A stretch of 64,000 bases of DNA, taken from contig NZ_CP022753.1 of assembly GCF_002263495.1 (NCBI RefSeq), forward strand, positions 682,001 through 746,000, in the 5' to 3' direction. The position numbers and the translations under genes are program-made. The notes beneath the pieces are model-generated. The model was not told the origin of the DNA, did not search any database, and saw only the letters and a list, made by a program, of their open reading frames with translations. Source of the DNA: Nocardiopsis gilva YIM 90087 (GTDB lineage Bacteria > Actinomycetota > Actinomycetes > Streptosporangiales > Streptosporangiaceae). Positions within the stretch are counted from its first letter, which is position 1. Each line of letters starts with the position of its first letter. This document shows, piece after piece, positions 1 through 64,000 of the stretch.

Positions 1-646
1 AGCGGCGCTGGGTGCCCTCGCCGTAGACGGTGATGGGTTCGTTGTTGAGTGCTTGGGAGACGAAGCGGGGCACGACCATGCCGTAGCGCCCGGTCTGACG
101 GGGGCCGACGATGTTGAAGAACCGGGTGATGACGCAGGGGATGCCGGACTGCTCGCCGTAGATATGGGCGACGAGCTCGTCGAGGCCCTTGGCGGCGGCG
201 TACGACCAGCGGCTCTTCAGTGGTGACCCGAGGACACGGTCGGCGTCCTCGGTGAGGCCGTCGGCGTCGTTCTTGCCGTAGACCTCACTGGTCGAGGCGA
301 CCATGAAGCGGGCGCCGTGCGAGACCGCGGCTTCGACCACGTTCTCGGTGCCGTGCAGGTTGGTGTGGAGAGATCGCAGCGGGTTGTCCACAATCGTGTG
401 GACGCCGACCGCCGCGGCGAGATGGAAGACGGTGTCGCTGCCCGCGATCACATCACTGACCAGACTCTGATCCAGGATCGAGCCCTTGACCAGCTCGAAC
501 GATGTGTTCTGGGCAACCTGTTCGAGATTGGACTCCGATCCGGTGGACAAATCGTCCAGGACGGTGACCTCATGCCCGTGGGCGATGAGGTAATCGCAGA
601 GATGAGAACCGATGAAGCCGGCACCGCCGGTCACAACAGCCTTCAA
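1..646 (-). CDS. NAD-dependent sugar-nucleotide epimerase/dehydratase (extended SDR), 3' end outside window
   Basis: This is an extended short-chain dehydrogenase of the kind that oxidises a nucleotide sugar at C4 and then epimerises, dehydrates or decarboxylates it. I choose a TTG start at 646 behind GGAGG. The protein opens with LKAVVTGGAGFIGSH, the Rossmann GxxGxxG signature. STSEVYG lies near residues 118-124 and the catalytic YAAAK near 149-153. About 215 residues are visible, and family members are usually 310-340 long, so the substrate-binding third is missing. The product therefore cannot be named. It is the last gene of a leftward series behind WbqC and PIG-L genes. Work on a surface or secreted glycan is an inference from these neighbours. 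Confidence 0.88.
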   Translation of the reverse strand, partial: MKAVVTGGAGFIGSHLCDYLIAHGHEVTVLDDLSTGSESNLEQVAQNTSFELVKGSILDQSLVSDVIAGSDTVFHLAAAVGVHTIVDNPLRSLHTNLHGTENVVEAAVSHGARFMVASTSEVYGKNDADGLTEDADRVLGSPLKSRWSYAAAKGLDELVAHIYGEQSGIPCVITRFFNIVGPRQTGRYGMVVPRFVSQALNNEPITVYGEGTQRR

Positions 647-736
647 CGTTGCCTCCCCCTCCAAGGGTGCGGTTGTACATAGCTGATTCGGATTGCGTGC
701 GGTGAACTGGGACGGGAAACACGGGGGCCTCGGCGC

Positions 737-1450
737 TCAGGCAAGCCAGCGCAGGGCGTGGTAGCCCTCGGCCAGTGCGACTCCGCTCTGCATCCCGCGC
801 AGGGCGGCCAGACTCCGGAGCGTGAGCTCCGACCGGGTGTGCGGATGGTCGTGGATCTGGGTGCCGTACAGGCGCATGCCGGCGATCTTCGCGTCGAGGT
901 CGTGTTCCGCCAGTTCGACGAGGAGGTTCGGTGAGGCGGACGCCTCGTACCTCCACTGGTCGGCGGCCTCCTCGTAGGCGAGCACCACGTCGGGGTGGTG
1001 CCGCAGGGCGTTATTGGACGGGCGCAGGGCCGTGTGTACGGCCTCCGCGGTGACTTGGTGATCCTGGTTGTAGCTGGTCCGATGGGGGGCGAGTACCACC
1101 GTCGGCTTGAGGTTCGCGATGGACAGCGGGCTCTGCCGCTCGATCGCGTTGCACAGCTCGAAGCGGGGCACCTGGTCGAGCTTGAGGTGGTACTCGTCGC
1201 CGGGAAAGGCGACGTGCCAGTCGTCCCAGCGGAAGTAGTCGGCGACCTCCTTGATCTCGGCGTACCGCTCGTGGGCGGTGGAGAAGCCCTTGGGTGACAG
1301 GTCGGCGGTGTCGCCAACGGTGAGGAACTGGATGAAGACGTGGGCACCGGCAGCCTTGGCTTTGTGCATCAGCCCGCCGCAGCCGAGCGTTTCGTCGTCG
1401 GGGTGGGGGGCGAAGATGAGGATGCGCTGCTCGGACCAGTTGATCGTCAT
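737..1450 (-). CDS. PIG-L family deacetylase (LmbE-like)
   Basis: The 237-residue protein belongs to the zinc-dependent PIG-L/LmbE family, whose members remove N-acetyl groups from GlcNAc-containing sugars or sugar lipids. The metal-binding motif HPDDE is at residues 16-20 in the context IFAPHPDDETLGCGG. The partner histidine segment YNQDHQVTAEAV lies in the middle of the protein, as expected. It lacks a signal peptide, so it should act in the cytoplasm. It lies 124 bp downstream of the WbqC gene and 90 bp upstream of the SDR gene on the same strand, which suggests one operon. Mycothiol and bacillithiol deacetylases are in the same family, but this sugar-gene context favours a glycan substrate. 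The actual substrate is unknown. Confidence 0.85.
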   Translation of the reverse strand: MTINWSEQRILIFAPHPDDETLGCGGLMHKAKAAGAHVFIQFLTVGDTADLSPKGFSTAHERYAEIKEVADYFRWDDWHVAFPGDEYHLKLDQVPRFELCNAIERQSPLSIANLKPTVVLAPHRTSYNQDHQVTAEAVHTALRPSNNALRHHPDVVLAYEEAADQWRYEASASPNLLVELAEHDLDAKIAGMRLYGTQIHDHPHTRSELTLRSLAALRGMQSGVALAEGYHALRWLA

Positions 1451-1574
1451 GCCATGTCCTTCGAAAACGGGGGATTATCTAGGCAGTACGGCAGTGAGCA
1501 CGGTGCAGATCACTCCACCTGGTCATAGAAGACGTCCACGCAGGTGTGATGGTTGGCACACCGGGTTGTTCCGG

Positions 1575-2291
1575 TCAGGCCCCGGCGGTGGGGGCGCGTG
1601 CCGCGCGGAGCAGCCCGAGGCCGTCGGGACCGACGTTGAGAAGCAGGTCCAGGGCGGCCACGCGGGGCAGGAACTCGCCCTTGCCCCGGGCGGGTTGCGG
1701 GTATTCCGGGTGCTGGAAGTTCTGCCATTCGACCTCGATTCCGTACTTCTGGAAGAGGCCCTGGTCGACGTAGTCGCGGGCGCCGTCGCCGGAGAGCATC
1801 ACGTCGGCGCCGACCTTCGCGCAGATCTGTGCCAGCAGCTCGGACTTCTGACCGGGGAAGTCGCCGAGGTCGCTCGCGAGGACGATCGGCGTGGTGATCC
1901 CGAAGCCGGTCAGGAGGAAACGGGTGGAGGCCATCGAGAGGTCGATGAGGCGCTCCCACTCGGTGTCGTAGAGGCGCAGGAAGTCCTGGCCGAACCGGTC
2001 GAAGAACGGGGCTCCGCGGTAGCAGTGCTCCGCCAGTGTGCGGCGGTGTTTCTCCTGCCACTTCTGATCGTTGTTGATCAGTTTGTCCATGATTCTGTCG
2101 TTCCGGTTTCCTTGGATAACCGGGACGGAGAGCAGTACTGGACCGCTCTTCGAGGCGACGTAGTTGCGATTCTGCCAACCTCGGCGCTCGTACTGAACAT
2201 GATCGAGTACGACAAAAAGGTCACATCGATCGATTTTGTCGATGAGGCCCAGCCAGGGCAAGTAATGCGGCTGGTGCATGGCGACGCGCAC
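1575..2291 (-). CDS. WbqC family protein
   Basis: This is a 238-residue WbqC-like protein. The family is found in O-antigen and other glycan clusters and in some natural-product loci, and its reaction is not settled. The N-terminus MRVAMHQPHYLPWLGLIDK carries the family hallmark HQPxYLPWxG, and LDHVQYERRGWQNRN is also typical. An upstream ATG at 2321 is open, but I prefer the GTG at 2291 because GAGAGGAA sits 5-7 bases before it and because homologues start just before the HQP motif. It heads the leftward WbqC, PIG-L, SDR series and is divergent from the glycosyltransferase gene at 2641. Confidence 0.85.
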   Translation of the reverse strand: MRVAMHQPHYLPWLGLIDKIDRCDLFVVLDHVQYERRGWQNRNYVASKSGPVLLSVPVIQGNRNDRIMDKLINNDQKWQEKHRRTLAEHCYRGAPFFDRFGQDFLRLYDTEWERLIDLSMASTRFLLTGFGITTPIVLASDLGDFPGQKSELLAQICAKVGADVMLSGDGARDYVDQGLFQKYGIEVEWQNFQHPEYPQPARGKGEFLPRVAALDLLLNVGPDGLGLLRAARAPTAGA

Positions 2292-2640
2292 TGCGGTTCC
2301 TCTCCGAGGCGGGGGATACACGCGCCATGGGCGCGTGCCGGCGATGGTCGGGGTCGGTCCTGGTCGAGGATCCGCCGCTGTCCTCTGTGGATCGAACTTC
2401 AGGGTGCCGGTCGTTGATCAAGTTGAAATACGAAGAAACTACGTATACGGGATGAGTGGATCCCATCCCCACTCGGTATTGCATCAACAGGACTCACTGG
2501 CCGCAAGTCCATGCATACGATTTGTGTGGCCTACATAGGTCGCGGAAGTCGGTGAACTTCCTGCTTATGGGAAACGTCATCCTAATGCTGGCTTTGTCGG
2601 TTACCGTCAGTCCGAAACTGTCCCCTCAGGAGGGTTACCG
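2292..2640. promoter_or_regulatory. Divergent intergenic region between the WbqC and glycosyltransferase genes
   Basis: This 349-bp spacer is visibly richer in A/T than the flanking genes and must hold both divergent promoters. TTGAAA followed after 15 bases by TATACG (about 2422-2448) is a possible rightward promoter with short spacing. An imperfect dyad, GAGTGG and CCACTC with 9 bases between, lies at 2454-2474. AGGAGGG just before 2641 is the ribosome site of the glycosyltransferase. No gene is seen here. Confidence 0.4.
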
Positions 2641-4215
2641 GTGCGTACCGCCCGTTTCATAGGGAGTTGGGTCGCAGGGCTGCTCGCCCTCACCCTCGCT
2701 GTGACAATGTTCATCAACTGGCTGCAGTTCGTCTTATCCTCGGGCACGGCGGGGCCCACCCCTCTCTTCCTGTGGATGGCCCTCGGCGTGAACCTCTTCG
2801 TGTGGACCGTCATCGGTGGCGTCCGCCTTGGTGACGACGGTGTGCGCGCACTGCTCGCGAGGAGGGCCGTACCCGAGAGGCGAGGCGCACATGCCGGTGC
2901 CGCCGGTGGCGGAAGAGCGCCCAGTGACGAGCGTGCGCTGGTCCGTCAGCAGGCAGTGAGAGGCGCGGGCGGCGGCGGCAGTGGGTCCGCGGTCGGCACG
3001 GTCACCGTGACCGGTGGGGATGACGCCGACGGCGGACCGGCGGCCGGCACCGGGATCGCGGCCGTGGGGGCGACCGGGATCGACCAGATCACCCTCGCGG
3101 TCATCATCCCGGCGCACAACGAGGAACCGGTGATCGACGGGGCCATCAAGTCGGCGCTGCGGCTGTTCAACCGCTGGGACATCTATGTGGTCTCGGACAG
3201 CTCGAAGGACGCCACGGCCGATATTGCGGCCGAAACCGGTGTCAACGTCCTGGAGCTGCTCACCAACCGCGGCAAGGCCGGGGCGATTGAAGCAGTGATC
3301 CAGGAATTCGACCTAACCGAAAACTACGACGGCGTCGTCATCCTCGACGCCGACACCGAGCTCGACGAGAAGTACGTCTCGGGGGCGCGCAAGCAGCTCA
3401 GCGACCCCTCGGTCGCCGCTGTGGCCGGGTTCGTGGTGGCGGAGTGGAAGCCGAAGGAGCGCACCCTGATCGGTCGGCTCATTTCGGCGTACCGGGACCG
3501 GCTCTACTGGCTCCTCCAGTACCTGCTCCGCTTCGGCCAGACGTGGCGGCACACCAGCTGCACCTTCATCGTCCCGGGATTTGCCAGCGTGTACCGGAGC
3601 TCGGTGCTCAAGCAGCTCGACATCAACCCCAAGGGGCTGGTCATCGAGGACTTCAACATGACGTTCGAGGTGCACCACCGGCACCTCGGCCGGATCTCGA
3701 TGAACCCCAACACCAAGGCCTACTGCCAGGATCCCTTCACCATCGGCGACTACATCAAGCAGGTGCGGCGCTGGACGCTGGGCTTCTGGCAGACGGTGCG
3801 GCGGCACGGGGTGTGGCCGAGCCTGTTCTGGTTCGCGCTGTTCTTCTACATCCTGGAGGTGCTGTTCGTCGCGGTCATGCTGATCATCATGGCCGGGCTC
3901 GCGCTCTTCACGCTGGTGCCGGAGGTCACCGGTGACGCGGTGCTCTCGCTCGGGTTCTACTCGACGGGCTACGAGGCGGTGACGGCGGTCCTGCCGCTGA
4001 CCGCGATCGCGGTGGGGATGTTCGTCCCGGACTACGTCCTGACCTGCGTCATGGCCACGATCCGGCGGAGGCCGAGCTACCTCATCTATGGACTCTTCTT
4101 CCTGCCGATGCGGCTCATCGACTCCTATCTGACGCTGCGCACCATCCCGCAGGCCTGGACCGCGACGTCCGACGGCCGGTGGAGCAGCCCCACCCGGGCG
4201 TCCGGCTCTCTGTAG
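2641..4215 (+). CDS. Family 2 glycosyltransferase, membrane-bound processive type
   Basis: The 524-residue protein resembles processive GT2 enzymes (cellulose, hyaluronan or poly-GlcNAc synthase type) that polymerise a sugar while passing the chain through the membrane. Two N-terminal membrane segments (about 7-28 and 42-62) are followed by a Gly/Ala/Arg-rich linker to about residue 140. The GT-A domain then shows VIIPAHNEE, VVSDSS, the DAD metal motif near 236, IEDFNM near 334 and QVRRW near 373-377. This is the D, DxD, ED, QxxRW set of processive enzymes. Several membrane segments follow. The start is GTG behind AGGAGGG. The acceptor and sugar are unknown. It is divergent from the WbqC operon and probably belongs to the same glycan locus. 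Confidence 0.85.
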   Translation: MRTARFIGSWVAGLLALTLAVTMFINWLQFVLSSGTAGPTPLFLWMALGVNLFVWTVIGGVRLGDDGVRALLARRAVPERRGAHAGAAGGGRAPSDERALVRQQAVRGAGGGGSGSAVGTVTVTGGDDADGGPAAGTGIAAVGATGIDQITLAVIIPAHNEEPVIDGAIKSALRLFNRWDIYVVSDSSKDATADIAAETGVNVLELLTNRGKAGAIEAVIQEFDLTENYDGVVILDADTELDEKYVSGARKQLSDPSVAAVAGFVVAEWKPKERTLIGRLISAYRDRLYWLLQYLLRFGQTWRHTSCTFIVPGFASVYRSSVLKQLDINPKGLVIEDFNMTFEVHHRHLGRISMNPNTKAYCQDPFTIGDYIKQVRRWTLGFWQTVRRHGVWPSLFWFALFFYILEVLFVAVMLIIMAGLALFTLVPEVTGDAVLSLGFYSTGYEAVTAVLPLTAIAVGMFVPDYVLTCVMATIRRRPSYLIYGLFFLPMRLIDSYLTLRTIPQAWTATSDGRWSSPTRASGSL

Positions 4216-4258
4216 TCCGGGAGAAGCCGTAGCCCGGGAGAAGCCGTAGCCCGAGAGA
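4213..4258. repeat. 17-bp tandem repeat beginning at the glycosyltransferase stop codon
   Basis: The unit TAGYCCGGGAGAAGCCG occurs at 4213-4229 and 4230-4246, with a partial third copy from 4247. The first three bases are the TAG stop of the glycosyltransferase, so each copy carries a TAG. It looks like slippage duplication of the 3' end. Confidence 0.7.
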
Positions 4259-4549
4259 GAAAGAACCCACCACCCCCGCGCCGACGCCCCCGACCCGTCT
4301 CAACCGCTGACCCTCCCGACCCCCGCCCGCCCTCCACCCACATCGTCCTCCACTCACACGGCCCTCCACTCACACCGCCCTGTCGCACCGACCACCAGCC
4401 AGAACGCCGCCATCCTCTGCAACGCGCCCCGAATGCCGACCGCTTACTACAACACGTAGTCTCGAAGGACAATGCAGTTCTCCGGGGGTGGCCACATCGC
4501 GCCACCCCCGGATCCATGTCGTTCGACCGATCGTCCTGAGGTGCCACCA
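4259..4549. other. C-rich gene-free spacer
   Basis: This spacer is strongly pyrimidine-skewed on the top strand and contains a short direct repeat, CCTCCACTCACAC, around 4350-4377. A small dyad ACTAC-N5-GTAGT at 4446-4460 lies upstream of the DUF3817 gene and could be its regulatory site. No coding region is supported. Confidence 0.4.
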
Positions 4550-4966
4550 GTGGATAAGAAGCGTCTGCCCTTCACGCTGTACCGCGTGTTGGCGTATGTG
4601 ACGGGTGTTCTCCTGCTGCTGCTGACGTTCGTCGCCATGCCGGCCAAGTACCTGATCGGTGAAGCCGCGCGGTTCTCGCTGGTGGCGGCCCCGGCCGGAA
4701 TGGAGCAGTGGTTCGGAGACGACACCGTGCTGATGAAGCTGGTGGCGCTCCCGCACGGCTACATCTACATGCTCTACGTGCTCGTCGTGGTCTGGCTCGC
4801 CATGGACCGCCGCTGGAGTGCGGGCCGCACGGTCGGCGTGGCCTTGGCCGGAACGATCCCGTTCCTGGGGCTCATCCTGGAGCACCGCCTGGCCAAGGCG
4901 GAGAAAGCCGCGATGGACGCCGAGGCGGCGTCGGCCGGTCAGGAAGCGGCCGCGGCCGAGCGCTGA
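4550..4966 (+). CDS. DUF3817 family integral membrane protein
   Basis: This small membrane protein (138 residues) fits the actinobacterial DUF3817 family, whose function is unknown. I place the start at GTG 4550 because TGAGGTG precedes it and the protein then opens with MDKKRLPFTLYRVLAYV, as in relatives. An upstream GTG would add about 26 proline-rich residues. Three membrane segments are visible at about 10-28, 60-80 and 85-105. The family's histidine is in ALPHGYIYMLYV. The C-terminus is a charged, alanine-rich tail. Its last 28 bp overlap the 3' end of the convergent SURF1 gene. Confidence 0.8.
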   Translation: MDKKRLPFTLYRVLAYVTGVLLLLLTFVAMPAKYLIGEAARFSLVAAPAGMEQWFGDDTVLMKLVALPHGYIYMLYVLVVVWLAMDRRWSAGRTVGVALAGTIPFLGLILEHRLAKAEKAAMDAEAASAGQEAAAAER

Positions 4967-5778
4967 GCCTCGGACTCCGCCTCGCCTCCGTCATCCGCCG
5001 AGCCGTCGCCCCGCTGGCGGTCGGCCCCGACCTCGCGACGCATCAGCGAAACCCAGAACACGATGGCGGCGATACCGAAGATCACCCACTGGGCGGCGTA
5101 GCTGAGGCTCCGCCAGTTCCAGATGATCTCCTTCGGCGGGCTCGGCGGGGGGATCACCTCGGCTTGGGGAGCCGAGGAGGTCGCGGGCGGATCCGCCGGG
5201 TCCTGCTCGGCCATGGTGAGGTACCCCTCGTAGAGCCGGTAGGGCCACTCGTTCACCAGCACGGCCGTGGAGATCCGGTCGATCTGCCCCTCCGGAACCG
5301 TCAACGGGACGTAGCCGTCCTCCGCCGACTGCGGAGGACGCAGCCAGCCGGTGACGGTGACCTTACCCTCGGGCGGAGCGGGCATTTCGTCGACCTTGTC
5401 GACGTCCTCGGCGTGGATCCAGCCACGATTCACCGCGACCGCGACGCCATCGTCCGTGACCAGCGGGAAGACGACGTAGTAGCCTTCCTCCCCATCGGGC
5501 GACAACGCGGGCGCCAACCGCCGCGCGTCGGCGTCGTAGGTGCCGCGAGCGGTGACCGCACGGTTCGCGTCATCGTCGGGCATGTAGTCGCCGGGCTGGA
5601 GGACGGTCTGCAACCGCGCGGCGTCGTCGAGGTCCTGCAGCGGGTTGGTGATCACTTCCCGCGAGGGCTCCTGCGCTCGGACGTACTGCCAATAACCCAG
5701 GCCAAAGCAGGAAACGGCGACGACCACGGCGGCCAGGTGGATGCCGATCCATCGAGGTTGCAACAGCGGGAAACGCAC
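4939..5778 (-). CDS. SURF1 family cytochrome oxidase assembly protein
   Basis: The 279-residue protein has the SURF1/Shy1 layout. A membrane helix at about 12-30 (IGIHLAAVVVAVSCFGLGYWQ) is followed by a large extracytoplasmic domain, a second helix at about 237-256, and a charged cytoplasmic tail. Family signatures include GYWQ, RGTYD, YYVVFPL and VNRGWI. SURF1 helps assemble the haem a site of aa3-type cytochrome c oxidase. A proline-rich stretch lies before the second helix. No oxidase genes are in view. The 3' end overlaps the convergent DUF3817 gene. Confidence 0.9.
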   Translation of the reverse strand: MRFPLLQPRWIGIHLAAVVVAVSCFGLGYWQYVRAQEPSREVITNPLQDLDDAARLQTVLQPGDYMPDDDANRAVTARGTYDADARRLAPALSPDGEEGYYVVFPLVTDDGVAVAVNRGWIHAEDVDKVDEMPAPPEGKVTVTGWLRPPQSAEDGYVPLTVPEGQIDRISTAVLVNEWPYRLYEGYLTMAEQDPADPPATSSAPQAEVIPPPSPPKEIIWNWRSLSYAAQWVIFGIAAIVFWVSLMRREVGADRQRGDGSADDGGEAESEAQRSAAAAS

Positions 5779-5904
5779 CTTCCCAGGTTATGTCCGGCTC
5801 GGCGGGCGGCTGCCATGACCCCCGTTTGACGATCGGCTTGCAACCTTGGTTCGTTGAAGAGCCGCGAGTGGAGATCACTTTAAGTAATTTCCTGTGACTG
5901 AGGG

Positions 5905-5933
5905 TTGTTTAGCCAGGTCGTCGTGGGTAATGT
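5905..5933 (+). promoter_or_regulatory. Candidate promoter of the two-hairpin RNA
   Basis: TTGTTT at 5905-5910 is followed after exactly 17 bases by TAATGT at 5928-5933. This fits a -35 element and an actinobacterial TANNNT -10 element. Transcription would start near 5940 and run into the hairpins and terminator described next. Initiation here is inferred from spacing only. Confidence 0.4.
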
Positions 5934-5941
5934 ACGTACTA

Positions 5942-6083
5942 GCGCGAGAGAGAAATCACTGAAATCGTGCTACGCGAGCTTTCACAGGTCGCGACTCCAG
6001 GGGGGAGGAGTCGGCGACCGTTCCCAAGCGAGGGCCGCCGCCGTGATTTTGAGGGGGGACACGGTGGCGGCCCTCGCATTTTT
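5942..6083 (+). ncRNA. Candidate small RNA or leader with two hairpins with G6 loops, ending in a terminator
   Basis: Two strong hairpins stand in a 414-bp gap. Hairpin 1 pairs 5987-5998 with 6007-6019 (one bulge) around the loop AGGGGGGA. Hairpin 2 pairs 6028-6045 with 6060-6077 (18 pairs, one G-U) around a 14-base loop that also holds GGGGGG, and is followed by ATTTTTG. On the top strand this reads as a promoter, two hairpins and an intrinsic terminator. On the bottom strand both loops are C6 runs, the hallmark of the actinobacterial 6C RNA family, but no T-run follows there. It could be a free sRNA, a leader of the gene at 6193, or a 6C relative on the minus strand. The structure is certain and the transcript is inferred. 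Confidence 0.5.
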
Positions 6084-6192
6084 GTGTGCGCAGGCCCGAA
6101 ACGGTCGCGCGGGCGCGGCGCGCGGTCTGGCCGTGCCGGTTGTCGTAGCCCCGTCCTAGGATGCGCGGACAGTCGAGGAGAGGAGCGGTGGC

Positions 6193-6780
6193 ATGCACGA
6201 CCATCCGGATCTGGGCCCGGCCGCGCGCCGGATGAACGACGTGGTCGCGGGGATCCCCGACGGGAAGCTCTCAGCGCCGACCCCGTGTACCGACACCTCC
6301 GTGGGTGACCTGCTCGACCACGTGATGGGGCTGGCGCTCGGCTTGCGGCGGGCGGCCGAGAAGACCGGGTCGTCTGCGGACGACCCGCCTCCGGCGCCCT
6401 CGGCCGCGAACCTGCCGTCCGACTGGCGCGAGGTCCTGGCCCGGCGGCTCGACGACCTTGCGACAGCGTGGCGGGCCCCCGAGGCCTGGCAGGGCGCCAC
6501 GGAGGCCGGGGGCGTCGAGCTCTCCGGGCAGGAGGCGGGGATCGTCGCTCTGGACGAGCTGGTCCTGCACGGCTGGGACCTTGCCCGCGCCACCGGCCAG
6601 TCCTACGCGTGCGACCCCGCGGACGCCGAGGCCTGCCTCGCCTTCGTGGCGAATGTGCCCGAGGACCCGCAGGCGCGCGAGGGCCTGTTCGGGCCGGTCG
6701 TCGATGTCCCGGAGGGCGCCCCGCTGTTCGACCGCCTTCTCGCACTCAGCGGCCGCGACCCGTCGTGGGCCCCCGCCTAG
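6193..6780 (+). CDS. TIGR03086 / mycothiol-dependent maleylpyruvate isomerase-like protein
   Basis: The 195-residue protein matches the TIGR03086 branch of the DinB/MDMPI helical-bundle family that is abundant in actinobacteria. The N-terminal half has the conserved pattern PTPCTDTSVGDLLDHV, including the histidine that helps bind metal. DELVLHGWDLARATGQ in the second half supplies the HGWDLA motif typical of the family. Some relatives use mycothiol as cofactor, but the reaction of this one is unknown. The start ATG lies behind GAGGAGAGGAG. It is about 110 bp downstream of the terminator of the hairpin RNA. Confidence 0.82.
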   Translation: MHDHPDLGPAARRMNDVVAGIPDGKLSAPTPCTDTSVGDLLDHVMGLALGLRRAAEKTGSSADDPPPAPSAANLPSDWREVLARRLDDLATAWRAPEAWQGATEAGGVELSGQEAGIVALDELVLHGWDLARATGQSYACDPADAEACLAFVANVPEDPQAREGLFGPVVDVPEGAPLFDRLLALSGRDPSWAPA

Positions 6781-6801
6781 CATCCGTCTTTCCCGCCCAC
6801 A

Positions 6802-7506
6802 TCAGCGGCGTGCGGGAGGCCACCCCGCTTCCGGCGTCCTCGCGCATTGGCGGCAGGAACGGGCGGACGCCGCCAGCATCGCGTGGGACGCGGCCCCCGC
6901 CGCCGCAGCCAGGGCGATCACCGGCCAGTTCGCGGACCACGGGGACACCACCGCGAGTGCCGCCGTCGCGATGGGCATCGCAGCGGCCGCGGCGGTCCCG
7001 CTCCACGCGACCGCGCGGGCCAGGCCTTCCGGTGCGGTGAACAGGCCTTCCGGAGCGCTGAAACGGCGCGCGAGTCCTCCCGTCGCGGCCAGCGCCGCCA
7101 CCGCGAGCAGGGCGGCGAGCACCGCGAGTGCGGCCAGATTCGCGGCCAGTGCCTCGGCAGCGCCCGAGGGGCGCCAGGCAGCGGCCGTCCACGCCCCGGC
7201 CCAGCAGGCGGCCAGCAGAGGAACGGTCAGCAGCACCGTCCGCGCGGTACTCCGCACCTGGGCGATCGTCAGCTCCCGCTGGCAGCTCGGCGCCAGCTCT
7301 TCGGGCGTGCCGAACTCGCGCACCGCTGCGCGGACGGCGTTCGGGTACGGGACGCCGCTAAGGGCGTGCGCCTCGACCGTGTCAGCGAGCCCGTCGCGGA
7401 TCTCGCTGACCATGCGGGCCTTCGCGCGGGTCGGCCCCCGCAGGGCGCCCGCCAGCTCCGCGGAGTGCGCCTCGACGGGGTCCAGGTGCCGGGCGGCGCC
7501 GCTCAC
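6802..7506 (-). CDS. HAAS-domain / permease-prefix type membrane protein
   Basis: This is a 234-residue protein. The N-terminal 75 residues form the helical HAAS-like domain commonly found next to PadR regulators (the pattern EIRDGLADTVEAHALSGVPYPNAVRAAVREFG). Four hydrophobic segments follow, at about 80-102, 107-130, 158-180 and 185-205. The GTG start at 7506 overlaps the PadR stop in GTGA, so the two are translationally coupled. APEGLFTAPEGL is a short internal duplication. Proteins of this type are thought to respond to or work with the PadR regulator, often at membrane stress or transporter loci. No precise function is known. Confidence 0.75.
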   Translation of the reverse strand: MSGAARHLDPVEAHSAELAGALRGPTRAKARMVSEIRDGLADTVEAHALSGVPYPNAVRAAVREFGTPEELAPSCQRELTIAQVRSTARTVLLTVPLLAACWAGAWTAAAWRPSGAAEALAANLAALAVLAALLAVAALAATGGLARRFSAPEGLFTAPEGLARAVAWSGTAAAAAMPIATAALAVVSPWSANWPVIALAAAAGAASHAMLAASARSCRQCARTPEAGWPPARR

Positions 7507-7844
7507 GTCGCGATCCCGGGCCGCGTGGCCGGGTCGAGGACGGAGCCGATCGCCGCGGTGAACCTCCGCCACGCGGCGCGCTCGTCGTCCAGGCCGCGCC
7601 GCCCGGCGTCGGTCAGCTCGTAGCAACGCCGCCGCCGCTCGCCCACCGACTCCCAGCTGCTGTGCAGGAAACCCAGCCGCTCCAGCCGCTTCAAGGCCGG
7701 ATAGATCGTCCCCGCGCGCAGTTCGAGCGCGCCTCCGCTGCGCTCCTGGACCGCGGTGATGATCGCGTACCCGTGCAGCGGGCCCGACTCCAGTGCGGCC
7801 AGCAGCAGCCCGTCGAGGTGTCCTCGCACCGTGTCCGCCTTCAT
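7503..7844 (-). CDS. PadR family transcriptional regulator
   Basis: The 113-residue winged-helix regulator has the PadR signature LDGLLLAALESGPLHGYAIITAVQERSGG at its N-terminus and GTIYPALKRLERLGFL as recognition helix and wing. It fits the short PadR-s2 subfamily, which usually represses its own operon and a neighbouring membrane protein or pump. It is co-transcribed with the HAAS-type gene (4-bp overlap) and divergent from the operon at 7925. A perfect dyad in the shared promoter is its likely operator. The ligand is unknown. Confidence 0.92.
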   Translation of the reverse strand: MKADTVRGHLDGLLLAALESGPLHGYAIITAVQERSGGALELRAGTIYPALKRLERLGFLHSSWESVGERRRRCYELTDAGRRGLDDERAAWRRFTAAIGSVLDPATRPGIAT

Positions 7845-7864
7845 GGGGGCAGCCTACCGGACGA

Positions 7865-7900
7865 TTATGTAGGCAGTGTATATATTGGCTGCCTACATAA
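7865..7900. promoter_or_regulatory. PadR-type operator: perfect 12-12-12 dyad over a divergent promoter
   Basis: TTATGTAGGCAG at 7865-7876 and its exact reverse complement CTGCCTACATAA at 7889-7900 flank a 12-base AT-rich spacer that contains TATATT, a plausible -10 element. The outer ATGT and ACAT match the core of known PadR sites. The site lies 20 bp from the PadR start and 24 bp from the GTG at 7925, so one bound regulator could shut both directions. Confidence 0.8.
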
Positions 7901-7924
7901 AAGCGACCCCTCGGAGGAGCCGAC

Positions 7925-8374
7925 GTGACCAAGGTGCTGCTGTCCCTGCACGTACTCGCCGCGATCCTGGCGGTCGGACCGATCGCCGTGGCCGCCTCGC
8001 TCTTCCCCCGCTACGCCCGGCAGGCCGCGGCCGTGAGCGGAGGCCGGCCCGCCGCGGTCGCCGCCGTCCTGCACCGGGTCTGCCGGGTCTACACCGTGGT
8101 CGGCATCGCGGTCCCGGTCCTCGGGTTCGCCACGGCCGCTCAGATGGGCGTACTGGCCGACGCCTGGGTGATCGCCTCGGTGGTGCTGACCGGCGCCGCC
8201 GCCGTGCTCCTCGGCGCGGCCGTTCTGCCCGCGCAGGGGCGGATGCTCGCGGCGGACGGCGCCGAGGCGCGGTCGGCCGCCCGGCTCGCCATGCTCACCG
8301 GGGTCTTCAACCTGCTCTGGGCGGTCGTGGTGGTGCTGATGATCGTCCGCCCCGGCTCGACCACGGGGGCGTGA
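7925..8374 (+). CDS. DUF2269-like integral membrane protein
   Basis: This 149-residue hydrophobic protein has four membrane segments, at about 4-24, 58-77, 82-102 and 120-140. The opening MTKVLLSLHVLAAILAVGPIAVAASLFPRY resembles DUF2269, in which a histidine in the first helix is conserved. No catalytic motif is seen. The GTG start lies behind GGAGGAGC. Its stop overlaps the ATG of the next gene in ATGA form. It is the first gene downstream of the PadR operator on this side, so repression by PadR is likely. Confidence 0.7.
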   Translation: MTKVLLSLHVLAAILAVGPIAVAASLFPRYARQAAAVSGGRPAAVAAVLHRVCRVYTVVGIAVPVLGFATAAQMGVLADAWVIASVVLTGAAAVLLGAAVLPAQGRMLAADGAEARSAARLAMLTGVFNLLWAVVVVLMIVRPGSTTGA

Positions 8375-8688
8375 TGGTGCGGGCGCTGCGCATCGCGGCC
8401 ATGGTCGAGGCCGCCTCTCTGACGGTCCTGCTGGCCAACCTCGCCACGGTCCACGCGCCGGCGGTCTCCTCGCTGGCCGGGCCCGTCCACGGCACGGCCT
8501 ACCTCGCCGTCATCGCGGCCGTCTGGCTTGCCCCGACCGGGGCCGCCTCGGGGCCCCGATGGCGCGCCGCCGTCCCGGGAATCGGCGGCCTCATCGCACT
8601 GCGGCGCCTGGACCGCCGCGGCGCCGACCCTTCCACCTCTCCAACCGACAACCCGCAGAAAGGCACAGCCGATGGACACCCTCTATGA
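8374..8688 (+). CDS. Small membrane protein, DUF3817-like
   Basis: A 104-residue protein that starts at ATG 8374 inside the previous stop (TGATG overlap). It has hydrophobic segments at about 4-22 and 35-53 and the pattern LRIAAMVEAASLTVLLANL followed by PVHGTAYLAV, where the HG pair recalls DUF3817. The C-terminal 30 residues are hydrophilic. The last 17 bp overlap the HD-domain gene. The function is unknown. It appears to be a translationally coupled member of the PadR-controlled operon. Confidence 0.65.
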   Translation: MVRALRIAAMVEAASLTVLLANLATVHAPAVSSLAGPVHGTAYLAVIAAVWLAPTGAASGPRWRAAVPGIGGLIALRRLDRRGADPSTSPTDNPQKGTADGHPL

Positions 8689-9349
8689 CGGCCTGGACTT
8701 CCCGCGCACCGAGACGGCGCTGAAGGCGCTGCGCTTCGCCAAGCGCGTCGAGCACGCGGCGGCCTTCAACCACAGCATGCGCACCTACTTGTACGGCCGC
8801 TTCGTCGGTGAGCGGGAGGGCCTGCTGCCGGGCCGCGACTACGACGACGAGCTGCTCTTCCTCGGATGCGTCCTGCACGACGTGGGCCTGAGCGCCGAGG
8901 GCGACGGCGACCAGCGCTTCGACATCGACGGCGCCGACCTCGCGGCGCGCTTCCTGACCGAACAGGGGCTTCCGGAGGACAGGGTCGAGGTCGTCTGGGA
9001 CGCGATCGCGCTCCACCTGTGCTTCGACGTCGCCCGGCGCAAGCGCCCCGAGATCGCGCTGGTGACCACCGGCGCCGGGTATGACCTTGGCGTCGACGCT
9101 CGCCACCCCCTGCCCGACGGCTACGCCGACCGGGTCCACGCGGTGCTTCCCCGGCTGCACGCCGCCGCGGTGCTGCACGACGAGATCATCGAGCAGGGGC
9201 TCGCCAAGCCGGGGAAGGCGCCCATGTTCAGCCTCCCGGGCGAACTCGTCCGCCAGCACACCGGGAAGGCCTGGCCCACCTGGGAGCAGCTGGCCCGGCA
9301 GGACGCCGGGTGGGGCGACTACGACGGCTACGCAGGGTCGGTGCGGTAG
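8672..9349 (+). CDS. HD domain-containing protein
   Basis: The 225-residue protein carries an HD metal-dependent phosphohydrolase fold. FNHSMRTYLYG supplies the first histidine, CVLHDVGL supplies the HD pair, and AIALHLCFD supplies a further ligand. Relatives include uncharacterised cyanamide-hydratase-like and nucleotide-acting enzymes. The start ATG 8672 lies behind AAAGGC and overlaps the previous gene by 17 bp, so it belongs to the same operon under the PadR dyad. The substrate is unknown. A 263-bp gap without visible features follows. Confidence 0.8.
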   Translation: MDTLYDGLDFPRTETALKALRFAKRVEHAAAFNHSMRTYLYGRFVGEREGLLPGRDYDDELLFLGCVLHDVGLSAEGDGDQRFDIDGADLAARFLTEQGLPEDRVEVVWDAIALHLCFDVARRKRPEIALVTTGAGYDLGVDARHPLPDGYADRVHAVLPRLHAAAVLHDEIIEQGLAKPGKAPMFSLPGELVRQHTGKAWPTWEQLARQDAGWGDYDGYAGSVR

Positions 9350-9612
9350 CCCTCGCGTCGGTGGCCGCCCCTCGCCGCTCCCCGGGAGAGTGGCCGTGTG
9401 TCGGCTGCGGGCGCCAGACGAGCGGGGGAGCGGTGACGTCGGCCCGCAAGCGCGGGTGATCGGTGTGTCGGCCTCATCGGGAGGGACTGTCACCGGCTCG
9501 TCATGGAACGCGAAACGCCCTGTCAAAGCAGGTGTCCATGCTGGTGGGGTGGCCGTCATCCGGTCGTAGGCTGATGCGCGATTCCCAAGGTCCAGGAGAG
9601 TGCCGCGCCGTC

Positions 9613-10341
9613 ATGACACGTGTTCTGCTGATCGAAGACGACACCGCCGTGCAGAAGGGGGTGACGCTCGCGCTGCGCCGACGCGGTCATGAGATCGAGG
9701 TGGCCGGCAGCGGGGAGGCCGGGCTGCCCGCACTCCAGCGGTTCGAACCCGAGCTCGTCCTGCTGGACCTGATGCTGCCGGGCATGAGCGGGCTGGAGGT
9801 CTGCCGCCGTATCCGGGAGGAGCGGCAGGTGCCGATCATCATTCTCTCCGCCCGCGGCGATGACATCGACATGGTGGTCGGCCTGGAGGCCGGTGCCGAT
9901 GACTACGTCGTGAAACCGGCCAGCGGGGAGGTGCTGGAGGCGCGCATGCGCGCCGTCTTGCGGCGCGTGGTCCCGCAGCGGGCGACGGCGGAGGGGGATG
10001 TGGACGCGGGCGCCGTGTCGGCGCCGCAGGTGGAGACACAGGTGGAGACACACGGCGCGCTGGCCATTGATCGGGCGGGGCTGCTGGTCTCCAAGGCGGG
10101 CGCGGAGGTCGTGCTCGCGCCGTCCGAGCTCAAGTTGCTGCTGTTCCTGTCCGCCGCGCCCGGCCAGGTCTTCAGCCGTCAGCAGCTCCTCGAACAGGTC
10201 TGGGAGCACAGCTTCTACGGCGACGCGCGCCTGGTCGACGCGTGCGTCATGCGGTTGCGGGCCAAGATCGAGGATGATCCGCGCTCGCCCAGCTACGTGC
10301 AGACCGTTCGGGGTTTCGGCTACCGGTTCGGGCCGCTGTGA
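9613..10341 (+). CDS. OmpR/PhoB family response regulator
   Basis: The 242-residue protein has a receiver domain (acidic pair ED at residues 8-10, phosphoacceptor Asp near 53 in LVLLDLMLPG, conserved Lys in VVKPAS) and a C-terminal winged helix (about 155-240). A linker of about 35 residues with the internal repeat QVETQVET lies between them. I start at ATG 9613, where MTRVLLIEDD begins the fold. The stop overlaps the GTG of the kinase gene by 4 bp. Together with the kinase and the lipoprotein this is a three-gene signalling operon. The signal and targets are unknown. Confidence 0.93.
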   Translation: MTRVLLIEDDTAVQKGVTLALRRRGHEIEVAGSGEAGLPALQRFEPELVLLDLMLPGMSGLEVCRRIREERQVPIIILSARGDDIDMVVGLEAGADDYVVKPASGEVLEARMRAVLRRVVPQRATAEGDVDAGAVSAPQVETQVETHGALAIDRAGLLVSKAGAEVVLAPSELKLLLFLSAAPGQVFSRQQLLEQVWEHSFYGDARLVDACVMRLRAKIEDDPRSPSYVQTVRGFGYRFGPL

Positions 10342-11894
10342 CCGCGATCCCGCGTCCGCCGCGGCGCCTGGCCGGGTGGGTAGCGCAGCGCTGGGGGCTG
10401 CGACCGCGGTTGGTCGTGGGGTTTCTCGTCGTCGCCGTCCTCAGTGCCCTGCTCACCGCCACCGTCACCTTCCGCCAGGCGCGCGGCGCGATCCTGGAGC
10501 GCTCGCAGGAAGCCGCCGTCAACGACCTGCGCACGCAGGTCGACTCTCTGGGTCCCGACCTCGTCGTCCCGCCGCAGGAGGAGGACCTGCGCGACTTCGC
10601 GCTGCGGCTGGAACAGGCCGGAGGCTCGCACCCCTGGCGCGTCTCCGTTTCGTATGCGGACGGGCCGATCATCCCCGGTCCCCCGAAGGGAGAGCAAGGC
10701 AGCGCCCTCGCCTCGCTGCGCGCGGCCGTCGGCGACCGGCGCTCAACCGTCTACCAGCGGGTGGACCGCGACGGCGACCCTCGGCTCGTCATCGCGATGC
10801 CGGTGGACTTCGCCGATGGCGGCACGCCCTCCGGCGTCGTGGTCTACGCCGACATGTCGCTGAGCGACGAGCGCGACGATATCGCCGCGCTGGTCACCGC
10901 CGCTCAGGTCGGCGCGGTGCCCGCGCTCGTGCTCGCCCTCGTCCCGGCGCTCATCGCCGCCCGCCGGGTGCTGCTCCCCGTGCGACGGCTCCAAGAGGCC
11001 GCCGAGCGGATCACCTCCGGCGAACTCGACACCCGCCTTCCCGTCTCGGGCAGCGACGAACTCGCCGACCTCACCCGCACCTTCAACACCATGGCCGCCG
11101 CCCTGGAGTCGAGCGACACCGAACTGCGCCGAATGGAGGCCAACGCCCGACGCTTCGCCGCCGATGTCTCACACGAGCTGCGCACCCCGCTCTCCGCGAT
11201 GACCGCGGTCACCGGAGTCCTGGATGAGGAGGTCGAGCGACTCGACCCCGACACCGCCGACGCGGTCCAGCTCATCAGCCAGGAGACCGCCAAACTGGCC
11301 CGCATGGTCGAGGACCTCATGGAGATCTCCCGCTTCGACGCCGGAGCGGCCGCCCTCCAGCTCGACGAGGTCGATGTCGCCACGGCTGTCCGCAAGACGC
11401 TGCGGCTCAGAGGGTGGGACGACCAGGTCGAGGCGGAGCTGCCCGAGGGACTGCGGGCGCGCCTGGACCCCCGCCGTATCGACGTCGTCCTGGCCAACCT
11501 GATCAGCAACGCGCTGCGGCACGGCGGCGCTCCGGTCCGGCTGCGCGCCTGGGCTGAGGGGGGACGGCTGCTCATCGACGTCGCGGACGACGGTCCCGGC
11601 ATCGACCCCGAAGCCCTCCCGCACGTCTTCGACCGCTTCTACAAGGCCGACGCCGCACGCGCCCGCTCCGAGGGCAGCGGCCTGGGACTGGCCATCGCGA
11701 TGGAGAACACGCGGTTGCACCACGGCACGCTGACCGCCGCTAACGCGCCTGAAGGCGGGGCCGTGTTCACCGTCTCCCTCCCGGTCGATCCCGACGAGGG
11801 TGGCGGTAGGGAGGGCGCGCCGGACGGTGCCGGTCGCCGCGACGGTTCCGATGGTCCCGCGGATCCCGGCGGTATGTCCGGGGGGCCGATGTGA
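10338..11894 (+). CDS. Two-component sensor histidine kinase
   Basis: The 518-residue kinase has a first membrane helix at about 24-44, an extracytoplasmic sensor region to about 190, and a second helix at about 192-214. It continues with a HAMP linker, a HisKA domain with the phosphoacceptor in DVSHELRTPLSAM (His near 278), and a HATPase domain with N (NLISNALRHGG), G1 (DVADDGPGI) and G2 (GSGLGLAIA) boxes. The C-terminal 40 residues are Gly/Asp-rich and may be disordered. It starts with GTG inside the regulator's stop and its own stop overlaps the lipoprotein GTG. Translation of all three genes is therefore coupled. Confidence 0.93.
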   Translation: MTAIPRPPRRLAGWVAQRWGLRPRLVVGFLVVAVLSALLTATVTFRQARGAILERSQEAAVNDLRTQVDSLGPDLVVPPQEEDLRDFALRLEQAGGSHPWRVSVSYADGPIIPGPPKGEQGSALASLRAAVGDRRSTVYQRVDRDGDPRLVIAMPVDFADGGTPSGVVVYADMSLSDERDDIAALVTAAQVGAVPALVLALVPALIAARRVLLPVRRLQEAAERITSGELDTRLPVSGSDELADLTRTFNTMAAALESSDTELRRMEANARRFAADVSHELRTPLSAMTAVTGVLDEEVERLDPDTADAVQLISQETAKLARMVEDLMEISRFDAGAAALQLDEVDVATAVRKTLRLRGWDDQVEAELPEGLRARLDPRRIDVVLANLISNALRHGGAPVRLRAWAEGGRLLIDVADDGPGIDPEALPHVFDRFYKADAARARSEGSGLGLAIAMENTRLHHGTLTAANAPEGGAVFTVSLPVDPDEGGGREGAPDGAGRRDGSDGPADPGGMSGGPM

Positions 11895-12445
11895 TCCGAC
11901 CGACCCGTCCGCGCGGTCGCGCCGCGACCGCGCTCGCGCTCGCGCTCCTCGCGCTCGCAGGATGCGGTATCCCACCGACCGACCCCGGCGTGGCCGGTGG
12001 CCCCGCGCGGGGCATCCAGCGGCCGGGCGCGGACAGCCACACCGCCCGCCTCATCTTCGTCGGTTCGTCGGGTCCCCAGGCGGTCGCACGACCAGTCGAG
12101 GGCCCGGTCGATGCGCGGGAGGCCATGGACCTGCTCCTGGACGGCCCCTCCGCCGCCGAGCGGGAACGCGGGCTGTTCACCGAGGTGCCGCCCATGAGCG
12201 GTGGCGTTCGCGTCACCGCCACTGAGGGAGCGGTCGACGTCTACATCCCGATGAAGGCGTCCGCGCTGCCGGTGGCGGCGGTCAGCCAGCTCGTCTGCAC
12301 CGCCGCCAACGCCGACATCCCCGGGGACCGCCCGCCTGCGGAGGTCGACGTCCGCATCTTCGAAGAGAAGCGGTACCCCTGGCAGCTGCGCTGTGGCGAC
12401 TCCGGCAACGCCTATCCCACCGGCGGCTCCGACGGGCCCGACTGA
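11891..12445 (+). CDS. GerMN-like lipoprotein linked to a two-component system
   Basis: The 184-residue protein has an Arg-rich N-terminus, a hydrophobic stretch and the lipobox LALAGC, so it should be anchored outside the membrane at that Cys. The rest (MDLLLDGPSAAERERGLFTEVPP, then VDVYIPMKASALPVAAVSQLVCTAA) resembles a GerMN domain, which binds other proteins in sporulation and cell-envelope systems. Lipoproteins next to kinases, such as LpqB with MtrAB or CseA with CseBC, tune the kinase. A similar role is inferred here from the 4-bp overlap with the kinase gene. It is much shorter than LpqB. Confidence 0.75.
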   Translation: MIRPTRPRGRAATALALALLALAGCGIPPTDPGVAGGPARGIQRPGADSHTARLIFVGSSGPQAVARPVEGPVDAREAMDLLLDGPSAAERERGLFTEVPPMSGGVRVTATEGAVDVYIPMKASALPVAAVSQLVCTAANADIPGDRPPAEVDVRIFEEKRYPWQLRCGDSGNAYPTGGSDGPD

Positions 12446-12600
12446 CCCGGGCGGCCCCACCGGCGGCTGGAGGGCCTCAGATGGTTGATGGGAGATCTTC
12501 GGCCTGGCCGGGTGGCGGCAGGCGAGCAGCGGACGCATGAGCGGGACGGCGCGCCCGCGGGCCTCCGGCGGCGCGTTTACGGCGCCACACCACCGCTCCC

Positions 12601-12668
12601 TTCGTTGATCTCGGCGACGTGCACCTAATACTCGTTGGTATTAGGTGCACGTCGCCGAGATCAACGAA
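12601..12668. repeat. 31-bp perfect inverted repeat with a 6-base loop
   Basis: The left arm at 12601-12631 (begins TTCGTTGATCTCGG, ends CACCTAATAC) is matched without error by the right arm at 12638-12668. The loop is TCGTTG. Short pairing resumes outside the arms (CTCCC with GGGAG). There is no T-run, so it is not a classical terminator. It sits in a 420-bp gap between the lipoprotein gene and the DUF418 gene. It could be a palindromic mobile or REP-like element, or a protein-binding site. The rest of the gap shows no gene. Confidence 0.9.
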
Positions 12669-12865
12669 CGGGGAGGCGGGAAACCTGCCCGGGCTGGGCG
12701 GGGCCACTCCAGCCGACTCCCATCACCGATCTCAGCAGACGGGCTGTCACACAACGCTCATCCGCCGCGCACACAGCGGCGACGGTGGTACGGCGGACCC
12801 ATCACACCGGCTCCTTAACGTCGGCCGCGCACACATCACGCGAGGCAGAAATTTTGAGGAGTCCG

Positions 12866-14176
12866 ATGACTGACACGCCCGCAGCGGAGCGGATACCAGC
12901 CCCCGGTCCCGCCCAGCGCCACCGCCCGACCCCCGGCGGCCGCCGCGCCGCGCTCGGCCGCCTTCTGGGCGTCGACGCGGTGCGCGCGCTGGCGATCTTC
13001 GGCATGGTCTGGATGCACTTCGTCCCCACCGGGTGGCTGGAACCCACCCCCTTGGGCCAGGACTGGCCGACCATCCTGCAGTGGCTGAACCAGTTCACCG
13101 ACACTCGGGCGCGGAGCCTGTTCTTCCTGCTGGCCGGGGTGTCGGTGGCGCTGATGACGGGCGGAGCGGCCCCGCTGGCGGGCCGGGAGATGCGCGCCGC
13201 GCGCATGCGCATCGCCGTGCGCGCCGCCGTGCTCTTCCTCCTGGGCCTCTGCCTCGCGGAGATGTCGGGAGCTGCGAACATCATCACCGCGTACACCGGT
13301 TGGCTGCTGTTCCTGCTGCCGTGGACGGCGCTGCGCACGCGCACGCTGTTCGGCGCGGCCGGGGTGTTCGCCGTGGCGTCCCCGGTCTTCAAGATCGCGT
13401 CGATGAACTGGGGTCAGGACTGGGGGTTCATGCCCGCGTTCGGCCCGGGAGCGCCCCAGCCGGCCGAGGGCCTGTCCCTCCTGCTCGCCCCCGGCGACTG
13501 GCTGACCGTCTTCCAGAACTACGTCTTTGGCGCCGACACCATCTACGCGCTGCCGCTGCTGCTCGCGGGTCTGGCCATCGGCCGACTCGACCTGCGTGAC
13601 CACGCCGTCCGGGTGCGCATGGCGGTGACCGGCCTCGGCCTCGCCGCCGGTGCGTGGGCGGTCTCCTGGATCCTGCTGGCACCGCTCGGGCTCGGCGCCG
13701 CGATCGACCGCTACCAGGAGGCCATGGCCGTTCCGCCCCCGCCCGCCGCGGACGGTGCATTGCAGATGCCGCTGGTGCCGTGGGCTGAGCTCGTCGCGCT
13801 TTCCTGGCCCGGCCCGGGAATCCCGCAGTTCAGCGTGGTGGAGATCGCGTGGATGGTGGGCGTCGCTCTCGCGCTGCTCGGCGGGCTGCTGATCCTCATG
13901 GACCGTGCCGTGTGGCGCAGGGCGCTGTGGCCGCTGGCGGCCGCCGGGAGTATGGCGCTGACCTGGTACTTCGTGCAGGATGTCATCGGTCACCGGCTGA
14001 TGAGCGCCGGCGCGGCCGGTGGCGGCCACGACCCGCAGTCGATGGTGCCGTATGTCCTGTTCGTCGTGGCGGTACTCGCCCTGTCGGCGGCCTGGCGGTA
14101 CTTCTTCCGCCGCGGCCCGCTGGAGGCCCTGGTGCACCGGGCGATCACGTGGGCGGTCCCGCGCCGGGCGCACTGA
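12866..14176 (+). CDS. DUF418 / YeiB-like multi-pass membrane protein
   Basis: The 436-residue protein has about nine to ten membrane helices. It opens, after a proline-rich tail, with LLGVDAVRALAIFGMVWMH, the start motif of the acyltransferase-3-related YeiB/DUF418 group. It closes with WRYFFRRGPLEALVHRAITW, the GPLE signature of the DUF418 C-terminal domain. Members are thought to modify or move cell-surface molecules, but no reaction is proven for this one. ATG 12866 is chosen because GAGGAGTCCG precedes it. Upstream in-frame sequence runs through the inverted repeat and is not convincing as protein. Confidence 0.8.
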   Translation: MTDTPAAERIPAPGPAQRHRPTPGGRRAALGRLLGVDAVRALAIFGMVWMHFVPTGWLEPTPLGQDWPTILQWLNQFTDTRARSLFFLLAGVSVALMTGGAAPLAGREMRAARMRIAVRAAVLFLLGLCLAEMSGAANIITAYTGWLLFLLPWTALRTRTLFGAAGVFAVASPVFKIASMNWGQDWGFMPAFGPGAPQPAEGLSLLLAPGDWLTVFQNYVFGADTIYALPLLLAGLAIGRLDLRDHAVRVRMAVTGLGLAAGAWAVSWILLAPLGLGAAIDRYQEAMAVPPPPAADGALQMPLVPWAELVALSWPGPGIPQFSVVEIAWMVGVALALLGGLLILMDRAVWRRALWPLAAAGSMALTWYFVQDVIGHRLMSAGAAGGGHDPQSMVPYVLFVVAVLALSAAWRYFFRRGPLEALVHRAITWAVPRRAH

Positions 14177-14208
14177 CCGCTCCCGTGGTCCGCGCTGATC
14201 CGTCCCTG

Positions 14209-14250
14209 GCCCCCGCGCGCTACACCGGCGAACCGCCACGCGCGCGGGGC
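14209..14250. terminator. GC-rich convergent terminator hairpin
   Basis: CCCCGCGCGC at 14211-14220 pairs with GCGCGCGGGG at 14240-14249, and a further G-C pair closes the stem, around a 19-base loop. It lies between the convergent DUF418 and DUF5988 genes. There is no T-run. Confidence 0.5.
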
Positions 14251-14262
14251 GCCGTCAGGGCT

Positions 14263-14472
14263 CTACGCGTCGGGCGTCTCGGTACGGGAGATCCATTCGT
14301 AGACCGGAAGCCTGCCTTCCGGGGTCTCCTCGTGCCGAGGCGTCACTTTGAAGTGCTCATACCCGCCTTTGAAGGGGATTCTGATCTCGATCCCCGGTGG
14401 AGTGATGGGCACGATGCGCGCGGGCAGATCTTCGGGCCCGCCCTCCAGGAAGGCTTTCACGCGACTGGTCAT
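14263..14472 (-). CDS. DUF5988-like small protein
   Basis: This 69-residue protein has KAFLEGGPEDLPARIV, then IEIRIPFKGGYEHFKVT and PVYEWISRTE. This order matches the small actinobacterial DUF5988 family, often found singly near regulators and biosynthetic clusters. No function is known. The ATG lies behind CAGGGGT. It lies 63 bp downstream of the Xre gene on the same strand and may be read with it. Confidence 0.65.
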   Translation of the reverse strand: MTSRVKAFLEGGPEDLPARIVPITPPGIEIRIPFKGGYEHFKVTPRHEETPEGRLPVYEWISRTETPDA

Positions 14473-14535
14473 ACCCCTGAGACTTCCACCTGGAGCCGCG
14501 ATTGACCAGCACCAACGCCGTTTCGGGTGTGGGGG

Positions 14536-14805
14536 TCACGAGGCCAGGCGGCGTTCCTCCAAGGGTGGGGTGAGGGCGTCGGCGGTGTGATCCAGCGACA
14601 GGCCCAGCGCACGGCAGAGCGCGACGACCGTGAAGAAGGCGGGCGTCGGGATGCGTCCCGACTCGATCTTGCGCAGCGTCTCGACGGAGATCCCCGCCTG
14701 GGCGGCGATCTGAACCATGCTGCGCTCGCCGCGCACTTCGCGGAGCAGGTGCCCCAGCCGCTCGCCGCGATCGCGCTCTTCGGGGGTCAGCGGAACTCGA
14801 ACCAT
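14536..14805 (-). CDS. Xre-type helix-turn-helix regulator
   Basis: The 89-residue protein is little more than a Cro/CI helix-turn-helix (LGHLLREVRGERSMVQIAAQAGISVETLRKIESGRIPTP, described by its order of helices rather than a known target). It is divergent from the methionine aminopeptidase gene with 62 bp between the starts. That short gap holds an AT-rich set of repeats and palindromes that is its likely operator. Self-control plus control of the aminopeptidase is inferred. No partner toxin is seen. Confidence 0.85.
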   Translation of the reverse strand: MVRVPLTPEERDRGERLGHLLREVRGERSMVQIAAQAGISVETLRKIESGRIPTPAFFTVVALCRALGLSLDHTADALTPPLEERRLAS

Positions 14806-14813
14806 GACCGTGA

Positions 14814-14841
14814 TACTAATACGGGATAGTAATACCGGTAT
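14814..14841. promoter_or_regulatory. Operator region between the Xre and aminopeptidase genes
   Basis: TACTA and TAGTA form a dyad with 8 bases between (14814-14831), and the perfect palindrome ATACCGGTAT follows at 14832-14841. The related direct repeats ATACTAATAC and ATAGTAATAC overlap both. The stretch is far more AT-rich than its surroundings and spans both divergent promoters. Confidence 0.65.
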
Positions 14842-14867
14842 AGTTATTCGAACCAGGAGGAGTTCGC

Positions 14868-15632
14868 ATGGTGGAGCTCAAGACGCCGTCCGAGATCGAG
14901 GCGATGCGCGAGGCCGGCCGAATCGTCGCCCAGGCCCTCGACGCCGTGCGCGAGCACGCCGCGCCCGGGGTGCCGATGGCTGAGCTGGACGCCCTGGCCC
15001 GCAGGGTCATCACCGACGCGGGCGCCGAGCCGCTGTTCCTCGGGTACCATCCCGACTGGGCGCCCACTCCGTTCCCTGGCACTATCTGTGCCAGCGTCAA
15101 CGACGCGGTCGTGCACGGCGTCCCCAACGGAGGACGGCTGAGAGACGGCGACGTGGTGAGCATCGACTGCGGAGCGCGCCTGCGCGGCTGGTGCGGCGAC
15201 GCGGCCATCACCTTCACCGTGGGACGGGGGGATCCGGCCGACACCGCCCTCATCGCGGAGACCGAGCGTGCGCTGAGCGCCGGGATCGAGGCGGCGCGGC
15301 CGGGCGCCACCCTGGGCGACGTCTCCGCGGCGATCGGGCACGTCACCCGGGACGCGGGATACGGAGCCGTCGCCGATCACGGGGGCCACGGGATCGGCCG
15401 CACCATGCACGAAGCACCATTCGTTTCCAACGACGGGCGCGGCGGCCGCGGCATGCGGTTGAGGCCGGGCCTGGTCCTGGCGCTGGAGCCGATGCTCACG
15501 CGAGGCAGCGGCGCCTACCGCACGGACGCTGACGGGTGGACCGTGCGCACCCTCGACGGCAGCCGCGCCGCGCACAGCGAGCACACGGTCGCCGTCACCG
15601 AGGACGGGCCGATGGTTCTCACCGTTCCGTGA
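14868..15632 (+). CDS. map: Type I methionine aminopeptidase
   Basis: The 254-residue enzyme removes initiator methionine from new proteins. All metal and catalytic residues are present in the expected order: His in DAVVHGVP (near 83), Asp in SIDCG, Asp in GDAAITF, His in GGHGIGRTMHE, Glu in ALEPML and Glu in HSEHTVAVTEDGP. There is no N-terminal SH3-binding or zinc extension. ATG 14868 is preceded by AGGAGGAG. Actinomycetes usually carry two or three map genes. This copy stands away from the ribosomal operon and beside a regulator, so it is probably the secondary, conditionally used one. Confidence 0.93.
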   Translation: MVELKTPSEIEAMREAGRIVAQALDAVREHAAPGVPMAELDALARRVITDAGAEPLFLGYHPDWAPTPFPGTICASVNDAVVHGVPNGGRLRDGDVVSIDCGARLRGWCGDAAITFTVGRGDPADTALIAETERALSAGIEAARPGATLGDVSAAIGHVTRDAGYGAVADHGGHGIGRTMHEAPFVSNDGRGGRGMRLRPGLVLALEPMLTRGSGAYRTDADGWTVRTLDGSRAAHSEHTVAVTEDGPMVLTVP

Positions 15633-15876
15633 CCCGGGGGTCCGGCGTGCGTCGGTCGACGCGCGGTGACGCCGCACGTGGTGCGTCGGGCCGAGCCCGC
15701 TGACCTGGACCCTGAGCCGGAACACCGGGTCGCGTCCGCTCCCGGCCGTTCGGGTCGATTACGCCGGGCGCAGAAGCCGGGGAATTCTCCTCTCGGCGGA
15801 TGGCCCGAGGCGGTGGGGCGGCATAGTGTCGGTGCCATCGACACCTGTGGTGGCATGGTCGGCGGTGGAGGGATCC

Positions 15877-16230
15877 ATGAGCGAACGCGCGTTGCATTCC
15901 GTCCCGGACGCTCGGGAGGAGGACGAGCCGCTGATGCGGGACCTCATCGGCGATCTCCTGCGGCGGGCGCGGCTGGAGCAGGGCCGCACTCTGCGCGAGG
16001 TCGCGGAGGAGGCCCAGGTGTCGCTGCCCTACCTGTCGGAGATCGAGCGCGGCCGCAAGGAGCCCTCCTCCGAGGTGCTGGCCGCGGTCTACCGAGCGCT
16101 GGGGCTGCAGCTCATCGACCTGGTGGGCGACCTGCACACGCAGCTCATGCCGCGGCCCGAAACCATCCGGCCGATCTCCGCGCCCTCTATTTCTGGACCC
16201 GGCCCGCAGGCCATGCTGCTGGCCGCCTGA
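15877..16230 (+). CDS. popR: PopR/ClgR-like transcriptional activator of clpP genes
   Basis: This 117-residue Xre-type protein has the helix-turn-helix GRTLREVAEEAQVSLPYLSEIERGRKEPSSEVL, the pattern of the ClgR/PopR group. It ends in LLAA. In Streptomyces lividans the last two alanines of PopR mark it for degradation by ClpP1/P2, so that loss of that protease raises PopR and switches on clpP3-clpP4. The same arrangement is seen here: the convergent clpP pair lies next to it and two PopR-type boxes stand in its promoter. I choose ATG 15877, behind GGTGGAGGG, over the upstream ATG at 15826. TAGTGT near 15825 is a possible -10. Confidence 0.82.
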   Translation: MSERALHSVPDAREEDEPLMRDLIGDLLRRARLEQGRTLREVAEEAQVSLPYLSEIERGRKEPSSEVLAAVYRALGLQLIDLVGDLHTQLMPRPETIRPISAPSISGPGPQAMLLAA

Positions 16231-16288
16231 TCACGGCCGGTGGCGGCCTCGCGCCGCCCCCGGCCCCGGCCGGCCCTCTTCTCTTCGC

Positions 16289-16903
16289 CTACGCTGCCGC
16301 GCGGGAGGCGAGTTCCCGCGTGGTGATCAGGCTGTCCACCAGCCCGTAGTCCTTCGCCTCGTCCGCCGTGAGGATCTTGTCCCGGTCGGTGTCCTCCCGC
16401 AGCCGCTCCACGGTCTGGCCGGTGTGGCGGGCCAGGATCTCCTCGATCTGGGACCGGATCCGCAGCACCTCGGCCGCCTGGATCTCCAGGTCGGCGGCTT
16501 CGCCCTGCCCCTGCGTCGACGGCTGATGCAGCAGCACGCGCGAGTGCTCCAGCGCCATCCGCTTGCCCGGCGTCCCGGCCGCGAGCAGGACCGCGGCCCC
16601 CGACGCCGCCTGCCCCATGCACACGGTCGCGATGTCGGCGCGGACGAACCGCATGGTGTCGTAGATGGCCGTCACCCCCGTGATGGAGCCGCCGGGCGAG
16701 TTGATGTAGAGGTTGATCTCGCGCTCGCTGCTCTCGTAGTCGAGGTGCAGCAGCTGCGCCATGACCACGTTGGCGACGCTGTCATCGATCGCGGTCCCCA
16801 GGAAGATGATCCGCTCGGAGAGCAGCCGGCTGAAGACGTCGAAGGAGCGTTCCCCGTTGGGTGTGCGCTCGACGACCATCGGGACCGTGTACTGCCCGCT
16901 CAT
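16289..16903 (-). CDS. clpP: ATP-dependent Clp protease proteolytic subunit (ClpP4-like)
   Basis: The 204-residue subunit has the serine protease triad of ClpP: Ser in [15 protein letters not shown] (near 100), His in LLHQPS and Asp in [11 protein letters not shown]. The N-terminus is not extended. It would form a mixed tetradecameric barrel with the ClpP encoded just upstream and work with a Clp ATPase such as ClpX or ClpC. Its ATG overlaps the stop of the upstream clpP in ATGA, as in the clpP3-clpP4 operon of Streptomyces. The C-terminus ends in three alanines. Confidence 0.92.
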
Positions 16904-17586
16904 GCCGTGCCTCCCGTGCTCTGCGTCGTGTCACTCACCGGGGTCCGGGCGGCCGCCGGACTGAACCCGAATCTGCGGGCGGCGTCGCCTCCCAGGTCCG
17001 CCGCAGACCGCACCACGCGGTCGACGAACCCGTACTCCCTGGCCTCCTCCGCCGTGAACCAGCGGTCGCGGCGCTGGTCCTCGGCGATCGTCTCCACCGT
17101 CTGGCCGCTGTGCTCGGCGATGAGCTCCTGCATGGTGCGCTTGGTGTAGGTCAGGTTCTCGGCCTGCACGGCGATGTCCGCCGCCGTTCCGGCCAGCCCA
17201 CCGGAGGGCTGGTGCATCATGATCCGCGCGTGCGGCAGGCTGTAGCGCTTGCCGGCCGTCCCCGCACAGAGCAGGAACTGCCCCATGCTGGCCGCGAAGC
17301 CCATGGCCAGCGTCGCGACGTCGTTCGGGATGAAGCGCATCGTGTCGTAGATGGCCATCCCCGCCATGACGGACCCACCCGGGCTGTTGATGAACAGCGT
17401 GATGTCGCGCTTGGGGTCCTCTTCCGAGAGCAACAGCATCTGCGCGCAGATCCGATTGGCGATCGCGTCGTCCACCTGCTGCCCCAGCACGACAATCCGG
17501 CCGTGGAGCAATCGGGTGGCGATCTGGTCGTCGAACGGCGCCGTGGCGGTCTCCGCCGCCGCGAGCCGTGGAACGGTCGAAAGCAT
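16900..17586 (-). CDS. clpP: ATP-dependent Clp protease proteolytic subunit (ClpP3-like)
   Basis: The 228-residue subunit has Ser in [15 protein letters not shown] (near 98), His in IMMHQPSGG and Asp in [10 protein letters not shown], so it should be active. The frame is open for more than 100 codons upstream, but ATG 17586 is preceded by GGAGGAGG and starts just before the usual ClpP core, while the longer version is Arg/Pro-rich and unlike ClpP. It is the first gene of a two-gene operon. Two tandem PopR-type boxes lie about 100 bp upstream. This points to conditional expression under PopR. Confidence 0.92.
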
Positions 17587-17684
17587 GTGTCCTCCTCCAT
17601 CCGGCCGCCGCTGGGATGGGCGCTCGCCCGTCCCGGCCGGTGCGATTCCAGCCTGTGGGGCGGACGCGGGCGGAAGCGAGCGTT

Positions 17685-17714
17685 TCTGCCGTGCGGAGAT
17701 CTGCTGTGGGCAGA
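17685..17714 (-). promoter_or_regulatory. Two abutting PopR-type boxes upstream of the clpP operon
   Basis: TCTGCC-GTG-CGGAGA (17685-17699) and TCTGCT-GTG-GGCAGA (17700-17714) touch each other. The PopR box described in Streptomyces is TCTGCC-N3-GGCAGA, so each copy matches one half exactly and the other nearly so, with the same GTG spacer. They lie 100-130 bp upstream of the first clpP start, suitable for an activator. The remaining gap to 17987 holds no gene. Confidence 0.78.
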
Positions 17715-17987
17715 GCGGGCAGCGAGGGTGACCGGAGGTGCAGGTCAGCGAGATAGCGGGCGCACAGCGGGGGCTCTCGGTTCCGCCGTTGAGGAGAGCG
17801 GGGTGGCCGTCCCGCCCAGGGGAGGACGGCCGCGGTTTCCGGCGCGCTGTGAGCGCGCGCGTGCTCTTCTGGGGCCGCGGGGGAGATCCGGGTGGGAAGG
17901 GGCCTGTGCCAGGGTGGCCCCTCCCCACCCCGTCCGAGGGCAGGAGGGTTCCGGTGGTCTCCCGGATACGCCTCGGCCGATGGTTGC

Positions 17988-18491
17988 CTACAGGGCCAGG
18001 CGGAACGTGGGGTTCGAGACGGTGGCGATCACGCGGGCGGAATCGGGCTTCTGCGGGATGCCGTACCGGACCTCGGCATGCGGGGCTCCCTTGAGGAACG
18101 TGGTGTCGGCGATCACCACCTGGTAGGGGTCGGGCGTGCTGGACACCGGGATATCGGTGACCAGGAACCAGCCGTAGTAGCCGGTGTCCGGTGCGTAGAG
18201 GAAGAACTCACCACCGGCGTAGTCCTCCCGTACCAGGTCCTCGTTGAGGACAAGCGCCCAGTACCGGACCGGGTTGCCAGCGGGCCACATGGTCCGTTCC
18301 TCGGCGTGGAGACCGGTCAGTTTCAGGTCGGTGAAGGGGTTGTCCGACATGCGAGCTCCAGGAAGTGAAGACTGCCCCTCCATGGGCGGCGTCGTGCTCT
18401 CGGCCGCTAGGGCCGGTCCGCTCGGCACGATCGCCATGGCTATGGCGGACGCCGACATGGTCGCGGTCAGTCCGCGGACAACGTTGTGCAT
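17988..18491 (-). CDS. Secreted protein of unknown function
   Basis: The 167-residue protein starts with a Sec-type signal peptide (hydrophobic core SASAIAMAIV, then a likely cut after GPALA near residue 29). The mature part is rich in Tyr, Pro and Asp (EFFLYAPDTGYYGWFLVTD) and looks like a small beta-rich domain. I do not recognise a family. It has no obvious operon partner and points towards the clpP promoter. The function is unknown. Confidence 0.65.
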   Translation of the reverse strand: MHNVVRGLTATMSASAIAMAIVPSGPALAAESTTPPMEGQSSLPGARMSDNPFTDLKLTGLHAEERTMWPAGNPVRYWALVLNEDLVREDYAGGEFFLYAPDTGYYGWFLVTDIPVSSTPDPYQVVIADTTFLKGAPHAEVRYGIPQKPDSARVIATVSNPTFRLAL

Positions 18492-18791
18492 CTCGTCCTT
18501 TTCTCGGTGAAAGTGAACGACCAGCGGCCATGCTCAGCGGTATGGCGGTGCACTGGGTGCGAATTCTCGTTCCATCCGTGAACGCGTGACCACTATGAGT
18601 GATGTTGTCAGGAGTCCGGGTGTACGGCAAGAGCGGTGGTTTCGCTGGCGTCTTGGTGTTTTCGCTGGTAGATCGGTTTCCTTTCTTTCCAGTGGGGATT
18701 GGTTGCCTGGTCGGACGGGGGCGAGATGTTCTTTGTTCGTCCGACGAGAGCGCGACCGACAGTGATGGCGCCGAGGGTGGTGCCCGGACGA
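18492..18791. other. Gene-free spacer upstream of the secreted-protein gene
   Basis: This 300-bp stretch is T-rich in parts on the top strand (several TTTTC and CTTTCTTTCC runs) and lower in GC than its neighbours. It must contain the promoter of the leftward secreted-protein gene. I see no convincing gene. Confidence 0.4.
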
Positions 18792-18825
18792 GGGGAGGGC
18801 GGTGCCGCTCGGCACCGCCCTCCCC
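18792..18825. terminator. Perfect 15-bp hairpin downstream of the DinB gene
   Basis: GGGGAGGGCGGTGCC at 18792-18806 pairs fully with 18811-18825 around the tetraloop GCTC. It lies 22 bp past the stop of the leftward DinB gene and would end its transcript. No T-run is present. Confidence 0.7.
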
Positions 18826-18847
18826 TTGTGTCTCCTGACGTCCGTCC

Positions 18848-19408
18848 CTACTGCGTGAACTCCTCGGCCCAGGCGGCGGTGGTGGAGGCACCGTCGAGGG
18901 ACTCGCGGATGATGTCGGCGTGCCCCGCGTGCTGGGAGGTCTCCCGAATGAGGTGGAGCAGAATGCGGCGGGCGGTCCACGAGGTGTTCGGCGGGAACCA
19001 CGGAGCCTCGGGCAGCTTGGCGGCGATGTCGAGGCTGGGCAGCGCCGCGACGGCCGCCTCGGTCTCGCGCGCTACCTCGTCGTAAAGGTCGAGCATGCCG
19101 CTCAGCGTCTCACCGTCCACCAGCCGGAACTCGTCGGCCCACCGCGCCTCCTGTGCGGCCGGGTCCTGCTGGCCCGGCTGGTCACCGCCGAACGCGGAAC
19201 GCCCATTCATAACGTTGATCCAGCCCCGCTCGACCCGCGCGACGTGCTTGATCAGCCCGCCCAGACACAGCTCACTCGGGGTGGTGCGCGCCGCGGCCTG
19301 CTCGTCGCTCAGGCCGCGGACGGTCAACCGCAGGTTCTTGCGCTGCTCGGCCAGGATGTCCAGCAGCTCGGTGCGCTCGCTGACCGCGTTCTCGACCGAC
19401 TCCGCCAT
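18848..19408 (-). CDS. DinB family protein (DUF664)
   Basis: The 186-residue four-helix protein fits the DinB/DUF664 group of putative metal-dependent enzymes, some of which use mycothiol. The three histidines expected for metal binding are seen in LGGLIKHVARVERGW and RRILLHLIRETSQHAGHADIIRE. I start at ATG 19408 (MAESVENAV) behind AAGGAATGGGTGG. The frame is open to a GTG at 19513, but those extra residues are not conserved in character. The substrate is unknown. It stands alone, with a strong terminator downstream. Confidence 0.85.
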   Translation of the reverse strand: MAESVENAVSERTELLDILAEQRKNLRLTVRGLSDEQAAARTTPSELCLGGLIKHVARVERGWINVMNGRSAFGGDQPGQQDPAAQEARWADEFRLVDGETLSGMLDLYDEVARETEAAVAALPSLDIAAKLPEAPWFPPNTSWTARRILLHLIRETSQHAGHADIIRESLDGASTTAAWAEEFTQ

Positions 19409-19587
19409 GGGGACCACCCATTCCTTCCGCTGTCTCGCGTGTCCTTTCCCAGCGGTCCCCAACCTAGAGATGATCGCGGTCAGGAACGGTCCGCGATTGA
19501 CCACGATCACCATGGATATTCGGGCGTTCTCCCGACCTCCCCCTTCGCGTCCCGCCGCAGCCTCCCGGGGCGGGGCGCCGTCCGGTC

Positions 19588-19679
19588 TGTGGGTCGGAGG
19601 TCTGGGTCGGAGGTGTGGGTTGGAGGTGCGGGCCGACCGCCTGCACGGTCAGTGTTTCAGGGCGCAGTTTCAGGGCGCA
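19588..19679. repeat. Two sets of 13-bp tandem repeats
   Basis: TGTGGGTCGGAGG, TCTGGGTCGGAGG and TGTGGGTTGGAGG follow one another at 19588-19626 with a partial fourth unit. After 21 bases GTTTCAGGGCGCA is repeated head to tail at 19654-19666 and 19667-19679. Both sets have the same period but different sequence. They lie in the 341-bp gap between the DinB and hydrolase genes, which otherwise shows no gene. Confidence 0.75.
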
Positions 19680-19749
19680 TCCTGCGAATTCCGGCCTCCG
19701 AAAGGGGGAATGTGGATACGCTTTTCCCAGCTGTCCCAGGAGGTCACGC

Positions 19750-20517
19750 ATGACCGTCGCTCCGCTTCACTACCGGTTCGACGGGTCGCGGCATGCTCCG
19801 GTGGCGCTCTTGGTCCCCTCGCTCGGTACCAAGTGGCCGGTGTGGGAGCCGCAGATGCCGGAACTGACCCGTACGCTGCGGGTCCTGCGGATCAACCATC
19901 GCGGCCACGGGGCCACGCCCGCCCCGGACGGGCCCTACACCATGGACGACCTGGGCAATGACGTGCTCGCGCTCCTCGACACGTGTGAGATCGGCCGATT
20001 CTCGATCATCGCGGCCGGAACCGGGGGAGCGCTCGCGTCCTGGGTCGCGGCGGCCCGACCCGCACAGGTGCGCCGACTGGCGTATGTGGCGGGGACGACC
20101 GGCGCGCCGCCTGCACTCCCGCGGGCCAACATCGCGGCGCGCGTGCGGCGCGGCGGGATGGCTGCGGTGTCGGCGGAGATCACCCGTTCGTGGTTCACAC
20201 CGGAGTTCGCCGAGCAGCGCCCCGATGTGGTGGCCCGCATGGTCGACGAGTTCGAGGGCATCTCCCCGGTCGGCTACGCCGGGCACTGCCACGCGCTGGA
20301 CGGTCTTGACCAGCGATTGTCCCTCTCCCGTATCCGGGCGCCGACCCTCGTCCTCTCGGCCGCGCACGACCCCTTCCTCCCGCCCGGCCACGGCCGACGG
20401 CTCGCCGACGCCATCCCCGGCGCGCGGTTCGAGGTGATCCCCCGGGCCGCCCATCTCGTCGGAATCGAGCGCGCCGATCGCGTCAACGAGCTGCTCATGG
20501 AGCACGTCGCCGGTTGA
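19750..20517 (+). CDS. Alpha/beta hydrolase-fold protein with a substituted nucleophile
   Basis: The 255-residue protein resembles 3-oxoadipate enol-lactonase (PcaD)-type alpha/beta hydrolases. The start MTVAPLHYRFDG, the oxyanion-strand region LVPSLGTKWPVWEPQ and RGHGATPAPDGPYTMDDLGNDVLALLD are typical. The acid (SAAHDPFLPP) and histidine (RAAHLVGIE) are present. The nucleophile elbow, normally GxSxGG, reads AAGTGG, so the catalytic Ser is Thr91. Activity may be lost or changed. ATG 19750 follows AGGAGG. No catechol pathway genes are nearby. Confidence 0.82.
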   Translation: MTVAPLHYRFDGSRHAPVALLVPSLGTKWPVWEPQMPELTRTLRVLRINHRGHGATPAPDGPYTMDDLGNDVLALLDTCEIGRFSIIAAGTGGALASWVAAARPAQVRRLAYVAGTTGAPPALPRANIAARVRRGGMAAVSAEITRSWFTPEFAEQRPDVVARMVDEFEGISPVGYAGHCHALDGLDQRLSLSRIRAPTLVLSAAHDPFLPPGHGRRLADAIPGARFEVIPRAAHLVGIERADRVNELLMEHVAG

Positions 20518-20666
20518 AGCCGGCGGTGGTGGCGGAGGATATGATCTGCTGTGGCGGTGGGGCCCGCCGCCTCGCCGCCCAGCGGCGGGGGAACCGCGAC
20601 GTCAGCCCAGTCCCATCCGTGGCGGCCCCCGGAGCCGCACGGAGGCACACTGCGGTCGTCGTCGCC

Positions 20667-20710
20667 AACGGTCCCTGTCAGCCGTGGAACGTCAGCTGAT
20701 GGGAGCCGTT
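20667..20710 (+). promoter_or_regulatory. Hairpin over the ribosome site of the fluoride channel operon
   Basis: AACGGTCCC at 20667-20675 can pair with GGGAGCCGTT at 20701-20710 with one bulged base. The 3' arm holds the GGGAG ribosome site and ends one base before the ATG. The loop contains the direct repeat GTCAGC. Pairing would hide the start. The consensus of the known fluoride riboswitch is not found here. Confidence 0.4.
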
Positions 20711-20711
20711 C

Positions 20712-21257
20712 ATGACCCGTCCCGGGGGAGCGCATGCGCCCGAACCCGATCCCGGACTCGCCCACCTCCCGGTCGACTCCGATGTCGACCTCCACTTTCC
20801 GCGCCAGGTGGGTGAACTGCGCGAGGCTCCGTGGGCCGTCCCCGCGGCCATCGCGCTCGGCGGCGCGCTCGGCGCCGCGGCCCGCTACGGGATCGGTGTC
20901 CTGCTGCCGCACGCCCCCGGCGAGTTCGCCCTCTCGACGCTCCTGATCAACGTCTCGGGCTGCCTCCTCATCGGGTTCCTCATGGTGGTGGTCACCGACG
21001 TGCGGCCGGAACTGCGCCTGGCGCGCCCGTTCTTCGGGGTCGGGATGCTCGGCGGCTACACCACCTTCTCCACCTACATCGTCGACGTGCAGCAGATGCT
21101 CAACGCCGGTGCGGCCGGGCCCGCGCTCCTCTACCTCGGCGGCACCCTCATCGGGGCGATGGCGGCCGTGTGGGCGGGGATCGCCCTGGCCGAGCGGGTG
21201 TTTCGGGCGCGGATCGCCGCCCGGCGGGAGCGGGATGGGGCGGGGGTCGGCCGATGA
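20712..21257 (+). CDS. crcB: Fluoride channel subunit CrcB/Fluc (first copy)
   Basis: This is a 181-residue CrcB/Fluc protein, which exports fluoride as a dual-topology dimer. Four membrane helices follow a 45-residue acidic N-terminal extension that is not usual. Conserved residues are visible: the Asn in LLINVSGC, the Arg in AAARYGIG, and the GGYTTFSTY segment that forms the phenylalanine boxes and central sodium site. The gene overlaps the second crcB by 4 bp. Such pairs often form a heterodimer in actinobacteria. Confidence 0.92.
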   Translation: MTRPGGAHAPEPDPGLAHLPVDSDVDLHFPRQVGELREAPWAVPAAIALGGALGAAARYGIGVLLPHAPGEFALSTLLINVSGCLLIGFLMVVVTDVRPELRLARPFFGVGMLGGYTTFSTYIVDVQQMLNAGAAGPALLYLGGTLIGAMAAVWAGIALAERVFRARIAARRERDGAGVGR

Positions 21258-21616
21258 CCGTGCTCATGGTCGCCCTCGGTGCGGCGATCGGGGCGCCGCT
21301 GCGCTACTTCACCGACCGTTTCGTGCAGGCCAGACACGACTCGGTCTTCCCGTGGGGGACGCACGCCGCGAACGCCACGGCCTGCCTGCTGCTCGGCTTC
21401 GTCAGCGCGCTCGCCCTGCCCGGATGGGCGGTGGCGCTGTTCGGAACGGGCCTGCTGGGTGCGCTGTCCACCTACTCGACCTTCGGCTACGAGACGTTCC
21501 GGCTGCTGCAGAACCGCGCGCGCTTTCTCGCCTTCGCCAACGCCGCCGCCTCCATCGCGGCCGGGCTGGGCGCGGCCTTCATCGGTGCGGCCGTCGCCGG
21601 TGCGCTGGCCGGCTAG
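21254..21616 (+). CDS. crcB: Fluoride channel subunit CrcB/Fluc (second copy)
   Basis: The 120-residue second copy has four helices and the same landmarks: Arg in GAPLRYFTD, Asn in HAANATACLLLG and GALSTYSTFGYE. It lacks the N-terminal extension of its partner. ATG 21254 overlaps the stop of the first copy (ATGA), so the two are translated together, consistent with a heterodimer in opposite orientations. The last 4 bp overlap the convergent VOC gene. Confidence 0.92.
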   Translation: MTVLMVALGAAIGAPLRYFTDRFVQARHDSVFPWGTHAANATACLLLGFVSALALPGWAVALFGTGLLGALSTYSTFGYETFRLLQNRARFLAFANAAASIAAGLGAAFIGAAVAGALAG

Positions 21617-22083
21617 CGGATGTCCGCCGCGTTCTCCTCGGACCCCGCGTTGCCTTCCCCTCCCAGGTCGTCCAGGGATTCCTGCTCGGACGGCCGCAGG
21701 GGGCGGCTGATCTCGATCAGGTAGCCGTCGGGGTCGCGGAAGTGCGCCGCGCGGATGCCCCACGCCGACCAGTTCTTGGGCGGAGAGGCCTGTGGTGCCC
21801 CGGCCGCGACCAGCTCGGCCGCTGTGGTGTCCACGTCCTCGACCTCGAAGACGATCGAACAGCGGTCCTGGCCGGGCAGCGCGGCGTTCTCGCCGGTGGT
21901 GCCGAGCGCCTCGGCGATGACGTCGCGCTCGCAGACCACCAGCCGGGTCTGTGAGTCGACGTCGAATTCCGCGTAGCGCGTGACCTCCGATCCCCACAGC
22001 ACGGGGAGCTTGAGTATGTCGCGGTAGAAGCGGAAGCACGTGAGCTGGTCGTCGACCAGCAGGCGGATGTAGCTGCAGCGCAC
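21613..22083 (-). CDS. VOC (glyoxalase/bleomycin resistance) superfamily protein
   Basis: The 156-residue protein is a two-module vicinal oxygen chelate fold (RLLVDDQLTCFRFYRDILKLPVLWG, then IVFEVEDVDTTAAELVAAG and AAHFRDPDGYLIEISRPL). The His and Glu of the second module are typical metal ligands. I take GTG 22083 as start because GGGGAGG stands 6 bases before it; an ATG at 22140 would add a Ser/Asp-rich stretch. Members include glyoxalases, dioxygenases and antibiotic-binding proteins. The specific role is unknown. Confidence 0.82.
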   Translation of the reverse strand: MRCSYIRLLVDDQLTCFRFYRDILKLPVLWGSEVTRYAEFDVDSQTRLVVCERDVIAEALGTTGENAALPGQDRCSIVFEVEDVDTTAAELVAAGAPQASPPKNWSAWGIRAAHFRDPDGYLIEISRPLRPSEQESLDDLGGEGNAGSEENAADIR

Positions 22084-22307
22084 AGCGGGCCTCCCCGAGT
22101 CCGAGTCAGTGACCGCGAGCGGTGACCGTGACGACGGCACTGCCGGTGGCAGGGCCGGCTATCCGGTCACATCCGGCGTCTCCCTTCCCATCTTCCGTCC
22201 TGAGACCAGTATCCGCCCGCCCTACATGCCCGAGAGTCTGTCCGGATCCGGTCAAGTCCGAGGTCAGGCCATCTGAGAGCGATTCTGGCATAGTTCGGAT
22301 TCGCCAT

Positions 22308-22320
22308 CTTGTAGTACAAG
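22308..22320. promoter_or_regulatory. Palindrome upstream of the ABC exporter operon
   Basis: CTTGTA-G-TACAAG is a perfect 13-bp dyad 44 bp before the ABC gene start. The site type recalls GntR or TetR operators. No such regulator is adjacent, although an Xre gene follows the operon. The remaining spacer from 22084 shows no gene. Confidence 0.5.
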
Positions 22321-22363
22321 TGCTATCAATTGTCGTGGAACCCGGATGGAAAGGCGTAGTCGT

Positions 22364-23335
22364 ATGACAGTGGCTAGAGCGGCGGGTCTCGTCCCGCGCG
22401 CGGCCTCGGGGGACGCCGAGGGCACCGTGGTGAGCGTGCGCGATCTGCGGATGCGCTATGGAAGCGTGGATGTCCTCAAGGGTGTGGACTTCACCGCGGA
22501 CCGGGGCGAGGTGGTCTGCCTGCTCGGTCCTAATGGGGCGGGCAAGTCCACCAGCATCGAGATCCTCGAAGGCTTCCGGATGCGCTCGTCCGGAGACGTG
22601 AATGTGCTCGGTGCGGACCCGGCCAAGGGAGACGAGGCCTGGCGCGCTCGGCTCGGCGTGGTCCTGCAGTCCTGGCGTGACCACGGGAAATGGCGGGTGC
22701 GGGAACTGCTCGCGCACATGGGGAGCTTCTACGCGTCCTACTCCACGCCAGCCGTTCCGCGCCCGCGTGACGTCGACGACCTCATCGCGGCGGTCGGCCT
22801 CACCGAGCACGCCAACAAGAAGGTCTCCACCCTCTCGGGCGGCCAGCGCCGACGCCTCGATGTCGCCGTCGGCATCGTCGGCAAGCCGGAGCTGCTGTTC
22901 CTGGATGAGCCCACGGCAGGCTTCGACCCGGAGGCGCGCCGCGACTTCCACGACCTCGTGCACCGGCTCGCAGACGAGGAGGACACCACCATCCTGCTCA
23001 CCACGCACGACCTGGACGAGGCGGAGAAGCTGGCCGACCGCATCCTCATCCTGGCCGGAGGCCGCATCGTCGCCGATGGCAGCGCCGACCGGCTCGCCTC
23101 CCAGGTCGAGAGTGACGCCGAGGTGAAGTGGAGCCGCGACGGCCAGCGGTTCGTCCACTCCACACCCGACGCCACGGGCTTCGTCCGCGAGCTGTTCGCG
23201 CAGTACGGCGACGACATCACCGACCTGGAGGTGCAGCGGGCGACGCTGGAGGACGTCTACATGGCCATGGTGCGCCGCCACGAGACCGGCCACGCCGACG
23301 CGGCGGCCCAGGAGTTCACGAAGGAGAGCCGATGA
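22364..23335 (+). CDS. ABC-2 type exporter, ATP-binding protein
   Basis: The 323-residue ATPase has Walker A GPNGAGKST, signature LSGGQRRRLDVAVGIVGKP, Walker B LLFLDEPTAGFDPE and the switch histidine in LLTTHDLDEAEKL. It is of the multidrug/antibiotic export type (DrrA-like), with a C-terminal extension after residue 240. Starts at ATG 22346 and ATG 22364 are both possible; GGAAAGGCG favours 22364. The stop overlaps the permease ATG (ATGA). The cargo is unknown. Confidence 0.9.
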   Translation: MTVARAAGLVPRAASGDAEGTVVSVRDLRMRYGSVDVLKGVDFTADRGEVVCLLGPNGAGKSTSIEILEGFRMRSSGDVNVLGADPAKGDEAWRARLGVVLQSWRDHGKWRVRELLAHMGSFYASYSTPAVPRPRDVDDLIAAVGLTEHANKKVSTLSGGQRRRLDVAVGIVGKPELLFLDEPTAGFDPEARRDFHDLVHRLADEEDTTILLTTHDLDEAEKLADRILILAGGRIVADGSADRLASQVESDAEVKWSRDGQRFVHSTPDATGFVRELFAQYGDDITDLEVQRATLEDVYMAMVRRHETGHADAAAQEFTKESR

Positions 23336-24189
23336 CCACCGCCACCATCAACGCCGTAAAGGCCGGGCTCTCCCGAGGCTGGATCGAGTACCGGCAGTCG
23401 TTCGGCAGCCTGCAGGATCTGTTCGGCTACTTCGGCTCGACCGCCATCTTTCTGGTCATCGGGATCGCCTTGGGTGGTGAGCAGATGGACGACACCGGTA
23501 TCGCGGTGGGCGCGATGACGATGACCGGGGGCATCGCGTTCCTCATGACCATGGCCGGAATGACGACGGTGGCCCAGGTGCTGGCCACCGAGCGCGAGGA
23601 CGGCACCCTGCTGCGGGCCAAGGCCCTACCCAAGGGCATGATCGGCTACTTCATCGGCAAGTCCGTGCACATCCTGTTGGTCACCACTACCAGCCTCGTG
23701 TTCATGCTGGTGGTGGCGACCCTGCTGATCGACGGTTTCTCGGTGGATGGGCCCGGCGACGTGCTCACCCTCGTCTGGGTATTTGTCCTGGGCCTGCTCG
23801 CCACCGCGCCCATCGGGGCGGTCATCGGCTCGCTGGTCACCAACCCGCGGCTGGCCATGGGCATCATCATGCTTCCGGTGATGGGGATGGTGATGATCTC
23901 CGGGACGTTCTTCCCGATCGATTTCATGCCGCAGTGGCTGCAGGGGATCGCACAGGTCCTCCCGCAATACTGGATCGCCCTGGGCGTGCGCTCGGTCTTC
24001 CTGCCGGACAGCATGCTCTCCGTCGAGATCGGCGAGTCGTGGCGGCATCTGGAGACGGCCGGAGTTCTCGGTGCCTGGGCCATCGTCGGGCTGATCGTGG
24101 CACCATTCGTGCTGCGGCGCATGGCCCGCCGCGAGTCCGGGGCGCGTGTCCAGGCGGCGCGGGAGAAGGCGATCCAGCGTGCCTACTGA
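23332..24189 (+). CDS. ABC-2 type exporter, permease protein
   Basis: The 285-residue permease has six membrane segments and the ABC-2 pattern. The cytoplasmic coupling region is TEREDGTLLRAKALPKGMIGYFIGK, and the late motif is SGTFFPIDFMPQWLQGIAQVLPQYW. It pairs with the ATPase encoded just upstream, and two copies of each would form the exporter. ATG 23332 overlaps the upstream stop. A 119-bp gap separates it from the Xre gene downstream. Confidence 0.9.
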   Translation: MTTATINAVKAGLSRGWIEYRQSFGSLQDLFGYFGSTAIFLVIGIALGGEQMDDTGIAVGAMTMTGGIAFLMTMAGMTTVAQVLATEREDGTLLRAKALPKGMIGYFIGKSVHILLVTTTSLVFMLVVATLLIDGFSVDGPGDVLTLVWVFVLGLLATAPIGAVIGSLVTNPRLAMGIIMLPVMGMVMISGTFFPIDFMPQWLQGIAQVLPQYWIALGVRSVFLPDSMLSVEIGESWRHLETAGVLGAWAIVGLIVAPFVLRRMARRESGARVQAAREKAIQRAY

Positions 24190-24308
24190 GCCATGGGGCC
24201 GCTCTGGCGCGGTAGCGTCGCGCGGCCGTGACCGGCTGAGCCGGAGGATCCCCCGCTGGGAGCGTAAGTCCAGCACCGGGACGGGTACGGAGGAAAGGGG
24301 GTGGGACC

Positions 24309-24587
24309 TTGACCGAGACGAAGGGCGCGAGCTCGCGCGGACGGGCGAAGAGCGCCGCGGCGGCTGAGCAGGTCTACAACCGCATCGCCATGCTCCGGGC
24401 CGAGCGCGGGATCTCCCGCCGCCAGCTCGCCGAGACGCTCGGCGTGCACTACCAGACCGTGGGCTACCTGGAACGCGGCGAGTACAGCCCCAGCCTGTAC
24501 CTGGCGCTGCGCATCGCGCAGTACTTCGAGGTCCCGGTGGAAGTGGTGTTCTCGACCGAGCCCTTCCCCCGCATCGGCAGCCAGTAG
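24309..24587 (+). CDS. Xre-type helix-turn-helix regulator
   Basis: This 92-residue protein has a 22-residue Ala/Arg-rich lead and then a compact helix-turn-helix of the YgzD/Xre kind (NRIAMLRAERGISRRQLAETLGVHYQTVGYLERGEYSPSLYLALRIAQYFEV, given as the domain span about 24-74). The start is TTG behind AGGGGG. In many bacteria such regulators sit beside ABC or membrane genes they control, so a link to the upstream exporter is likely but not proven. Confidence 0.83.
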   Translation: MTETKGASSRGRAKSAAAAEQVYNRIAMLRAERGISRRQLAETLGVHYQTVGYLERGEYSPSLYLALRIAQYFEVPVEVVFSTEPFPRIGSQ

Positions 24588-24645
24588 CCGATCGCGGCGC
24601 GGGCGGCGGTCGACAGACCACGGCGCAGAACAGCTGGAAGAACAG

Positions 24646-25296
24646 CTAGAGGAACAGCAGGTCGGGTCCGGCCCAGCCGTAGGTGTCGCGGTGCCGGACC
24701 TCGGCCAGCTCCTCCTCGGAGAGCACGCGCGGTTCGCCCAGGCGGCGGGCGTCGATGTAGACCCCGCACAGCCACTCCAGCAGCCGCGCGTGCTCGAACG
24801 CCTGCTCCAGGCCGTCGCCGATGCCGACGCCGCCATGGTTGGCGAGCAGCGCGGCCCGCTTGCCCTTCAGCGCCTTGACCACCTGGTCGGAGAGGTCGCC
24901 GCTGCCGTAGGTGGCATAGCTGGTGACCGGGATCGCGCCGCCCAGCCGCGCGGCGTAGTGGTGGATCGGCGGGAGCTCGGCGAGGACCGACGCGACGGAG
25001 GTGGCGTTCGGGGTGTGCGCGTGTACGACCGCAGTGGCGTCGGTCTCGCGGTAGACGGCCATGTGGAGGGTGGTCTCTGCCGCGGGCTCGCGGCGGCCTT
25101 CGAGTACGCCGCCGTCGACGGAGAGCACCGGGCAGTCCGCCGGTTCGACGCGGTCCAGAGCGACTCCCGCCGGGGTCACGGCGACGAGGTCGCCGCACCG
25201 GGCACTGACGGTGCCTCCCTCGCCGTGGGCGAGCCCGTGGTCGAAGAGTCGGCGGGCCGTCAGGCACACGTCTCTACGCTCTTGCTCCAGCAGCAT
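24646..25296 (-). CDS. Class II aldolase/adducin family protein
   Basis: The 216-residue protein fits the L-fuculose-1-phosphate aldolase/adducin fold, in which zinc binds three histidines. GTVSAR (about 28-33), AAETTLHMAVYRE with the catalytic Glu position, VHAHTPNAT (HAH near 92-94) and LLANHGGVGIG (third His near 151) are all present. Substrates in this family range from sugar phosphates to methylthioribulose phosphate, so the reaction is open. The promoter carries a near-perfect DtxR/DmdR iron box, so it may be repressed when iron is plentiful. No siderophore genes are in view. Confidence 0.82.
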   Translation of the reverse strand: MLLEQERRDVCLTARRLFDHGLAHGEGGTVSARCGDLVAVTPAGVALDRVEPADCPVLSVDGGVLEGRREPAAETTLHMAVYRETDATAVVHAHTPNATSVASVLAELPPIHHYAARLGGAIPVTSYATYGSGDLSDQVVKALKGKRAALLANHGGVGIGDGLEQAFEHARLLEWLCGVYIDARRLGEPRVLSEEELAEVRHRDTYGWAGPDLLFL

Positions 25297-25396
25297 GTTT
25301 CCTCACGCCAGGGTCGATGGGCGGGCCGGGGGCAGGGGGGACGCCCGCGATCCATGGTGGCCGCAGCGTCCGATCGGTTCACTCGGATGTGCCTCA

Positions 25397-25415
25397 TTCG
25401 GTTAGGCACACCTAA
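25397..25415 (-). promoter_or_regulatory. DtxR/IdeR/DmdR-type iron box
   Basis: TTCGGTTAGGCACACCTAA matches 17 of 19 positions of the Streptomyces DmdR1 box TTAGGTTAGGCTCACCTAA, including the outer CCTAA half. It lies about 100 bp upstream of the class II aldolase gene and 300 bp upstream of the betaine operon. The closer leftward gene is the more likely target. Confidence 0.65.
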
Positions 25416-25582
25416 TCACGGTAACCCGCCGTGGCGTGCTTCGGCCAGTGGTCCGCGTCTCCTCCGCGGCCTCCGCCCCGGTCACCGCGTGCCGATAACC
25501 CGTTCTTGATGGGATCGAGATCCGGTGGCAACACCGAGTGTGAGACGCGTTACACCTTCGGGGTCTTGCCCCCCACTCGTAG

Positions 25583-25628
25583 TTACTCAAAGTAATCGAT
25601 TTCGGTCGCGTTGCGTGATACGCATCAC
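25583..25628. promoter_or_regulatory. Two palindromes upstream of the betaine operon
   Basis: TTACT-CAA-AGTAA at 25583-25595 and GTGAT-ACGC-ATCAC at 25615-25628 are perfect dyads 92-137 bp before the aldehyde dehydrogenase start. They are candidate operators for a choline or osmotic regulator (BetI or other). No such regulator gene is adjacent. A possible -10, TAGGTA, lies near 25694. Confidence 0.5.
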
Positions 25629-25719
25629 CGTTGCGCGTAGCCAAAACCGGTGTTTTCGCAGGTCAGAGCCGGATTAAACGAAACATATCGGCTAGGTAAA
25701 GAAGGTACGGTGGCCGTTT

Positions 25720-27276
25720 GTGGACAAATTTCCAGGGCAAGACGGTTCCGTGATGCAACCCTACGTAACGCTCCCGAGCAAGCAGTACCTTTCTGAACCC
25801 GGTTCCAAGACCGCGACAAGTCTGTACATCGACGGCGCCTGGAAGGCGGCCTCCGGCGGTGGGACGCGCGACGTCCTCAACCCCTACGACGCCTCCGTGC
25901 TGACCGTCGTCAGCGAAGCCGGCCCGGCCGACGCCGAGGTCGCGGTCGCCGTGGCTCGTCGTGCCTTCGACGAGGGCGACTGGCGGCACCGCCCGGCGGG
26001 CGAGCGTGGGGAGATCCTGAACCGCATCGCCGACCTGCTGCAGCGCGATCGCGACGAGATCGCCCTGATGGAGTCGCTCGACACCGGCAAGACGATCGAA
26101 GAGGGCGGTATCGACGTCGACGACGTCACCGCGGTCTTCCGCTACTACGCGGGCCTCGCCGACAAGGACGCCGGCAAGATCATCGCCGCGCCCGAAGGCG
26201 TGTCCAGCAAGGTGGTCTACGAGCCGGTGGGGGTGTGCGCCATGATCACCCCCTGGAACTACCCGCTCCTCCAGCTCTCCTGGAAGATGGCCCCGGCGAT
26301 CGCCGCCGGCAACACCATGGTCATCAAGCCCAGCGAGATCACCCCGGTGACGACCTGCAAGCTCGTCGAGCTCGCCGAGGAGGCCGGTTGCCCGGCCGGT
26401 GTGGTCAACATGGTGCTCGGCACCGGCGCCGAGGTCGGCGCGGCCATGGTCGAGAGCCCCGACGTCGACCTGGTCTCCTTCACCGGCGGCCTGGTCACCG
26501 GTAAGCGGATCATGGCCGGCGCGGCCGAGACGGTCAAGAAGATCGCGCTGGAGCTGGGCGGCAAGAACCCCAACATCATCTTCCCCGACGTCGACCTGGA
26601 CACCGCGGTCGACTACGCGCTCAACGCGGCGTTCTTCCACTCCGGCCAGGTCTGCTCGGCCGGCGCGCGGCTCATCGTGCACGAGGACATCCACGACGAG
26701 TTTGTCGCCGAGCTCGCCCGCCGCGCCGACGCCATCCGGATCGGCTGCGGCCAGGAGGAGGGCGTCCGCTGCGGGCCGCTGGTCTCCGCCGAGCACCGCG
26801 CCAAGGTCGAGGCGGCCGTGGCGCGCGGCGTCGAGGAGGGCGCCCGGATCATCGCCGGCGGCAAGCGCCCCGACGAGCCGGACCTCGCCAAGGGCTACTT
26901 CTTCCGCCCGACGGTCTTCGTGGACTGCGACCGGAGCATGGACATCGTGCAGACCGAGGTCTTCGGCCCGGTCGTCACGGTGGAGAAGTTCCGCACCGAG
27001 GCCGAGGCCATCGAGCTGGGCAACGACACCGACTACGGCCTGTCCGGCGGCGTGTGGACCAACGACACCGGGCGCGGTGAGCGCGTCGCGGCCGCCCTGC
27101 GCCACGGCACGGTGTGGGTCAACGACTACGGCCCCTACTTCCCGGGGGCCGAGTGGGGCGGCTTCAAGCACTCCGGCGTCGGCCGGGAGCTGGGACACGC
27201 CGGGCTCGACGAGTACCGGGAGGCCAAGCACATCTACCGGAACCTGGATCCGCAGCCGCAGCGCTGGTTCGGCTAG
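25720..27276 (+). CDS. betB: Betaine-aldehyde dehydrogenase
   Basis: This aldehyde dehydrogenase (518 residues from the GTG at 25720) oxidises betaine aldehyde to glycine betaine with NAD(P). MITPWNYPLLQLSWKMAPA, the Glu in ALELGGKNP (near 278) and the catalytic Cys in HSGQVCSAG (near 312) are intact. FGPVVTVEKF and the C-terminal GWNDYGPYFPGAEWGG-like part are typical of BetB/GbsA. Starts at 25720, 25750 or 25753 are possible and the true one is uncertain by about 11 residues. The GMC oxidoreductase that would make its substrate lies next, followed by a glycine betaine transporter. Confidence 0.9.
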   Translation: MDKFPGQDGSVMQPYVTLPSKQYLSEPGSKTATSLYIDGAWKAASGGGTRDVLNPYDASVLTVVSEAGPADAEVAVAVARRAFDEGDWRHRPAGERGEILNRIADLLQRDRDEIALMESLDTGKTIEEGGIDVDDVTAVFRYYAGLADKDAGKIIAAPEGVSSKVVYEPVGVCAMITPWNYPLLQLSWKMAPAIAAGNTMVIKPSEITPVTTCKLVELAEEAGCPAGVVNMVLGTGAEVGAAMVESPDVDLVSFTGGLVTGKRIMAGAAETVKKIALELGGKNPNIIFPDVDLDTAVDYALNAAFFHSGQVCSAGARLIVHEDIHDEFVAELARRADAIRIGCGQEEGVRCGPLVSAEHRAKVEAAVARGVEEGARIIAGGKRPDEPDLAKGYFFRPTVFVDCDRSMDIVQTEVFGPVVTVEKFRTEAEAIELGNDTDYGLSGGVWTNDTGRGERVAAALRHGTVWVNDYGPYFPGAEWGGFKHSGVGRELGHAGLDEYREAKHIYRNLDPQPQRWFG

Positions 27277-27302
27277 GCCACCGGTCGCGGACGTCAGGAT
27301 CG

Positions 27303-27328
27303 GCCCCGCCGCCGACGGGCGGTGGGGC
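27303..27328 (+). terminator. Hairpin between the dehydrogenase and oxidase genes
   Basis: GCCCCGCCGCC at 27303-27313 pairs with GGCGGTGGGGC at 27318-27328 (one G-U) around GACG. There is no T-run. It may partly end or stabilise the upstream transcript within the operon. Confidence 0.4.
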
Positions 27329-27438
27329 TCCGGCATGTCCGTAACAAAGTCGTGAATTCAACTTCTTCGGGTTCCCAGCCCGGACGTGACACACCGGCCG
27401 GGAACCCGCCCCGACATATCAGCTCGAAAGGAGCCCAC

Positions 27439-28986
27439 GTGTCCGCAAGCGAATCCACCTTCGATTACGTGATCGTCGGTGGGGGCACCGCCGGGTCGGT
27501 GATCGCCAACCGGCTCACCGAGGACCCCGACACGAGCGTCTGCGTCATCGAGGGCGGCCCGTCCGACGTCGGCCTCGACCGGGTGCTCAACCTGCGCGAC
27601 TGGCTCGGCATGCTGGAGAGCGACCTCGACTACGGGTACACCACGACCGAGCAGCCCAACGGCAACTCGCACATCGTGCACTCCCGCGCCAAGGTCCTCG
27701 GCGGCTGCTCCTCCCACAACACCCTCATCAGCTTCCGCCCGTTCGCCCAGGACCTGGACGACTGGGTGGCCGCCGGTGCCGAGGGCTGGGACAACGCCAC
27801 CGTGCAGGCCTACGCCGACCGGCTGAAGAACAACATCATCCCGATCGCCGAGAAGGACCGGAACCAGCTCATCAAGGACTGGGTCGAGGCCTCCTCCACA
27901 GCGACCGGCGTCCCGGTCGTCGAGGACTTCAACGCCGAGACCTCGCACCGCGGCGGCTTCAACGACGGCGTCGGCTTCCTGTCGATCTCCTACGACCCCT
28001 ACTCGGGGAAGCGCTCCTCGGCGTCGGTCGCCTACCTGCACCCCATCATGGGCGAGCGCGAGAACCTCACCCTGCTGCTGGAGACCTGGGCCGACAAGCT
28101 CGTGTTCGACGGCGACCGCGCCACCGGCGTCGAGGTCGAGCTGGCCTCGGGCGAGCGGCGCACCGTCTCCGCAACGCGGGAGGTCATCCTGTGCGCCGGC
28201 GCGATCGACACGCCGCGCCTGCTGATGCTCTCCGGTGTCGGCCCCCAGGACGACCTCGCCAAGGTGGGCATCGACGTGCGGCACGACCTGCCGGGTGTCG
28301 GCGAGAACCTGATGGACCACCCGGAGTCCATCATCATGTGGGAGACGTCCAAGGACGTCCCGGACAACACCGTCATGCACTCCGACGGTGCCCTGTTCAT
28401 CCGGCGCGACAAGAGCGACCCGCGCCCGGACCTGATGTTCCACACGTACCAGATCCCGTTCGACGACAACACGAAGCGGCTCGGCTACGAGTCGCCGGCG
28501 TGGGGCCGGGCGATGTGCATGACGCCCAACATCCCCCGCTCGCGCTCGCGCGGCAAGCTCTGGCTGACCAGCTCCGACCCCAAGGAGAAGCCGGCGCTGG
28601 ACTTCCGCTACTTCACCGACCCGGACGGCTACGACGAGAAGACCATCGTCGACGGTCTGAAGATCGCGCGGCGGATCGCCGAGACCGAGCCGTTCAAGTC
28701 CTGGATCGAGCGTGAGGTCGCGCCCGGTCCCGGTGTCACCACCGACGAGGAACTGTCGGAATACGGCCGGCGTGCCGCGCACACCGTGTACCACCCGGCC
28801 GGTACCTGCAAGATGGGCGCCGCCGACGACCCCACGGCCGTCGTCGACCCCCAGCTGCGCGTGCGGGGCCTGTCGGGCCTGCGCGTGGCCGACGCCTCGG
28901 TCTTCCCGAGCATGCCGTCGCCCAACCCGATGGTCACCGTACTGACCATCGGCGAGCGTGCGGCCGACCTGATCCGCGCGAGCTGA
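27439..28986 (+). CDS. GMC oxidoreductase, choline dehydrogenase-like
   Basis: The 515-residue flavoprotein has the FAD-binding start FDYVIVGGGTAGSVIANRL, the GMC signature around GGCSSHNTLISFRP, and the active-site pair with His in TVYHPAGTCKMG and Asn in PSPNPMVTV. GTG 27439 is chosen because GAAAGGAG lies just before it and because the FAD motif normally starts within 15 residues. The order betB, GMC, then a betaine importer makes choline the likely substrate (choline to betaine aldehyde). Substrate identity is inferred from context. Confidence 0.87.
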   Translation: MSASESTFDYVIVGGGTAGSVIANRLTEDPDTSVCVIEGGPSDVGLDRVLNLRDWLGMLESDLDYGYTTTEQPNGNSHIVHSRAKVLGGCSSHNTLISFRPFAQDLDDWVAAGAEGWDNATVQAYADRLKNNIIPIAEKDRNQLIKDWVEASSTATGVPVVEDFNAETSHRGGFNDGVGFLSISYDPYSGKRSSASVAYLHPIMGERENLTLLLETWADKLVFDGDRATGVEVELASGERRTVSATREVILCAGAIDTPRLLMLSGVGPQDDLAKVGIDVRHDLPGVGENLMDHPESIIMWETSKDVPDNTVMHSDGALFIRRDKSDPRPDLMFHTYQIPFDDNTKRLGYESPAWGRAMCMTPNIPRSRSRGKLWLTSSDPKEKPALDFRYFTDPDGYDEKTIVDGLKIARRIAETEPFKSWIEREVAPGPGVTTDEELSEYGRRAAHTVYHPAGTCKMGAADDPTAVVDPQLRVRGLSGLRVADASVFPSMPSPNPMVTVLTIGERAADLIRAS

Positions 28987-28995
28987 CGCCCAGAG

Positions 28996-29025
28996 GCACC
29001 GCCCCCCTGCGACTCGGGGCGGTGC
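28996..29025 (+). terminator. Hairpin between the oxidase and transporter genes
   Basis: GCACCGCCCC at 28996-29005 pairs perfectly with 29016-29025 around a 10-base loop, 10 bp past the oxidase stop. There is no T-run. It probably separates or attenuates the biosynthesis and transport halves of the island. Confidence 0.5.
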
Positions 29026-29115
29026 ACCGGACCTCATCCGACGAGCGGGCCGTCCGGTCCTCACAGATCCCAGACGGCCCGTTGCAGCAAAGAAGACAGC
29101 CAGGAGAGCCATTTA

Positions 29116-30219
29116 ATGAACTCCCCGACACCAGAGAACGCCGGAGAGCCCCACTATCAGAGCGGGGGCGAGCCGAAGATCTCCGTCCGCAACCTGTGGA
29201 AGATCTTCGGTAAGAACGCCGGTTCCATCATCGGCACCGACAACGAGCGGCTCGACCAGGAGACCGTGCTGGAGAAGACCGGCTGCACCGTGGCGGTGCG
29301 CGACGTCTCCTTCGACGTGTACCCGGGTGAGACATTCGTCGTCATGGGCCTCTCCGGATCGGGGAAGTCCACGCTCATCCGCTGCCTGACCCGGCTGATC
29401 GAGCCCACCCACGGCGCGGTGCTGCTCGAAGGGCAGGACATCGAGCAGCTCCCCGACCAGGAGCTGCGCGAGGTGCGCCGCCGCAAGATGTCGATGGTCT
29501 TCCAGCACTTCGGGCTGCTTCCGAACCGCAAGATCATCGACAATGTCGCCTACGGCCTGGAGATCCGCGGCCTGAGCAGGGCCGAACGGCACGCCCGCGC
29601 CGCCGAGATGATCGAGATGGTCGGCCTCAGCGGCTATGAGAACCACAAGCCCGGACAGCTGTCCGGCGGCATGCAGCAGCGCGTCGGCCTCGCCCGCGCC
29701 CTCGCGGTCGACCCCGAGGTGCTCCTGTTCGACGAGCCGTTCAGCGCGCTCGACCCGCTGATCCGCCGCGACATGCAGGGCGAGGTGCTGCGGCTGCAGC
29801 GCGAGCTGCGCAAGACCTCGGTGTTCATCACCCACGACCTGGACGAGGCGCTCAAGCTCGGCGACCGGATCGCGATCATGCGCAACGGCGAGATCGTCCA
29901 GGTGGGCACCCCCGAGGAGGTCGTCGGCAAGCCGGCCGACGACTACGTGCGCGACTTCGTCTCCGACGTCGCGCGGACGACCGTGCTCACGGTGAGCTGG
30001 CTGATGCGTCCGGCGCGGTCGGACGAGTCGCTGGACGGCCCCGAGACCTCCCCGAAGACGATCGTCAGCGACGTCGTGCCGATGCTGGCCGAGGGCACCG
30101 CCCCGGTGCGGGTCACGGAGAACGGTCGCCTGCTCGGTGTCGTGGGACGCGAGGACGTCCTGCGCGCGATCGCCGAGGAACAGGGCGACGCCGCGGTCGG
30201 CGCCACTGCGGAGGCCTGA
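29116..30219 (+). CDS. proV: Glycine betaine/proline ABC transporter, ATP-binding protein
   Basis: This 367-residue ProV/OpuAA-type ATPase has Walker [10 protein letters not shown] (near 78-86), signature [15 protein letters not shown] (near 181), Walker [13 protein letters not shown] and [12 protein letters not shown]. The family insertion before Walker A ([12 protein letters not shown]-type start and [15 protein letters not shown]) is present. After about residue 275 the CBS region that senses ionic strength follows, with one clear half. The product energises uptake of osmoprotectant through the fused permease that begins 2 bp after its stop. Confidence 0.93.
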
Positions 30220-30221
30220 TC

Positions 30222-32171
30222 ATGGCCGCTACGCCTACGCCTACACAGTCACAGACCCCCCAGTCCACCCAACCGTCCGGCGGCGGCACGGCCACGACGT
30301 CGTCCTGGCGGACCTGGGCCACCAACCGCTGGATCCAGACCGGCGCCGTCCTGCTGGTGCTCGTGATCGCGGGCGCGCTGCCCTACGTCCGGGCGCCGTT
30401 CCCGCCAGAGACCGGCGTCTGGCTGGACGAGAACCTCAACGCGCTGTACACCTGGGTCGTCTCCAACCGCGACACCAGCCCGATCTTCATCTACGGGTTC
30501 AACTACCTGTCGGTGGGGCTGGGCTCGTCCGTTGCGATCATCGACGACCTGCTGCAGGCACTCACCTGGCCGGGCGTGGTCGTCCTGGGCGCCTTCGCCG
30601 CGTGGCGCACCGCGGGCTGGCGCGTCATGCTGGTCGTCCTCGCGGCGTTCGCCGTCTTCGGCGTCACCGGGCTGTGGAACGACGCGATGACCACGCTCGC
30701 GCTGATCATCACCTCGGTGCTGCTCGCGCTGATCGTCGGTGTCCCGCTGGGCATCGCCGCCGGGCGCAGCGACCGGGTGCAGCGCATGGTCCGGCCGGTG
30801 CTGGACTTTATGCAGATCATGCCGGCGTTCGCGTACCTGATGCCGATGCTGCTGCTCTTCGGTATCGGCAACCCCGCCGCGGCGGTGGCCACCACCGTGT
30901 ACGCCATCCCGCCCGCGGTGCGCATCACCTCCATGGCGATCCGCAACGTCGACAAGGGCGCGATCGAGGCCGCCGTCTCGCTCGGCTCCACCAAGTGGCA
31001 GATGCTGGGCAAGGTCCAGCTGCCTCTCGCCAAGCGCACGATCCTGCTGGGCGTCAACCAGACGATCATGCTCGCGGTGTCGATGGTCGTCATCGCCTCC
31101 GTGATCGGCGCCGGCGGTCTGGGCGACGCGATCTACCAGGCGCTGTCCAAGATCAACATCGGCCGTGCGCTGGAGGCCGGCCTGGCCATCGTCATGCTGG
31201 CCATCGCGCTGGACCGGGTCACCGGAGCCGTCGGGCACGGGGCGCACACGCCGCGGATCCCCAAGCGCCTGCGCGGGTGGGTGCTGGGCGTCGGTCTTGT
31301 CGCGACCGCGGCCGTGGCGTCGCTGGGCGTCGAGCGGTGGCCCCTGGAGTGGCGGCTGCACATCGCCCGCCCGGTGAACGACTTCACCCACGCCTTCGAA
31401 AGCGCCATCGGCGGCTTCACCGACGCGCTGGGCGTGTGGCTGCTGGACTGGGTGCTGCAGCCGCTGAAGCTCACGCTGATGGAATCCCCGTGGTGGCTCG
31501 TCGTGCTGGCGTCGGCCGCGCTCGGCTGGATCTTCGGCGGCCGCCGCGTCGGTGTCACCTGCGGCGTCGCGATCCTCGGCGCCGGGCTGCTGGGCCAGTG
31601 GAACCGCAGCATGGACACGTTGTCGCAGATCCTGGTCGCGGCGGTCGTCGTCCTACTCATCGGGCTCGTCCTCGGTGTCCTCATGGCGCGCCACGACGTC
31701 TTCGCGGCGATCCTGCGTCCCGTCCTGGACGCCATGCAGACCCTCCCGCCGTTCGTCTACCTGATCCCCGCCGTGGCGCTGTTCGCCGCCGGGCGCGTGC
31801 CCGCGCTGGCCGCGGCCGTGGTGTTCGCGCTCCCGCCGGTGATCCGGCTGGTCAACGACGGAATCAGGGGGGTGCCGCAGCAGACCGTGGAGGCCGCGCT
31901 CTCGCAGGGCTCCACCAAGTGGCAGCTGCTCACCAAGGTCCAGCTGCCGCTGGCCCGCTCGTCGCTGCTGCTCGCGGTGAACCAGGGCATCATGATGATC
32001 CTTTCCATGGTGGTCATCGGTGCCCTCGTGGGTGGCGGCGCGCTCGGATACGGCGTTGTGTTCGGGCTGAAGCAGAACGAACTGGGCCTCGGACTCACGT
32101 CGGGTCTGGCGATCGTGTGCCTGGGGATCTTCCTCGACCGGATGACACAAGGTAGGAGAACCAATGCGTAA
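30222..32171 (+). CDS. Glycine betaine ABC transporter permease, two permease domains in one chain
   Basis: The 649-residue protein contains two ProW-type permease domains in tandem. Each has its own coupling loop: AAVSLGSTKWQMLGKVQLPLA near 246-266 and AALSQGSTKWQLLTKVQLPLA near 556-576. ProW and OpuAB are normally single-domain and work as homodimers of about 280-350 residues. Here both halves of the pore are on one chain. A hydrophilic stretch near 340-390 links them. The ATG lies 2 bp after the ProV stop, and the stop overlaps the binding-protein gene by 8 bp. Confidence 0.92.
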   Translation: MAATPTPTQSQTPQSTQPSGGGTATTSSWRTWATNRWIQTGAVLLVLVIAGALPYVRAPFPPETGVWLDENLNALYTWVVSNRDTSPIFIYGFNYLSVGLGSSVAIIDDLLQALTWPGVVVLGAFAAWRTAGWRVMLVVLAAFAVFGVTGLWNDAMTTLALIITSVLLALIVGVPLGIAAGRSDRVQRMVRPVLDFMQIMPAFAYLMPMLLLFGIGNPAAAVATTVYAIPPAVRITSMAIRNVDKGAIEAAVSLGSTKWQMLGKVQLPLAKRTILLGVNQTIMLAVSMVVIASVIGAGGLGDAIYQALSKINIGRALEAGLAIVMLAIALDRVTGAVGHGAHTPRIPKRLRGWVLGVGLVATAAVASLGVERWPLEWRLHIARPVNDFTHAFESAIGGFTDALGVWLLDWVLQPLKLTLMESPWWLVVLASAALGWIFGGRRVGVTCGVAILGAGLLGQWNRSMDTLSQILVAAVVVLLIGLVLGVLMARHDVFAAILRPVLDAMQTLPPFVYLIPAVALFAAGRVPALAAAVVFALPPVIRLVNDGIRGVPQQTVEAALSQGSTKWQLLTKVQLPLARSSLLLAVNQGIMMILSMVVIGALVGGGALGYGVVFGLKQNELGLGLTSGLAIVCLGIFLDRMTQGRRTNA

Positions 32172-33132
32172 GAAGCCGACCATCACGACCGCCGCCAAGG
32201 CGGCCGCGGCCGCCTCGGCCGTTGTTCTCGCGTCGTCCTGTGCCGCCCAGACCGGCGATGGCGCCGGCGGGGGCGAAACCGTCCGCATGGCGGTCAACGG
32301 CTGGGTGGGCTACGAGGCTTCGGCCGCGGTCCTGACCTACCTGCTGGAGAACGAGCTCGACGTGAAGGTCGAGCAGAAGCAGATCGACGAGCAGCCGTCC
32401 TGGCAGGGCATGAACGACGGCGACATCGACGTCGTCGTGGAGAATTGGGGCCACGAGAACCTGATGAAGCAGTACGGCCCCGAAGGCAACGACACCGTTG
32501 TCGACGGCGGGCCGAACGGCAACAAGGGGACCCTGGGCTGGTACGTGCCGAAGTACCTGCTGGAGGAGTACCCGGACATCAACACCTACCAGGGTGTGAA
32601 GAAGAACGCCGAGATCTTCAAGACCGCGGAGAGCGGCGACAAGGGCGAGTTCCTGGCGGGCGACCCCGGGTTCGTCACCCAGGACCAGGGCATGATCAAC
32701 CACTTCGACATGGACCTGAAGATCGTCTACGCCGGCTCCGAGGCCGCCGAGATCACCACCATGCGCAAGAAGTACGAGGACAAGAAGCCCTTCCTCGCCT
32801 ACTTCTACGAGCCGCAGTGGCTGCACAACGAGCTCGACCTGGAGCACGTGGAGTTCCCGAAGTACGAGGAGGGCTGCGCGGACGACGAGGACGACGTGTC
32901 CTGCGGCTACCCCGAGTACGACCTGAACAAGATCTTCCGCAAGGACTTCGCGGAGGAGAACAGCGAGGCCTACCAGCTCCTCAAGAACTGGAAGTGGAGC
33001 AACGAGGACCAGAACGTGGTCGCCGAGATGATCGCGCAGCAGCAGCTGGACCCCGAGGAAGCCGCGCAGAAGTGGGTCGAGGGCAACAAGGACGTCTGGG
33101 AGTCCTGGATCCCCGAGGGCGCCAAGAGCTAG
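32164..33132 (+). CDS. Glycine betaine-binding lipoprotein (first copy)
   Basis: The 322-residue ProX/OpuAC-like protein has a lipoprotein signal ending in VLASSC. The mature domain (ETVRMAVNGWVGYEASAAVL, VVVENWGHENLMKQY, VTQDQGMINHFDMDLKIVY and YFYEPQWLHNELDLE) supplies the Trp and Tyr residues that form the aromatic cage for the trimethylammonium head. It delivers ligand to the fused permease, whose gene it overlaps by 8 bp. A second, close paralogue lies 215 bp downstream. Confidence 0.92.
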   Translation: MRKKPTITTAAKAAAAASAVVLASSCAAQTGDGAGGGETVRMAVNGWVGYEASAAVLTYLLENELDVKVEQKQIDEQPSWQGMNDGDIDVVVENWGHENLMKQYGPEGNDTVVDGGPNGNKGTLGWYVPKYLLEEYPDINTYQGVKKNAEIFKTAESGDKGEFLAGDPGFVTQDQGMINHFDMDLKIVYAGSEAAEITTMRKKYEDKKPFLAYFYEPQWLHNELDLEHVEFPKYEEGCADDEDDVSCGYPEYDLNKIFRKDFAEENSEAYQLLKNWKWSNEDQNVVAEMIAQQQLDPEEAAQKWVEGNKDVWESWIPEGAKS

Positions 33133-33185
33133 CCGCCCGCGGGCGTCGCCCGGACGCGAGCACAAGAGAATAAGAGAATAGAGGA

Positions 33186-33230
33186 AGCGGTGGTGGGCCG
33201 TGCGCCCTGGTGCGTACGCCCGCCACCGCT
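33186..33230 (+). other. Hairpin between the two binding-protein genes
   Basis: AGCGGTGGTGGGC at 33186-33198 pairs with GCCCGCCACCGCT at 33218-33230 (one G-U) around a 19-base loop. It could shield the upstream mRNA or lower expression of the second binding protein. There is no T-run. Confidence 0.5.
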
Positions 33231-33347
33231 GCCGTATGCGGGGTGGAGCCGACCGTTTCCTGAGGTGGACGGGCCCATCGGCGCCACCCGAGACCGCCCC
33301 GCAGTATCACCTCCCTGTTGAGCACACCCCCAAGGCAGGACACCCCC

Positions 33348-34313
33348 ATGATCGATCAGAGATTCCGACGGGCCGCGGTGAAGGCGACGGCCGTCTCCCT
33401 GGCGGCGCTGCTCGCCGCCTCGTGCGGAGCTGCGGACGGCGGCGACGACCCCGCCGGAACGGACACGGTACGGATCGCGCTGAACGGCTGGGTGGGATAC
33501 GAGGCGGACGCCGCCGTTCTCTCCTACCTGATCGAACATGAGCTCGGCGGGAAGACCGAGCTGGTCGAGGAGGATGAGGAGTCCTCCTGGGCCAGTCTGG
33601 GTGACGGCTCGGTCGACGTCATCCTGGAGAACTGGGGCCATGAGGACCTCATGGAGCTCTACGGCTCCAAGGAGAGCCAGCGCGTCGTCGACGGCGGCCC
33701 CAACGGCAACAGCGGCAGCATCGGCTGGTATATCCCGCAGTACGTGGTGGACAAGTACCCGGGGATCGAGACCTACAAGGGCCTCAAGGAGCACGCGGAC
33801 ATCTTCACCGGTGCCCAGAGCGGCGACATGGGCCGCTTCCTGGCCGCCGACCCCTCGTTCGTCACCCAGGACCAGGGCATGATCAACCACTTCGACATGG
33901 ACCTGGAGATCTCCTACGCGGGGTCGGAAGACGAGCAGATCGCCGAGGTCCGCAAGGCGTATGCGGAGAAGGAGCCGGTGCTCTTCTACTTCTACGAGCC
34001 GCAGTGGGTCCACGAGGAACTGGATCTGGTGAAGGTGGACTTCCCGGACTACGTGTCGATGTGCGAGATCGACCCGGAGGACGTCGGCTGTGACTACCCG
34101 AAGTATGAGCTGAACAAGGTCTTCCGCAAGGGCTTCGCCGACGAGGGCGGTGCGGCCTACCGGCTCATCGACAACTGGGAGTGGACCAACGAGGACCAGA
34201 ACGAGGTCGCCCAGATGATCGCGGAGAAGGGGATGTCCCGCGATGAGGCCGCCAAGACCTGGGTCGAGGACCACCCCGACACCTGGAAGCCGTGGATTCC
34301 GGCCGACGCCTGA
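33348..34313 (+). CDS. Glycine betaine-binding lipoprotein (second copy)
   Basis: The 321-residue paralogue of the preceding gene has a lipobox LLAASC and the same landmarks: NGWVGYEADAAVLSYL, VILENWGHEDLMELY, VTQDQGMINHFDMDLEISY and FYEPQWVHEELDLVKVDFP. It is clearly a tandem duplicate that has diverged in the loops. ATG 33348 is preceded by AGGCAGGA. Two binding proteins sharing one permease could widen the range of osmoprotectants or of affinity. This is an inference. Confidence 0.92.
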   Translation: MIDQRFRRAAVKATAVSLAALLAASCGAADGGDDPAGTDTVRIALNGWVGYEADAAVLSYLIEHELGGKTELVEEDEESSWASLGDGSVDVILENWGHEDLMELYGSKESQRVVDGGPNGNSGSIGWYIPQYVVDKYPGIETYKGLKEHADIFTGAQSGDMGRFLAADPSFVTQDQGMINHFDMDLEISYAGSEDEQIAEVRKAYAEKEPVLFYFYEPQWVHEELDLVKVDFPDYVSMCEIDPEDVGCDYPKYELNKVFRKGFADEGGAAYRLIDNWEWTNEDQNEVAQMIAEKGMSRDEAAKTWVEDHPDTWKPWIPADA

Positions 34314-34323
34314 GTAACCCCTC

Positions 34324-34359
34324 GTGTGGGCGGTGGCGCGTCCCGCGCGCCGCCCACAC
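34324..34359. terminator. Convergent terminator after the betaine operon
   Basis: GTGTGGGCGG at 34324-34333 pairs perfectly with CCGCCCACAC at 34350-34359, with further GC pairing inside. It lies 10 bp past the second binding-protein stop and 19 bp before the end of the convergent small membrane gene, so it serves both. Confidence 0.7.
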
Positions 34360-34377
34360 GGTCCGACCGCGGCCGCG

Positions 34378-34608
34378 TTAGCGCTCGTGCCGGAGCCGCT
34401 GCCACACCCAGTAGACGTTCAGACAGGCCGCGATGAACCCCGCGGTGAAGACGACGACCAGCGGAACCGAGTCGGTCAGCAGCACCGCGAGTACCGTCGC
34501 GATGAGCAACACCCCCGCCCCGAAAACCGCCAGGATCAGCCGGAACCCCAGAGCACTGGCCGGGCGATCATGGCTCCCCAACGGCCCCTTCAACCGCCCG
34601 CGGCGCAT
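34378..34608 (-). CDS. Small membrane protein, DUF6343-like
   Basis: This 76-residue protein has a basic N-terminus and two hydrophobic helices (about 22-43 and 47-67) ending in VYWVWQRLRHER. The size and the pattern SALGFRLILAVFG recall the actinobacterial DUF6343 family of unknown function. No partner is obvious. The start codon ATG reads MRRGRLKGPLG. Confidence 0.6.
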   Translation of the reverse strand: MRRGRLKGPLGSHDRPASALGFRLILAVFGAGVLLIATVLAVLLTDSVPLVVVFTAGFIAACLNVYWVWQRLRHER

Positions 34609-34689
34609 GCCCGCTCCTTCACGTTTTCGCTTACCCCCTCATCCTAGGGCGCACTGGTGTTCCGCGACGTTCGCCCGCCGTGCGCCGAA

Positions 34690-34900
34690 GGCGACGTGCC
34701 GCCGACCGTGCCGACCTCGGTGGCCGGGACGCCGTGGCGGGTGCACAGCTCGGCGAAAGCGGCCTCGGCGTCGGGGCGGATGGCGACGAACGGGTCGTCA
34801 TCCAGGGTGATCCGGCTGCCCGTGCCTCCGCGCATCGCCGACTCCGCCAGGGCGACGACCAGGCCGCCGTCCGACAGGTTGTGGGCGGCCGCGTTCGTCT
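34690..34900 (-). pseudogene. Degraded fragment of the purL 3' region
   Basis: This stretch aligns along its length with 35872-36110 of the intact purL, about 90% alike by eye. The implied peptide contains [18 protein letters not shown] and [11 protein letters not shown] from the PurL C-terminal domain. A 36-bp (12-codon) piece of purL is missing between the GGCGACGA and ACGGGTCG blocks, and both ends stop abruptly. It points the same way as purL. The toxin-antitoxin pair lies between the fragment and the intact gene, so the fragment records a duplication or insertion event. Confidence 0.85.
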
Positions 34901-35005
34901 ACCACTTCACAGTGGGCAGCCTGAGGATTCCGAAATCCCTGCCCGGAGCCAGTCGAAGGTTTAGAATATTCTTAAGTTATGGTGGGTGGTGGCAGGAGGA
35001 GTGGA

Positions 35006-35383
35006 TTGGCTGCGTGGGAGATCTTCCTCACTGACGAGGTGGGGGAATTCCTTGACACTCTGTATGCCACTGATCCTGAGTCCCACAGGCTCGTCAACCA
35101 GGCGATCCTGGTGTTGGAACGAAACGGCCCCGCGGAAGGTCGGCCGTTGGTTGACACCGTTACAGCTTCGAACATCCCCAACATGAAGGAGCTGCGACCT
35201 GGATCGACGGCGCGCAGCGAGATCCGGATCCTGTTTGTCTTCGACCCTTGGCGTTCCGCGATACTGCTCGTAGCAGGGGACAAGGCAGGAAACTGGCGGC
35301 GATGGTACCGGGAGGCAGTGCCCCGGGCGGAGCGGCTGTATGAGACCTACGTGGTGGAGCGCCGGAAGGAAGTGGAGCCGTGA
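35006..35383 (+). CDS. RelE/HigB-type toxin of a toxin-antitoxin pair
   Basis: The protein (125 residues from TTG 35006, 134 from ATG 34979) fits the Gp49/HigB group of RelE-fold mRNA interferases. WEIFLTDEVGEFLDTL at the start, MKELRPGSTARSEIRILFVFDP and ILLVAGDKAGNWRRWY at the end are typical, with the basic residues expected for ribosome-dependent cleavage. I favour TTG because AGGAGG stands 6 bases before it and homologues begin at AAWE. A TAGAAT -10 inside the palindrome AGAATATTCT (34963-34972) lies just upstream. The stop overlaps the antitoxin GTG. Confidence 0.85.
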   Translation: MAAWEIFLTDEVGEFLDTLYATDPESHRLVNQAILVLERNGPAEGRPLVDTVTASNIPNMKELRPGSTARSEIRILFVFDPWRSAILLVAGDKAGNWRRWYREAVPRAERLYETYVVERRKEVEP

Positions 35384-35700
35384 GCGGGTATCAGCGATGG
35401 CGGACCAGCGGTCACCTTGAGCGTGCGATCGCGACCGCTGGAAGCTCTGACGAGTTTGAGAGCGGTGTTCGCCGACTGCAGGACGAGGCGCAGGGGTGGC
35501 GACTGGCCGAAATGCGTAAGCGGCGACACCTGACACAGGTTCAGGTCGCCCAGCGCATGGGAGTCTCGGTGGGCCGCATCTCGCAGATTGAACAGGGTGA
35601 CGTCTCAACCAGGGAGGTCCTTGACCGTTACGTCGCCGCGCTTGGTGGCACGCTCAAACTGGTGGCGGACTTCGGGGATGAGCAGCTGATGGTCGGCTGA
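35380..35700 (+). CDS. HigA-like Xre antitoxin
   Basis: The 106-residue protein has a central helix-turn-helix (RKRRHLTQVQVAQRMGVSVGRISQIEQG, about 47-74) with an N-terminal helical part of about 40 residues. It is encoded just after the toxin with a 4-bp overlap, the toxin-first order usual for higBA. It should bind the toxin and repress the shared promoter at the nearby palindrome. The end of the gene faces the 3' end of purL across 70 bp. Confidence 0.87.
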   Translation: MSGYQRWRTSGHLERAIATAGSSDEFESGVRRLQDEAQGWRLAEMRKRRHLTQVQVAQRMGVSVGRISQIEQGDVSTREVLDRYVAALGGTLKLVADFGDEQLMVG

Positions 35701-35770
35701 CTTCCGTCTCCACGAATGTGCGGTGGGGCGCGACCATTGTTCCCGCCCCACCGGTGCTGTGGTCCGACAT

Positions 35771-38080
35771 CTACTCGCTGTCGAAGATCTCCGGCAGGGT
35801 GCTCTCGTAGGCGGTGCGCAGGTCGTCGAGTTCGATGTCGAAGCCGCCGCCGGGGTGGGTGACCGACAGGGACGTGCCGCCGACCGTGCCGATCTCACCG
35901 GCCGGGACGCCGTGGCGGGTGCACAGCTCGGTGAACGCGGCCTCGGCGTCGGGGCGGATGGCGACGATCGCGCGGGCCGTCGACTCGCTGAACAGGGCCG
36001 TGAACGGGTCGTCGGGCAGGGTGACCCGGCAGCCGGTACCGCCGCGCAGCGCCGACTCCGCGAGTGCCGCGACCAGGCCGCCGTCCGACAGGTCGTGGGC
36101 CGCGGCGATCACGCCGTACTCCGCGCCGCTCGCCAGCACCTCGCCCAGGGCGGCTTCAGCCGCCAGGTCGACCTTGGGCGGAACGCCGCCCAGGTGGCCG
36201 TGGACGGTGTCGGCCCACACCGAGCCGCCCAGCTCGTCGGCGGTCTCGCCGAGCAGCAGGATCTTCGCGCCGTCGGCGTCTGGGCCGAAAGCCGTGGTCA
36301 GCCGGTCGTTGATGTCGTCGATCACGCCCAGCACGCCGATGACCGGCGTCGGGTTGATCGCCGCCTCGCCCGTCTGGTTGTAGAAGCTGACGTTGCCGCC
36401 GGTGACCGGGGTGCCGAGCTGCTTGCAGGCGTCGGCCAGGCCCGTGGTGGACTCGGCGAACTGCCACATCACCGCCGGGTCCTCCGGCGAGCCGAAGTTG
36501 AGGCAGTTGGTCACCGCCAGCGGACGGGCGCCGGTGGCCGACACGTTGCGGTAGGCCTCGGCGTAGGCCGCCTGGGTACCGGTGTACGGGTCCAGGCGGG
36601 TGAAGCGGCCGTTGCCGTCGGTGGCCAGAGCGATCCCGCGGGTGCCGTCCTCGGTCACCCGCACCAGGCCGCCGTCGTGCGGCGTGGCCAGCACGGTGTT
36701 GCCGAGCACGTAGCGGTCGTACTGCTGGGTGACCCAGGTCGGGTCGCACACGCCCGGGGCGGCGAGCACGCGCAGCACCTGCTCGCGCAGCTCGGCGTCG
36801 GTCTTGGGCCGCTCCAGCCGGGCCGGGGTGTCGGCCCGCAGGTCGTCCTGGCTGTCCGGGCGGGCGTAGGGCCGCTGGTAGACCGGGCCCTCGTCGGAGG
36901 CGGTGCGCGGCGGCATGTCCACCACGGTCTCGCCGTGCCAGGTCATCACCAGGCGCCCGCCGCGCTCGGCCTCCTGCGGCGTGACGTCGGCGACCTCGCC
37001 GATCTCGGTGGCGAGGATGTTCCACTTGGCGCAGACCGCCATGAACTCGTCGAGCCGCCCCGGCTCGACGATGGCCATCATGCGCTCCTGCGACTCGCTC
37101 ATCAGGATCTCTTCGGGCGTGAGCCGCGGGTCGCGCAGCGGGACCCGGTCCAGCTCGATCCGCATCCCGCCGGTGCCGCCCGCCGCGAGCTCGGTGGTGG
37201 CACACGAGACGCCCGCTGCCCCGAGGTCCTGGATGCCCACGACCAGGTCCTTGGCGAACAGCTCCAGGCTGCACTCGATGAGCAGCTTCTCCAGGAACGG
37301 GTCGCCCACCTGCACGCTGGGCCGCTTGGCGTGGCTCTCGTCGTCGAACGACGCGCTCGCCAGCACCGACGCGCCGCCGATGCCGTCCGGGCCGGTGGTG
37401 GCGCCGAACAGGACCACCTTGTTGCCGGGCCCGGGCGCCTGGGCGAGCTTGATGTCCTCGTGCTTCATCACGCCCACGCACAGCGCGTTGACCAGCGGGT
37501 TCGCCGCGTATCCCGCGCCGAAGCCGATCTCGCCGCCGATGTTGGGCAGCCCCAGGCAGTTGCCGTAGAACGAGATGCCGGAGACGACGCCGGGCAGCAC
37601 CCGGCGGGTGTCGGCGGCGTCGGCCGGGCCGAAGCGCAGCGCGTCCATGACGGCGACGGGGCGCGCGCCCATGGTGAGGATGTCGCGGACGATGCCGCCG
37701 ACACCGGTGGCCGCGCCCTGGTGCGGCTCGACGTAGGAGGGGTGGTTGTGCGACTCGATCTTGAAGGTCACCGCGTAGCCGTCGCCGACGTCCACCACAC
37801 CGGCGTTCTCGCCCATGCCGACCAGCAGCGCGTCGCTCTGCGGCGCCTTCTCGCCGAACTGCCGCAGGTGCGCCTTGGAGCTCTTGTAGGAGCAGTGCTC
37901 GCTCCACATGACCGAGTAGATGGCCAGCTCGGCGGAGGTGGGGCGGCGGCCCAGGATGTCGCGGACGCGCTGGTACTCGTCGTCGGCCATGCCGAGTTCG
38001 GCGTAGGGCTGCGGGGTCTCCGGCGTCGTCTCGGCGGTGGCGACGGTGTCGAGCGTGGCTGCCTTGGCTGCTTCGGGCAT
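35771..38080 (-). CDS. purL: Phosphoribosylformylglycinamidine synthase subunit PurL
   Basis: The 769-residue small-type PurL makes FGAM from FGAR, ATP and ammonia in purine synthesis, together with PurQ and Pur[31 protein letters not shown] and [13 protein letters not shown] in the first half and GNVSFYNQ and [10 protein letters not shown] in the second half are its ATP- and substrate-binding motifs. ATG 38080 is chosen because the body begins soon after it. Upstream in-frame codons are Pro/Arg-rich. The degraded fragment at 34690 derives from the C-terminal part of a gene like this. Confidence 0.96.
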
Positions 38081-38133
38081 CGAGTTTCCGTTCGGGATGT
38101 GCGGTGTGCGACCGGCGGGTTCGTGAAGATCGG

Positions 38134-38616
38134 TCAAGAGAGCGGATCCTGCGCGTGCGCGATCACCAGGCCGGCGGTGCTCCCCGGTGTGTAGGGGGAG
38201 GTGCTGCCCTGGACCAGGACGGACCCGTTGGTCAGGTAGGTCTGGCTGAGGGGGACGTCGTCGGGGCTGTCCGCGCCCTCGGGGAGGATCCGGCCCCAAC
38301 CGTCGTCGATGAGGTGCCGGTAGACGGTCTCGACGGCCTCCTCACCGCTGTCCGCCTCCTCGGCGGTGATGGCGACGACCCGGTAGCACTCCCCGCGCTC
38401 GCACTGCTGGCCGAGGTCGGCGTACTCGGTGGCGTCGGGTGCCTCGCCCAGCGCCGCCATCTCGGGCGCGGGGACCGGGGCCTCACCCTCCTGTTGCTGG
38501 TCGGACTGGGCGAAGAAGGCGTTGAAAAGTCCCACCGCCCCGCTGGCTACCAGGCCGACGGTGACCACGGCGACCAGGAGGATCATCATCCTCCGGGAGC
38601 GAAGCAGTGACATCAT
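38134..38616 (-). CDS. Membrane-anchored protein of unknown function between purQ and purL
   Basis: The 160-residue protein has one N-terminal membrane helix (about 11-30, [20 protein letters not shown]) and an acidic outer domain with two Cys in [13 protein letters not shown] and a C-terminal stretch [19 protein letters not shown]. It starts at ATG 38616 or 38613 behind GGGGGAC. I do not recognise a family. It sits in line with purQ and purL but shows no sign of a purine function. Confidence 0.72.
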
Positions 38617-38651
38617 CGTTGAAACGTCCCCCAAGGTGGCGGTCGCGCGGG

Positions 38652-39368
38652 TCAGCCCCCGCTGGCCGCTGTCGCGCCGAGTACCGGCGAGCCGTCGGTC
38701 AGGTGCGCCAGCACCGAGGCGAAGAAGCCCAGGCCGTCGACGGAGGGCCCGGTGAGCGCCTCCACCGCGTGCTCGGGGTGCGGCATGAGCCCGACGACGT
38801 TGCCGTGGTCGTTGGTGATGCCCGCGATGTCGCGGCGCGAGCCGTTGGGCGCGGTGCCGACGTAGCGGACGACCACGCGTCCGGTGCGCTCCAGCTCGTC
38901 GAGGGTGGCGTCGTCGGCCACGTAGGCGCCCTCGCCGCTCTTCAGGACGACGAGGATCTCCTCGTCGCTCGAGTAGCGGTTGGTCCAGGCGGTGGCGGTG
39001 GACTCGACCCGCAGGCGCTGGTCGCGGGTGATGAAGCGGAGCGAGGAGTTGCGCGTCAGCGCGCCCGGCAGCAGGTGGCTCTCGCACAGGATCTGGAAGC
39101 CGTTGCAGATGCCCAGGACCGGCAGGGCGCCCGACTTCGCGGCCGGGACCAACTCCGTCATGATCGGCGCGAACCGGGCGATGGCGCCGCAGCGCAGGTA
39201 GTCGCCGTAGGAGAAGCCGCCGGGCAGGACGACGGCGTCCACACCCCGCAGGTCGGCGTCGTCGTGCCAGAGCGCGACGGGCTCGGCGCCGGCGAGGCGG
39301 ATCGCGCGCATGGCGTCCGTGTCGTCGAGGGAACCGGGGAAGGTGACGACGCCCACACGGGCTGTCAT
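38652..39368 (-). CDS. purQ: Phosphoribosylformylglycinamidine synthase subunit PurQ
   Basis: The 238-residue class I glutamine amidotransferase feeds ammonia to PurL. The nucleophile Cys is in [10 protein letters not shown] (near 88) and the His-Glu pair is in [11 protein letters not shown] (near 197). [15 protein letters not shown] opens the protein and [15 protein letters not shown] is typical of PurQ. ATG 39368 is preceded by GGAGAG. The next gene upstream on this strand is an ATPase rather than purS, which lies further on. Confidence 0.95.
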
Positions 39369-39560
39369 GGGCACTCTCCGAAAGATCGTCGGTGGGAGAT
39401 CGGGCCGTTTGGTGTGGTTGGTGAACCGAGGTCGACACGACCGGCGCATCCGGTCCCGAGGGTACCTGCTGACCTCCGCTGTTGGGGTGGCGGGTGGGGC
39501 GTGGAGTGGTCGCGCGTCGGGCGATGGCCGCGGACCTCGCCGCCCTGTCGTCGCCGCCGA

Positions 39561-39590
39561 CCGGCCGCGGCCGTCGAGGGCCGCGGCCGG
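39561..39590 (-). terminator. Strong hairpin after the anti-sigma-type ATPase gene
   Basis: CCGGCCGCGGCC at 39561-39572 pairs perfectly with 39579-39590 around GTCGAG. It lies 18 bp past the stop of the leftward ATPase gene, which suggests that purQ has its own promoter in the spacer 39369-39560. Confidence 0.65.
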
Positions 39591-39607
39591 CGCCGATCCG
39601 GCCCTGG

Positions 39608-40060
39608 TCAGCAGGGCAGCGGAAGTACGGTGGCCGCCCCGCACAGGGGGTGGCGTGTCGGTTCGGTGGCGTGTAGGTGCTTGTCCATCCACACCGTCAC
39701 TCCGCTGGACGCGGTGGCATGGAAGACCACGTCGTCCATGAGGGCCCGCATCAGCAGAATGCCCCTTCCCGACTCCCATTCGAGTTCTGGAAGGGGCACC
39801 CGGCCCGCCCGGAATTCCGGGCCTTGATGACTGATCTCCACGAGGCACAGTGAGGAGCGGAACCGCACCCGGACCGCGTAGTCGGGGGCGGGGTCTCCGT
39901 GGTCGACGGCGTTGGCGCAGGCCTCGGTGGCGGCGATCAGAATCGGGTAGCTGCAGTCGTCGCAGACGCCGCGGGCGCGGAGCGCGGTGCGGAGAACGTC
40001 CCGCATCACGGCGACGGTGTACGCCTGACGGGGGAGGGTGATCGAGAATTGCTCATCCAT
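39608..40060 (-). CDS. ATP-binding protein of the anti-sigma factor (RsbW/SpoIIAB-like) type
   Basis: The 150-residue protein is a stand-alone HATPase_c_2 domain. The N box [12 protein letters not shown] and the G box [15 protein letters not shown] are visible, and the N-terminal [23 protein letters not shown] is the usual first strand and helix. Such proteins bind sigma factors or anti-anti-sigma factors and are very numerous in filamentous actinomycetes. The start ATG 40060 lies behind GAGGG. It separates purS from purQ. The partner is not in view. Confidence 0.85.
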
Positions 40061-40223
40061 CAACAAACCCTCACGACCGTTCGTCACTTGTTGGGGAAAC
40101 TTCCCGGGGGAAGCGTGACGAAACGGGACGTTCGGGCCGTTAGGGGTGTGCTGTGCCTCATGCGGGGTGCCCAGGGGCTGGGTCCCCGGGCGCCTCTCCG
40201 GTGATCCCGGCGAAGTGCGGGCG

Positions 40224-40466
40224 TCAGGCGACGCGCAGCTCGAAGTCCTCGATGACCGGGTTGGCCAGCAGCGTCTCGGCGAGGCGGCGGATGTCGGCCA
40301 GCTTGGCGTCGTCGACCTCGCCCTCCACCTCCACCTCGAAGCGCTTGCCCTGGCGCACCTGGGTGACGCCGTCGAAGCCGAGGCGGCCGCACGCCCCCAC
40401 GATCGCCTGGCCCTGGGGGTCCAGGATCTCCGGCTTGAGCATGACGTCGACGATGACGCGGGCCAC
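40224..40466 (-). CDS. purS: Phosphoribosylformylglycinamidine synthase subunit PurS
   Basis: The 80-residue PurS bridges PurQ and PurL in the FGAM synthase complex. VARVIVDVMLKPEILDPQGQAI, VRQGKRFEVEVEG and ETLLANPVIEDFELRV are the family landmarks. I use GTG 40466, preceded by GGAGGACC, rather than the open frame to 40553, because the known protein starts at this point. Confidence 0.94.
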   Translation of the reverse strand: MARVIVDVMLKPEILDPQGQAIVGACGRLGFDGVTQVRQGKRFEVEVEGEVDDAKLADIRRLAETLLANPVIEDFELRVA

Positions 40467-40734
40467 AGGGTCCTCCACAGTTGTGCCGCACTTCACGGGC
40501 TCGGGCGGGCGCCGCTCCACGCTGCGGGAGGGGCCGGGAAAAGCGTACGGCACCTGCGCACACTCTGGTCTTCCGGGGCTCCGCGCGTCCCTTCCTTACC
40601 GCATACTTACGCCTGGGAGATACCGATTCGCCCCATTGGTGACACTCATCACCCTGATTCATGGCATCATAATGGGCTCTTTCGTGCGTCTACCAGGGTG
40701 GCAGCGATCATCCGGTCGTCCTTAAGGGGGAGAT

Positions 40735-41346
40735 TTGGCGACCATCGAACTTGAGCGCACCGCCGCTACCGAACAAGCCCCGGAAACCCCGGAGGAACTG
40801 GACTTCGTCACGGCGGTGACGCCGTACGCCGACCAGCTGTACCCCACCGCGCTGCGCATGACGCGCAACGCGGCCGACGCCGAGGACCTGGTCCAGGAGA
40901 CGTTCACGAAGGCGTTCGCCAACTTCCACCAGTTCAAGGCCGGGACCAACCTGCGGGCCTGGCTGTACCGCATCCTGACCAACACCTTCATCAACGGCTA
41001 CCGCAAGAAGCAGCGCGAGCCGCGCCAGGACTCCACCGACGAGATCAAGGACTGGCAGCTCGCCGCGGCCGACGCGCACACCTCGTCCGGTGCCCGCTCC
41101 GCGGAGATGGAGGTGCTCGACCACCTTCCCGACTCCGACATCCGCGTGGCCCTGGCGGAGCTGCCCGAGGAGTTCCGGCTCGTCGTCTACCTCATCGACA
41201 TCGAGGGCTACTCCTACAAGGAGGTGGCCGCTCGGATGGGGACCCCGCTGGGCACCGTCATGTCGCGGCTGCACCGCGCCCGTCGCCAGCTGCGCGAAAT
41301 GCTCACCGACTACGCCCGTGAGCGGGGAGTGCGCGCGGCCGCCTGA
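40735..41346 (+). CDS. sigR: ECF RNA polymerase sigma factor, SigR/SigH-like
   Basis: The 203-residue sigma factor closely follows the thiol-oxidative-stress group (SigR of Streptomyces, SigH of mycobacteria). Region 2 is seen in [27 protein letters not shown] and [15 protein letters not shown], and region 4 in [27 protein letters not shown] followed by [16 protein letters not shown]. The start is TTG behind AAGGGGGAG. An in-frame TAA 10 bp upstream rules out a longer isoform. In Streptomyces the anti-sigma gene rsrA follows directly. Here a 20-bp hairpin and then a different operon follow. Confidence 0.88.
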
Positions 41347-41375
41347 CGCGACCGGCTTCCCCCGCCCCGACGCAT

Positions 41376-41420
41376 AACGCACAGAAGGACGTCACGCATA
41401 GTGACGTCCTTCTGTGCGTT
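41376..41420 (+). terminator. Perfect 20-bp hairpin after sigR
   Basis: AACGCACAGAAGGACGTCAC at 41376-41395 pairs without error with 41401-41420 around GCATA. It lies 30 bp past the sigR stop. There is no T-run, but the stem is strong enough to end the transcript. It makes sigR monocistronic. Confidence 0.75.
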
Positions 41421-41751
41421 CGGTGATCATTTTGCGGTGATGGCGGGGCGTGGCGCGTGCATCGGGAGGCCGAGTCGGCTCCCGGCGACGGGGTTTGTCG
41501 GATGTCCGAATTTTTCTTCGGACGGCCTTGCGAAAGGTAGGAAGTCCTGGTAGTTGCGCTTTTGGGCTTCTTGGAGATCATGGGTTGCAACCGAAAAGGT
41601 GTGACCGAGGCCTTGCGCCAACCGTGGTGAGTTCTGTCACGATGTCGGTAGGGCTGCCTGCCCATACCCGTTACCCCGGGTAAGCGGGCTGAGATCCGGC
41701 CGACCAGCGGTACCCCGCGAAATCGGCCCCGAGAACCCCGAGGAGCGACAG
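41421..41751 (+). promoter_or_regulatory. Leader and promoter region of the 2-oxoacid dehydrogenase operon
   Basis: This 331-bp gap has no gene. It holds a small hairpin GTCCGAA/TTCGGAC with a T-rich loop (41504-41523) and a palindrome TTACCC-C-GGGTAA at 41671-41683, flanked by CCCG and GCGGG that extend it imperfectly. The palindrome lies about 70 bp before the E1 alpha start and is a candidate operator. Confidence 0.45.
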
Positions 41752-42867
41752 GTGTCGAACAACACCGCGCATGAGGAACCGGAGCTGGTCCAGCTCCTGA
41801 CCCCCGAGGGGGTGTTCACAGAGCACCCCGACTACCCGCTCGACATCGACCCCGAGGAACTGCGCGGGCTCTACCGCGACCTTGTTATGGTCCGCCGGGT
41901 CGACACGGAGGCGGTGGCGCTGCAACGCCAGGGCGAGCTCGGCCTGTGGGCCTCGCTTCTCGGCCAGGAAGCGGCGCAGATCGGTTCGGGGCGCGCGCTG
42001 CGCCCGGACGACATGGCCTTCCCCTCCTACCGCGAGCACGGCGTGGCGTGGTGCCGCGGCATCGAGCCCCGGGAACTGCTGGGCATGTTCCGCGGCGTGA
42101 CCAACGGCGGCTGGGACCCGGCCGAGCACGGCTTCCACCTGTACACGATCGTGATCGGCAGCCAGGCCCTGCACGCGACCGGCTACGCCATGGGCGTGCA
42201 GCGCGACGGGTCCGTCGGCGAGGACGGGGCCGCGGTCATCGCCTACTTCGGCGACGGGGCCACCAGCCAGGGCGACACCAACGAGGCGTTCAACTTCGCG
42301 GCGGTCAACCACGCGCCGGTCGTCTTCTTCTGCCAGAACAACCAGTGGGCCATCTCCGAGCCGCTGGAGCGCCAGTCCCGTGTCCCGCTGTACAAGCGCG
42401 CCGCCGGGTTCGGCTTCCCGGGCGTGCGCGTCGACGGCAACGACGTCCTCGCCTGCCTCGCGGTCACCCGCGCGGCGCTGAACAGCGCCCGCGAGGGCCA
42501 GGGGCCCACCCTCATCGAGGCCTTCACCTACCGCATGGGCGCGCACACCACCAACGACGACCCCAGCCGCTACCGCGTCTCCGCGGAGCTGGAGGAGTGG
42601 GAGCGCAAGGACCCGATCCAGCGGCTGCGCACCTACCTGGAGAAGGAGGGGATCGCCGACGAGGCGTTCTTCGCCGAGGTCGAGGCCGATGCCGACAAGC
42701 TCGGCGAGCGCGTGCGCCACGAGTGCAGGACCATGTCCGATCCCGACCCGCTGGACATCTTCAACGAGGTGTACGCGGAGCCGAACGTCCACATCGACCG
42801 CCAGCGCGCGGAGTTCGCCGACTATCTCGCCTCCTTCGAGGACAGCGGCGCGGAAGGAGGCCGGTGA
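41752..42867 (+). CDS. 2-oxoacid dehydrogenase E1 component, alpha subunit
   Basis: The 371-residue E1 alpha subunit binds thiamine diphosphate in pyruvate or branched-chain 2-oxoacid dehydrogenase. The ThDP motif is AYFGDGATSQGDTNEAFNFA to FFCQNN (near 164-198), and RMGAHTTNDDPSRYR is the phosphorylation-loop region of the family. GTG 41752 lies behind GAGGAGCGACAG. It is the first gene of a three-gene operon with E1 beta and E2. The sequence does not decide between pyruvate (Pdh) and branched-chain (Bkd) substrates, though the Bkd type is common in this arrangement. Confidence 0.9.
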   Translation: MSNNTAHEEPELVQLLTPEGVFTEHPDYPLDIDPEELRGLYRDLVMVRRVDTEAVALQRQGELGLWASLLGQEAAQIGSGRALRPDDMAFPSYREHGVAWCRGIEPRELLGMFRGVTNGGWDPAEHGFHLYTIVIGSQALHATGYAMGVQRDGSVGEDGAAVIAYFGDGATSQGDTNEAFNFAAVNHAPVVFFCQNNQWAISEPLERQSRVPLYKRAAGFGFPGVRVDGNDVLACLAVTRAALNSAREGQGPTLIEAFTYRMGAHTTNDDPSRYRVSAELEEWERKDPIQRLRTYLEKEGIADEAFFAEVEADADKLGERVRHECRTMSDPDPLDIFNEVYAEPNVHIDRQRAEFADYLASFEDSGAEGGR

Positions 42868-42871
42868 CCCT

Positions 42872-43852
42872 ATGAGCACGAAACTGACGATCGGCAAGGG
42901 CATCAACGCGGGGCTGCGGCGCGCGATGGAGGCCGACCCCAAGGTCCTCATCATGGGCGAGGACGTCGGCAAGCTCGGCGGCGTGTTCCGGGTGACCGAC
43001 GGCCTGCATAAGGACTTCGGCGCCGACCGGGTCATCGACACCCCCCTGGCCGAGTCGGGCATCATCGGCACGGCGATCGGCCTGGCACTGCGCGGCTACC
43101 GCCCGGTGTGCGAGATCCAGTTCGACGGCTTCTTCTTCCCGGCCACCAACCAGACCTTCACGCAGCTGGCCAAGATGCATCGCCGCGCGGCGGGCAAGGT
43201 GAAGCTGCCCGTCGTCATCCGCATCCCCTACGGCGGCGGCATCGGCGCGGTCGAGCACCACAGCGAGTCCCCCGAGGCGTACTTCGCGCACACCGCCGGG
43301 CTGCGCGTGATCACCGTGGCCAACGCCGTCGACTCCTACTGGATGATCCAGCAGGCCATCGCCTCCGACGACCCGGTGGTCTTCTTCGAGCCCAAGCGGC
43401 GCTACTACGAGAAGGCCGAAGTCGACACCGAGGCGCCGCTGCACACGGCCACCCCCATGGGCAGCGCGCGCATCGCCCGACCCGGCGCCGACGCCACCCT
43501 CCTCGCCTACGGACCCATGGTCAAGACGGCCCTGCAGGCCGCCGAAGCCGACACGGACCACTCGATCGAGGTGATCGACCTTCGCTCCCTCGCGCCCGTC
43601 GACTACGACACCGTCGTCGAGTCGGTGAAGCGCACCGGACGCCTCATCGTCACCCACGAGGCACCTCTCACCAGCGGTCTGGGCGCGGAGATCGCCGCCC
43701 GGGTCACCGAGGCGTGCTTCTACCACCTGGAGTCTCCGGTCATCCGGGTCGCGGCCTTCGACACCCCCTATCCGCAGTCCCGGCTGGAGGAGCACTACCT
43801 GCCCGACCTGGATCGGGTACTCGACGGTGTCGACCGCGCGTTCGCGTTCTAA
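42872..43852 (+). CDS. 2-oxoacid dehydrogenase E1 component, beta subunit
   Basis: The 326-residue beta subunit completes the alpha2-beta2 E1 enzyme. ALRRAMEADPKVLIMGEDVGKLGGVFRVT-type N-terminus (about 9-40), DTPLAESGIIGTAIGLA, EIQFDGFFFPATNQ and the C-terminal transketolase domain (IEVIDLRSLAPVDYDT, VTHEAPLTSGLG) are present. ATG 42872 lies 4 bp after the E1 alpha stop, behind GGAAGGAGG. It channels decarboxylated substrate to the lipoyl arm of the E2 encoded 9 bp downstream. Confidence 0.92.
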   Translation: MSTKLTIGKGINAGLRRAMEADPKVLIMGEDVGKLGGVFRVTDGLHKDFGADRVIDTPLAESGIIGTAIGLALRGYRPVCEIQFDGFFFPATNQTFTQLAKMHRRAAGKVKLPVVIRIPYGGGIGAVEHHSESPEAYFAHTAGLRVITVANAVDSYWMIQQAIASDDPVVFFEPKRRYYEKAEVDTEAPLHTATPMGSARIARPGADATLLAYGPMVKTALQAAEADTDHSIEVIDLRSLAPVDYDTVVESVKRTGRLIVTHEAPLTSGLGAEIAARVTEACFYHLESPVIRVAAFDTPYPQSRLEEHYLPDLDRVLDGVDRAFAF

Positions 43853-43861
43853 GGGAGCCAG

Positions 43862-45331
43862 GTGAGCATGGTTCAGCAAGGAGTTCAGGAGTTCCGCCTG
43901 CCCGATGTGGGTGAAGGGCTCGTCGACGCCGAGATCCTGCAGTGGTACGTGCAGCCCGGCGACGAGGTCAAGGTCAACCAGATGATCTGCGAGATCGAGA
44001 CCGCCAAGGCCGCCGTGGAGCTGCCCAGCCCGTTCGCCGGGACCGTCACCGAGCTGCTGGTGGAGGCCGGGGAGACCGTCGAGGTCGGCACCCCGATCAT
44101 CCGGGTGTCCGACGGGAGCGGCGGTGCCGCGCCGGAGGCTCCTGCGGCGGAGGAAGCCGTCGCGGCCCGCGCCGAGGAAGAAGAGAAGGGGGAGGAGGAG
44201 AAGGAGAAGCCGCTGGTCGGCTACGGCGAGAAGGCCGCGCCCACGCAGCGCCGTCGCCGCAAGCGTCCGCAGGGTGCGGCGGTTCCGGCAGCGGAGGCTC
44301 CCGCCGCCCCGCAGGCCCCGGCGACACCCGCCCCTGCGCAGGCGCCGCAAGCCGCGCCGTCGACGGAGCAGTCGGCCGCCCTCAACGGCGGTGCCACCCA
44401 CGTCCTGGCCAAACCGCCCGTGCGCAAGCTCGCCAAGGACCTCGGTGTGGACCTGCGTGCGGTCACGCCCACCGGGCCCGGCGGCCTGGTGACCCGCGAG
44501 GACGTGCACCGCCACAGCGAGGCGGCCGCCCCCGCACCGGCCCCGGCCGTTCCGGCCCCCGCCGAGGCGCCCGAGGCGGCCGAGGCGGCCGAGGCACCGG
44601 CGGCGTCCGTGAGCGGGGAGTTCGCGGCACGCGAGCAGCGCATCCCGATCAAGGGCGTGCGCAAGCGCACCGCCGCGGCGATGGTGAACAGCGCCTTCAC
44701 CGCCCCGCACGTCACCGAGTTCCTGCAGGTCGACGTCACCAAGACGATGAAGGCCGTGCGCAAGCTCCGGGAGCGCCGCGAGTTCGCCGACACCAAGGTC
44801 TCCCCGCTGCTGCTGGTGGCCCGCGCCCTGCTCACCGCCGTACGGCGGAACCCCGAGGTCAACGCCTCGTGGGACGAGCAGGCCCAGGAGATCGTGGTGA
44901 AGAACTACGTGAACCTGGGGGTCGCGGCGGCCACCGAGCGTGGCCTGGTCGTGCCCAACATCAAGGACGCGGGCACAAAGCCGCTGCCCGACCTCGCTCG
45001 CGAGCTGCAGCGGCTCACCGATACCGCCCGTGCGGGCAAGACCACTCCGGCCGACATGACCGGCGGCACCATCACCATCACCAACGTCGGCGTATTCGGC
45101 GTCGACGCGGGCACGCCCATCCTCAACCCGGGCGAGGCCGCGATCCTGGCGTTCGGTCAGATCCGCGACATGCCGTGGGTGCACAAGGGCAAGCTCAAGG
45201 TCCGCAAGGTGACGACGCTGTCGCTCTCCTTCGACCACCGCCTCGTCGACGGCGAACTGGGCTCGAAGGTCCTGCGCGACGTCGGCGCGGTCCTGGAGGA
45301 CCCGGAGACGGTCGCCCTGGCCTGGGGCTGA
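43862..45331 (+). CDS. 2-oxoacid dehydrogenase E2 component (dihydrolipoamide acyltransferase)
   Basis: The 489-residue E2 has one lipoyl domain with the lipoylated Lys in EIETAKAAVEL (near 49). A long Ala/Pro/Glu linker follows, then a peripheral-subunit-binding domain (VRKLAKDLGVDL to TREDVHRH, about 185-216). A second Ala/Pro linker leads to the catalytic core, with the active-site His in SFDHRLVDGE (near 458). Starts at GTG 43862 and ATG 43868 are both possible. No E3 (lipoamide dehydrogenase) gene is adjacent. The acyl group cannot be assigned from sequence alone. Confidence 0.93.
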   Translation: MSMVQQGVQEFRLPDVGEGLVDAEILQWYVQPGDEVKVNQMICEIETAKAAVELPSPFAGTVTELLVEAGETVEVGTPIIRVSDGSGGAAPEAPAAEEAVAARAEEEEKGEEEKEKPLVGYGEKAAPTQRRRRKRPQGAAVPAAEAPAAPQAPATPAPAQAPQAAPSTEQSAALNGGATHVLAKPPVRKLAKDLGVDLRAVTPTGPGGLVTREDVHRHSEAAAPAPAPAVPAPAEAPEAAEAAEAPAASVSGEFAAREQRIPIKGVRKRTAAAMVNSAFTAPHVTEFLQVDVTKTMKAVRKLRERREFADTKVSPLLLVARALLTAVRRNPEVNASWDEQAQEIVVKNYVNLGVAAATERGLVVPNIKDAGTKPLPDLARELQRLTDTARAGKTTPADMTGGTITITNVGVFGVDAGTPILNPGEAAILAFGQIRDMPWVHKGKLKVRKVTTLSLSFDHRLVDGELGSKVLRDVGAVLEDPETVALAWG

Positions 45332-45359
45332 CCGGCTCGCGCAAGGCAACGGACACGCT

Positions 45360-45396
45360 ACGGACCGGCCTCGGGGACGCCCCGAGGCCGATCCGT
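45360..45396 (+). terminator. Terminator hairpin after the E2 gene
   Basis: GGCCTCGGGG at 45367-45376 pairs with 45380-45389 around ACG, and ACGGA/TCCGT extends the stem beyond a 2-base mismatch. It lies 29 bp past the E2 stop. No T-run. The following 410 bp up to the next gene show no coding region. Confidence 0.7.
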
Positions 45397-45810
45397 GTCT
45401 CCACCAGTGCCTGTGGGAGCGGCGCACACGCGCGGGACACGCCGATCGGTGATGCGCCGCGGTGAACCGGCGGCACGTCCGATACGTGTCCTCGGCAGTG
45501 GGTCGCCCCTGTCGTCCACAGCATGTGGATGTGGATCTAGCGCGGGCGGGGGCGACCTCTTTCCCCTTCTCCACCCGCCACGCGGCCGTCTCCGAAGCGG
45601 CGCGATGGCTCCGGCCACGCGTGCTCTCCGGCCCCGATCGAGCAGGGGAAGGGCGGGCCGGAGATGCGGTGTGACGTTCGCACATGACCGCAGGCAGGGG
45701 AGCCGGCCCCGCGCAGGGTGCGGATCAATGACTCCGGGGGGATGCTCGCCGCCTGCCCGAGCCCCTAGATTCCCTGCCACCGATTCCCTTCCAGAAGGAG
45801 GCCAACAGCG

Positions 45811-46332
45811 GTGGCATGCAGCTCTCGTCACGCTTCCCTGCGCAGCGGTGTTCTCTGCACCGTTGTGTCCGTGGTGGCCATGCTTGGGATCGCCTGGGCG
45901 GCGTGGGACCTCCTGCCGGAGGTTGTCACGACCCGGGAGGCCACCGTGGACCGAACCGCGACGGAGGTGTCCCGGTGGGTTGTGGTCGGCGCTGTCCCGG
46001 CCGCTGCCGTTCTGTGCACCGTTCTGATGGTCGGCGCCCGTCCGTTCGACAGGTTCATCGTGCGGTTCCTGGGACGCCTCGGGCTTCCCGCGGGCGACGG
46101 CGATCGAGACCGTGTCCGGGACCTCAACGCGGTGCTGATCACGCTGGCGCTGTTCTTCTTCGTGACGCACTGCGTGATCATCGCGTACGAGGCGGGCGCG
46201 GAGTTCCCGGTGGTCCCTGTGGCCCTCGCCCTCGTCGGGGCCGTTGTAGCGACACTCGGGGTGCTCCTGCGCGACCGCCTTGTTCGCGACACCGTCGTGC
46301 TCGCGCGGGCGATCAGGAGGTCAGGCCGATGA
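45811..46332 (+). CDS. Four-helix membrane protein of unknown function
   Basis: The 173-residue protein has hydrophobic segments at about 12-32, 54-75, 106-125 and 131-151. A charged loop (RFLGRLGLPAGDGDRDRVRDLN) lies between helices 2 and 3. The pattern TATEVSRWVVVGAVPAAAV is not one I recognise. GTG 45811 lies behind AGAAGGAGG. Its 3' end overlaps the convergent CPBP protease gene by 12 bp. Confidence 0.68.
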   Translation: MACSSRHASLRSGVLCTVVSVVAMLGIAWAAWDLLPEVVTTREATVDRTATEVSRWVVVGAVPAAAVLCTVLMVGARPFDRFIVRFLGRLGLPAGDGDRDRVRDLNAVLITLALFFFVTHCVIIAYEAGAEFPVVPVALALVGAVVATLGVLLRDRLVRDTVVLARAIRRSGR

Positions 46333-47124
46333 CCCCGGGTGGGAGGCGGTCCGGCGACCACGCCGAAGACCCGCGATCCAGTGCACGACGGCAACCGCAC
46401 CGATGATGGTGATCGCCACGCTCACGCCGACGCGCAGCAGCACTGGGATGGGCGGGAAGTTGGCGAGGTTGTAGACCAGGTGGGCGGCCATGAACGGCCA
46501 CAGGAGGGAGACCTGGCGGTAGACGAGGAGGAACCCCGCCATCCAGACCAGGGTGAGTGCGAGCGCCTGGGGGCCGTAGTAGAGGTGGAAGGGCGTGCGC
46601 AGCACGACCAGCACCAGCAGCTGTGTCGGCCAGCTCCAGCCCAGACGGGTCATGATGGCCATGGGCAGGGCCAGAAGTAGCGGTTCCTCCACAACGCCGC
46701 CGTGCACTTCGGTGACGAACGCCCGCCACAGCTCTGTCGAGGGCGCGGGCGTCGGCCAGGCGGGGAAGAGGTAGAGCACTTCGAACCCGAGCTTCATCGC
46801 CAGGTAGGCGGCGCCGGCCGCGCCGATGGCGCGCCACAGGGAGTCACCGCGCAGCCCCAGCTCGGTGCCGGACAGATACAGCCAACGGTGGGCCAGCAGG
46901 AGTGCGGTGGGGGCGACGACGAAGCCGATCGCGAACGTGGCGAGGACCAGGGTGAGCGCCGCCGGAGCCGGGAGGTCGATCTCCATCGGGGCGCCGACCA
47001 GGATGCTGACGGCCACGGCGATGGAGAAGCCGAAGGAGAGCAGGTAGCCCACGATCGCCAGGGACCAGGCGCGGGCCGACCATCCGGGCCGGTCAGCGGT
47101 GGTCGCTGGAGGTCTGTCGGTCAT
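46321..47124 (-). CDS. CPBP family intramembrane metalloprotease
   Basis: The 267-residue protein has about eight membrane helices and the three CPBP/Abi motifs: EEPLLLALP (the Glu-Glu pair), TPFHLYYG (His) and WPFMAAHLVYNLANF (His to Asn). The family includes eukaryotic Rce1 and many bacterial proteins linked to prenyl-protein processing, immunity or regulated proteolysis. The first motif lacks the usual Arg. ATG 47124 is chosen. The open frame continues upstream without a credible ribosome site. The substrate is unknown. Confidence 0.82.
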   Translation of the reverse strand: MTDRPPATTADRPGWSARAWSLAIVGYLLSFGFSIAVAVSILVGAPMEIDLPAPAALTLVLATFAIGFVVAPTALLLAHRWLYLSGTELGLRGDSLWRAIGAAGAAYLAMKLGFEVLYLFPAWPTPAPSTELWRAFVTEVHGGVVEEPLLLALPMAIMTRLGWSWPTQLLVLVVLRTPFHLYYGPQALALTLVWMAGFLLVYRQVSLLWPFMAAHLVYNLANFPPIPVLLRVGVSVAITIIGAVAVVHWIAGLRRGRRTASHPGSSA

Positions 47125-47342
47125 CGGGCCAGCATAGGAACGCGGCAGTTGGCCGAATGGCGCCCATTGACCAAGGAGCCGCCATGTTCTCCTCAAAGAT
47201 CGGGCAGAACCCGTGTCCCCCGCGGGTGCGAAACTGAAAGACGAGTCGAACAGGTACCCCCGCGACGCCGATGCGACGTGGCATCGGGCTCGGGACGGAA
47301 CTCCGAGGAGCGGCAAAGAGAGACAAGAAGGAGGACGCCGCG

Positions 47343-48056
47343 ATGACCCTCACGCTGCGCTTCGCCGCGGAGCTCCGGTTCTTCCTCGCGCCTCGGCACC
47401 GTGCTGGCGTGGTCCGCCTTGACCACGACGACACCGCCAGCCTCGGCCACATCGTGCAGTCCCTGGGTGTCCCCCTGACGGAAGTCGGCACCCTCCGCAT
47501 TCGCGGCCGCGAGGTCGGCGCTGACCACCGCCCCCGTCCCGACGACCTCATCGACGTCGGGGTGCCCGCTCTCCCGCAGCCGCTCCCGGTGTGGCCCCCG
47601 CGCTTCGTGCTCGATGTGCACCTCGGGACCCTGGCCCGGCGTCTCCGCCTTGTCGGCGTCGATACCGCCTACCCCGACGACTTCGACGACGACACCCTGA
47701 TCGACCTCGCCAACGCCGAGCAGCGCGTCCTGCTCACCCGCGATCGCGGCCTGCTCTTCCGCCGCTGCCTGCGTATGGGAGCACATGTCCGCGCCCATGC
47801 CCCCGACGCGCAGCTCACCGAGATCCTGGAGCGCTTCAATCCACCGCTCCAACCATGGACCCGCTGCCTGGCCTGCAACGGTCGGCTCAACGGAGTCGCC
47901 AAGGCCGAAGTGACCGACGAACTGATGGCGGGCACGCGTGCCACGTACGACACCTTCTCCCGCTGCACGTCCTGCGGCCAGGTGTACTGGCCCGGTGCCC
48001 ACCACCAGCGGCTGCAGCGCATCGTCGAGCGCGCCCGGCGCGCCGTTGCCAGCTAG
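47343..48056 (+). CDS. Mut7-C RNase-domain protein with an N-terminal ubiquitin-like domain
   Basis: The 237-residue protein joins a ThiS/ubiquitin-like fold (about 1-80, ending in DLIDVGVPALPQP) to a Mut7-C domain, a PIN-type nuclease with a zinc ribbon. The acidic residues lie in FVLDVHLGTLARRLR, YPDDFDDDTLIDLANAE and LLTRDRGL. The ribbon cysteines are in CLACNG (near 177) and CTSCGQVYW (near 207). The family is thought to act on RNA, but its target is unknown. ATG 47343 follows AAGGAGG. Confidence 0.88.
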   Translation: MTLTLRFAAELRFFLAPRHRAGVVRLDHDDTASLGHIVQSLGVPLTEVGTLRIRGREVGADHRPRPDDLIDVGVPALPQPLPVWPPRFVLDVHLGTLARRLRLVGVDTAYPDDFDDDTLIDLANAEQRVLLTRDRGLLFRRCLRMGAHVRAHAPDAQLTEILERFNPPLQPWTRCLACNGRLNGVAKAEVTDELMAGTRATYDTFSRCTSCGQVYWPGAHHQRLQRIVERARRAVAS

Positions 48057-48239
48057 CGCGGAAATACATGGGTTCCCGTTCGCGAACCTCGCGGCACCCG
48101 ACCGTGCTCCCTTCGGAAGGCGCTGGCCGAGGTCGGTATACACACCAAATTTTCGCGTTCCGTAATCGCATGACGACCGTAAGCAGTATTGTTCAAGGGT
48201 CATCATGTCCTGCTGCTCTGCACCGGGAGGAATCCCCCC

Positions 48240-48458
48240 ATGAAGAACACGATGCTGCGAAGCGCGGTACTGGCTGTGGCCGCCGCAGGGGCCGCCCTCG
48301 TCGCTGTTCCCGCCGACGCGTCCCCTTTCCCTCACGGCGACATCATCCCCGTCACAACCAACGTCACCACCTGCGATACGTATCTCCCGGTGGTGTCCGT
48401 CCCTCTCATCAACCGGAGCGCAGAGGGCTGCGAGGGAGAGAATTGGGACGCTGACTAA
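48240..48458 (+). CDS. Small secreted peptide of unknown function
   Basis: The 72-residue precursor has a signal peptide (MKNTMLRSAVLAVAAAGAAL, likely cut after ADA near 27). The mature part of about 45 residues has two Cys, in TTCDTYLPV and EGCEGENWD, that may form one disulfide. The start is ATG 48240 behind GGGAGGAAT. Its gene lies alone between a Mut7-C gene and a terminator. It recalls small exported peptides of actinomycetes but matches no family I know. Confidence 0.68.
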   Translation: MKNTMLRSAVLAVAAAGAALVAVPADASPFPHGDIIPVTTNVTTCDTYLPVVSVPLINRSAEGCEGENWDAD

Positions 48459-48480
48459 CGCTTGGTCAGGCGGCGTGCTT

Positions 48481-48512
48481 CCCGCTCCCGCGAGCCGTCC
48501 TCCGGGAGCGGG
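48481..48512. terminator. Convergent terminator between the secreted peptide and lipoprotein genes
   Basis: CCCGCTCCCG at 48481-48490 pairs perfectly with CGGGAGCGGG at 48503-48512 around a 12-base loop. It starts 23 bp past the peptide stop and ends next to the stop of the leftward lipoprotein gene. Confidence 0.7.
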
Positions 48513-49580
48513 TCAGGTTGCCCAGCCCGCGACCAAGGGATAGCCGTCCATCGAGGCGTCGCGCGGCGCGGGGAAGTTGGCCGCCCGGCTCGGCTTTCCG
48601 CCCTTCAGGTCGACCCGGTACCAGGTCGAGTCGGTCTGCAGCAGCACCCCGTCGCGCTTGGGCGCGGGCGCGTACTGCACCACCACCCCGTCACTCGCGT
48701 CGAGCAGCTGAGTGGTCGTGTAGCCTTGGCCGGTGTCATCGAGGGTGACGAGCCGCGCCCCTCCTTCGCCGTCCGGCACGCCACTGCCCTGGTCGGCCGG
48801 GCCGACGACGATGTTGCCCTCGCCCCAGACGGGGGCGGAGTCCAGGCTCTGCCACTGCTGTCCGCCCGCCGCGAGTGTGGCGTTCATCAGGTGCGCGCCG
48901 TTCTTGCGGACGGTCAGCGAACTGCCGTCCTGGCCGGTCATCTGCGAGATCGGCACCTGTTCGCGGATGTGCACCGCACCATCGGGCGTCAGCTCCCAGG
49001 AGGCGGGCTTCCCACCCTCACCGAGGGGCAACTGCCCGGCCTGCTTCGGCGACGCGGTCGGGTCGTCCAGCGGGACCGACATCACCCGCGCGCTCTGCGG
49101 GTTCCCCGGCGTCCGAGCGGAGAACCAGATCCGGTCCCCCTGGATGCGCGGTTCACCCCACTCCTCCGAGGCCTGCGGGCTGATCGCCGTGACCGGCTCA
49201 TAGGCGGTCTGATCGGCATTGAGCCGGGCCAGCTGCACGTCTTTGGCGTCGGGCGCCGAGTAGACGAAGTACTGCCAGTCGTCCGAGAACATCGAGTACG
49301 CCGGAATCCCCGACACCATCGGATCCAGCGCGCGCTCCGGCAGTGTGACGGCCGCCTTTTCCTTCCCGCCGTCGGGATCGACGAACACGAGCGCCTGACT
49401 CTCCTCAGGATCGCCCCCCTCGTACCCGCGAAAGACCAGGGCCAGCCCGGTCAGCTTGGTCTCCTTCGCCGAGCCGTTCCCGCCGCCCCCGCCCGTCGTC
49501 CCGGCGGTCCCGCTACAGGCACTGGTGAGCAGCAACGCGACCGCAGCCGCAACCCCGACCAGCGCACGCGCGCGACGCAT
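48513..49580 (-). CDS. Lipoprotein with a predicted beta-propeller-like domain
   Basis: The 355-residue protein has a basic start MRRARALVG, a hydrophobic core and the lipobox LLTSAC (Cys near 22), then a Gly/Thr-rich spacer. The rest repeats strands such as FVYSAPDAKDVQLARLN, RIWFSARTPGN and VVVQYAPAPKRDGVLL. This looks like a TolB/WD-type beta-propeller of the sort found in surface sensors. The assignment is by pattern only. ATG 49580 follows GGAAAGGCGG. The function is unknown. Confidence 0.75.
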   Translation of the reverse strand: MRRARALVGVAAAVALLLTSACSGTAGTTGGGGGNGSAKETKLTGLALVFRGYEGGDPEESQALVFVDPDGGKEKAAVTLPERALDPMVSGIPAYSMFSDDWQYFVYSAPDAKDVQLARLNADQTAYEPVTAISPQASEEWGEPRIQGDRIWFSARTPGNPQSARVMSVPLDDPTASPKQAGQLPLGEGGKPASWELTPDGAVHIREQVPISQMTGQDGSSLTVRKNGAHLMNATLAAGGQQWQSLDSAPVWGEGNIVVGPADQGSGVPDGEGGARLVTLDDTGQGYTTTQLLDASDGVVVQYAPAPKRDGVLLQTDSTWYRVDLKGGKPSRAANFPAPRDASMDGYPLVAGWAT

Positions 49581-49708
49581 ACATCCGCCTTTCCGAACGA
49601 GGAACCTCAGAGCTCCGACCCTCGACACCCGAGGGAGGAGGAGACCAGCGGAGCCGCCACCTGGCAGCGCTCCGCCCCCAACGCCTCAATGAGACCAGAG
49701 AGTCCAGT

Positions 49709-49870
49709 ATGACCGTGCTCCCTGACAACCGACGAACTCGCCAGGAATCCGCCATGGCCGGTGACTCTCGACCAATCGACCACCGGCCGCTGTTCTGGGA
49801 GTCGACACCAGCTGAGGCCGTGGCCGCATCAGGCCACACCACGACGTGCGTGGTTGCGCGCACGACATGA
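49709..49870 (+). CDS. Possible small protein, coupled to the next frame
   Basis: A 53-codon frame opens with MTVLPDNRRTRQESA and ends in VVARTT. Its stop overlaps the ATG of the next small frame in ATGA form. The ribosome site is weak (AGAGAG). I recognise no family. It may be a real small protein or chance. Confidence 0.25.
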   Translation: MTVLPDNRRTRQESAMAGDSRPIDHRPLFWESTPAEAVAASGHTTTCVVARTT

Positions 49871-50061
49871 ATCACCGCCCTTCCAATGCGGCGTCATCGC
49901 TGACGCCCGGCGGGGTTGACAAAGGGTGGCGAACACTAATGCGCACAGCCATGCTGGAATGCTGGGCTTCGAGACTCCGAAAGCGAGCAGAACTCGAAGG
50001 CCGACGCGACTCCCCCGGCTGGAGAAAAATCCGCCAGCAGCTGATTGGCGCCGACGCGTGA
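49867..50061 (+). CDS. Possible small basic protein
   Basis: A 64-codon frame, starting in the previous stop, codes for a protein with a basic helical C-terminus (RLRKRAELEGRRDSPGWR and then KIRQQLIGADA). This helix looks protein-like and could be a remnant of a longer gene. A TTGACA lies inside it at 49917, so an internal promoter for a shorter version from ATG 49939 is possible. Confidence is low. Confidence 0.3.
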   Translation: MNHRPSNAASSLTPGGVDKGWRTLMRTAMLECWASRLRKRAELEGRRDSPGWRKIRQQLIGADA

Positions 50062-50576
50062 ATGGGTGAAGCGGTTTTCGTTGACTTCGTGAGTATGAGT
50101 CCGCTCTTCTCATGGCCGGATTCGGCCATGCCTCAGGTGGAGCTCGTCGGCCGCGTGTCGCTCGGGTGCTGAGTCCCCCGGCACGGGTCGCCGTGGGACT
50201 GGTGCTGGCCTCGGGATTCTGTGGTCGCGTCGCACGACTGTGGACGGGGTTCGCCTCTGTCTTGTCAGGTCAGGCGCGATTATTTTGCGTTTTTCCTGGT
50301 CAGTCGTATTCCTTTGATGGCGGCTGGGGTCGATTCTTGTGACCTGTTGCACATTTTCTTGTGCTGCGGGACGTTGAATGCTGGAGATGTCCAAAATTGT
50401 CGTGTAGTGTCACTTTCAATCGAAAGGTCGAAGTTTGCCGCGCGTCAAAGAATCCTCGTGCTGCCCTCGGGGGTTTCGTGCGGCCAGATGAATGCTGACT
50501 GGGAGCACAACGATTTCCCCCAACGTTCCTCGGGATCTGTTCAATTTGTATAACAGGATCCTCGGCCGGGTGCTCG
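50062..50576. other. AT-richer gene-free region with the MFS promoter
   Basis: This 515-bp stretch has many T-runs and clearly lower GC than the rest of the window, and none of its frames shows recognisable protein. At its right end TATAAC (50549-50554) is a good -10 for the MFS gene, 23 bp before the ATG. It may be decayed or foreign DNA. Confidence 0.45.
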
Positions 50577-51854
50577 ATGCGGGCTGACGGCCACACGTGG
50601 CGGTGGGCCGGATACACGGCCCTGACGGCGTGCTTCCTCATCGGGTTCTTTCACCGGTTCGCACCGGCGACGTTCGCGGACACCATCGCCGCCAGCCTCG
50701 GAGCTTCGGCCACGGGGCTTGGGATTCTGGCGGCCGGCCACTTCTGGATTTACACCGCTGCGCAGATACCTGCCGGAATGGTCCTGGACCGGTACGGCGC
50801 ACGATCCAGCGTGGCGGTCGCGTCGGCCCTGGTCGCCCTCGGATCGGTCCTCCTGGCCACGGCCGGAGGCCTGGTTCAGGCGACCTGCGGACCGATCCTG
50901 ACAGGGCTGGGGATGTCGGCGGTGTTCGTCGGCGTGATGCGCTTCAACGCCGAGGCGTTCCCCGCCCACAGGTACGGGCTGGTGACCGGCGTGACGATGC
51001 TGATCGCCAACGTCGGCAGTATCGCTGCCGGGTCACCGGCGGCGCTCCTGTTGGAGCACTGGTCGTGGCGGACCGTGTTCGGCGTCGCCGGGCTGGTGTC
51101 GGCGGTTCTGGCGGTCCTGGTGTGGGCGGTCGTTCGGGAACCGCGGGACCATCCGAGCGCGATCGGCGTCACAGCGTCTCCAGCTCTCGCAGAGGAGGAC
51201 GCAGGGACGGCAAGGCGGTCCGCGCGGGCGGCATGGGTTCCTCGTGGAGTGTGGCCGATCTTCTGGGCGACCATCGGTACCAACGGCACCTTCTATGCCT
51301 TCTCCGGGTTGTGGGGCGTGCCGATGCTCACCGACGGATTCGGGCTTTCGGTCACTGAGGCCGCCGCCTACACCACACTCGCCCTGACTGTGTACGGGCT
51401 GGGCGCGTTCGCCATCGGTGCGGTGTCGGACCGCGCCGGTGTCCGTAAGCCCTTTGTCGTGGGGTGTTCGGTGCTCGCCTTCGCGGCTTGGGCGCTTCTG
51501 GCACTGGCACCATGGCAGCCAGGCTGGAGTGGCTTCCTCCTGTACGCCATGACCGGCCTCGCCGCCTCCCAAGTGACGGTCTCCTTCGCCACCCTGAAGG
51601 AACTCGTGCCCACACGTGTGGCGACGGCGCTCGCGGTTGCCAATACCGGTGTGTTCGCGGCGTCGGCCGTGATCCAGCCCGCCTTCGGGTGGGTCCTGGA
51701 CCACACATCGCGTGACCTGGGTGGGTACCAGGTCGCTCTGGCGCTGCCCATCGCGTTGGCCGCGGCCGGGCTCGTGGCGGCGTGGACAACGACAGAGACG
51801 CACTGCCGCGAGCAGACCGTCGGCGTCTCGGACTCGGCCCGACGATCGCCCTGA
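50577..51854 (+). CDS. Major facilitator superfamily transporter
   Basis: The 425-residue protein has twelve predicted membrane helices. The family loop motif between helices 2 and 3 reads GMVLDRYGARSS, and the matching loop in the second half is GAVSDRAGVRKP. HRFAPATFADTIAASLG in helix 1 resembles the nitrate/oxalate-type (NNP-like) MFS proteins, but the substrate is not clear. ATG 50577 has no strong ribosome site and the mRNA leader appears very short. A convergent terminator follows the gene. Confidence 0.85.
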   Translation: MRADGHTWRWAGYTALTACFLIGFFHRFAPATFADTIAASLGASATGLGILAAGHFWIYTAAQIPAGMVLDRYGARSSVAVASALVALGSVLLATAGGLVQATCGPILTGLGMSAVFVGVMRFNAEAFPAHRYGLVTGVTMLIANVGSIAAGSPAALLLEHWSWRTVFGVAGLVSAVLAVLVWAVVREPRDHPSAIGVTASPALAEEDAGTARRSARAAWVPRGVWPIFWATIGTNGTFYAFSGLWGVPMLTDGFGLSVTEAAAYTTLALTVYGLGAFAIGAVSDRAGVRKPFVVGCSVLAFAAWALLALAPWQPGWSGFLLYAMTGLAASQVTVSFATLKELVPTRVATALAVANTGVFAASAVIQPAFGWVLDHTSRDLGGYQVALALPIALAAAGLVAAWTTTETHCREQTVGVSDSARRSP

Positions 51855-51873
51855 ACCACGCTGTGCAACGCGA

Positions 51874-51903
51874 ACCCGCAGGGTGCAAGCCCACCCTGCG
51901 GGT
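51874..51903. terminator. Convergent terminator between the MFS and eccC genes
   Basis: ACCCGCAGGGTG at 51874-51885 pairs perfectly with 51892-51903 around CAAGCC. It lies 20 bp past the MFS stop and 37 bp from the eccC stop, so it can end both transcripts. Confidence 0.8.
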
Positions 51904-51939
51904 CGGAACGGCGTCCTCGCTTTGAGCCCCGCGGCGCGC

Positions 51940-54900
51940 CTACTCCGGCGGGTCGCTCCACGGGGCCTGGAGTTGTTCGGGGCGTTGGCCTCGACGGGCG
52001 AGGAGGGCGCGGCCGGGGGGGAGGGGGCGGGAGGCGACGCCGTTGGCGAGGCGGCCTTCCATGCGGTCGCCGGAGAAGAGGACGCCGGTGGTGGCCGCGT
52101 CGGTGAGGGCCTGGGGGATGGGTTCGAAGAGGGCACGGCCGGCGCCGCCCGTGCGGCGGGCGGCGATGAGGTGGAGGCCGAGGTCGGCGCCCTGGGGGAT
52201 GAACTGGGCCAGCGGGGCCAGGGGGTTGCCCTGGCGGTTGCTGATCAGGTCGAGGTCGTCGACCACGACGAACAGTTCCAGCCCCTTCCACCAGCTGCGT
52301 TCCCGGAGCTGCTGCGGGGTGACGTCGGGGCCGGGCAGGCGCTCCTTGACCGAACCGGCCAGCTGGCCGGCGATCTGCTGGGTGAACTGCGCCTCGGTGC
52401 AGTAGGCGAGCAGGTGCTCCTCGCCGACCACGCCGAGGTGGGCGCGCTTGAAGTCGACCAGGACGATGCCCACCTCCTCCGGCGGGCGCTGGGTGAGTTG
52501 CCGCAGGAGGCCGCGCAGCAGGGTGCTCTTGCCCGTCTGCGGGTCGCCGAAGACCATCAGGTGCGGCTCCTCGGACAGCTGCAGCAGGGCCGGTTCCAGG
52601 GTCCGCTCCGCCATTCCGAGCACCAGTTCCGGGCCGTCGTGCGTCCGCGTCAGCTCGTCCAGCTCGACCAGGTCCGGCAGCGTCCGCACCTGCTGCACGG
52701 CCCGCGCGGTCCAGCGCTTGGAGACCTGGGCGACGAGGTCGCGCACGCCCTCGCCCAGGTCCTGGTCGTCGGCGACGCCGTCGACCCGCGGCAGGGCGAT
52801 GTGGGCCATGTTCTCGTCGGCGAGAAGCGCCCGCCCCGGGACGTCCTTGGGGATCTCCTCGGCGACCTTGCGGCCGATGCCCGAGTCGAACGGGTCGGTC
52901 AGCCGCAGCTCGATCCGGCCGCCGAAGAAGGCCGCCAGCTTGCTGCGGACCTGCGAGCTCGCCGCACCCGTGAGGATCGTGTGCACGCCCAACGACGGGC
53001 CGCGGGTGACGATGTCGAGCAGCACGTCGTCGGCGTCCTCGAAGTTCTCCCGGACCGACGACCACCCGTCGATCATCAGGAACACGTCACCGGCGATGCC
53101 CTCGGGCACCTTCCCCTCGGCGCGGGCCTTGCGCAGCCCGGCCGGGGAGTCCAGGCCCACGCTCCGGAACACCTGCTCGCGCTGGTCGAGCTGGGTGGAC
53201 ACGTCGGAGAGGATGCGCTGCACCCGCTCGGGGTCGGCCCGGCCGGCCACGCCCGCCACGTGCGGAAGCCCCTCCAGGGCCGCCAGACCGCCACCGCCGA
53301 AGTCGACCGCGTAGATCGCCACGCGGCCGGGCGGGTACCGCCACGCCAGACTGGCGATCATCGTGCGCAGCAGGGTGCTCTTGCCGGTCTGCGGCCCGCC
53401 GAGCACCACGATGTTGCTGTCGCCGCCGGTGAAGTCCACCGCCGTCGGTTCCTGCCGCTGGTCGCGCGGGATGTCGGTGAGGCCGATGTAGGCGCACATC
53501 TCGGCGGCGTCCGGTTCGGCCTCCTCCTTGTCGGCCGCGCTGCCGTCCTCAGTGGCGACCTGCTCGAAGAGCGTGTCCAGGGTGAGTGCCGTCGGCAGCG
53601 GGGGCAGCCACACCGGGCGCACCGGCTCCGCTCCGGCCGCGACCAGGCGGTCCACGGCGACCTGCAGGACGCTGCGGGACGATGACCCGTCGCCGCCCGA
53701 CTCGTCGGCGTCCTCGCCCACGAGGTCGGACAGGCCCAGCAGCGCCCCGACCCCGTTGTAGGAGATCACCGGGAGCACCGGGTCATCGTCGTTGGTGGCC
53801 TCCGCGGGCGGGATATAGGGGCCGGAGACCATGGCGGCTTTGAAGCGTTCGAAGACCGAGGTGTCGACCTTGAGGTAGCCCGATCCGGGTTCGGGGGGCA
53901 GGTGGTAGGCGTCGCCTACGCCGATGGCCTCGCGGCTTTCGGACTCGGAGAAGGTGCGCAGGCCGATGCGGTAGGACAGGTGGGATTCCAGGCCCTTGAT
54001 CTTGCCTGATTCCAGGCGCTGGGTGGCCAGCAGCAGGTGGACGCCGATGGAGCGGCCGATGCGGCCGATGGCCACGAACAGCTCGGCGAAGTCGGGGTGG
54101 GCGGTGAGCAGTTCGGAGAACTCGTCGATGATGACCAGGAGGTGGGGCAGGGGCTCCAGGTCGGGCTGCTGGGCGCGCAGGGCTTCGTAGGCGTGGAGGT
54201 TGGGCAGGTTGCCGGCGTCTTTGAGGAGTTGCTGGCGGCGGGTGAGTTCGCCGTACATGGCCTCGCGGAAGCGGGCGACGAGGGTGTCGTCGTCGGCGAG
54301 GTTGGTGATGAGTCCGGCGCTGTGGGGCAGGCGGTCGGTGTCGGCGAAGGTGGCGCCGCCCTTGAAGTCGACCAGGAGCAGGGCGAGGTGGTCGGGGGCG
54401 TGGTTGATGACCAGGGAGGCGACCAGGGTGCGCAGCATTTCGGATTTGCCCGAGCCGGTGGCGCCCACGACCAGGCCGTGGGGGCCCATGCCCCCGAACG
54501 CCGACTCCTTCAAGTCCAGCAGCACCAGGTTCCCCGAAGGCCCGATGCCGATCGGCACCCGCAGGTAGTCGCTGGTGCTCCGCGGCCGCCATGTCTGGCG
54601 CGCGTCGAGCTGGGCGACGTCGGGCACGCCCAGGATCTCCGGCAGGTCGACGGTGCTGTGCAGCGCGTCGGCGCCGTCGGTCGCGGCCAGCCGCATCGGC
54701 GACAGGGTGCGCGACAGGGAGGTGAGCAGAGCGACGCTCGCCTGGTCGGCGGTGCCCTTCAGGGGAGCGCGCGGCGCCTCGGGCTCATGTCCCATGGCAC
54801 CGCTGCCACCGGCGCTGTTGGCGCCCTGGGCGGAGTCGTCGGTGTCCTCGGTGAGCTCCCCGTCCGCAGTCACGTACAGCCGCATGTCGACCTGCTCGGG

Positions 54901-55986
54901 CTCCTCGCGCCGTTCGCCCAGCAGCATGATCAGGTGGATGCCGAGGTCGGCCAGCGAGGCGACCGGCGGCTCGGCGGACAGGCCGGACAGCGTCGCCTGG
55001 AACTCGCCGTCCACGATCATGACCAGCCGCTGCGTTCCCGGACCCGGCGGGCGCCCGCGGCGGCGCTGCATGTCGATGGTGCGCTGCTCGATCTCGGCCG
55101 ACAGCAGCTCCGCCATCTCGACGGTGTTGCCCGCGACCAGCCGCGCCGGGAGCGGCCCGTCGGTGATGTCGTCGTGCGCGTTGTGCGGCAGCCACTTCAG
55201 CCAGTCCCACTCGGGCAGCAGGCGCGCGTGGCGCACCACGCCCACCCGCACGTCCTCGGGCGCGGAGAACGTGGCGAGCTGGGCCACCAGTGAGCGCGCC
55301 AGTGCCCGTCCCGCCGCCCGGTCGCCGATGACCGACACGACGCCCAGCTCGCGCAGCGGCATCACCAGGGGTTCCTCGGGCACGTGTGCGTAGAGTTCGA
55401 CGAGCTGGTCGGCCAGCCCTTGGCACACGGGGTCGTAGACGACCAGCGGATTGGAGGCGTCGACCTTGAGGCTGAGCGGGCGCGCCAGGGGCCGGGTGCC
55501 GGTGCCGACGCGCAGGTGCAGGAAGTCGGGGTCGGACGCCCGCCGCTCCCACCGGCGGGCCGGAAGCCGGGCCGGCTCGGCGAGCAGGTGCGGCGCGGGG
55601 TGCCGGAACGCGCTGCCCTTGCGCTGGGTCGCGGCCACGTCCCGGACGGTGTCGCGCAGCTGGTCGAGGTAGTCGAGGTAGCGTTCGCGCTGCTCCCGGA
55701 TGCGCTTGCGCGGCCCGTTGCGCTGGGACAGGAACATGGTGACGCCCACGGCGATGCTGGCCAGCATGACGAGCATGGCCCCGGCCGCGTACAGCGGACG
55801 GTTGCCCATGGTGACCGCCATGAGCAGCGACCCCGACCCGCTGATCACCGGCATCAGCATCATCGACATGGAACTCGAGGCCGGGGGGTTGTCCGGCAGT
55901 TGCGGCGGCGCGGCGATGACGAGGGGATCGGACCCGGGGTTGGGAACGGAGTGACGTGCGGGGCGGTGGACAAGCGTGGTCGCCAA
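51940..55986 (-). CDS. eccC: Type VII secretion ATPase EccC
   Basis: The 1348-residue FtsK/SpoIIIE-type motor of the ESX/type VII system has two N-terminal membrane helices (about 45-90) and three ATPase domains. Their Walker A motifs are GATGSGKSEM (near 507), GGPQTGKSTL (near 865) and GDPQTGKSTL (near 1149). Walker B of the first is LLVIIDEFSELL with the catalytic Glu, while the second and third read FLMIDGWSSV and LFVVVDDLDLI. In mycobacteria only the first domain is active and the others bind substrate, which fits. I choose TTG 55986 behind GGAGAGAT. The gene is divergent from eccD. Confidence 0.95.
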   Translation of the reverse strand: MATTLVHRPARHSVPNPGSDPLVIAAPPQLPDNPPASSSMSMMLMPVISGSGSLLMAVTMGNRPLYAAGAMLVMLASIAVGVTMFLSQRNGPRKRIREQRERYLDYLDQLRDTVRDVAATQRKGSAFRHPAPHLLAEPARLPARRWERRASDPDFLHLRVGTGTRPLARPLSLKVDASNPLVVYDPVCQGLADQLVELYAHVPEEPLVMPLRELGVVSVIGDRAAGRALARSLVAQLATFSAPEDVRVGVVRHARLLPEWDWLKWLPHNAHDDITDGPLPARLVAGNTVEMAELLSAEIEQRTIDMQRRRGRPPGPGTQRLVMIVDGEFQATLSGLSAEPPVASLADLGIHLIMLLGERREEPEQVDMRLYVTADGELTEDTDDSAQGANSAGGSGAMGHEPEAPRAPLKGTADQASVALLTSLSRTLSPMRLAATDGADALHSTVDLPEILGVPDVAQLDARQTWRPRSTSDYLRVPIGIGPSGNLVLLDLKESAFGGMGPHGLVVGATGSGKSEMLRTLVASLVINHAPDHLALLLVDFKGGATFADTDRLPHSAGLITNLADDDTLVARFREAMYGELTRRQQLLKDAGNLPNLHAYEALRAQQPDLEPLPHLLVIIDEFSELLTAHPDFAELFVAIGRIGRSIGVHLLLATQRLESGKIKGLESHLSYRIGLRTFSESESREAIGVGDAYHLPPEPGSGYLKVDTSVFERFKAAMVSGPYIPPAEATNDDDPVLPVISYNGVGALLGLSDLVGEDADESGGDGSSSRSVLQVAVDRLVAAGAEPVRPVWLPPLPTALTLDTLFEQVATEDGSAADKEEAEPDAAEMCAYIGLTDIPRDQRQEPTAVDFTGGDSNIVVLGGPQTGKSTLLRTMIASLAWRYPPGRVAIYAVDFGGGGLAALEGLPHVAGVAGRADPERVQRILSDVSTQLDQREQVFRSVGLDSPAGLRKARAEGKVPEGIAGDVFLMIDGWSSVRENFEDADDVLLDIVTRGPSLGVHTILTGAASSQVRSKLAAFFGGRIELRLTDPFDSGIGRKVAEEIPKDVPGRALLADENMAHIALPRVDGVADDQDLGEGVRDLVAQVSKRWTARAVQQVRTLPDLVELDELTRTHDGPELVLGMAERTLEPALLQLSEEPHLMVFGDPQTGKSTLLRGLLRQLTQRPPEEVGIVLVDFKRAHLGVVGEEHLLAYCTEAQFTQQIAGQLAGSVKERLPGPDVTPQQLRERSWWKGLELFVVVDDLDLISNRQGNPLAPLAQFIPQGADLGLHLIAARRTGGAGRALFEPIPQALTDAATTGVLFSGDRMEGRLANGVASRPLPPGRALLARRGQRPEQLQAPWSDPPE

Positions 55987-56139
55987 GGCGATCTCTCCGG
56001 TGCACCTGAGAATTGAGAGGAGTGGGAAGTTGCTACGGTAATGATCCCGCAACCAGGTGGAATCGCCTAATCGGGTTCCGAGGGCGGGAACCGCCGCATA
56101 CGCACGCTAATCACCACGATCACGAGGGATAACACGGAC
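55987..56139. promoter_or_regulatory. Divergent promoter region of eccC and eccD
   Basis: The 153-bp spacer must hold both promoters. It contains an AT-richer core around 56010-56050 and GAGGGAT before the eccD GTG. No clear palindrome is seen. Confidence 0.4.
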
Positions 56140-57477
56140 GTGAGTGGATACTGCCGAGTGACGGTCACCGGGCCGCAGCGCTGGGCCGACCTCGCCCTTC
56201 CCGGGACGGTCCCGGTAGCCACCCTCCTCCCGCAGGTGATCCGGGTCATCTCCCCCGACACCGAGGGCACCGAACCCGCCGGATGGACGCTGACCACCAG
56301 CGACGGCGAGGAAGTCCACCCCGAGGCCTCCCTGGAGAACGCGGGCATCGGCGACGGCGACGTCCTGCTGCTGGAGCGAGTCAGCGCGCGTGGCCGCCCG
56401 GCCCACATCGACGACGTGCGCGGCGCCGTCGAGGACGAGATCGACGAGGCCGCCCGCTTCTGGCGCTCCTCCACGACCTTCGCCTTCGGGATGCTGCTGG
56501 CCGCCATCGGCCCCTTGATCGTGCTGGGTGTCATGACCTATGTCCGGCCCAGCCCCGGCAACCTGGCGATCTCCGGCATCGGCGCGCTCTACACGCTCGC
56601 CCTTGTCATGTTCGCGACCCGCCGCTCCATGGCCGGAGTCGGTCACGTGCTCTTCGGGGCGGCGTGCGCCTGGGGCGCCGCCATGGGCATGTTCGCGGTG
56701 CACGTGGTGAGCCCGAACGCCGACTTCCTGGTCCTCGCCGCGTTCGGCGGTGTGGGCGCCCTCCTCATCGCCGGTATCGGATGGATGATCAACGCGCTGG
56801 GCCTGTCCTACCTGGCGGCGCTCGCCGTGGTCACCGTCGCCGGCGGCGTGGTCAGCGCCGTCGGCATGTTCGTCGACGGGGCCCAGGGGGTGCGCGCGCT
56901 GGCGGTGCTCCTGGTGCTGGGCGTCGGCGCGCTGCCCCGCATCGCCCTGGCGATGGGCGGGCTGTCGAGTCTCGACTACGAGGTCCGGCACTCCGGCCAG
57001 GTGGACAGCGAGCGCTTCGAGGAGAGCCTGACCAGCAGCGACCGCCTGCTGCTCGGCGCGGTCCTGGGCTTCGCGGTCAGCGCCGTCGGCACCGTGCCCC
57101 TCCTGGTGTTCATGGGCCGCGGCCTGCCCGACTTCCTGCTCGCGGCGCTGCTGTCGCTCCTGCTGATCCTCCGCTCCCGGCTCTTCGACCGGATCAGCCA
57201 CGTTCTCCCGCTGCGTGTCGGCGGGGTGGCGGGCCTCGGGATCACCCTGATGGCCTCGATCAAGCTGCTCCCGGCCCTGGGGCCCTGGATCCCGGCCATC
57301 GCGTTGGTCGTCGGTGTCGCGGTCTCGGTCCTCAGCTGGATCCGCCTGGCGGATGTCCCGCGCGCCTCCCTGCGCCGGGTCATCAACGGTGTGGAGATCG
57401 TCGTGGTCGTGGCCCTGTGCGCCACCACCGCCTGGGCCATGGGGCTGTTCGACCTGGTCACGTCGTTGACGGCATAG
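56140..57477 (+). CDS. eccD: Type VII secretion integral membrane protein EccD
   Basis: The 445-residue protein has an N-terminal ubiquitin-like (YukD) domain of about 85 residues (CRVTVTGPQRWADLALPG to GDGDVLLLERV) and then eleven hydrophobic helices. This is the EccD layout, which lines the ESX pore. GTG 56140 follows GAGGGAT. The other core parts, EccB, EccE, mycosin and the EsxA/B substrates, are not in the window. The next gene, on the other strand, is an unrelated MFS transporter. Confidence 0.92.
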   Translation: MSGYCRVTVTGPQRWADLALPGTVPVATLLPQVIRVISPDTEGTEPAGWTLTTSDGEEVHPEASLENAGIGDGDVLLLERVSARGRPAHIDDVRGAVEDEIDEAARFWRSSTTFAFGMLLAAIGPLIVLGVMTYVRPSPGNLAISGIGALYTLALVMFATRRSMAGVGHVLFGAACAWGAAMGMFAVHVVSPNADFLVLAAFGGVGALLIAGIGWMINALGLSYLAALAVVTVAGGVVSAVGMFVDGAQGVRALAVLLVLGVGALPRIALAMGGLSSLDYEVRHSGQVDSERFEESLTSSDRLLLGAVLGFAVSAVGTVPLLVFMGRGLPDFLLAALLSLLLILRSRLFDRISHVLPLRVGGVAGLGITLMASIKLLPALGPWIPAIALVVGVAVSVLSWIRLADVPRASLRRVINGVEIVVVVALCATTAWAMGLFDLVTSLTA

Positions 57478-57515
57478 GAATCGCCGATGGAACCCCGCCC
57501 TGCGCCGGAGCGCCG

Positions 57516-58805
57516 TCAGGACTTCGCGAGGTCGCGGGGGCGGTCATCGGCGCGGTCCTCAGCCGGGGTGGCGGCGCGCGGCCGTCGCCCCGCGGCCTTC
57601 GGCCCGGTCGCCAGGGTCCCCACCGCGACCGCCGACGCGATCAGGAACGCCGTGCCCGTCCCCACCTGGTCGGCGGCGGCCCCGAAGACCACCGGTCCGA
57701 CCACCGTGCCCACACCGAGGAAGAACACGGTGGCGCTGAACCCGGCCGAGGGGCGCTCCGGGAAGACCCGGTGGCTCCAGACGGCCAGCAGACCGGATAT
57801 CGCCATGAACGCGGCGCCGTAGGCCACGGCCGACGCGGCGACGGCGGCCACCGATCCCGGCGCGATGCCGACGAGGGCGACCGCCGTGGCCAGGGCGCCG
57901 AACAGGACGGTGTGGGCGCCGCGCAGGCCGGCACGGTCGATGAGCCTCCCGGTCAGGACACCGGCCGTGCCCGCCGCTCCCATGAGAGTCCAGAACAGGG
58001 CGGCGGTCCCCGACCCTGAGTCCGGAGAGCCGGACACCGCCTCGACGGCGAACGACCAGAAGACCGCGCCGACCAGCCCGTAGGAGAGGGCGCTGGCGTA
58101 CAGTGGCGCGGCCGGTCGGCGCATCAGCCAGGCGAGCCCGGTGCTGGAGCGATCGATCGCGGGCCGAGCGGGGTCCGGGCCGCCGGGCAGCACCCGCGCG
58201 TTGTAGGCGGTCACGGCGACGGCCGCCACCGCGAAGAACACCCACACCCACCGCCACGCGGCGCCGGGAACCGTGAGGGCCAGGACACCGGCGACCACGG
58301 TGGCGAACGCCGTTCCCGTCGGCAGCAGCGCCAGCACGCCCTGCCGCCGCCGCAGCGGCAGCATCCGGTCCACCGCGTCCGAGTAGGGCGCCCACGCCCA
58401 GCCCGAACTGGTCCCGGCCAGCACCAGCCCCACCGTCAGGACGACGACGTCCTGGGCCAGGGCGACCAGGCCCATCCCCACCGCCGCGGACAGCCCGCCG
58501 ATGACGATCAGCGGGCGCGGCCCGGTGCGGTCCGCCAGCACGCCCACCAGGGTGAGGGCGGTCAGGTAGCCGAGGTAGGTGGCGCTGGACACGGCCCCCA
58601 CCAGCGTCAGGGACAGCCCGAACGCCGTGCGGATCTCGGGCAGGAACAGGCCGTAGCCGTAGCGGGCGAACCCGAAGGCGACGCCGATGCCCATAACGCC
58701 CGCCAGGGCGAGGCGGACGTGTGCCGTCGCCTCGTACTCGCGCTGATCTTCCACGGTGGCCGTCCCCCATTGACTCGCATCGGTCGTTGTGCCGATGACC
58801 AGCAT
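57516..58805 (-). CDS. Major facilitator superfamily transporter (YbfB/CynX-like)
   Basis: The 429-residue protein has twelve helices, with FGFARYGYGLFLPEIRTAFGLS in the first, the loop motif GVLADRTGPRP, and FSAVWSHRVFPERPSAGFSAT-type sequence late in the second half. This order resembles the YbfB/cyanate-type group. It is divergent from a GlxA-type regulator with only 59 bp between the starts, so control by it is likely. ATG 58805 has a weak ribosome site and a start a few codons further in is possible. The substrate is unknown. Confidence 0.82.
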   Translation of the reverse strand: MLVIGTTTDASQWGTATVEDQREYEATAHVRLALAGVMGIGVAFGFARYGYGLFLPEIRTAFGLSLTLVGAVSSATYLGYLTALTLVGVLADRTGPRPLIVIGGLSAAVGMGLVALAQDVVVLTVGLVLAGTSSGWAWAPYSDAVDRMLPLRRRQGVLALLPTGTAFATVVAGVLALTVPGAAWRWVWVFFAVAAVAVTAYNARVLPGGPDPARPAIDRSSTGLAWLMRRPAAPLYASALSYGLVGAVFWSFAVEAVSGSPDSGSGTAALFWTLMGAAGTAGVLTGRLIDRAGLRGAHTVLFGALATAVALVGIAPGSVAAVAASAVAYGAAFMAISGLLAVWSHRVFPERPSAGFSATVFFLGVGTVVGPVVFGAAADQVGTGTAFLIASAVAVGTLATGPKAAGRRPRAATPAEDRADDRPRDLAKS

Positions 58806-58864
58806 CGGGGTCGGTCCGCCGCGCGACCATTGGCAAAAATGTCAGGTACCACTAGATTTGCGCC

Positions 58865-59884
58865 ATGCGCGATGGAACGGGAGACGGTGAGCGGACGCGC
58901 GGGGCGGTGGAGTCGGCGGGGATCCGCACGGTCGTGCCACTGCTGGCGGACTGCCCGCTCTTCGAGCTGGCCGTGCCCTGCGAGGTGTTCGGCAAGCCGC
59001 GGATGGGACCCGACCACGGCTGGTACGACCTGACCGTGTGCGCCACGGGCCCCGACCCGCAGCCGGGGCCGGACGGGCTGGCGGTCGCCGCGGAGCCGGG
59101 GCTGGACGCCCTGCGCACGGCCGACCTCGTGGTGGTTCCGGCCTGCCGCATACCCCACTACCGGCCTCCCGGCGCCCTCATCGCGGCCCTGCGGGAGGCC
59201 CACCGGAACGGCGCCCGCATCGCCGGCCTGTGCTCCGGGGCGTTCGTCCTCGCCGAGGCCGGACTGCTCGACGGCCGGGCCGCCGCCACGCACTGGATGT
59301 ACGCCGAAGAGCTGCGGCGCCGCCATCCCGCCGTGCGCGTGGACGGCGACGCGCTCTACGTCGACGAGGGCGACGTGCTGACCAGCGCCGGGTCGGCCGC
59401 CGCCATCGACCTGTGCCTGCACATCGTCCGCTCCGACTACGGGGCGGCCGCCGCCGCGGAGGTCGGCCGCCGCATGGTCATCGCGCCGCACCGCGAGGGC
59501 GGCCAGTCGCAGTACGCCCCGCCCCCGCTCGCACGCGCTCGGTCCGGGCTGGCTCCGGTCCTGGAGTGGGCCGTGGACCACCTGCACGAGCCGCTGACCA
59601 TCCCGCGGATGGCGCGCGAGGCGGGGATGAGCACCCGCACCTTCGGTCGGCGGTTCAGCGAGGAGGTGGGCACAACCCCGCTGGCGTGGCTGAACCGACA
59701 GCGTCTGGCCCGCGCCCGGGAACTCCTGGAGACGACCGACCTGCCCGTGGCGGCCGTCGCCGAGCGCAGCGGACTGGGCTCCGAGGACGGTCTGCGCCAG
59801 CACTTCCAGCGGGGAGTGGGGACGACGCCGTCGGCCTACCGCCGCACGTTTCGACGGCCATCAGTTCGCGGTTCCGGCCAGTGA
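58865..59884 (+). CDS. GlxA family transcriptional regulator (DJ-1/PfpI domain plus AraC domain)
   Basis: The 339-residue protein has an N-terminal class I glutamine-amidotransferase-like (DJ-1/PfpI) domain with the elbow Cys in AGLCSGAFVLAEAGLL and a C-terminal AraC DNA-binding domain. The two helix-turn-helix units read LTIPRMAREAGMSTRTFGRRF and LPVAAVAERSGLGSEDGLRQHF. Such regulators activate nearby operons in response to small molecules. The divergent MFS gene is the likely target. The spacer contains GGTACC and a TAGATT -10 (58853-58858) just before the ATG. Confidence 0.9.
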   Translation: MRDGTGDGERTRGAVESAGIRTVVPLLADCPLFELAVPCEVFGKPRMGPDHGWYDLTVCATGPDPQPGPDGLAVAAEPGLDALRTADLVVVPACRIPHYRPPGALIAALREAHRNGARIAGLCSGAFVLAEAGLLDGRAAATHWMYAEELRRRHPAVRVDGDALYVDEGDVLTSAGSAAAIDLCLHIVRSDYGAAAAAEVGRRMVIAPHREGGQSQYAPPPLARARSGLAPVLEWAVDHLHEPLTIPRMAREAGMSTRTFGRRFSEEVGTTPLAWLNRQRLARARELLETTDLPVAAVAERSGLGSEDGLRQHFQRGVGTTPSAYRRTFRRPSVRGSGQ

Positions 59885-59972
59885 ACATGTTCTACCGGGA
59901 GAAATGCAGTGATTCCGTGCACGAGGGAAGACAGGAGGGGAGAAGGGCGCGCACTGGTCTCCCAGGGCGTCG

Positions 59973-60749
59973 TTATCCCTCGACGGCGGGTTCCCGACCC
60001 GAGGGGTCGGACCCCAGCAACGGCCGCGCCACGGCGCCGTCCGGCTGCTGGTCCGGCACGACGGCTCCGGTCTTGAAGGCCCGGACCACGAGCTGCACCC
60101 GGTCGCGGAGCCCCCACTTGGCCAGGACGTTGGAGACGTGGGTCTTGACGGTGGTTTCGGACAGTCGCAGGATGCGGGCGATCTCGGCGTTGCTCCGCCC
60201 GGAGGAGATCAGCGCGACCACTTCGCGCTCCCGCGACGACAGCCCGGTGTCCCAGGGGGCCCGCTCCATGGTCTGGTACGTGGGGGTGGCGGACGCCAGC
60301 CGCACGAACTCGTCGACGACCCTGCCGGTCACGGCGGGGTCGAGCACGGTCCGGCCGTCGCTGACCGCGCGGACCGCGTCGGCGAGGCTGGCGGGCTCGC
60401 TGTCCATGAGGAGGAATCCGCTGGCTCCGGCGCGGAGGCTCTCGAAGAGGTACTCGGGGTCGTCGCCGCGCGCGCGGTGTGCGGTGTCGTCGGACATGGT
60501 GACCACCAGGACCCGTACCGAGGGGGAGGACAGCGCCGCCAGCTGGCGGATCGTGGCGATTCCATCGGCTCCGGCGTGCCGTACGTCGATGAGGACGACA
60601 TCGGGGCGCAGCTCCGCGGCCCTCCGGACGGCGCTGTCGCCGTCGCTCACCTCCCCGACCACCTCGATATCGTCGGTGGCGTCGAAGACGGCCCGCAAGC
60701 CCAGGCGGGCGACAGCCTGTTCGTCCGCGATGAGAACACGGATCCTCAC
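59973..60749 (-). CDS. NarL/FixJ family response regulator, no adjacent kinase
   Basis: The 258-residue regulator has a receiver domain (VRIRVLIADEQAVARLGL start, phosphoacceptor Asp in VVLIDVRHAG near 49) and a LuxR-type DNA-binding domain (LSSREREVVALISSGRSNAEIA and then ILRLSETTVKTHVSNVLAKWG). The receiver has ADEQ where ADDQ is usual, which removes one acidic residue of the metal site. A C-terminal tail of about 30 residues is Pro/Asp-rich. GTG 60749 follows GAGGTG. No histidine kinase is in the neighbourhood. Confidence 0.9.
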   Translation of the reverse strand: MRIRVLIADEQAVARLGLRAVFDATDDIEVVGEVSDGDSAVRRAAELRPDVVLIDVRHAGADGIATIRQLAALSSPSVRVLVVTMSDDTAHRARGDDPEYLFESLRAGASGFLLMDSEPASLADAVRAVSDGRTVLDPAVTGRVVDEFVRLASATPTYQTMERAPWDTGLSSREREVVALISSGRSNAEIARILRLSETTVKTHVSNVLAKWGLRDRVQLVVRAFKTGAVVPDQQPDGAVARPLLGSDPSGREPAVEG

Positions 60750-61136
60750 TGGACGCACCTCATTCGCAAGGCCCCCTAATGCGTGCACAGCGGTTTTGGT
60801 TAAGTGTCGTGCCCGTAACGTGACCGACCCCCGAACAGGTTTCAATGCAATCGGTGATCTTGTCAATCCGCCAGATTGGGGTGGCCGAACTCGGCCAAAG
60901 GCTACGGAATACGTTTGTCGCCGACATTGTGTTCTTGCTCACGATGCGAGTTTTTACTCTCTCTTGACTGGCTGGCCACGATGGTTACGCGGCGCGACAT
61001 CACGCCCCGAAATTAACGCTCCGTGGTCGATTGCGGGGTCATTTCGGGGGCAAGCCGGAGATTCATGGGTTCGCATGGCCATGTTTATGTAATTATCCGG
61101 ACAAGGGTGGAATGTCCTGAGTGAGAAAAAGGTAAA
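60750..61136. other. AT-richer gene-free region upstream of the NarL-type regulator
   Basis: This region of about 390 bp shows no coding potential. It holds the leftward promoter of the NarL gene and is lower in GC than the genes around it. TTGACT at 60963 and several T-rich blocks are visible but no clear promoter pair. Confidence 0.4.
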
Positions 61137-61163
61137 GACACGATTCGTGATGGGAATCGTGTC
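61137..61163 (-). terminator. Intrinsic terminator of the two toroid-like genes
   Basis: GACACGATTC at 61137-61146 pairs perfectly with GAATCGTGTC at 61154-61163 around a 7-base loop. On the minus strand TTTACCTTTTT follows at once, giving a classical terminator 84 bp past the stop at 61247. Confidence 0.75.
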
Positions 61164-61246
61164 CATGCCATTCGCGACCGGGTGGCCGGTGGGGAGATCT
61201 CGCCTGAGTTACGGGTCAGCGTCGATCTCTCCTTTCCGCGCAGCCG

Positions 61247-61975
61247 CTACCGGGCGAACGCCTCGGCGGTGACTCCGGGGCGCCGCAGCTCGGCCAGCGC
61301 CCACACGCAGCTGACGGTGAGGGGCAGCCGGACCGCGGCGTCACCGGGTGCCTTGGCCTCCGCCGCCGCGCCCCCGAACCCGCCGTCGGGCCGTTGGCGT
61401 GCCGTGAGAAAGGCCCCCGCCCCCTGCGTCGCGGCATGGTCGGCCAGGCCGAGGAAGACGCTCGCCCGCAGCAGCGCGGCCCCGGCGTCCAGATCGTGCC
61501 CGCGCACCGCCGTGGCCAGCGCGATCGGCAGCACCTCCGACCACGCTGAGCGCGTGTCGTCGGCCATGCGGCCGAGATCCGTACCGAACGCGGTCGCGGA
61601 GCCGACCTCATCGGCGGCGCGCAGCAGAACGGCGGGGTCGGCGCGGAGGGCGTCGAAAGGGTGGCCGAACGCGGAGCGCCCGCCCTCCGGAGCCGTCTGG
61701 AGCGCGGCGAGCACCTGCCGACGCAGGCCGCCTGTCACCGGCGCTGCGGAGGTCGGACGTGATCCCGACCGGTCCTGCCCGTGCGGCGGGGCCGGGCAGG
61801 ACCGGTCGGCCAGCCAGATGCCGACCGCACGCTGCGCCGCACCGGCGGCATCCGTGTCGGCGGGCGGCCAGGGCCCTGCCGACAGCCAGTGGCGGCCCCG
61901 GGCCAACGCGCGTTCCGCCGCGCGGTCGCTCCAGCGCCCCGCCGTCACCGGCCCCGCGTCTCCGCCCGCCGTCAC
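61247..61975 (-). CDS. All-helical protein with terpenoid-cyclase-like repeat, unknown function
   Basis: The 242-residue protein is helical and alanine-rich. Near its end FLTARQRPDGGFGGAAAEA followed by LPLTVSCVWALAELRRP has the Q-x-PDGGFG pattern of alpha/alpha-toroid proteins (prenyltransferase or squalene-cyclase repeats), but only one such unit is present. It has no signal peptide and no catalytic DxDD motif. GTG 61975 overlaps the stop of the upstream gene in GTGA, so the two are made together. A complex of the two products is an inference. Confidence 0.65.
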   Translation of the reverse strand: MTAGGDAGPVTAGRWSDRAAERALARGRHWLSAGPWPPADTDAAGAAQRAVGIWLADRSCPAPPHGQDRSGSRPTSAAPVTGGLRRQVLAALQTAPEGGRSAFGHPFDALRADPAVLLRAADEVGSATAFGTDLGRMADDTRSAWSEVLPIALATAVRGHDLDAGAALLRASVFLGLADHAATQGAGAFLTARQRPDGGFGGAAAEAKAPGDAAVRLPLTVSCVWALAELRRPGVTAEAFAR

Positions 61976-63012
61976 AACGTCTCCCGATGTGCCGCGGCCA
62001 GCGCCGTGACCAGTGTCGTGTGGTAGCAGGTCCGGAACACGTAGGCGTCCGCGGCGGCGCCGGTCCGCTCCGCGAGCACGGCTTCCTGGAACGGCGGACC
62101 GGGTATCGAGCCGTCCTCCCGCTGGGCGGCGGTGATCCGCCGCCACGCGTGCCGCACCAGCCCGTCGGAGACATCCCCCGCGATCTCGGCGCACATCACC
62201 AGCTCCGCCGCGAGGTCGTAGTGGTCGGTGGCCAAGTGCACGCCGAGTAGCGTGTGCAGGGCCTCTCGCAGCCGACGTTCCGCCTCCTGCCCGCCGCAGG
62301 GCGGTGCCGGCCGCCCGCCGAGGTCGGTCGCGTACAGGAGTGCGTGGGTGAGCGCGTACACCTGGTTCTCGGTGGCGCTGAACGGATCGACCCGGTGTAC
62401 GCCGCACGCCGCGTAGAGCTCGTCGGTGCTCGGCAGGGAACCGGGGATCTCGGCCAGATCGAGGATGTAGCGCAGTTCGAGGAGGTGCGGCATCGCCCAG
62501 TCGATGCCGCTGACATCGCCGCCGCGCGCCTCGACCAGTTCGCGGGCGACGGCGAGCGGGCCGGACACCGGTCGGCCGAGCCCGTGCAGCAGGGCGAGCA
62601 GCCAGACGCGGTAGCCGAAGTCGGCGTCGGCGCGGTAGAGGTCCTCCAGGAACGCGGGGCGCTCCACCATCTCCTGGGCGACGTCCGACGCCGCCTCGAT
62701 GAGGTCGGCCGACGCTTCCGCGCGCGGGCCACGGCGCAGCACACGGCACAGCAGCAGGAGCTCCAGCACCGTGGCACCGGGGAAGTCGCGCTGCGGGAAG
62801 AACTCGTCCCACTTCGGCCCGAACCACGCGACGTGGGAGGTCAGCCAGTCCAGCGCCCGGTCGAGGACCTCGGTGGAGCCGGGCAGGGGGCCGGTGGGCG
62901 GATCGCAGACCGGAGCCCACGCGGGGAAGCCCTCGACGCTCCCGCGAAAGCGGTCGTCCGGCCGCAGCCGACCGGGAAGCGCGCCGGGCGGCGACGCGCC
63001 GCCAGTCATCAT
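61972..63012 (-). CDS. DUF6895-like helical protein, unknown function
   Basis: The 346-residue protein is mostly helical. LDRALDWLTSHVAWFGPKWDEFFPQRDFPGATVLELLLLCRVL and later ATDHYDLAAELVMCAEIAG lie in its body (quoted by short parts: DWLTSHVAWF, FFPQRDFPGATVLELL). The C-terminus ends with ITAAQREDGSIPG and YVFRTCYHTTLVTALAA, similar in style to toroid repeats. I tentatively place it with DUF6895 proteins. It lacks a signal peptide. It starts with ATG 63012 or 63009 and is divergent from a methyltransferase gene. A function is not known. Confidence 0.62.
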   Translation of the reverse strand: MMTGGASPPGALPGRLRPDDRFRGSVEGFPAWAPVCDPPTGPLPGSTEVLDRALDWLTSHVAWFGPKWDEFFPQRDFPGATVLELLLLCRVLRRGPRAEASADLIEAASDVAQEMVERPAFLEDLYRADADFGYRVWLLALLHGLGRPVSGPLAVARELVEARGGDVSGIDWAMPHLLELRYILDLAEIPGSLPSTDELYAACGVHRVDPFSATENQVYALTHALLYATDLGGRPAPPCGGQEAERRLREALHTLLGVHLATDHYDLAAELVMCAEIAGDVSDGLVRHAWRRITAAQREDGSIPGPPFQEAVLAERTGAAADAYVFRTCYHTTLVTALAAAHRETL

Positions 63013-63505
63013 TGCACCCTTTCGTTGATCTGCCGCGCGGCCGCGGAAAATATGGATGCGCTGTGCACGGATAAAACCCTAGAGCGAACATTGTCTACCC
63101 GCTTCGGTCCGGAGAACCAATTTCCGCCCCTTCCGATGGATCGTTCGGCAACGGTACGTGAGGAGGAGCCTCCTCCTTTCGTAGGAGCCTGCGAGAGAAG
63201 TCCCGGTGGCGCGGACTCTTCGGAAGGGGAGATGGCCCTGAGGGCGTCCGATGGGAGCCGTCTCCGCCCCCCGGAGTTCGGAGTATCGAATGCGGGGCGG
63301 AACGCGGTGAAATGTCGAGCGCATTCGCTCCGTGAAACGACAGGCGGCAAACGCGTGCCGTCCGACCTTGCCGCGGTGTCGGCCGACGAATAGCGTGAGC
63401 GGGGCGATAATATCGAGGCGGCCGGTTGATCCGGCAGCGGTCGCGGTACGCGGCGCCGATGGGGCGGCCGCCGGGAGCGGCGCCCGCCCGGTCGGAGGAA
63501 CACTG
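63013..63505. promoter_or_regulatory. Divergent intergenic region, toroid-like genes and methyltransferase
   Basis: This 493-bp gap shows no supported gene. It contains the dyad GGAGGAG-C-CTCCTCC at 63162-63176 and the arms CGAATGCG and CGCATTCG, about 25 bases apart, near 63288-63330. Both are possible operators for the two divergent units. GGAGGA before 63506 is the methyltransferase ribosome site. Confidence 0.4.
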
Positions 63506-64000
63506 GTGAATGGGGGTCCGATGAAGCGGATCGATCTCGACCTGCTCGGCGAGCTGTACCGGAAGTACACCGAACCGCTGGCCAAGGTGCGCGACCAGCA
63601 GCGCGCCTTCTGCCGCGACATGCGGGGGAAGATGACACCGCAGCTCGACGACCTCGAAGCGGAGATCACCTACCTGCTCCTGCGCGAGCACCGCCCCGCG
63701 ATCGTCATGGAGCTGGGGACCTTCCACGGGTGGTCCACCAGCTGGATCCTCTCCGCGCTCCGCGACAACGGCACCGGCCACCTGCACTCCTTCGACATCG
63801 TGGACAACGTCGTCTCCAACGTCCCCGCCGAGCTGTCGGCCGACCGCTGGACGTTCCACAAGGGCGATGTCCGTGAGAACGTCGACGCCATCCCGGCGGA
63901 ATCGAGTACCTGTTCGTGGACGCCGCCCACAACGGCCGCTTCGCCCGCTGGTACATCGACCACCTCTTCCCCGCGTCGCGGCCGGGACCCGGTGAGCGTG
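63506..64000 (+). CDS. Class I SAM-dependent methyltransferase (CmcI-like), 3' end outside window
   Basis: The visible 165 codons encode a protein of the cephalosporin hydroxylase/CmcI methyltransferase group (Methyltransf_24 type). SAM motif I is VMELGTFHGWST (near 75), followed by HLHSFDIVDN. GTG 63506 lies 6 bases after GGAGGA; ATG 63521 is the alternative. From about 63897 the expected continuation IEYLFVDAAHNGRFARWYIDH lies in another frame (quoted as IEYLFVDAAHNG and RFARWYIDH). Three apparent one-base losses in homopolymers by 63990 bring the frame back. Sequencing error or decay is possible. Methylation of a small metabolite is the likely role. Confidence 0.7.
   Translation, partial: MNGGPMKRIDLDLLGELYRKYTEPLAKVRDQQRAFCRDMRGKMTPQLDDLEAEITYLLLREHRPAIVMELGTFHGWSTSWILSALRDNGTGHLHSFDIVDNVVSNVPAELSADRWTFHKGDVRENVDAIPAESSTCSWTPPTTAASPAGTSTTSSPRRGRDPVSV

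Follow-up and report, generated by a model that had tools for sequence, protein, structure and literature searches.

The window analysed here (the whole stretch of 64,000 nucleotides from Nocardiopsis gilva YIM 90087) carries, between a divergent SURF1 gene and a gene with a mycothiol maleylpyruvate isomerase N-terminal domain (MDMPI_N), an ordered series of elements on the plus strand from 5875 to 6083: the palindromic element TCACTTTAAGTAA, a GTGAC word, the promoter-like pair TTGTTT-17-TAATGT and a region resembling an RNA of three hairpins, here called the G-loop RNA because two of its loops hold runs of six G.

Organization of the locus and its upstream elements

The features are listed below by their positions in the window.

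4939 to 5778, minus strand: SURF1 gene, divergent neighbour (Pfam SURF1, 7.6e-32)
5875 to 5887, no strand assigned: candidate upstream operator, conserved, with the palindromic core ACTTTAAGT at 5877 to 5885
5894 to 5898, plus strand: GTGAC word between operator and -35 element, largely conserved in alignments of relatives
5905 to 5910, plus strand: -35 element TTGTTT (TTGTY in 57 of 57 distinct sequences)
5928 to 5933, plus strand: -10 element TAATGT (TANNNT in 57 of 57 distinct sequences), 17 bases from the -35 element
5940 to 6083, plus strand: putative small RNA of about 140 to 145 nt, its start placed from the position of the -10 element
5940 to 5972, plus strand: possible variable 5' hairpin (weak evidence)
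5987 to 6019, plus strand: hairpin 1, 12 pairs, loop AGGGGGGA at 5999 to 6006, z -4.9
6020 to 6027, plus strand: linker GTTCCCAA, mostly conserved as TTCCC, absent in the remote homologue G060
6028 to 6077, plus strand: hairpin 2, 18 pairs in the alignment model, loop holding TTTTGAGGGGGGA at 6047 to 6059, z -9.16
6079 to 6083, plus strand: T5 tail, not conserved in many Nocardiopsis copies
6193 to 6780, plus strand: downstream gene with the MDMPI_N domain (Pfam MDMPI_N, 6.7e-13), outside the unit

A preliminary description of this DNA had proposed the promoter and the two G6 hairpins; the variable 5' hairpin, the conserved palindrome at 5877 to 5885 and the conservation of the unit were not part of it. 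The promoter is as described there, and its two elements recur in all 57 distinct sequences compared (the stretches from the pattern scan reported below, the window and further genomes of the family), with a spacing of 17 bases in 53 and of 18 in four, window included. Such a conserved promoter of its own is what is expected of an independent bacterial sRNA gene. In a strict sigma-70 consensus scan the window's copy of the promoter did not pass.

The core of the upstream palindrome was found in 56 of the 57 distinct sequences, the remaining one reading ACTTTACGT, while the operator of the remote homologue G060 reads TCACTTTCAGTAA. In the window this palindrome fits the BldD box, for which the consensus TNAC-N5-GTNA is given in PMC4151990, and orthologues of BldD are reported in most complex actinomycetes (PMC4255298). 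The strict box occurs in only 25 of the 57 sequences, the window included, because many Nocardiopsis carry G at the last position. Moreover, the conserved centre of the palindrome, TTTAA, is no part of the BldD requirement, so that BldD can be named as a candidate regulator only, on the partial fit to its box. An exact ACTTAAAGT, accompanied by TTACTTTTAGTGA, is found in the window's genome before a subtilisin-inhibitor-like gene as well (PF00720; C1 about 3904029, positions 1480 to 1550 of locus L089), which may be a second member of the same regulon as the G-loop RNA. Other matches to the operator word in this genome gave no lead, the Pfam assignments among the frames tried being an aldehyde dehydrogenase and a TPR protein.

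The SURF1 gene was upstream, divergent and adjacent in all 73 homologous loci (some genomes counted twice). The MDMPI_N gene was beside none of these 73, in flanking DNA that is short on that side in several of them. Thus, with SURF1 divergent everywhere and the downstream gene never repeated, the unit looks like a stand-alone gene. Farther along the window, at 9463 to 12445, the list of open reading frames shows consecutive frames that resemble a response regulator, a sensor kinase and a small lipoprotein.

Structure, conservation and distribution of the G-loop RNA

The segment from 5942 to 6083 (142 nt) folds at -75.9 kcal/mol, compared with a mean of -53.0 kcal/mol for shuffled sequences, none of 200 of which was as low (z -5.85). 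The G6 runs, at 6000 to 6005 and 6053 to 6058, each lie in the loop of a strong hairpin, which bears out the earlier proposal of two stable stems (z -4.9 for 5987 to 6019 and -9.2 for 6028 to 6077). Runs of G6 or C6 are about five-fold depleted in the window, with 22 seen and 119.5 expected from dinucleotide shuffles, and two G6 runs within 60 bases are therefore not an accident of composition. In the 5' domain at least five pairs folded in all 57 distinct sequences, and the z scores against mononucleotide shuffles averaged -1.7, with 44 of the 57 below -1. Hairpin 2 is the probable terminator. As to the T5 terminator proposed earlier, the five T residues are present at 6079 to 6083 in the window, but this run is not a conserved feature; many copies in Nocardiopsis end in CACCTCGT or similar instead, and a strict terminator scan with loops limited to 3 to 8 bases found none.

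The comparison of this gap in related genomes, which the preliminary description had suggested, found stems that covary around fixed loops. Over 28 stem pairs and 54 distinct rows, 99.3% of the cells were paired (39.5 to 52.5% in slid controls) and 86 cells had changes on both sides, compared with a shuffle mean of 27.8. Compensatory change of this kind, as expected of an independent bacterial sRNA gene, affected seven of the 28 pairs, a number equalled in 11 of 500 shuffles; the covariation score was reached by none of the 500 and the number of pair types by 34. Among the 10 modelled pairs of hairpin 1 a single one changed on both sides, with none in the inner stem, and six of the 18 pairs of hairpin 2 did so; the structural support thus comes mostly from hairpin 2. 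In the RNAalifold structure of 32 pairs, G-U or U-G occupied 263 cells and A-C two; of these 263 cells, the 28 stem pairs account for 82, and the others fall in four inner pairs that possibly belong to a loop. Because these G-U pairs would be A-C mismatches on the minus strand, and considering the compensation and the fold energies of the alignment (-59.7 kcal/mol on the plus and -19.7 kcal/mol on the minus strand), the structured strand is the plus strand. Besides, the loops are separated by a distance that differs by single bases among the copies (match spans of 64 to 69 nt), which speaks against a reading frame.

The loop word GGGGGGA is constant, in contrast to the stems, in which compensatory changes and G-U pairs occur. 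Loop 1 is NGGGGGGA and loop 2 holds GAGGGGGGA; among 55 aligned copies variation in the loops is limited to outer columns and GAGGGGGGA is invariant, an invariance that is biased, as these copies came through a pattern demanding the G runs. GGGGGGA was likewise present in both loops of all 36 copies that were found by similarity or by model without requiring the word and were then read, in three separate sets of 23, one (G060) and 12. Loss of the stems and of the G6 runs, looked for in close relatives, was not observed.

When 100 genomes of the window's GTDB family were searched at the DNA level, 59 matches reached E 0.01; those at E about 1e-15 or better came from the window's genome and 22 others, and the remainder were short, at E about 1e-5 or weaker. 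In more distant relatives conservation covers about 5870 to about 6083, from the operator to the terminator stem. A pattern scan requiring both loops, carried out on one genome per species (84,980 species), returned 52 stretches, 50 of which belong to Nocardiopsis, Streptomonospora, Thermobifida, Marinactinospora, Actinorugispora, Murinocardiopsis, Marinitenerispora, Allosalinactinospora, records titled Nocardiopsaceae or Actinomycetes bacterium, and one record titled Glycomyces fuscus. The matches in a Deltaproteobacteria MAG (L041) and in Sorangium (L042) showed by eye no operator, promoter or hairpin layout and were set aside as chance.

A covariance model built from 55 of the 57 distinct sequences (L070 and L074, cut by the ends of their loci, were omitted) matched 43 of 200 genomes of the family at E 0.01, 42 of them with at least 68.6 bits; a match in G092 (31.2 bits), whose sequence on reading has no G6 loops, was judged to be chance. 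Among 394 genomes of the class, 23 matched, all of them in the window's own GTDB family; strict filters were used in both model searches, and remote copies may have been missed. The most remote copy, in G060, keeps the operator, the promoter and both loops with stems that, by eye, have been exchanged. When a counterpart beside SURF1 was sought elsewhere in the family with simple patterns (28 loci, in 21 of 26 genomes), a BldD-type box accompanied by two G6 runs was found only in G060. Separately, a 26-base stretch identical to the 3' end of hairpin 2 occurs in a genome of the same genus about 3.7 kb from the gene (G021:C1:4734619-4734644; positions 620 to 645 of locus L108).

No Rfam family matched at its gathering threshold anywhere in the window, and in the literature, of which the sources were available in part, no report of a G-loop RNA was found for Nocardiopsis, Streptomonospora or Thermobifida. 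Judging from its sequence, the G-loop RNA is apparently a real sRNA family that is undescribed and absent from Rfam 15.

Relationship with the 6C RNA

In its general design the G-loop RNA resembles 6C RNA (RF01066) and B11, which we take to be the mycobacterial 6C-type RNA: both are short intergenic actinobacterial RNAs with two hairpins, six-base homopolymer loops and a terminator-like second hairpin. However, 6C carries C6 loops on its structured strand and lies upstream of a ParA-like gene, whereas here the structured strand, assigned to plus by the pair statistics and the promoter, carries G6 loops, the constant neighbour is SURF1, and the family was confined to one GTDB family in the samples searched. 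The Rfam 6C model, run on the locus as had been suggested, gave at best 24 bits, on the minus strand at hairpin 2 and well under the cut-off of 47. With the plus strand structured and the genome's 6C located elsewhere, the idea of an unusual 6C copy is rejected. The absence of a ParA-like or septum-site context had been recognised correctly, and such a gene stands beside the genome's own 6C. The latter (C1:616025-616096) scores 44.5 bits, just below the cut-off, has the loops ACCCCCCG and UCCCCCG, and precedes a ParA-like gene (a weak Pfam ParA match, 20.5 bits against a cut-off of 27.1); a gene for a type II/IV secretion ATPase comes next, which makes the arrangement TadZ-like.

Most of the bearers of the G-loop RNA that were examined also carry 6C. 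Of 24 such genomes, 21 gave a 6C match with an E value of 6e-4 or lower; G043 and G046 gave weak matches only and G087 none. At 30 named loci, some from the same genomes, the ParA-like gene was present in 29 and two C runs stood there in 24 (21 by script and three by the list of runs), with one locus that could not be judged. No 6C scored above the cut-off in 13 Nocardiopsis genomes and G043, yet twin C runs precede the ParA-like gene in 11 of these 14, all but N. xinjiangensis, N. kunsanensis and G043; in G043 the usual ParA-like neighbour was not found either. The Rfam model would thus miss the 6C RNAs of Nocardiopsis (none of the 13 genomes above cut-off, 11 of the 13 with twin C runs), several of which seem to have acquired an outer helix, GAGCGG...CCGCTC, closing both hairpins.

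Four species, N. salina, N. coralli, N. xinjiangensis and N. kunsanensis, have no 6C at the usual locus, where the intergenic region is complete, and for N. xinjiangensis (G133) and N. kunsanensis (G192) there was no 6C match in the whole genome at E 1. These species are monophyletic in a tree of the neighbour gene (support 0.999) and keep intact G loops, with nine of 116 columns variable and none of these among the 23 loop columns, where about 1.8 would be expected by chance. The G loops have therefore outlived the local 6C, over a time since loss that may be too short to settle another function. The stretch GATCATGCGACCTGTCTTCTGTGC at the 6C-less locus is identical in all four species.

Concerning the fit between the two RNAs, the G6 loops were complementary to the C-run loops of 6C in all 15 genomes read, each 6C having C runs in both loops. 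Duplexes of -50 to -68 kcal/mol were predicted for seven of the fifteen genome pairs, and the duplex energy was below the mean of stem-shuffled controls in all 15 genomes for both hairpins; 26 or fewer of 500 shuffles were as low in four of the 15 for hairpin 1 and in two for hairpin 2. Predicted pairing beyond the loops is hence only weakly better than in these controls. In the same 15 genomes, matched pairs did no better than exchanged ones in a test of co-variation with 6C (mean residual +0.68 and permutation p 0.86 for hairpin 1; mean residual +0.05 and p 0.54 for hairpin 2), a test to which the loops are too invariant to contribute. Given the weak gain over the controls and the lack of gain of matched over exchanged pairs, our claim is limited to loop complementarity. 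An origin of the G-loop RNA as an antisense of 6C hairpin 1, or extended pairing with it, was not established by the stem-shuffled controls or by species permutation, and the roughly four-fifths identity, by eye, of hairpin 1 to the reverse complement of 6C hairpin 1 is a hint only. Of the earlier suggestion of a G-loop RNA able to pair with 6C loops, the G-loop RNA itself is supported and the pairing is plausible, loop complementarity and wide co-occurrence speaking for it. Where both genes are on one contig they lie 37 to 72 kb apart in 13 of 14 genomes, a distance that may be plain synteny, and about 395 kb apart in G072.

These observations bear on a reading of the G-loop RNA as a dedicated antagonist of 6C, which would do nothing other than titrate it by kissing loops and might open into a longer duplex, conceivable given the partial antisense match of hairpin 1 to 6C hairpin 1. 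The complementarity of the loops in every pair read, the seven strong predicted duplexes, the presence of 6C in most bearers and the distance kept between the genes would all suit it. Nevertheless, the intact G loops in the Nocardiopsis clade without 6C at the locus, the lack of co-variation and the distance in G072 argue against it, and we consider this reading possible but doubtful.

Proposed role and significance

We lean, by a little, towards a broader reading, in which the G-loop RNA is a stand-alone, trans-acting sRNA with two redundant G6 seed loops directed at C-tracts, 6C being the first candidate partner, for which it would act as a decoy. This reading builds on features described above (the conservation of the unit, its strand and structure, its invariant loops, their complementarity to 6C and the frequent presence of both RNAs in one genome), and from these we infer transcription, regulation, base pairing and effect. 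In the proposed mechanism, the conserved promoter beside SURF1 would drive transcription under the control of a regulator binding the palindrome, for which a BldD-like developmental repressor is a candidate. The resulting RNA would present its G6 loops, as predicted from the sequence, on two stable hairpins, and the loops would pair with C-tracts (UCCCCCC) in other RNAs, 6C first, although C-tract RNAs other than 6C may also be bound. Either 6C would be titrated by the decoy, relieving its targets, or mRNAs with C-tracts would be controlled directly.

Published work makes a decoy for 6C plausible, as a 6C-type RNA has been reported to bind a G6 tract: in M. abscessus one C loop of B11, whichever of the two, is enough for repression of a gene whose leader carries six consecutive G, and repression of this gene was restored by a compensatory mutation (PMC10470900). 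In S. coelicolor 6C is reported to rise during sporulation (PMC4046766), which would fit a developmental operator, and a 6C mutant is described as lacking a phenotype or physiological effect (personal communication cited in PMC8539372). The absence of co-variation and the four species without a local 6C speak against 6C as the only function. A search for other partners with the 10-base complement of loop 2, TCCCCCCTCA, gave seven, nine and seven sites in three genomes, compared with seven, four and six for the reversed control, so that the sites were not clearly in excess; these sites shared no target gene among the three genomes, and blastn of the loci gave only the G-loop RNA locus in common.

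The same lack of a conserved mRNA target for the loop-2 complement in three genomes would be expected if the GGA-containing loops were sites for an RNA-binding protein, in the manner of CsrB-type RNAs, and base pairing had no role. Two spaced GGA loops, under tighter conservation than a single pairing partner would seem to require, point the same way. However, six G residues exceed the needs of a GGA site and CsrA is not known from most actinobacteria, so that we regard a protein-binding RNA as rather improbable. A cis-acting leader or shared terminator of the neighbouring genes, without an independent RNA, is suggested by the position between SURF1 and the next gene and by the terminator-like hairpin 2, and is very improbable considering that SURF1 is divergent, that the MDMPI_N gene recurs at none of the 73 loci and that the promoter is separate and conserved. 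A 6C copy read from the minus strand, to which the 24 bits of hairpin 2 in the 6C model and the C6 loops of that strand might point, is scarcely credible in view of a score below the cut-off, 82 stem G-U cells that would become A-C mismatches, a minus-strand alignment fold of -19.7 against -59.7 kcal/mol, the conserved plus-strand promoter and the genome's 6C elsewhere.

sRNA sponges and decoys are a general class in other bacteria. The G-loop RNA, read as a trans-acting sRNA with 6C as its first candidate partner, would resemble them in mimicking a site bound by a regulatory RNA, namely a G6 tract such as that of the eccB4 leader reported to be bound by B11 (PMC10470900), and its loops are complementary to the 6C seed in the 15 genomes read. 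The expectation that a sponge occurs only where its partner does holds for most bearers examined; unlike known sponges, it has a supposed partner that is missing from the usual locus in four Nocardiopsis bearers, and its decoy role is a proposal. The ctRNA_pGA1 family (RF00236), a plasmid copy-control antisense RNA, shares the GC-rich terminator-like hairpin with a U tail, and its model scored the plus strand at 25.3 bits, short of the cut-off of 45; moreover, the present locus lies beside SURF1 in a single contig of 6.14 Mb.

Gram-positive bacteria are well known to have sRNAs with C loops that bind G-rich sites. A conserved RNA of the reverse, G-loop design did not turn up in the literature searched. 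The Streptomyces hairpin RNAs scr5583 and scr1434 also have a strongly biased loop, with changes of expression in development, and are set apart, by the description available in PMC3765725, by loops that are C-rich and by their genus.

A more specific proposal, which we put forward tentatively and consider unlikely to hold in full, is a natural mirror-image pair of regulatory RNAs, in which the C6-loop repressor 6C would be matched by a G6-loop RNA that is particular to this lineage and controlled in development by a BldD-type, c-di-GMP-linked regulator. This RNA would capture 6C through two kissing loops at once and would thereby set the time at which 6C targets are released in sporulation. 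If the G-loop RNA does bind 6C, a widespread actinobacterial RNA would have a natural antagonist open to testing, which could also serve to find the role of 6C; if it does not, the fixed G6 loops remain a clear puzzle. Either way, the G-loop RNA is a family missing from Rfam 15 that offers an easy experimental entry.
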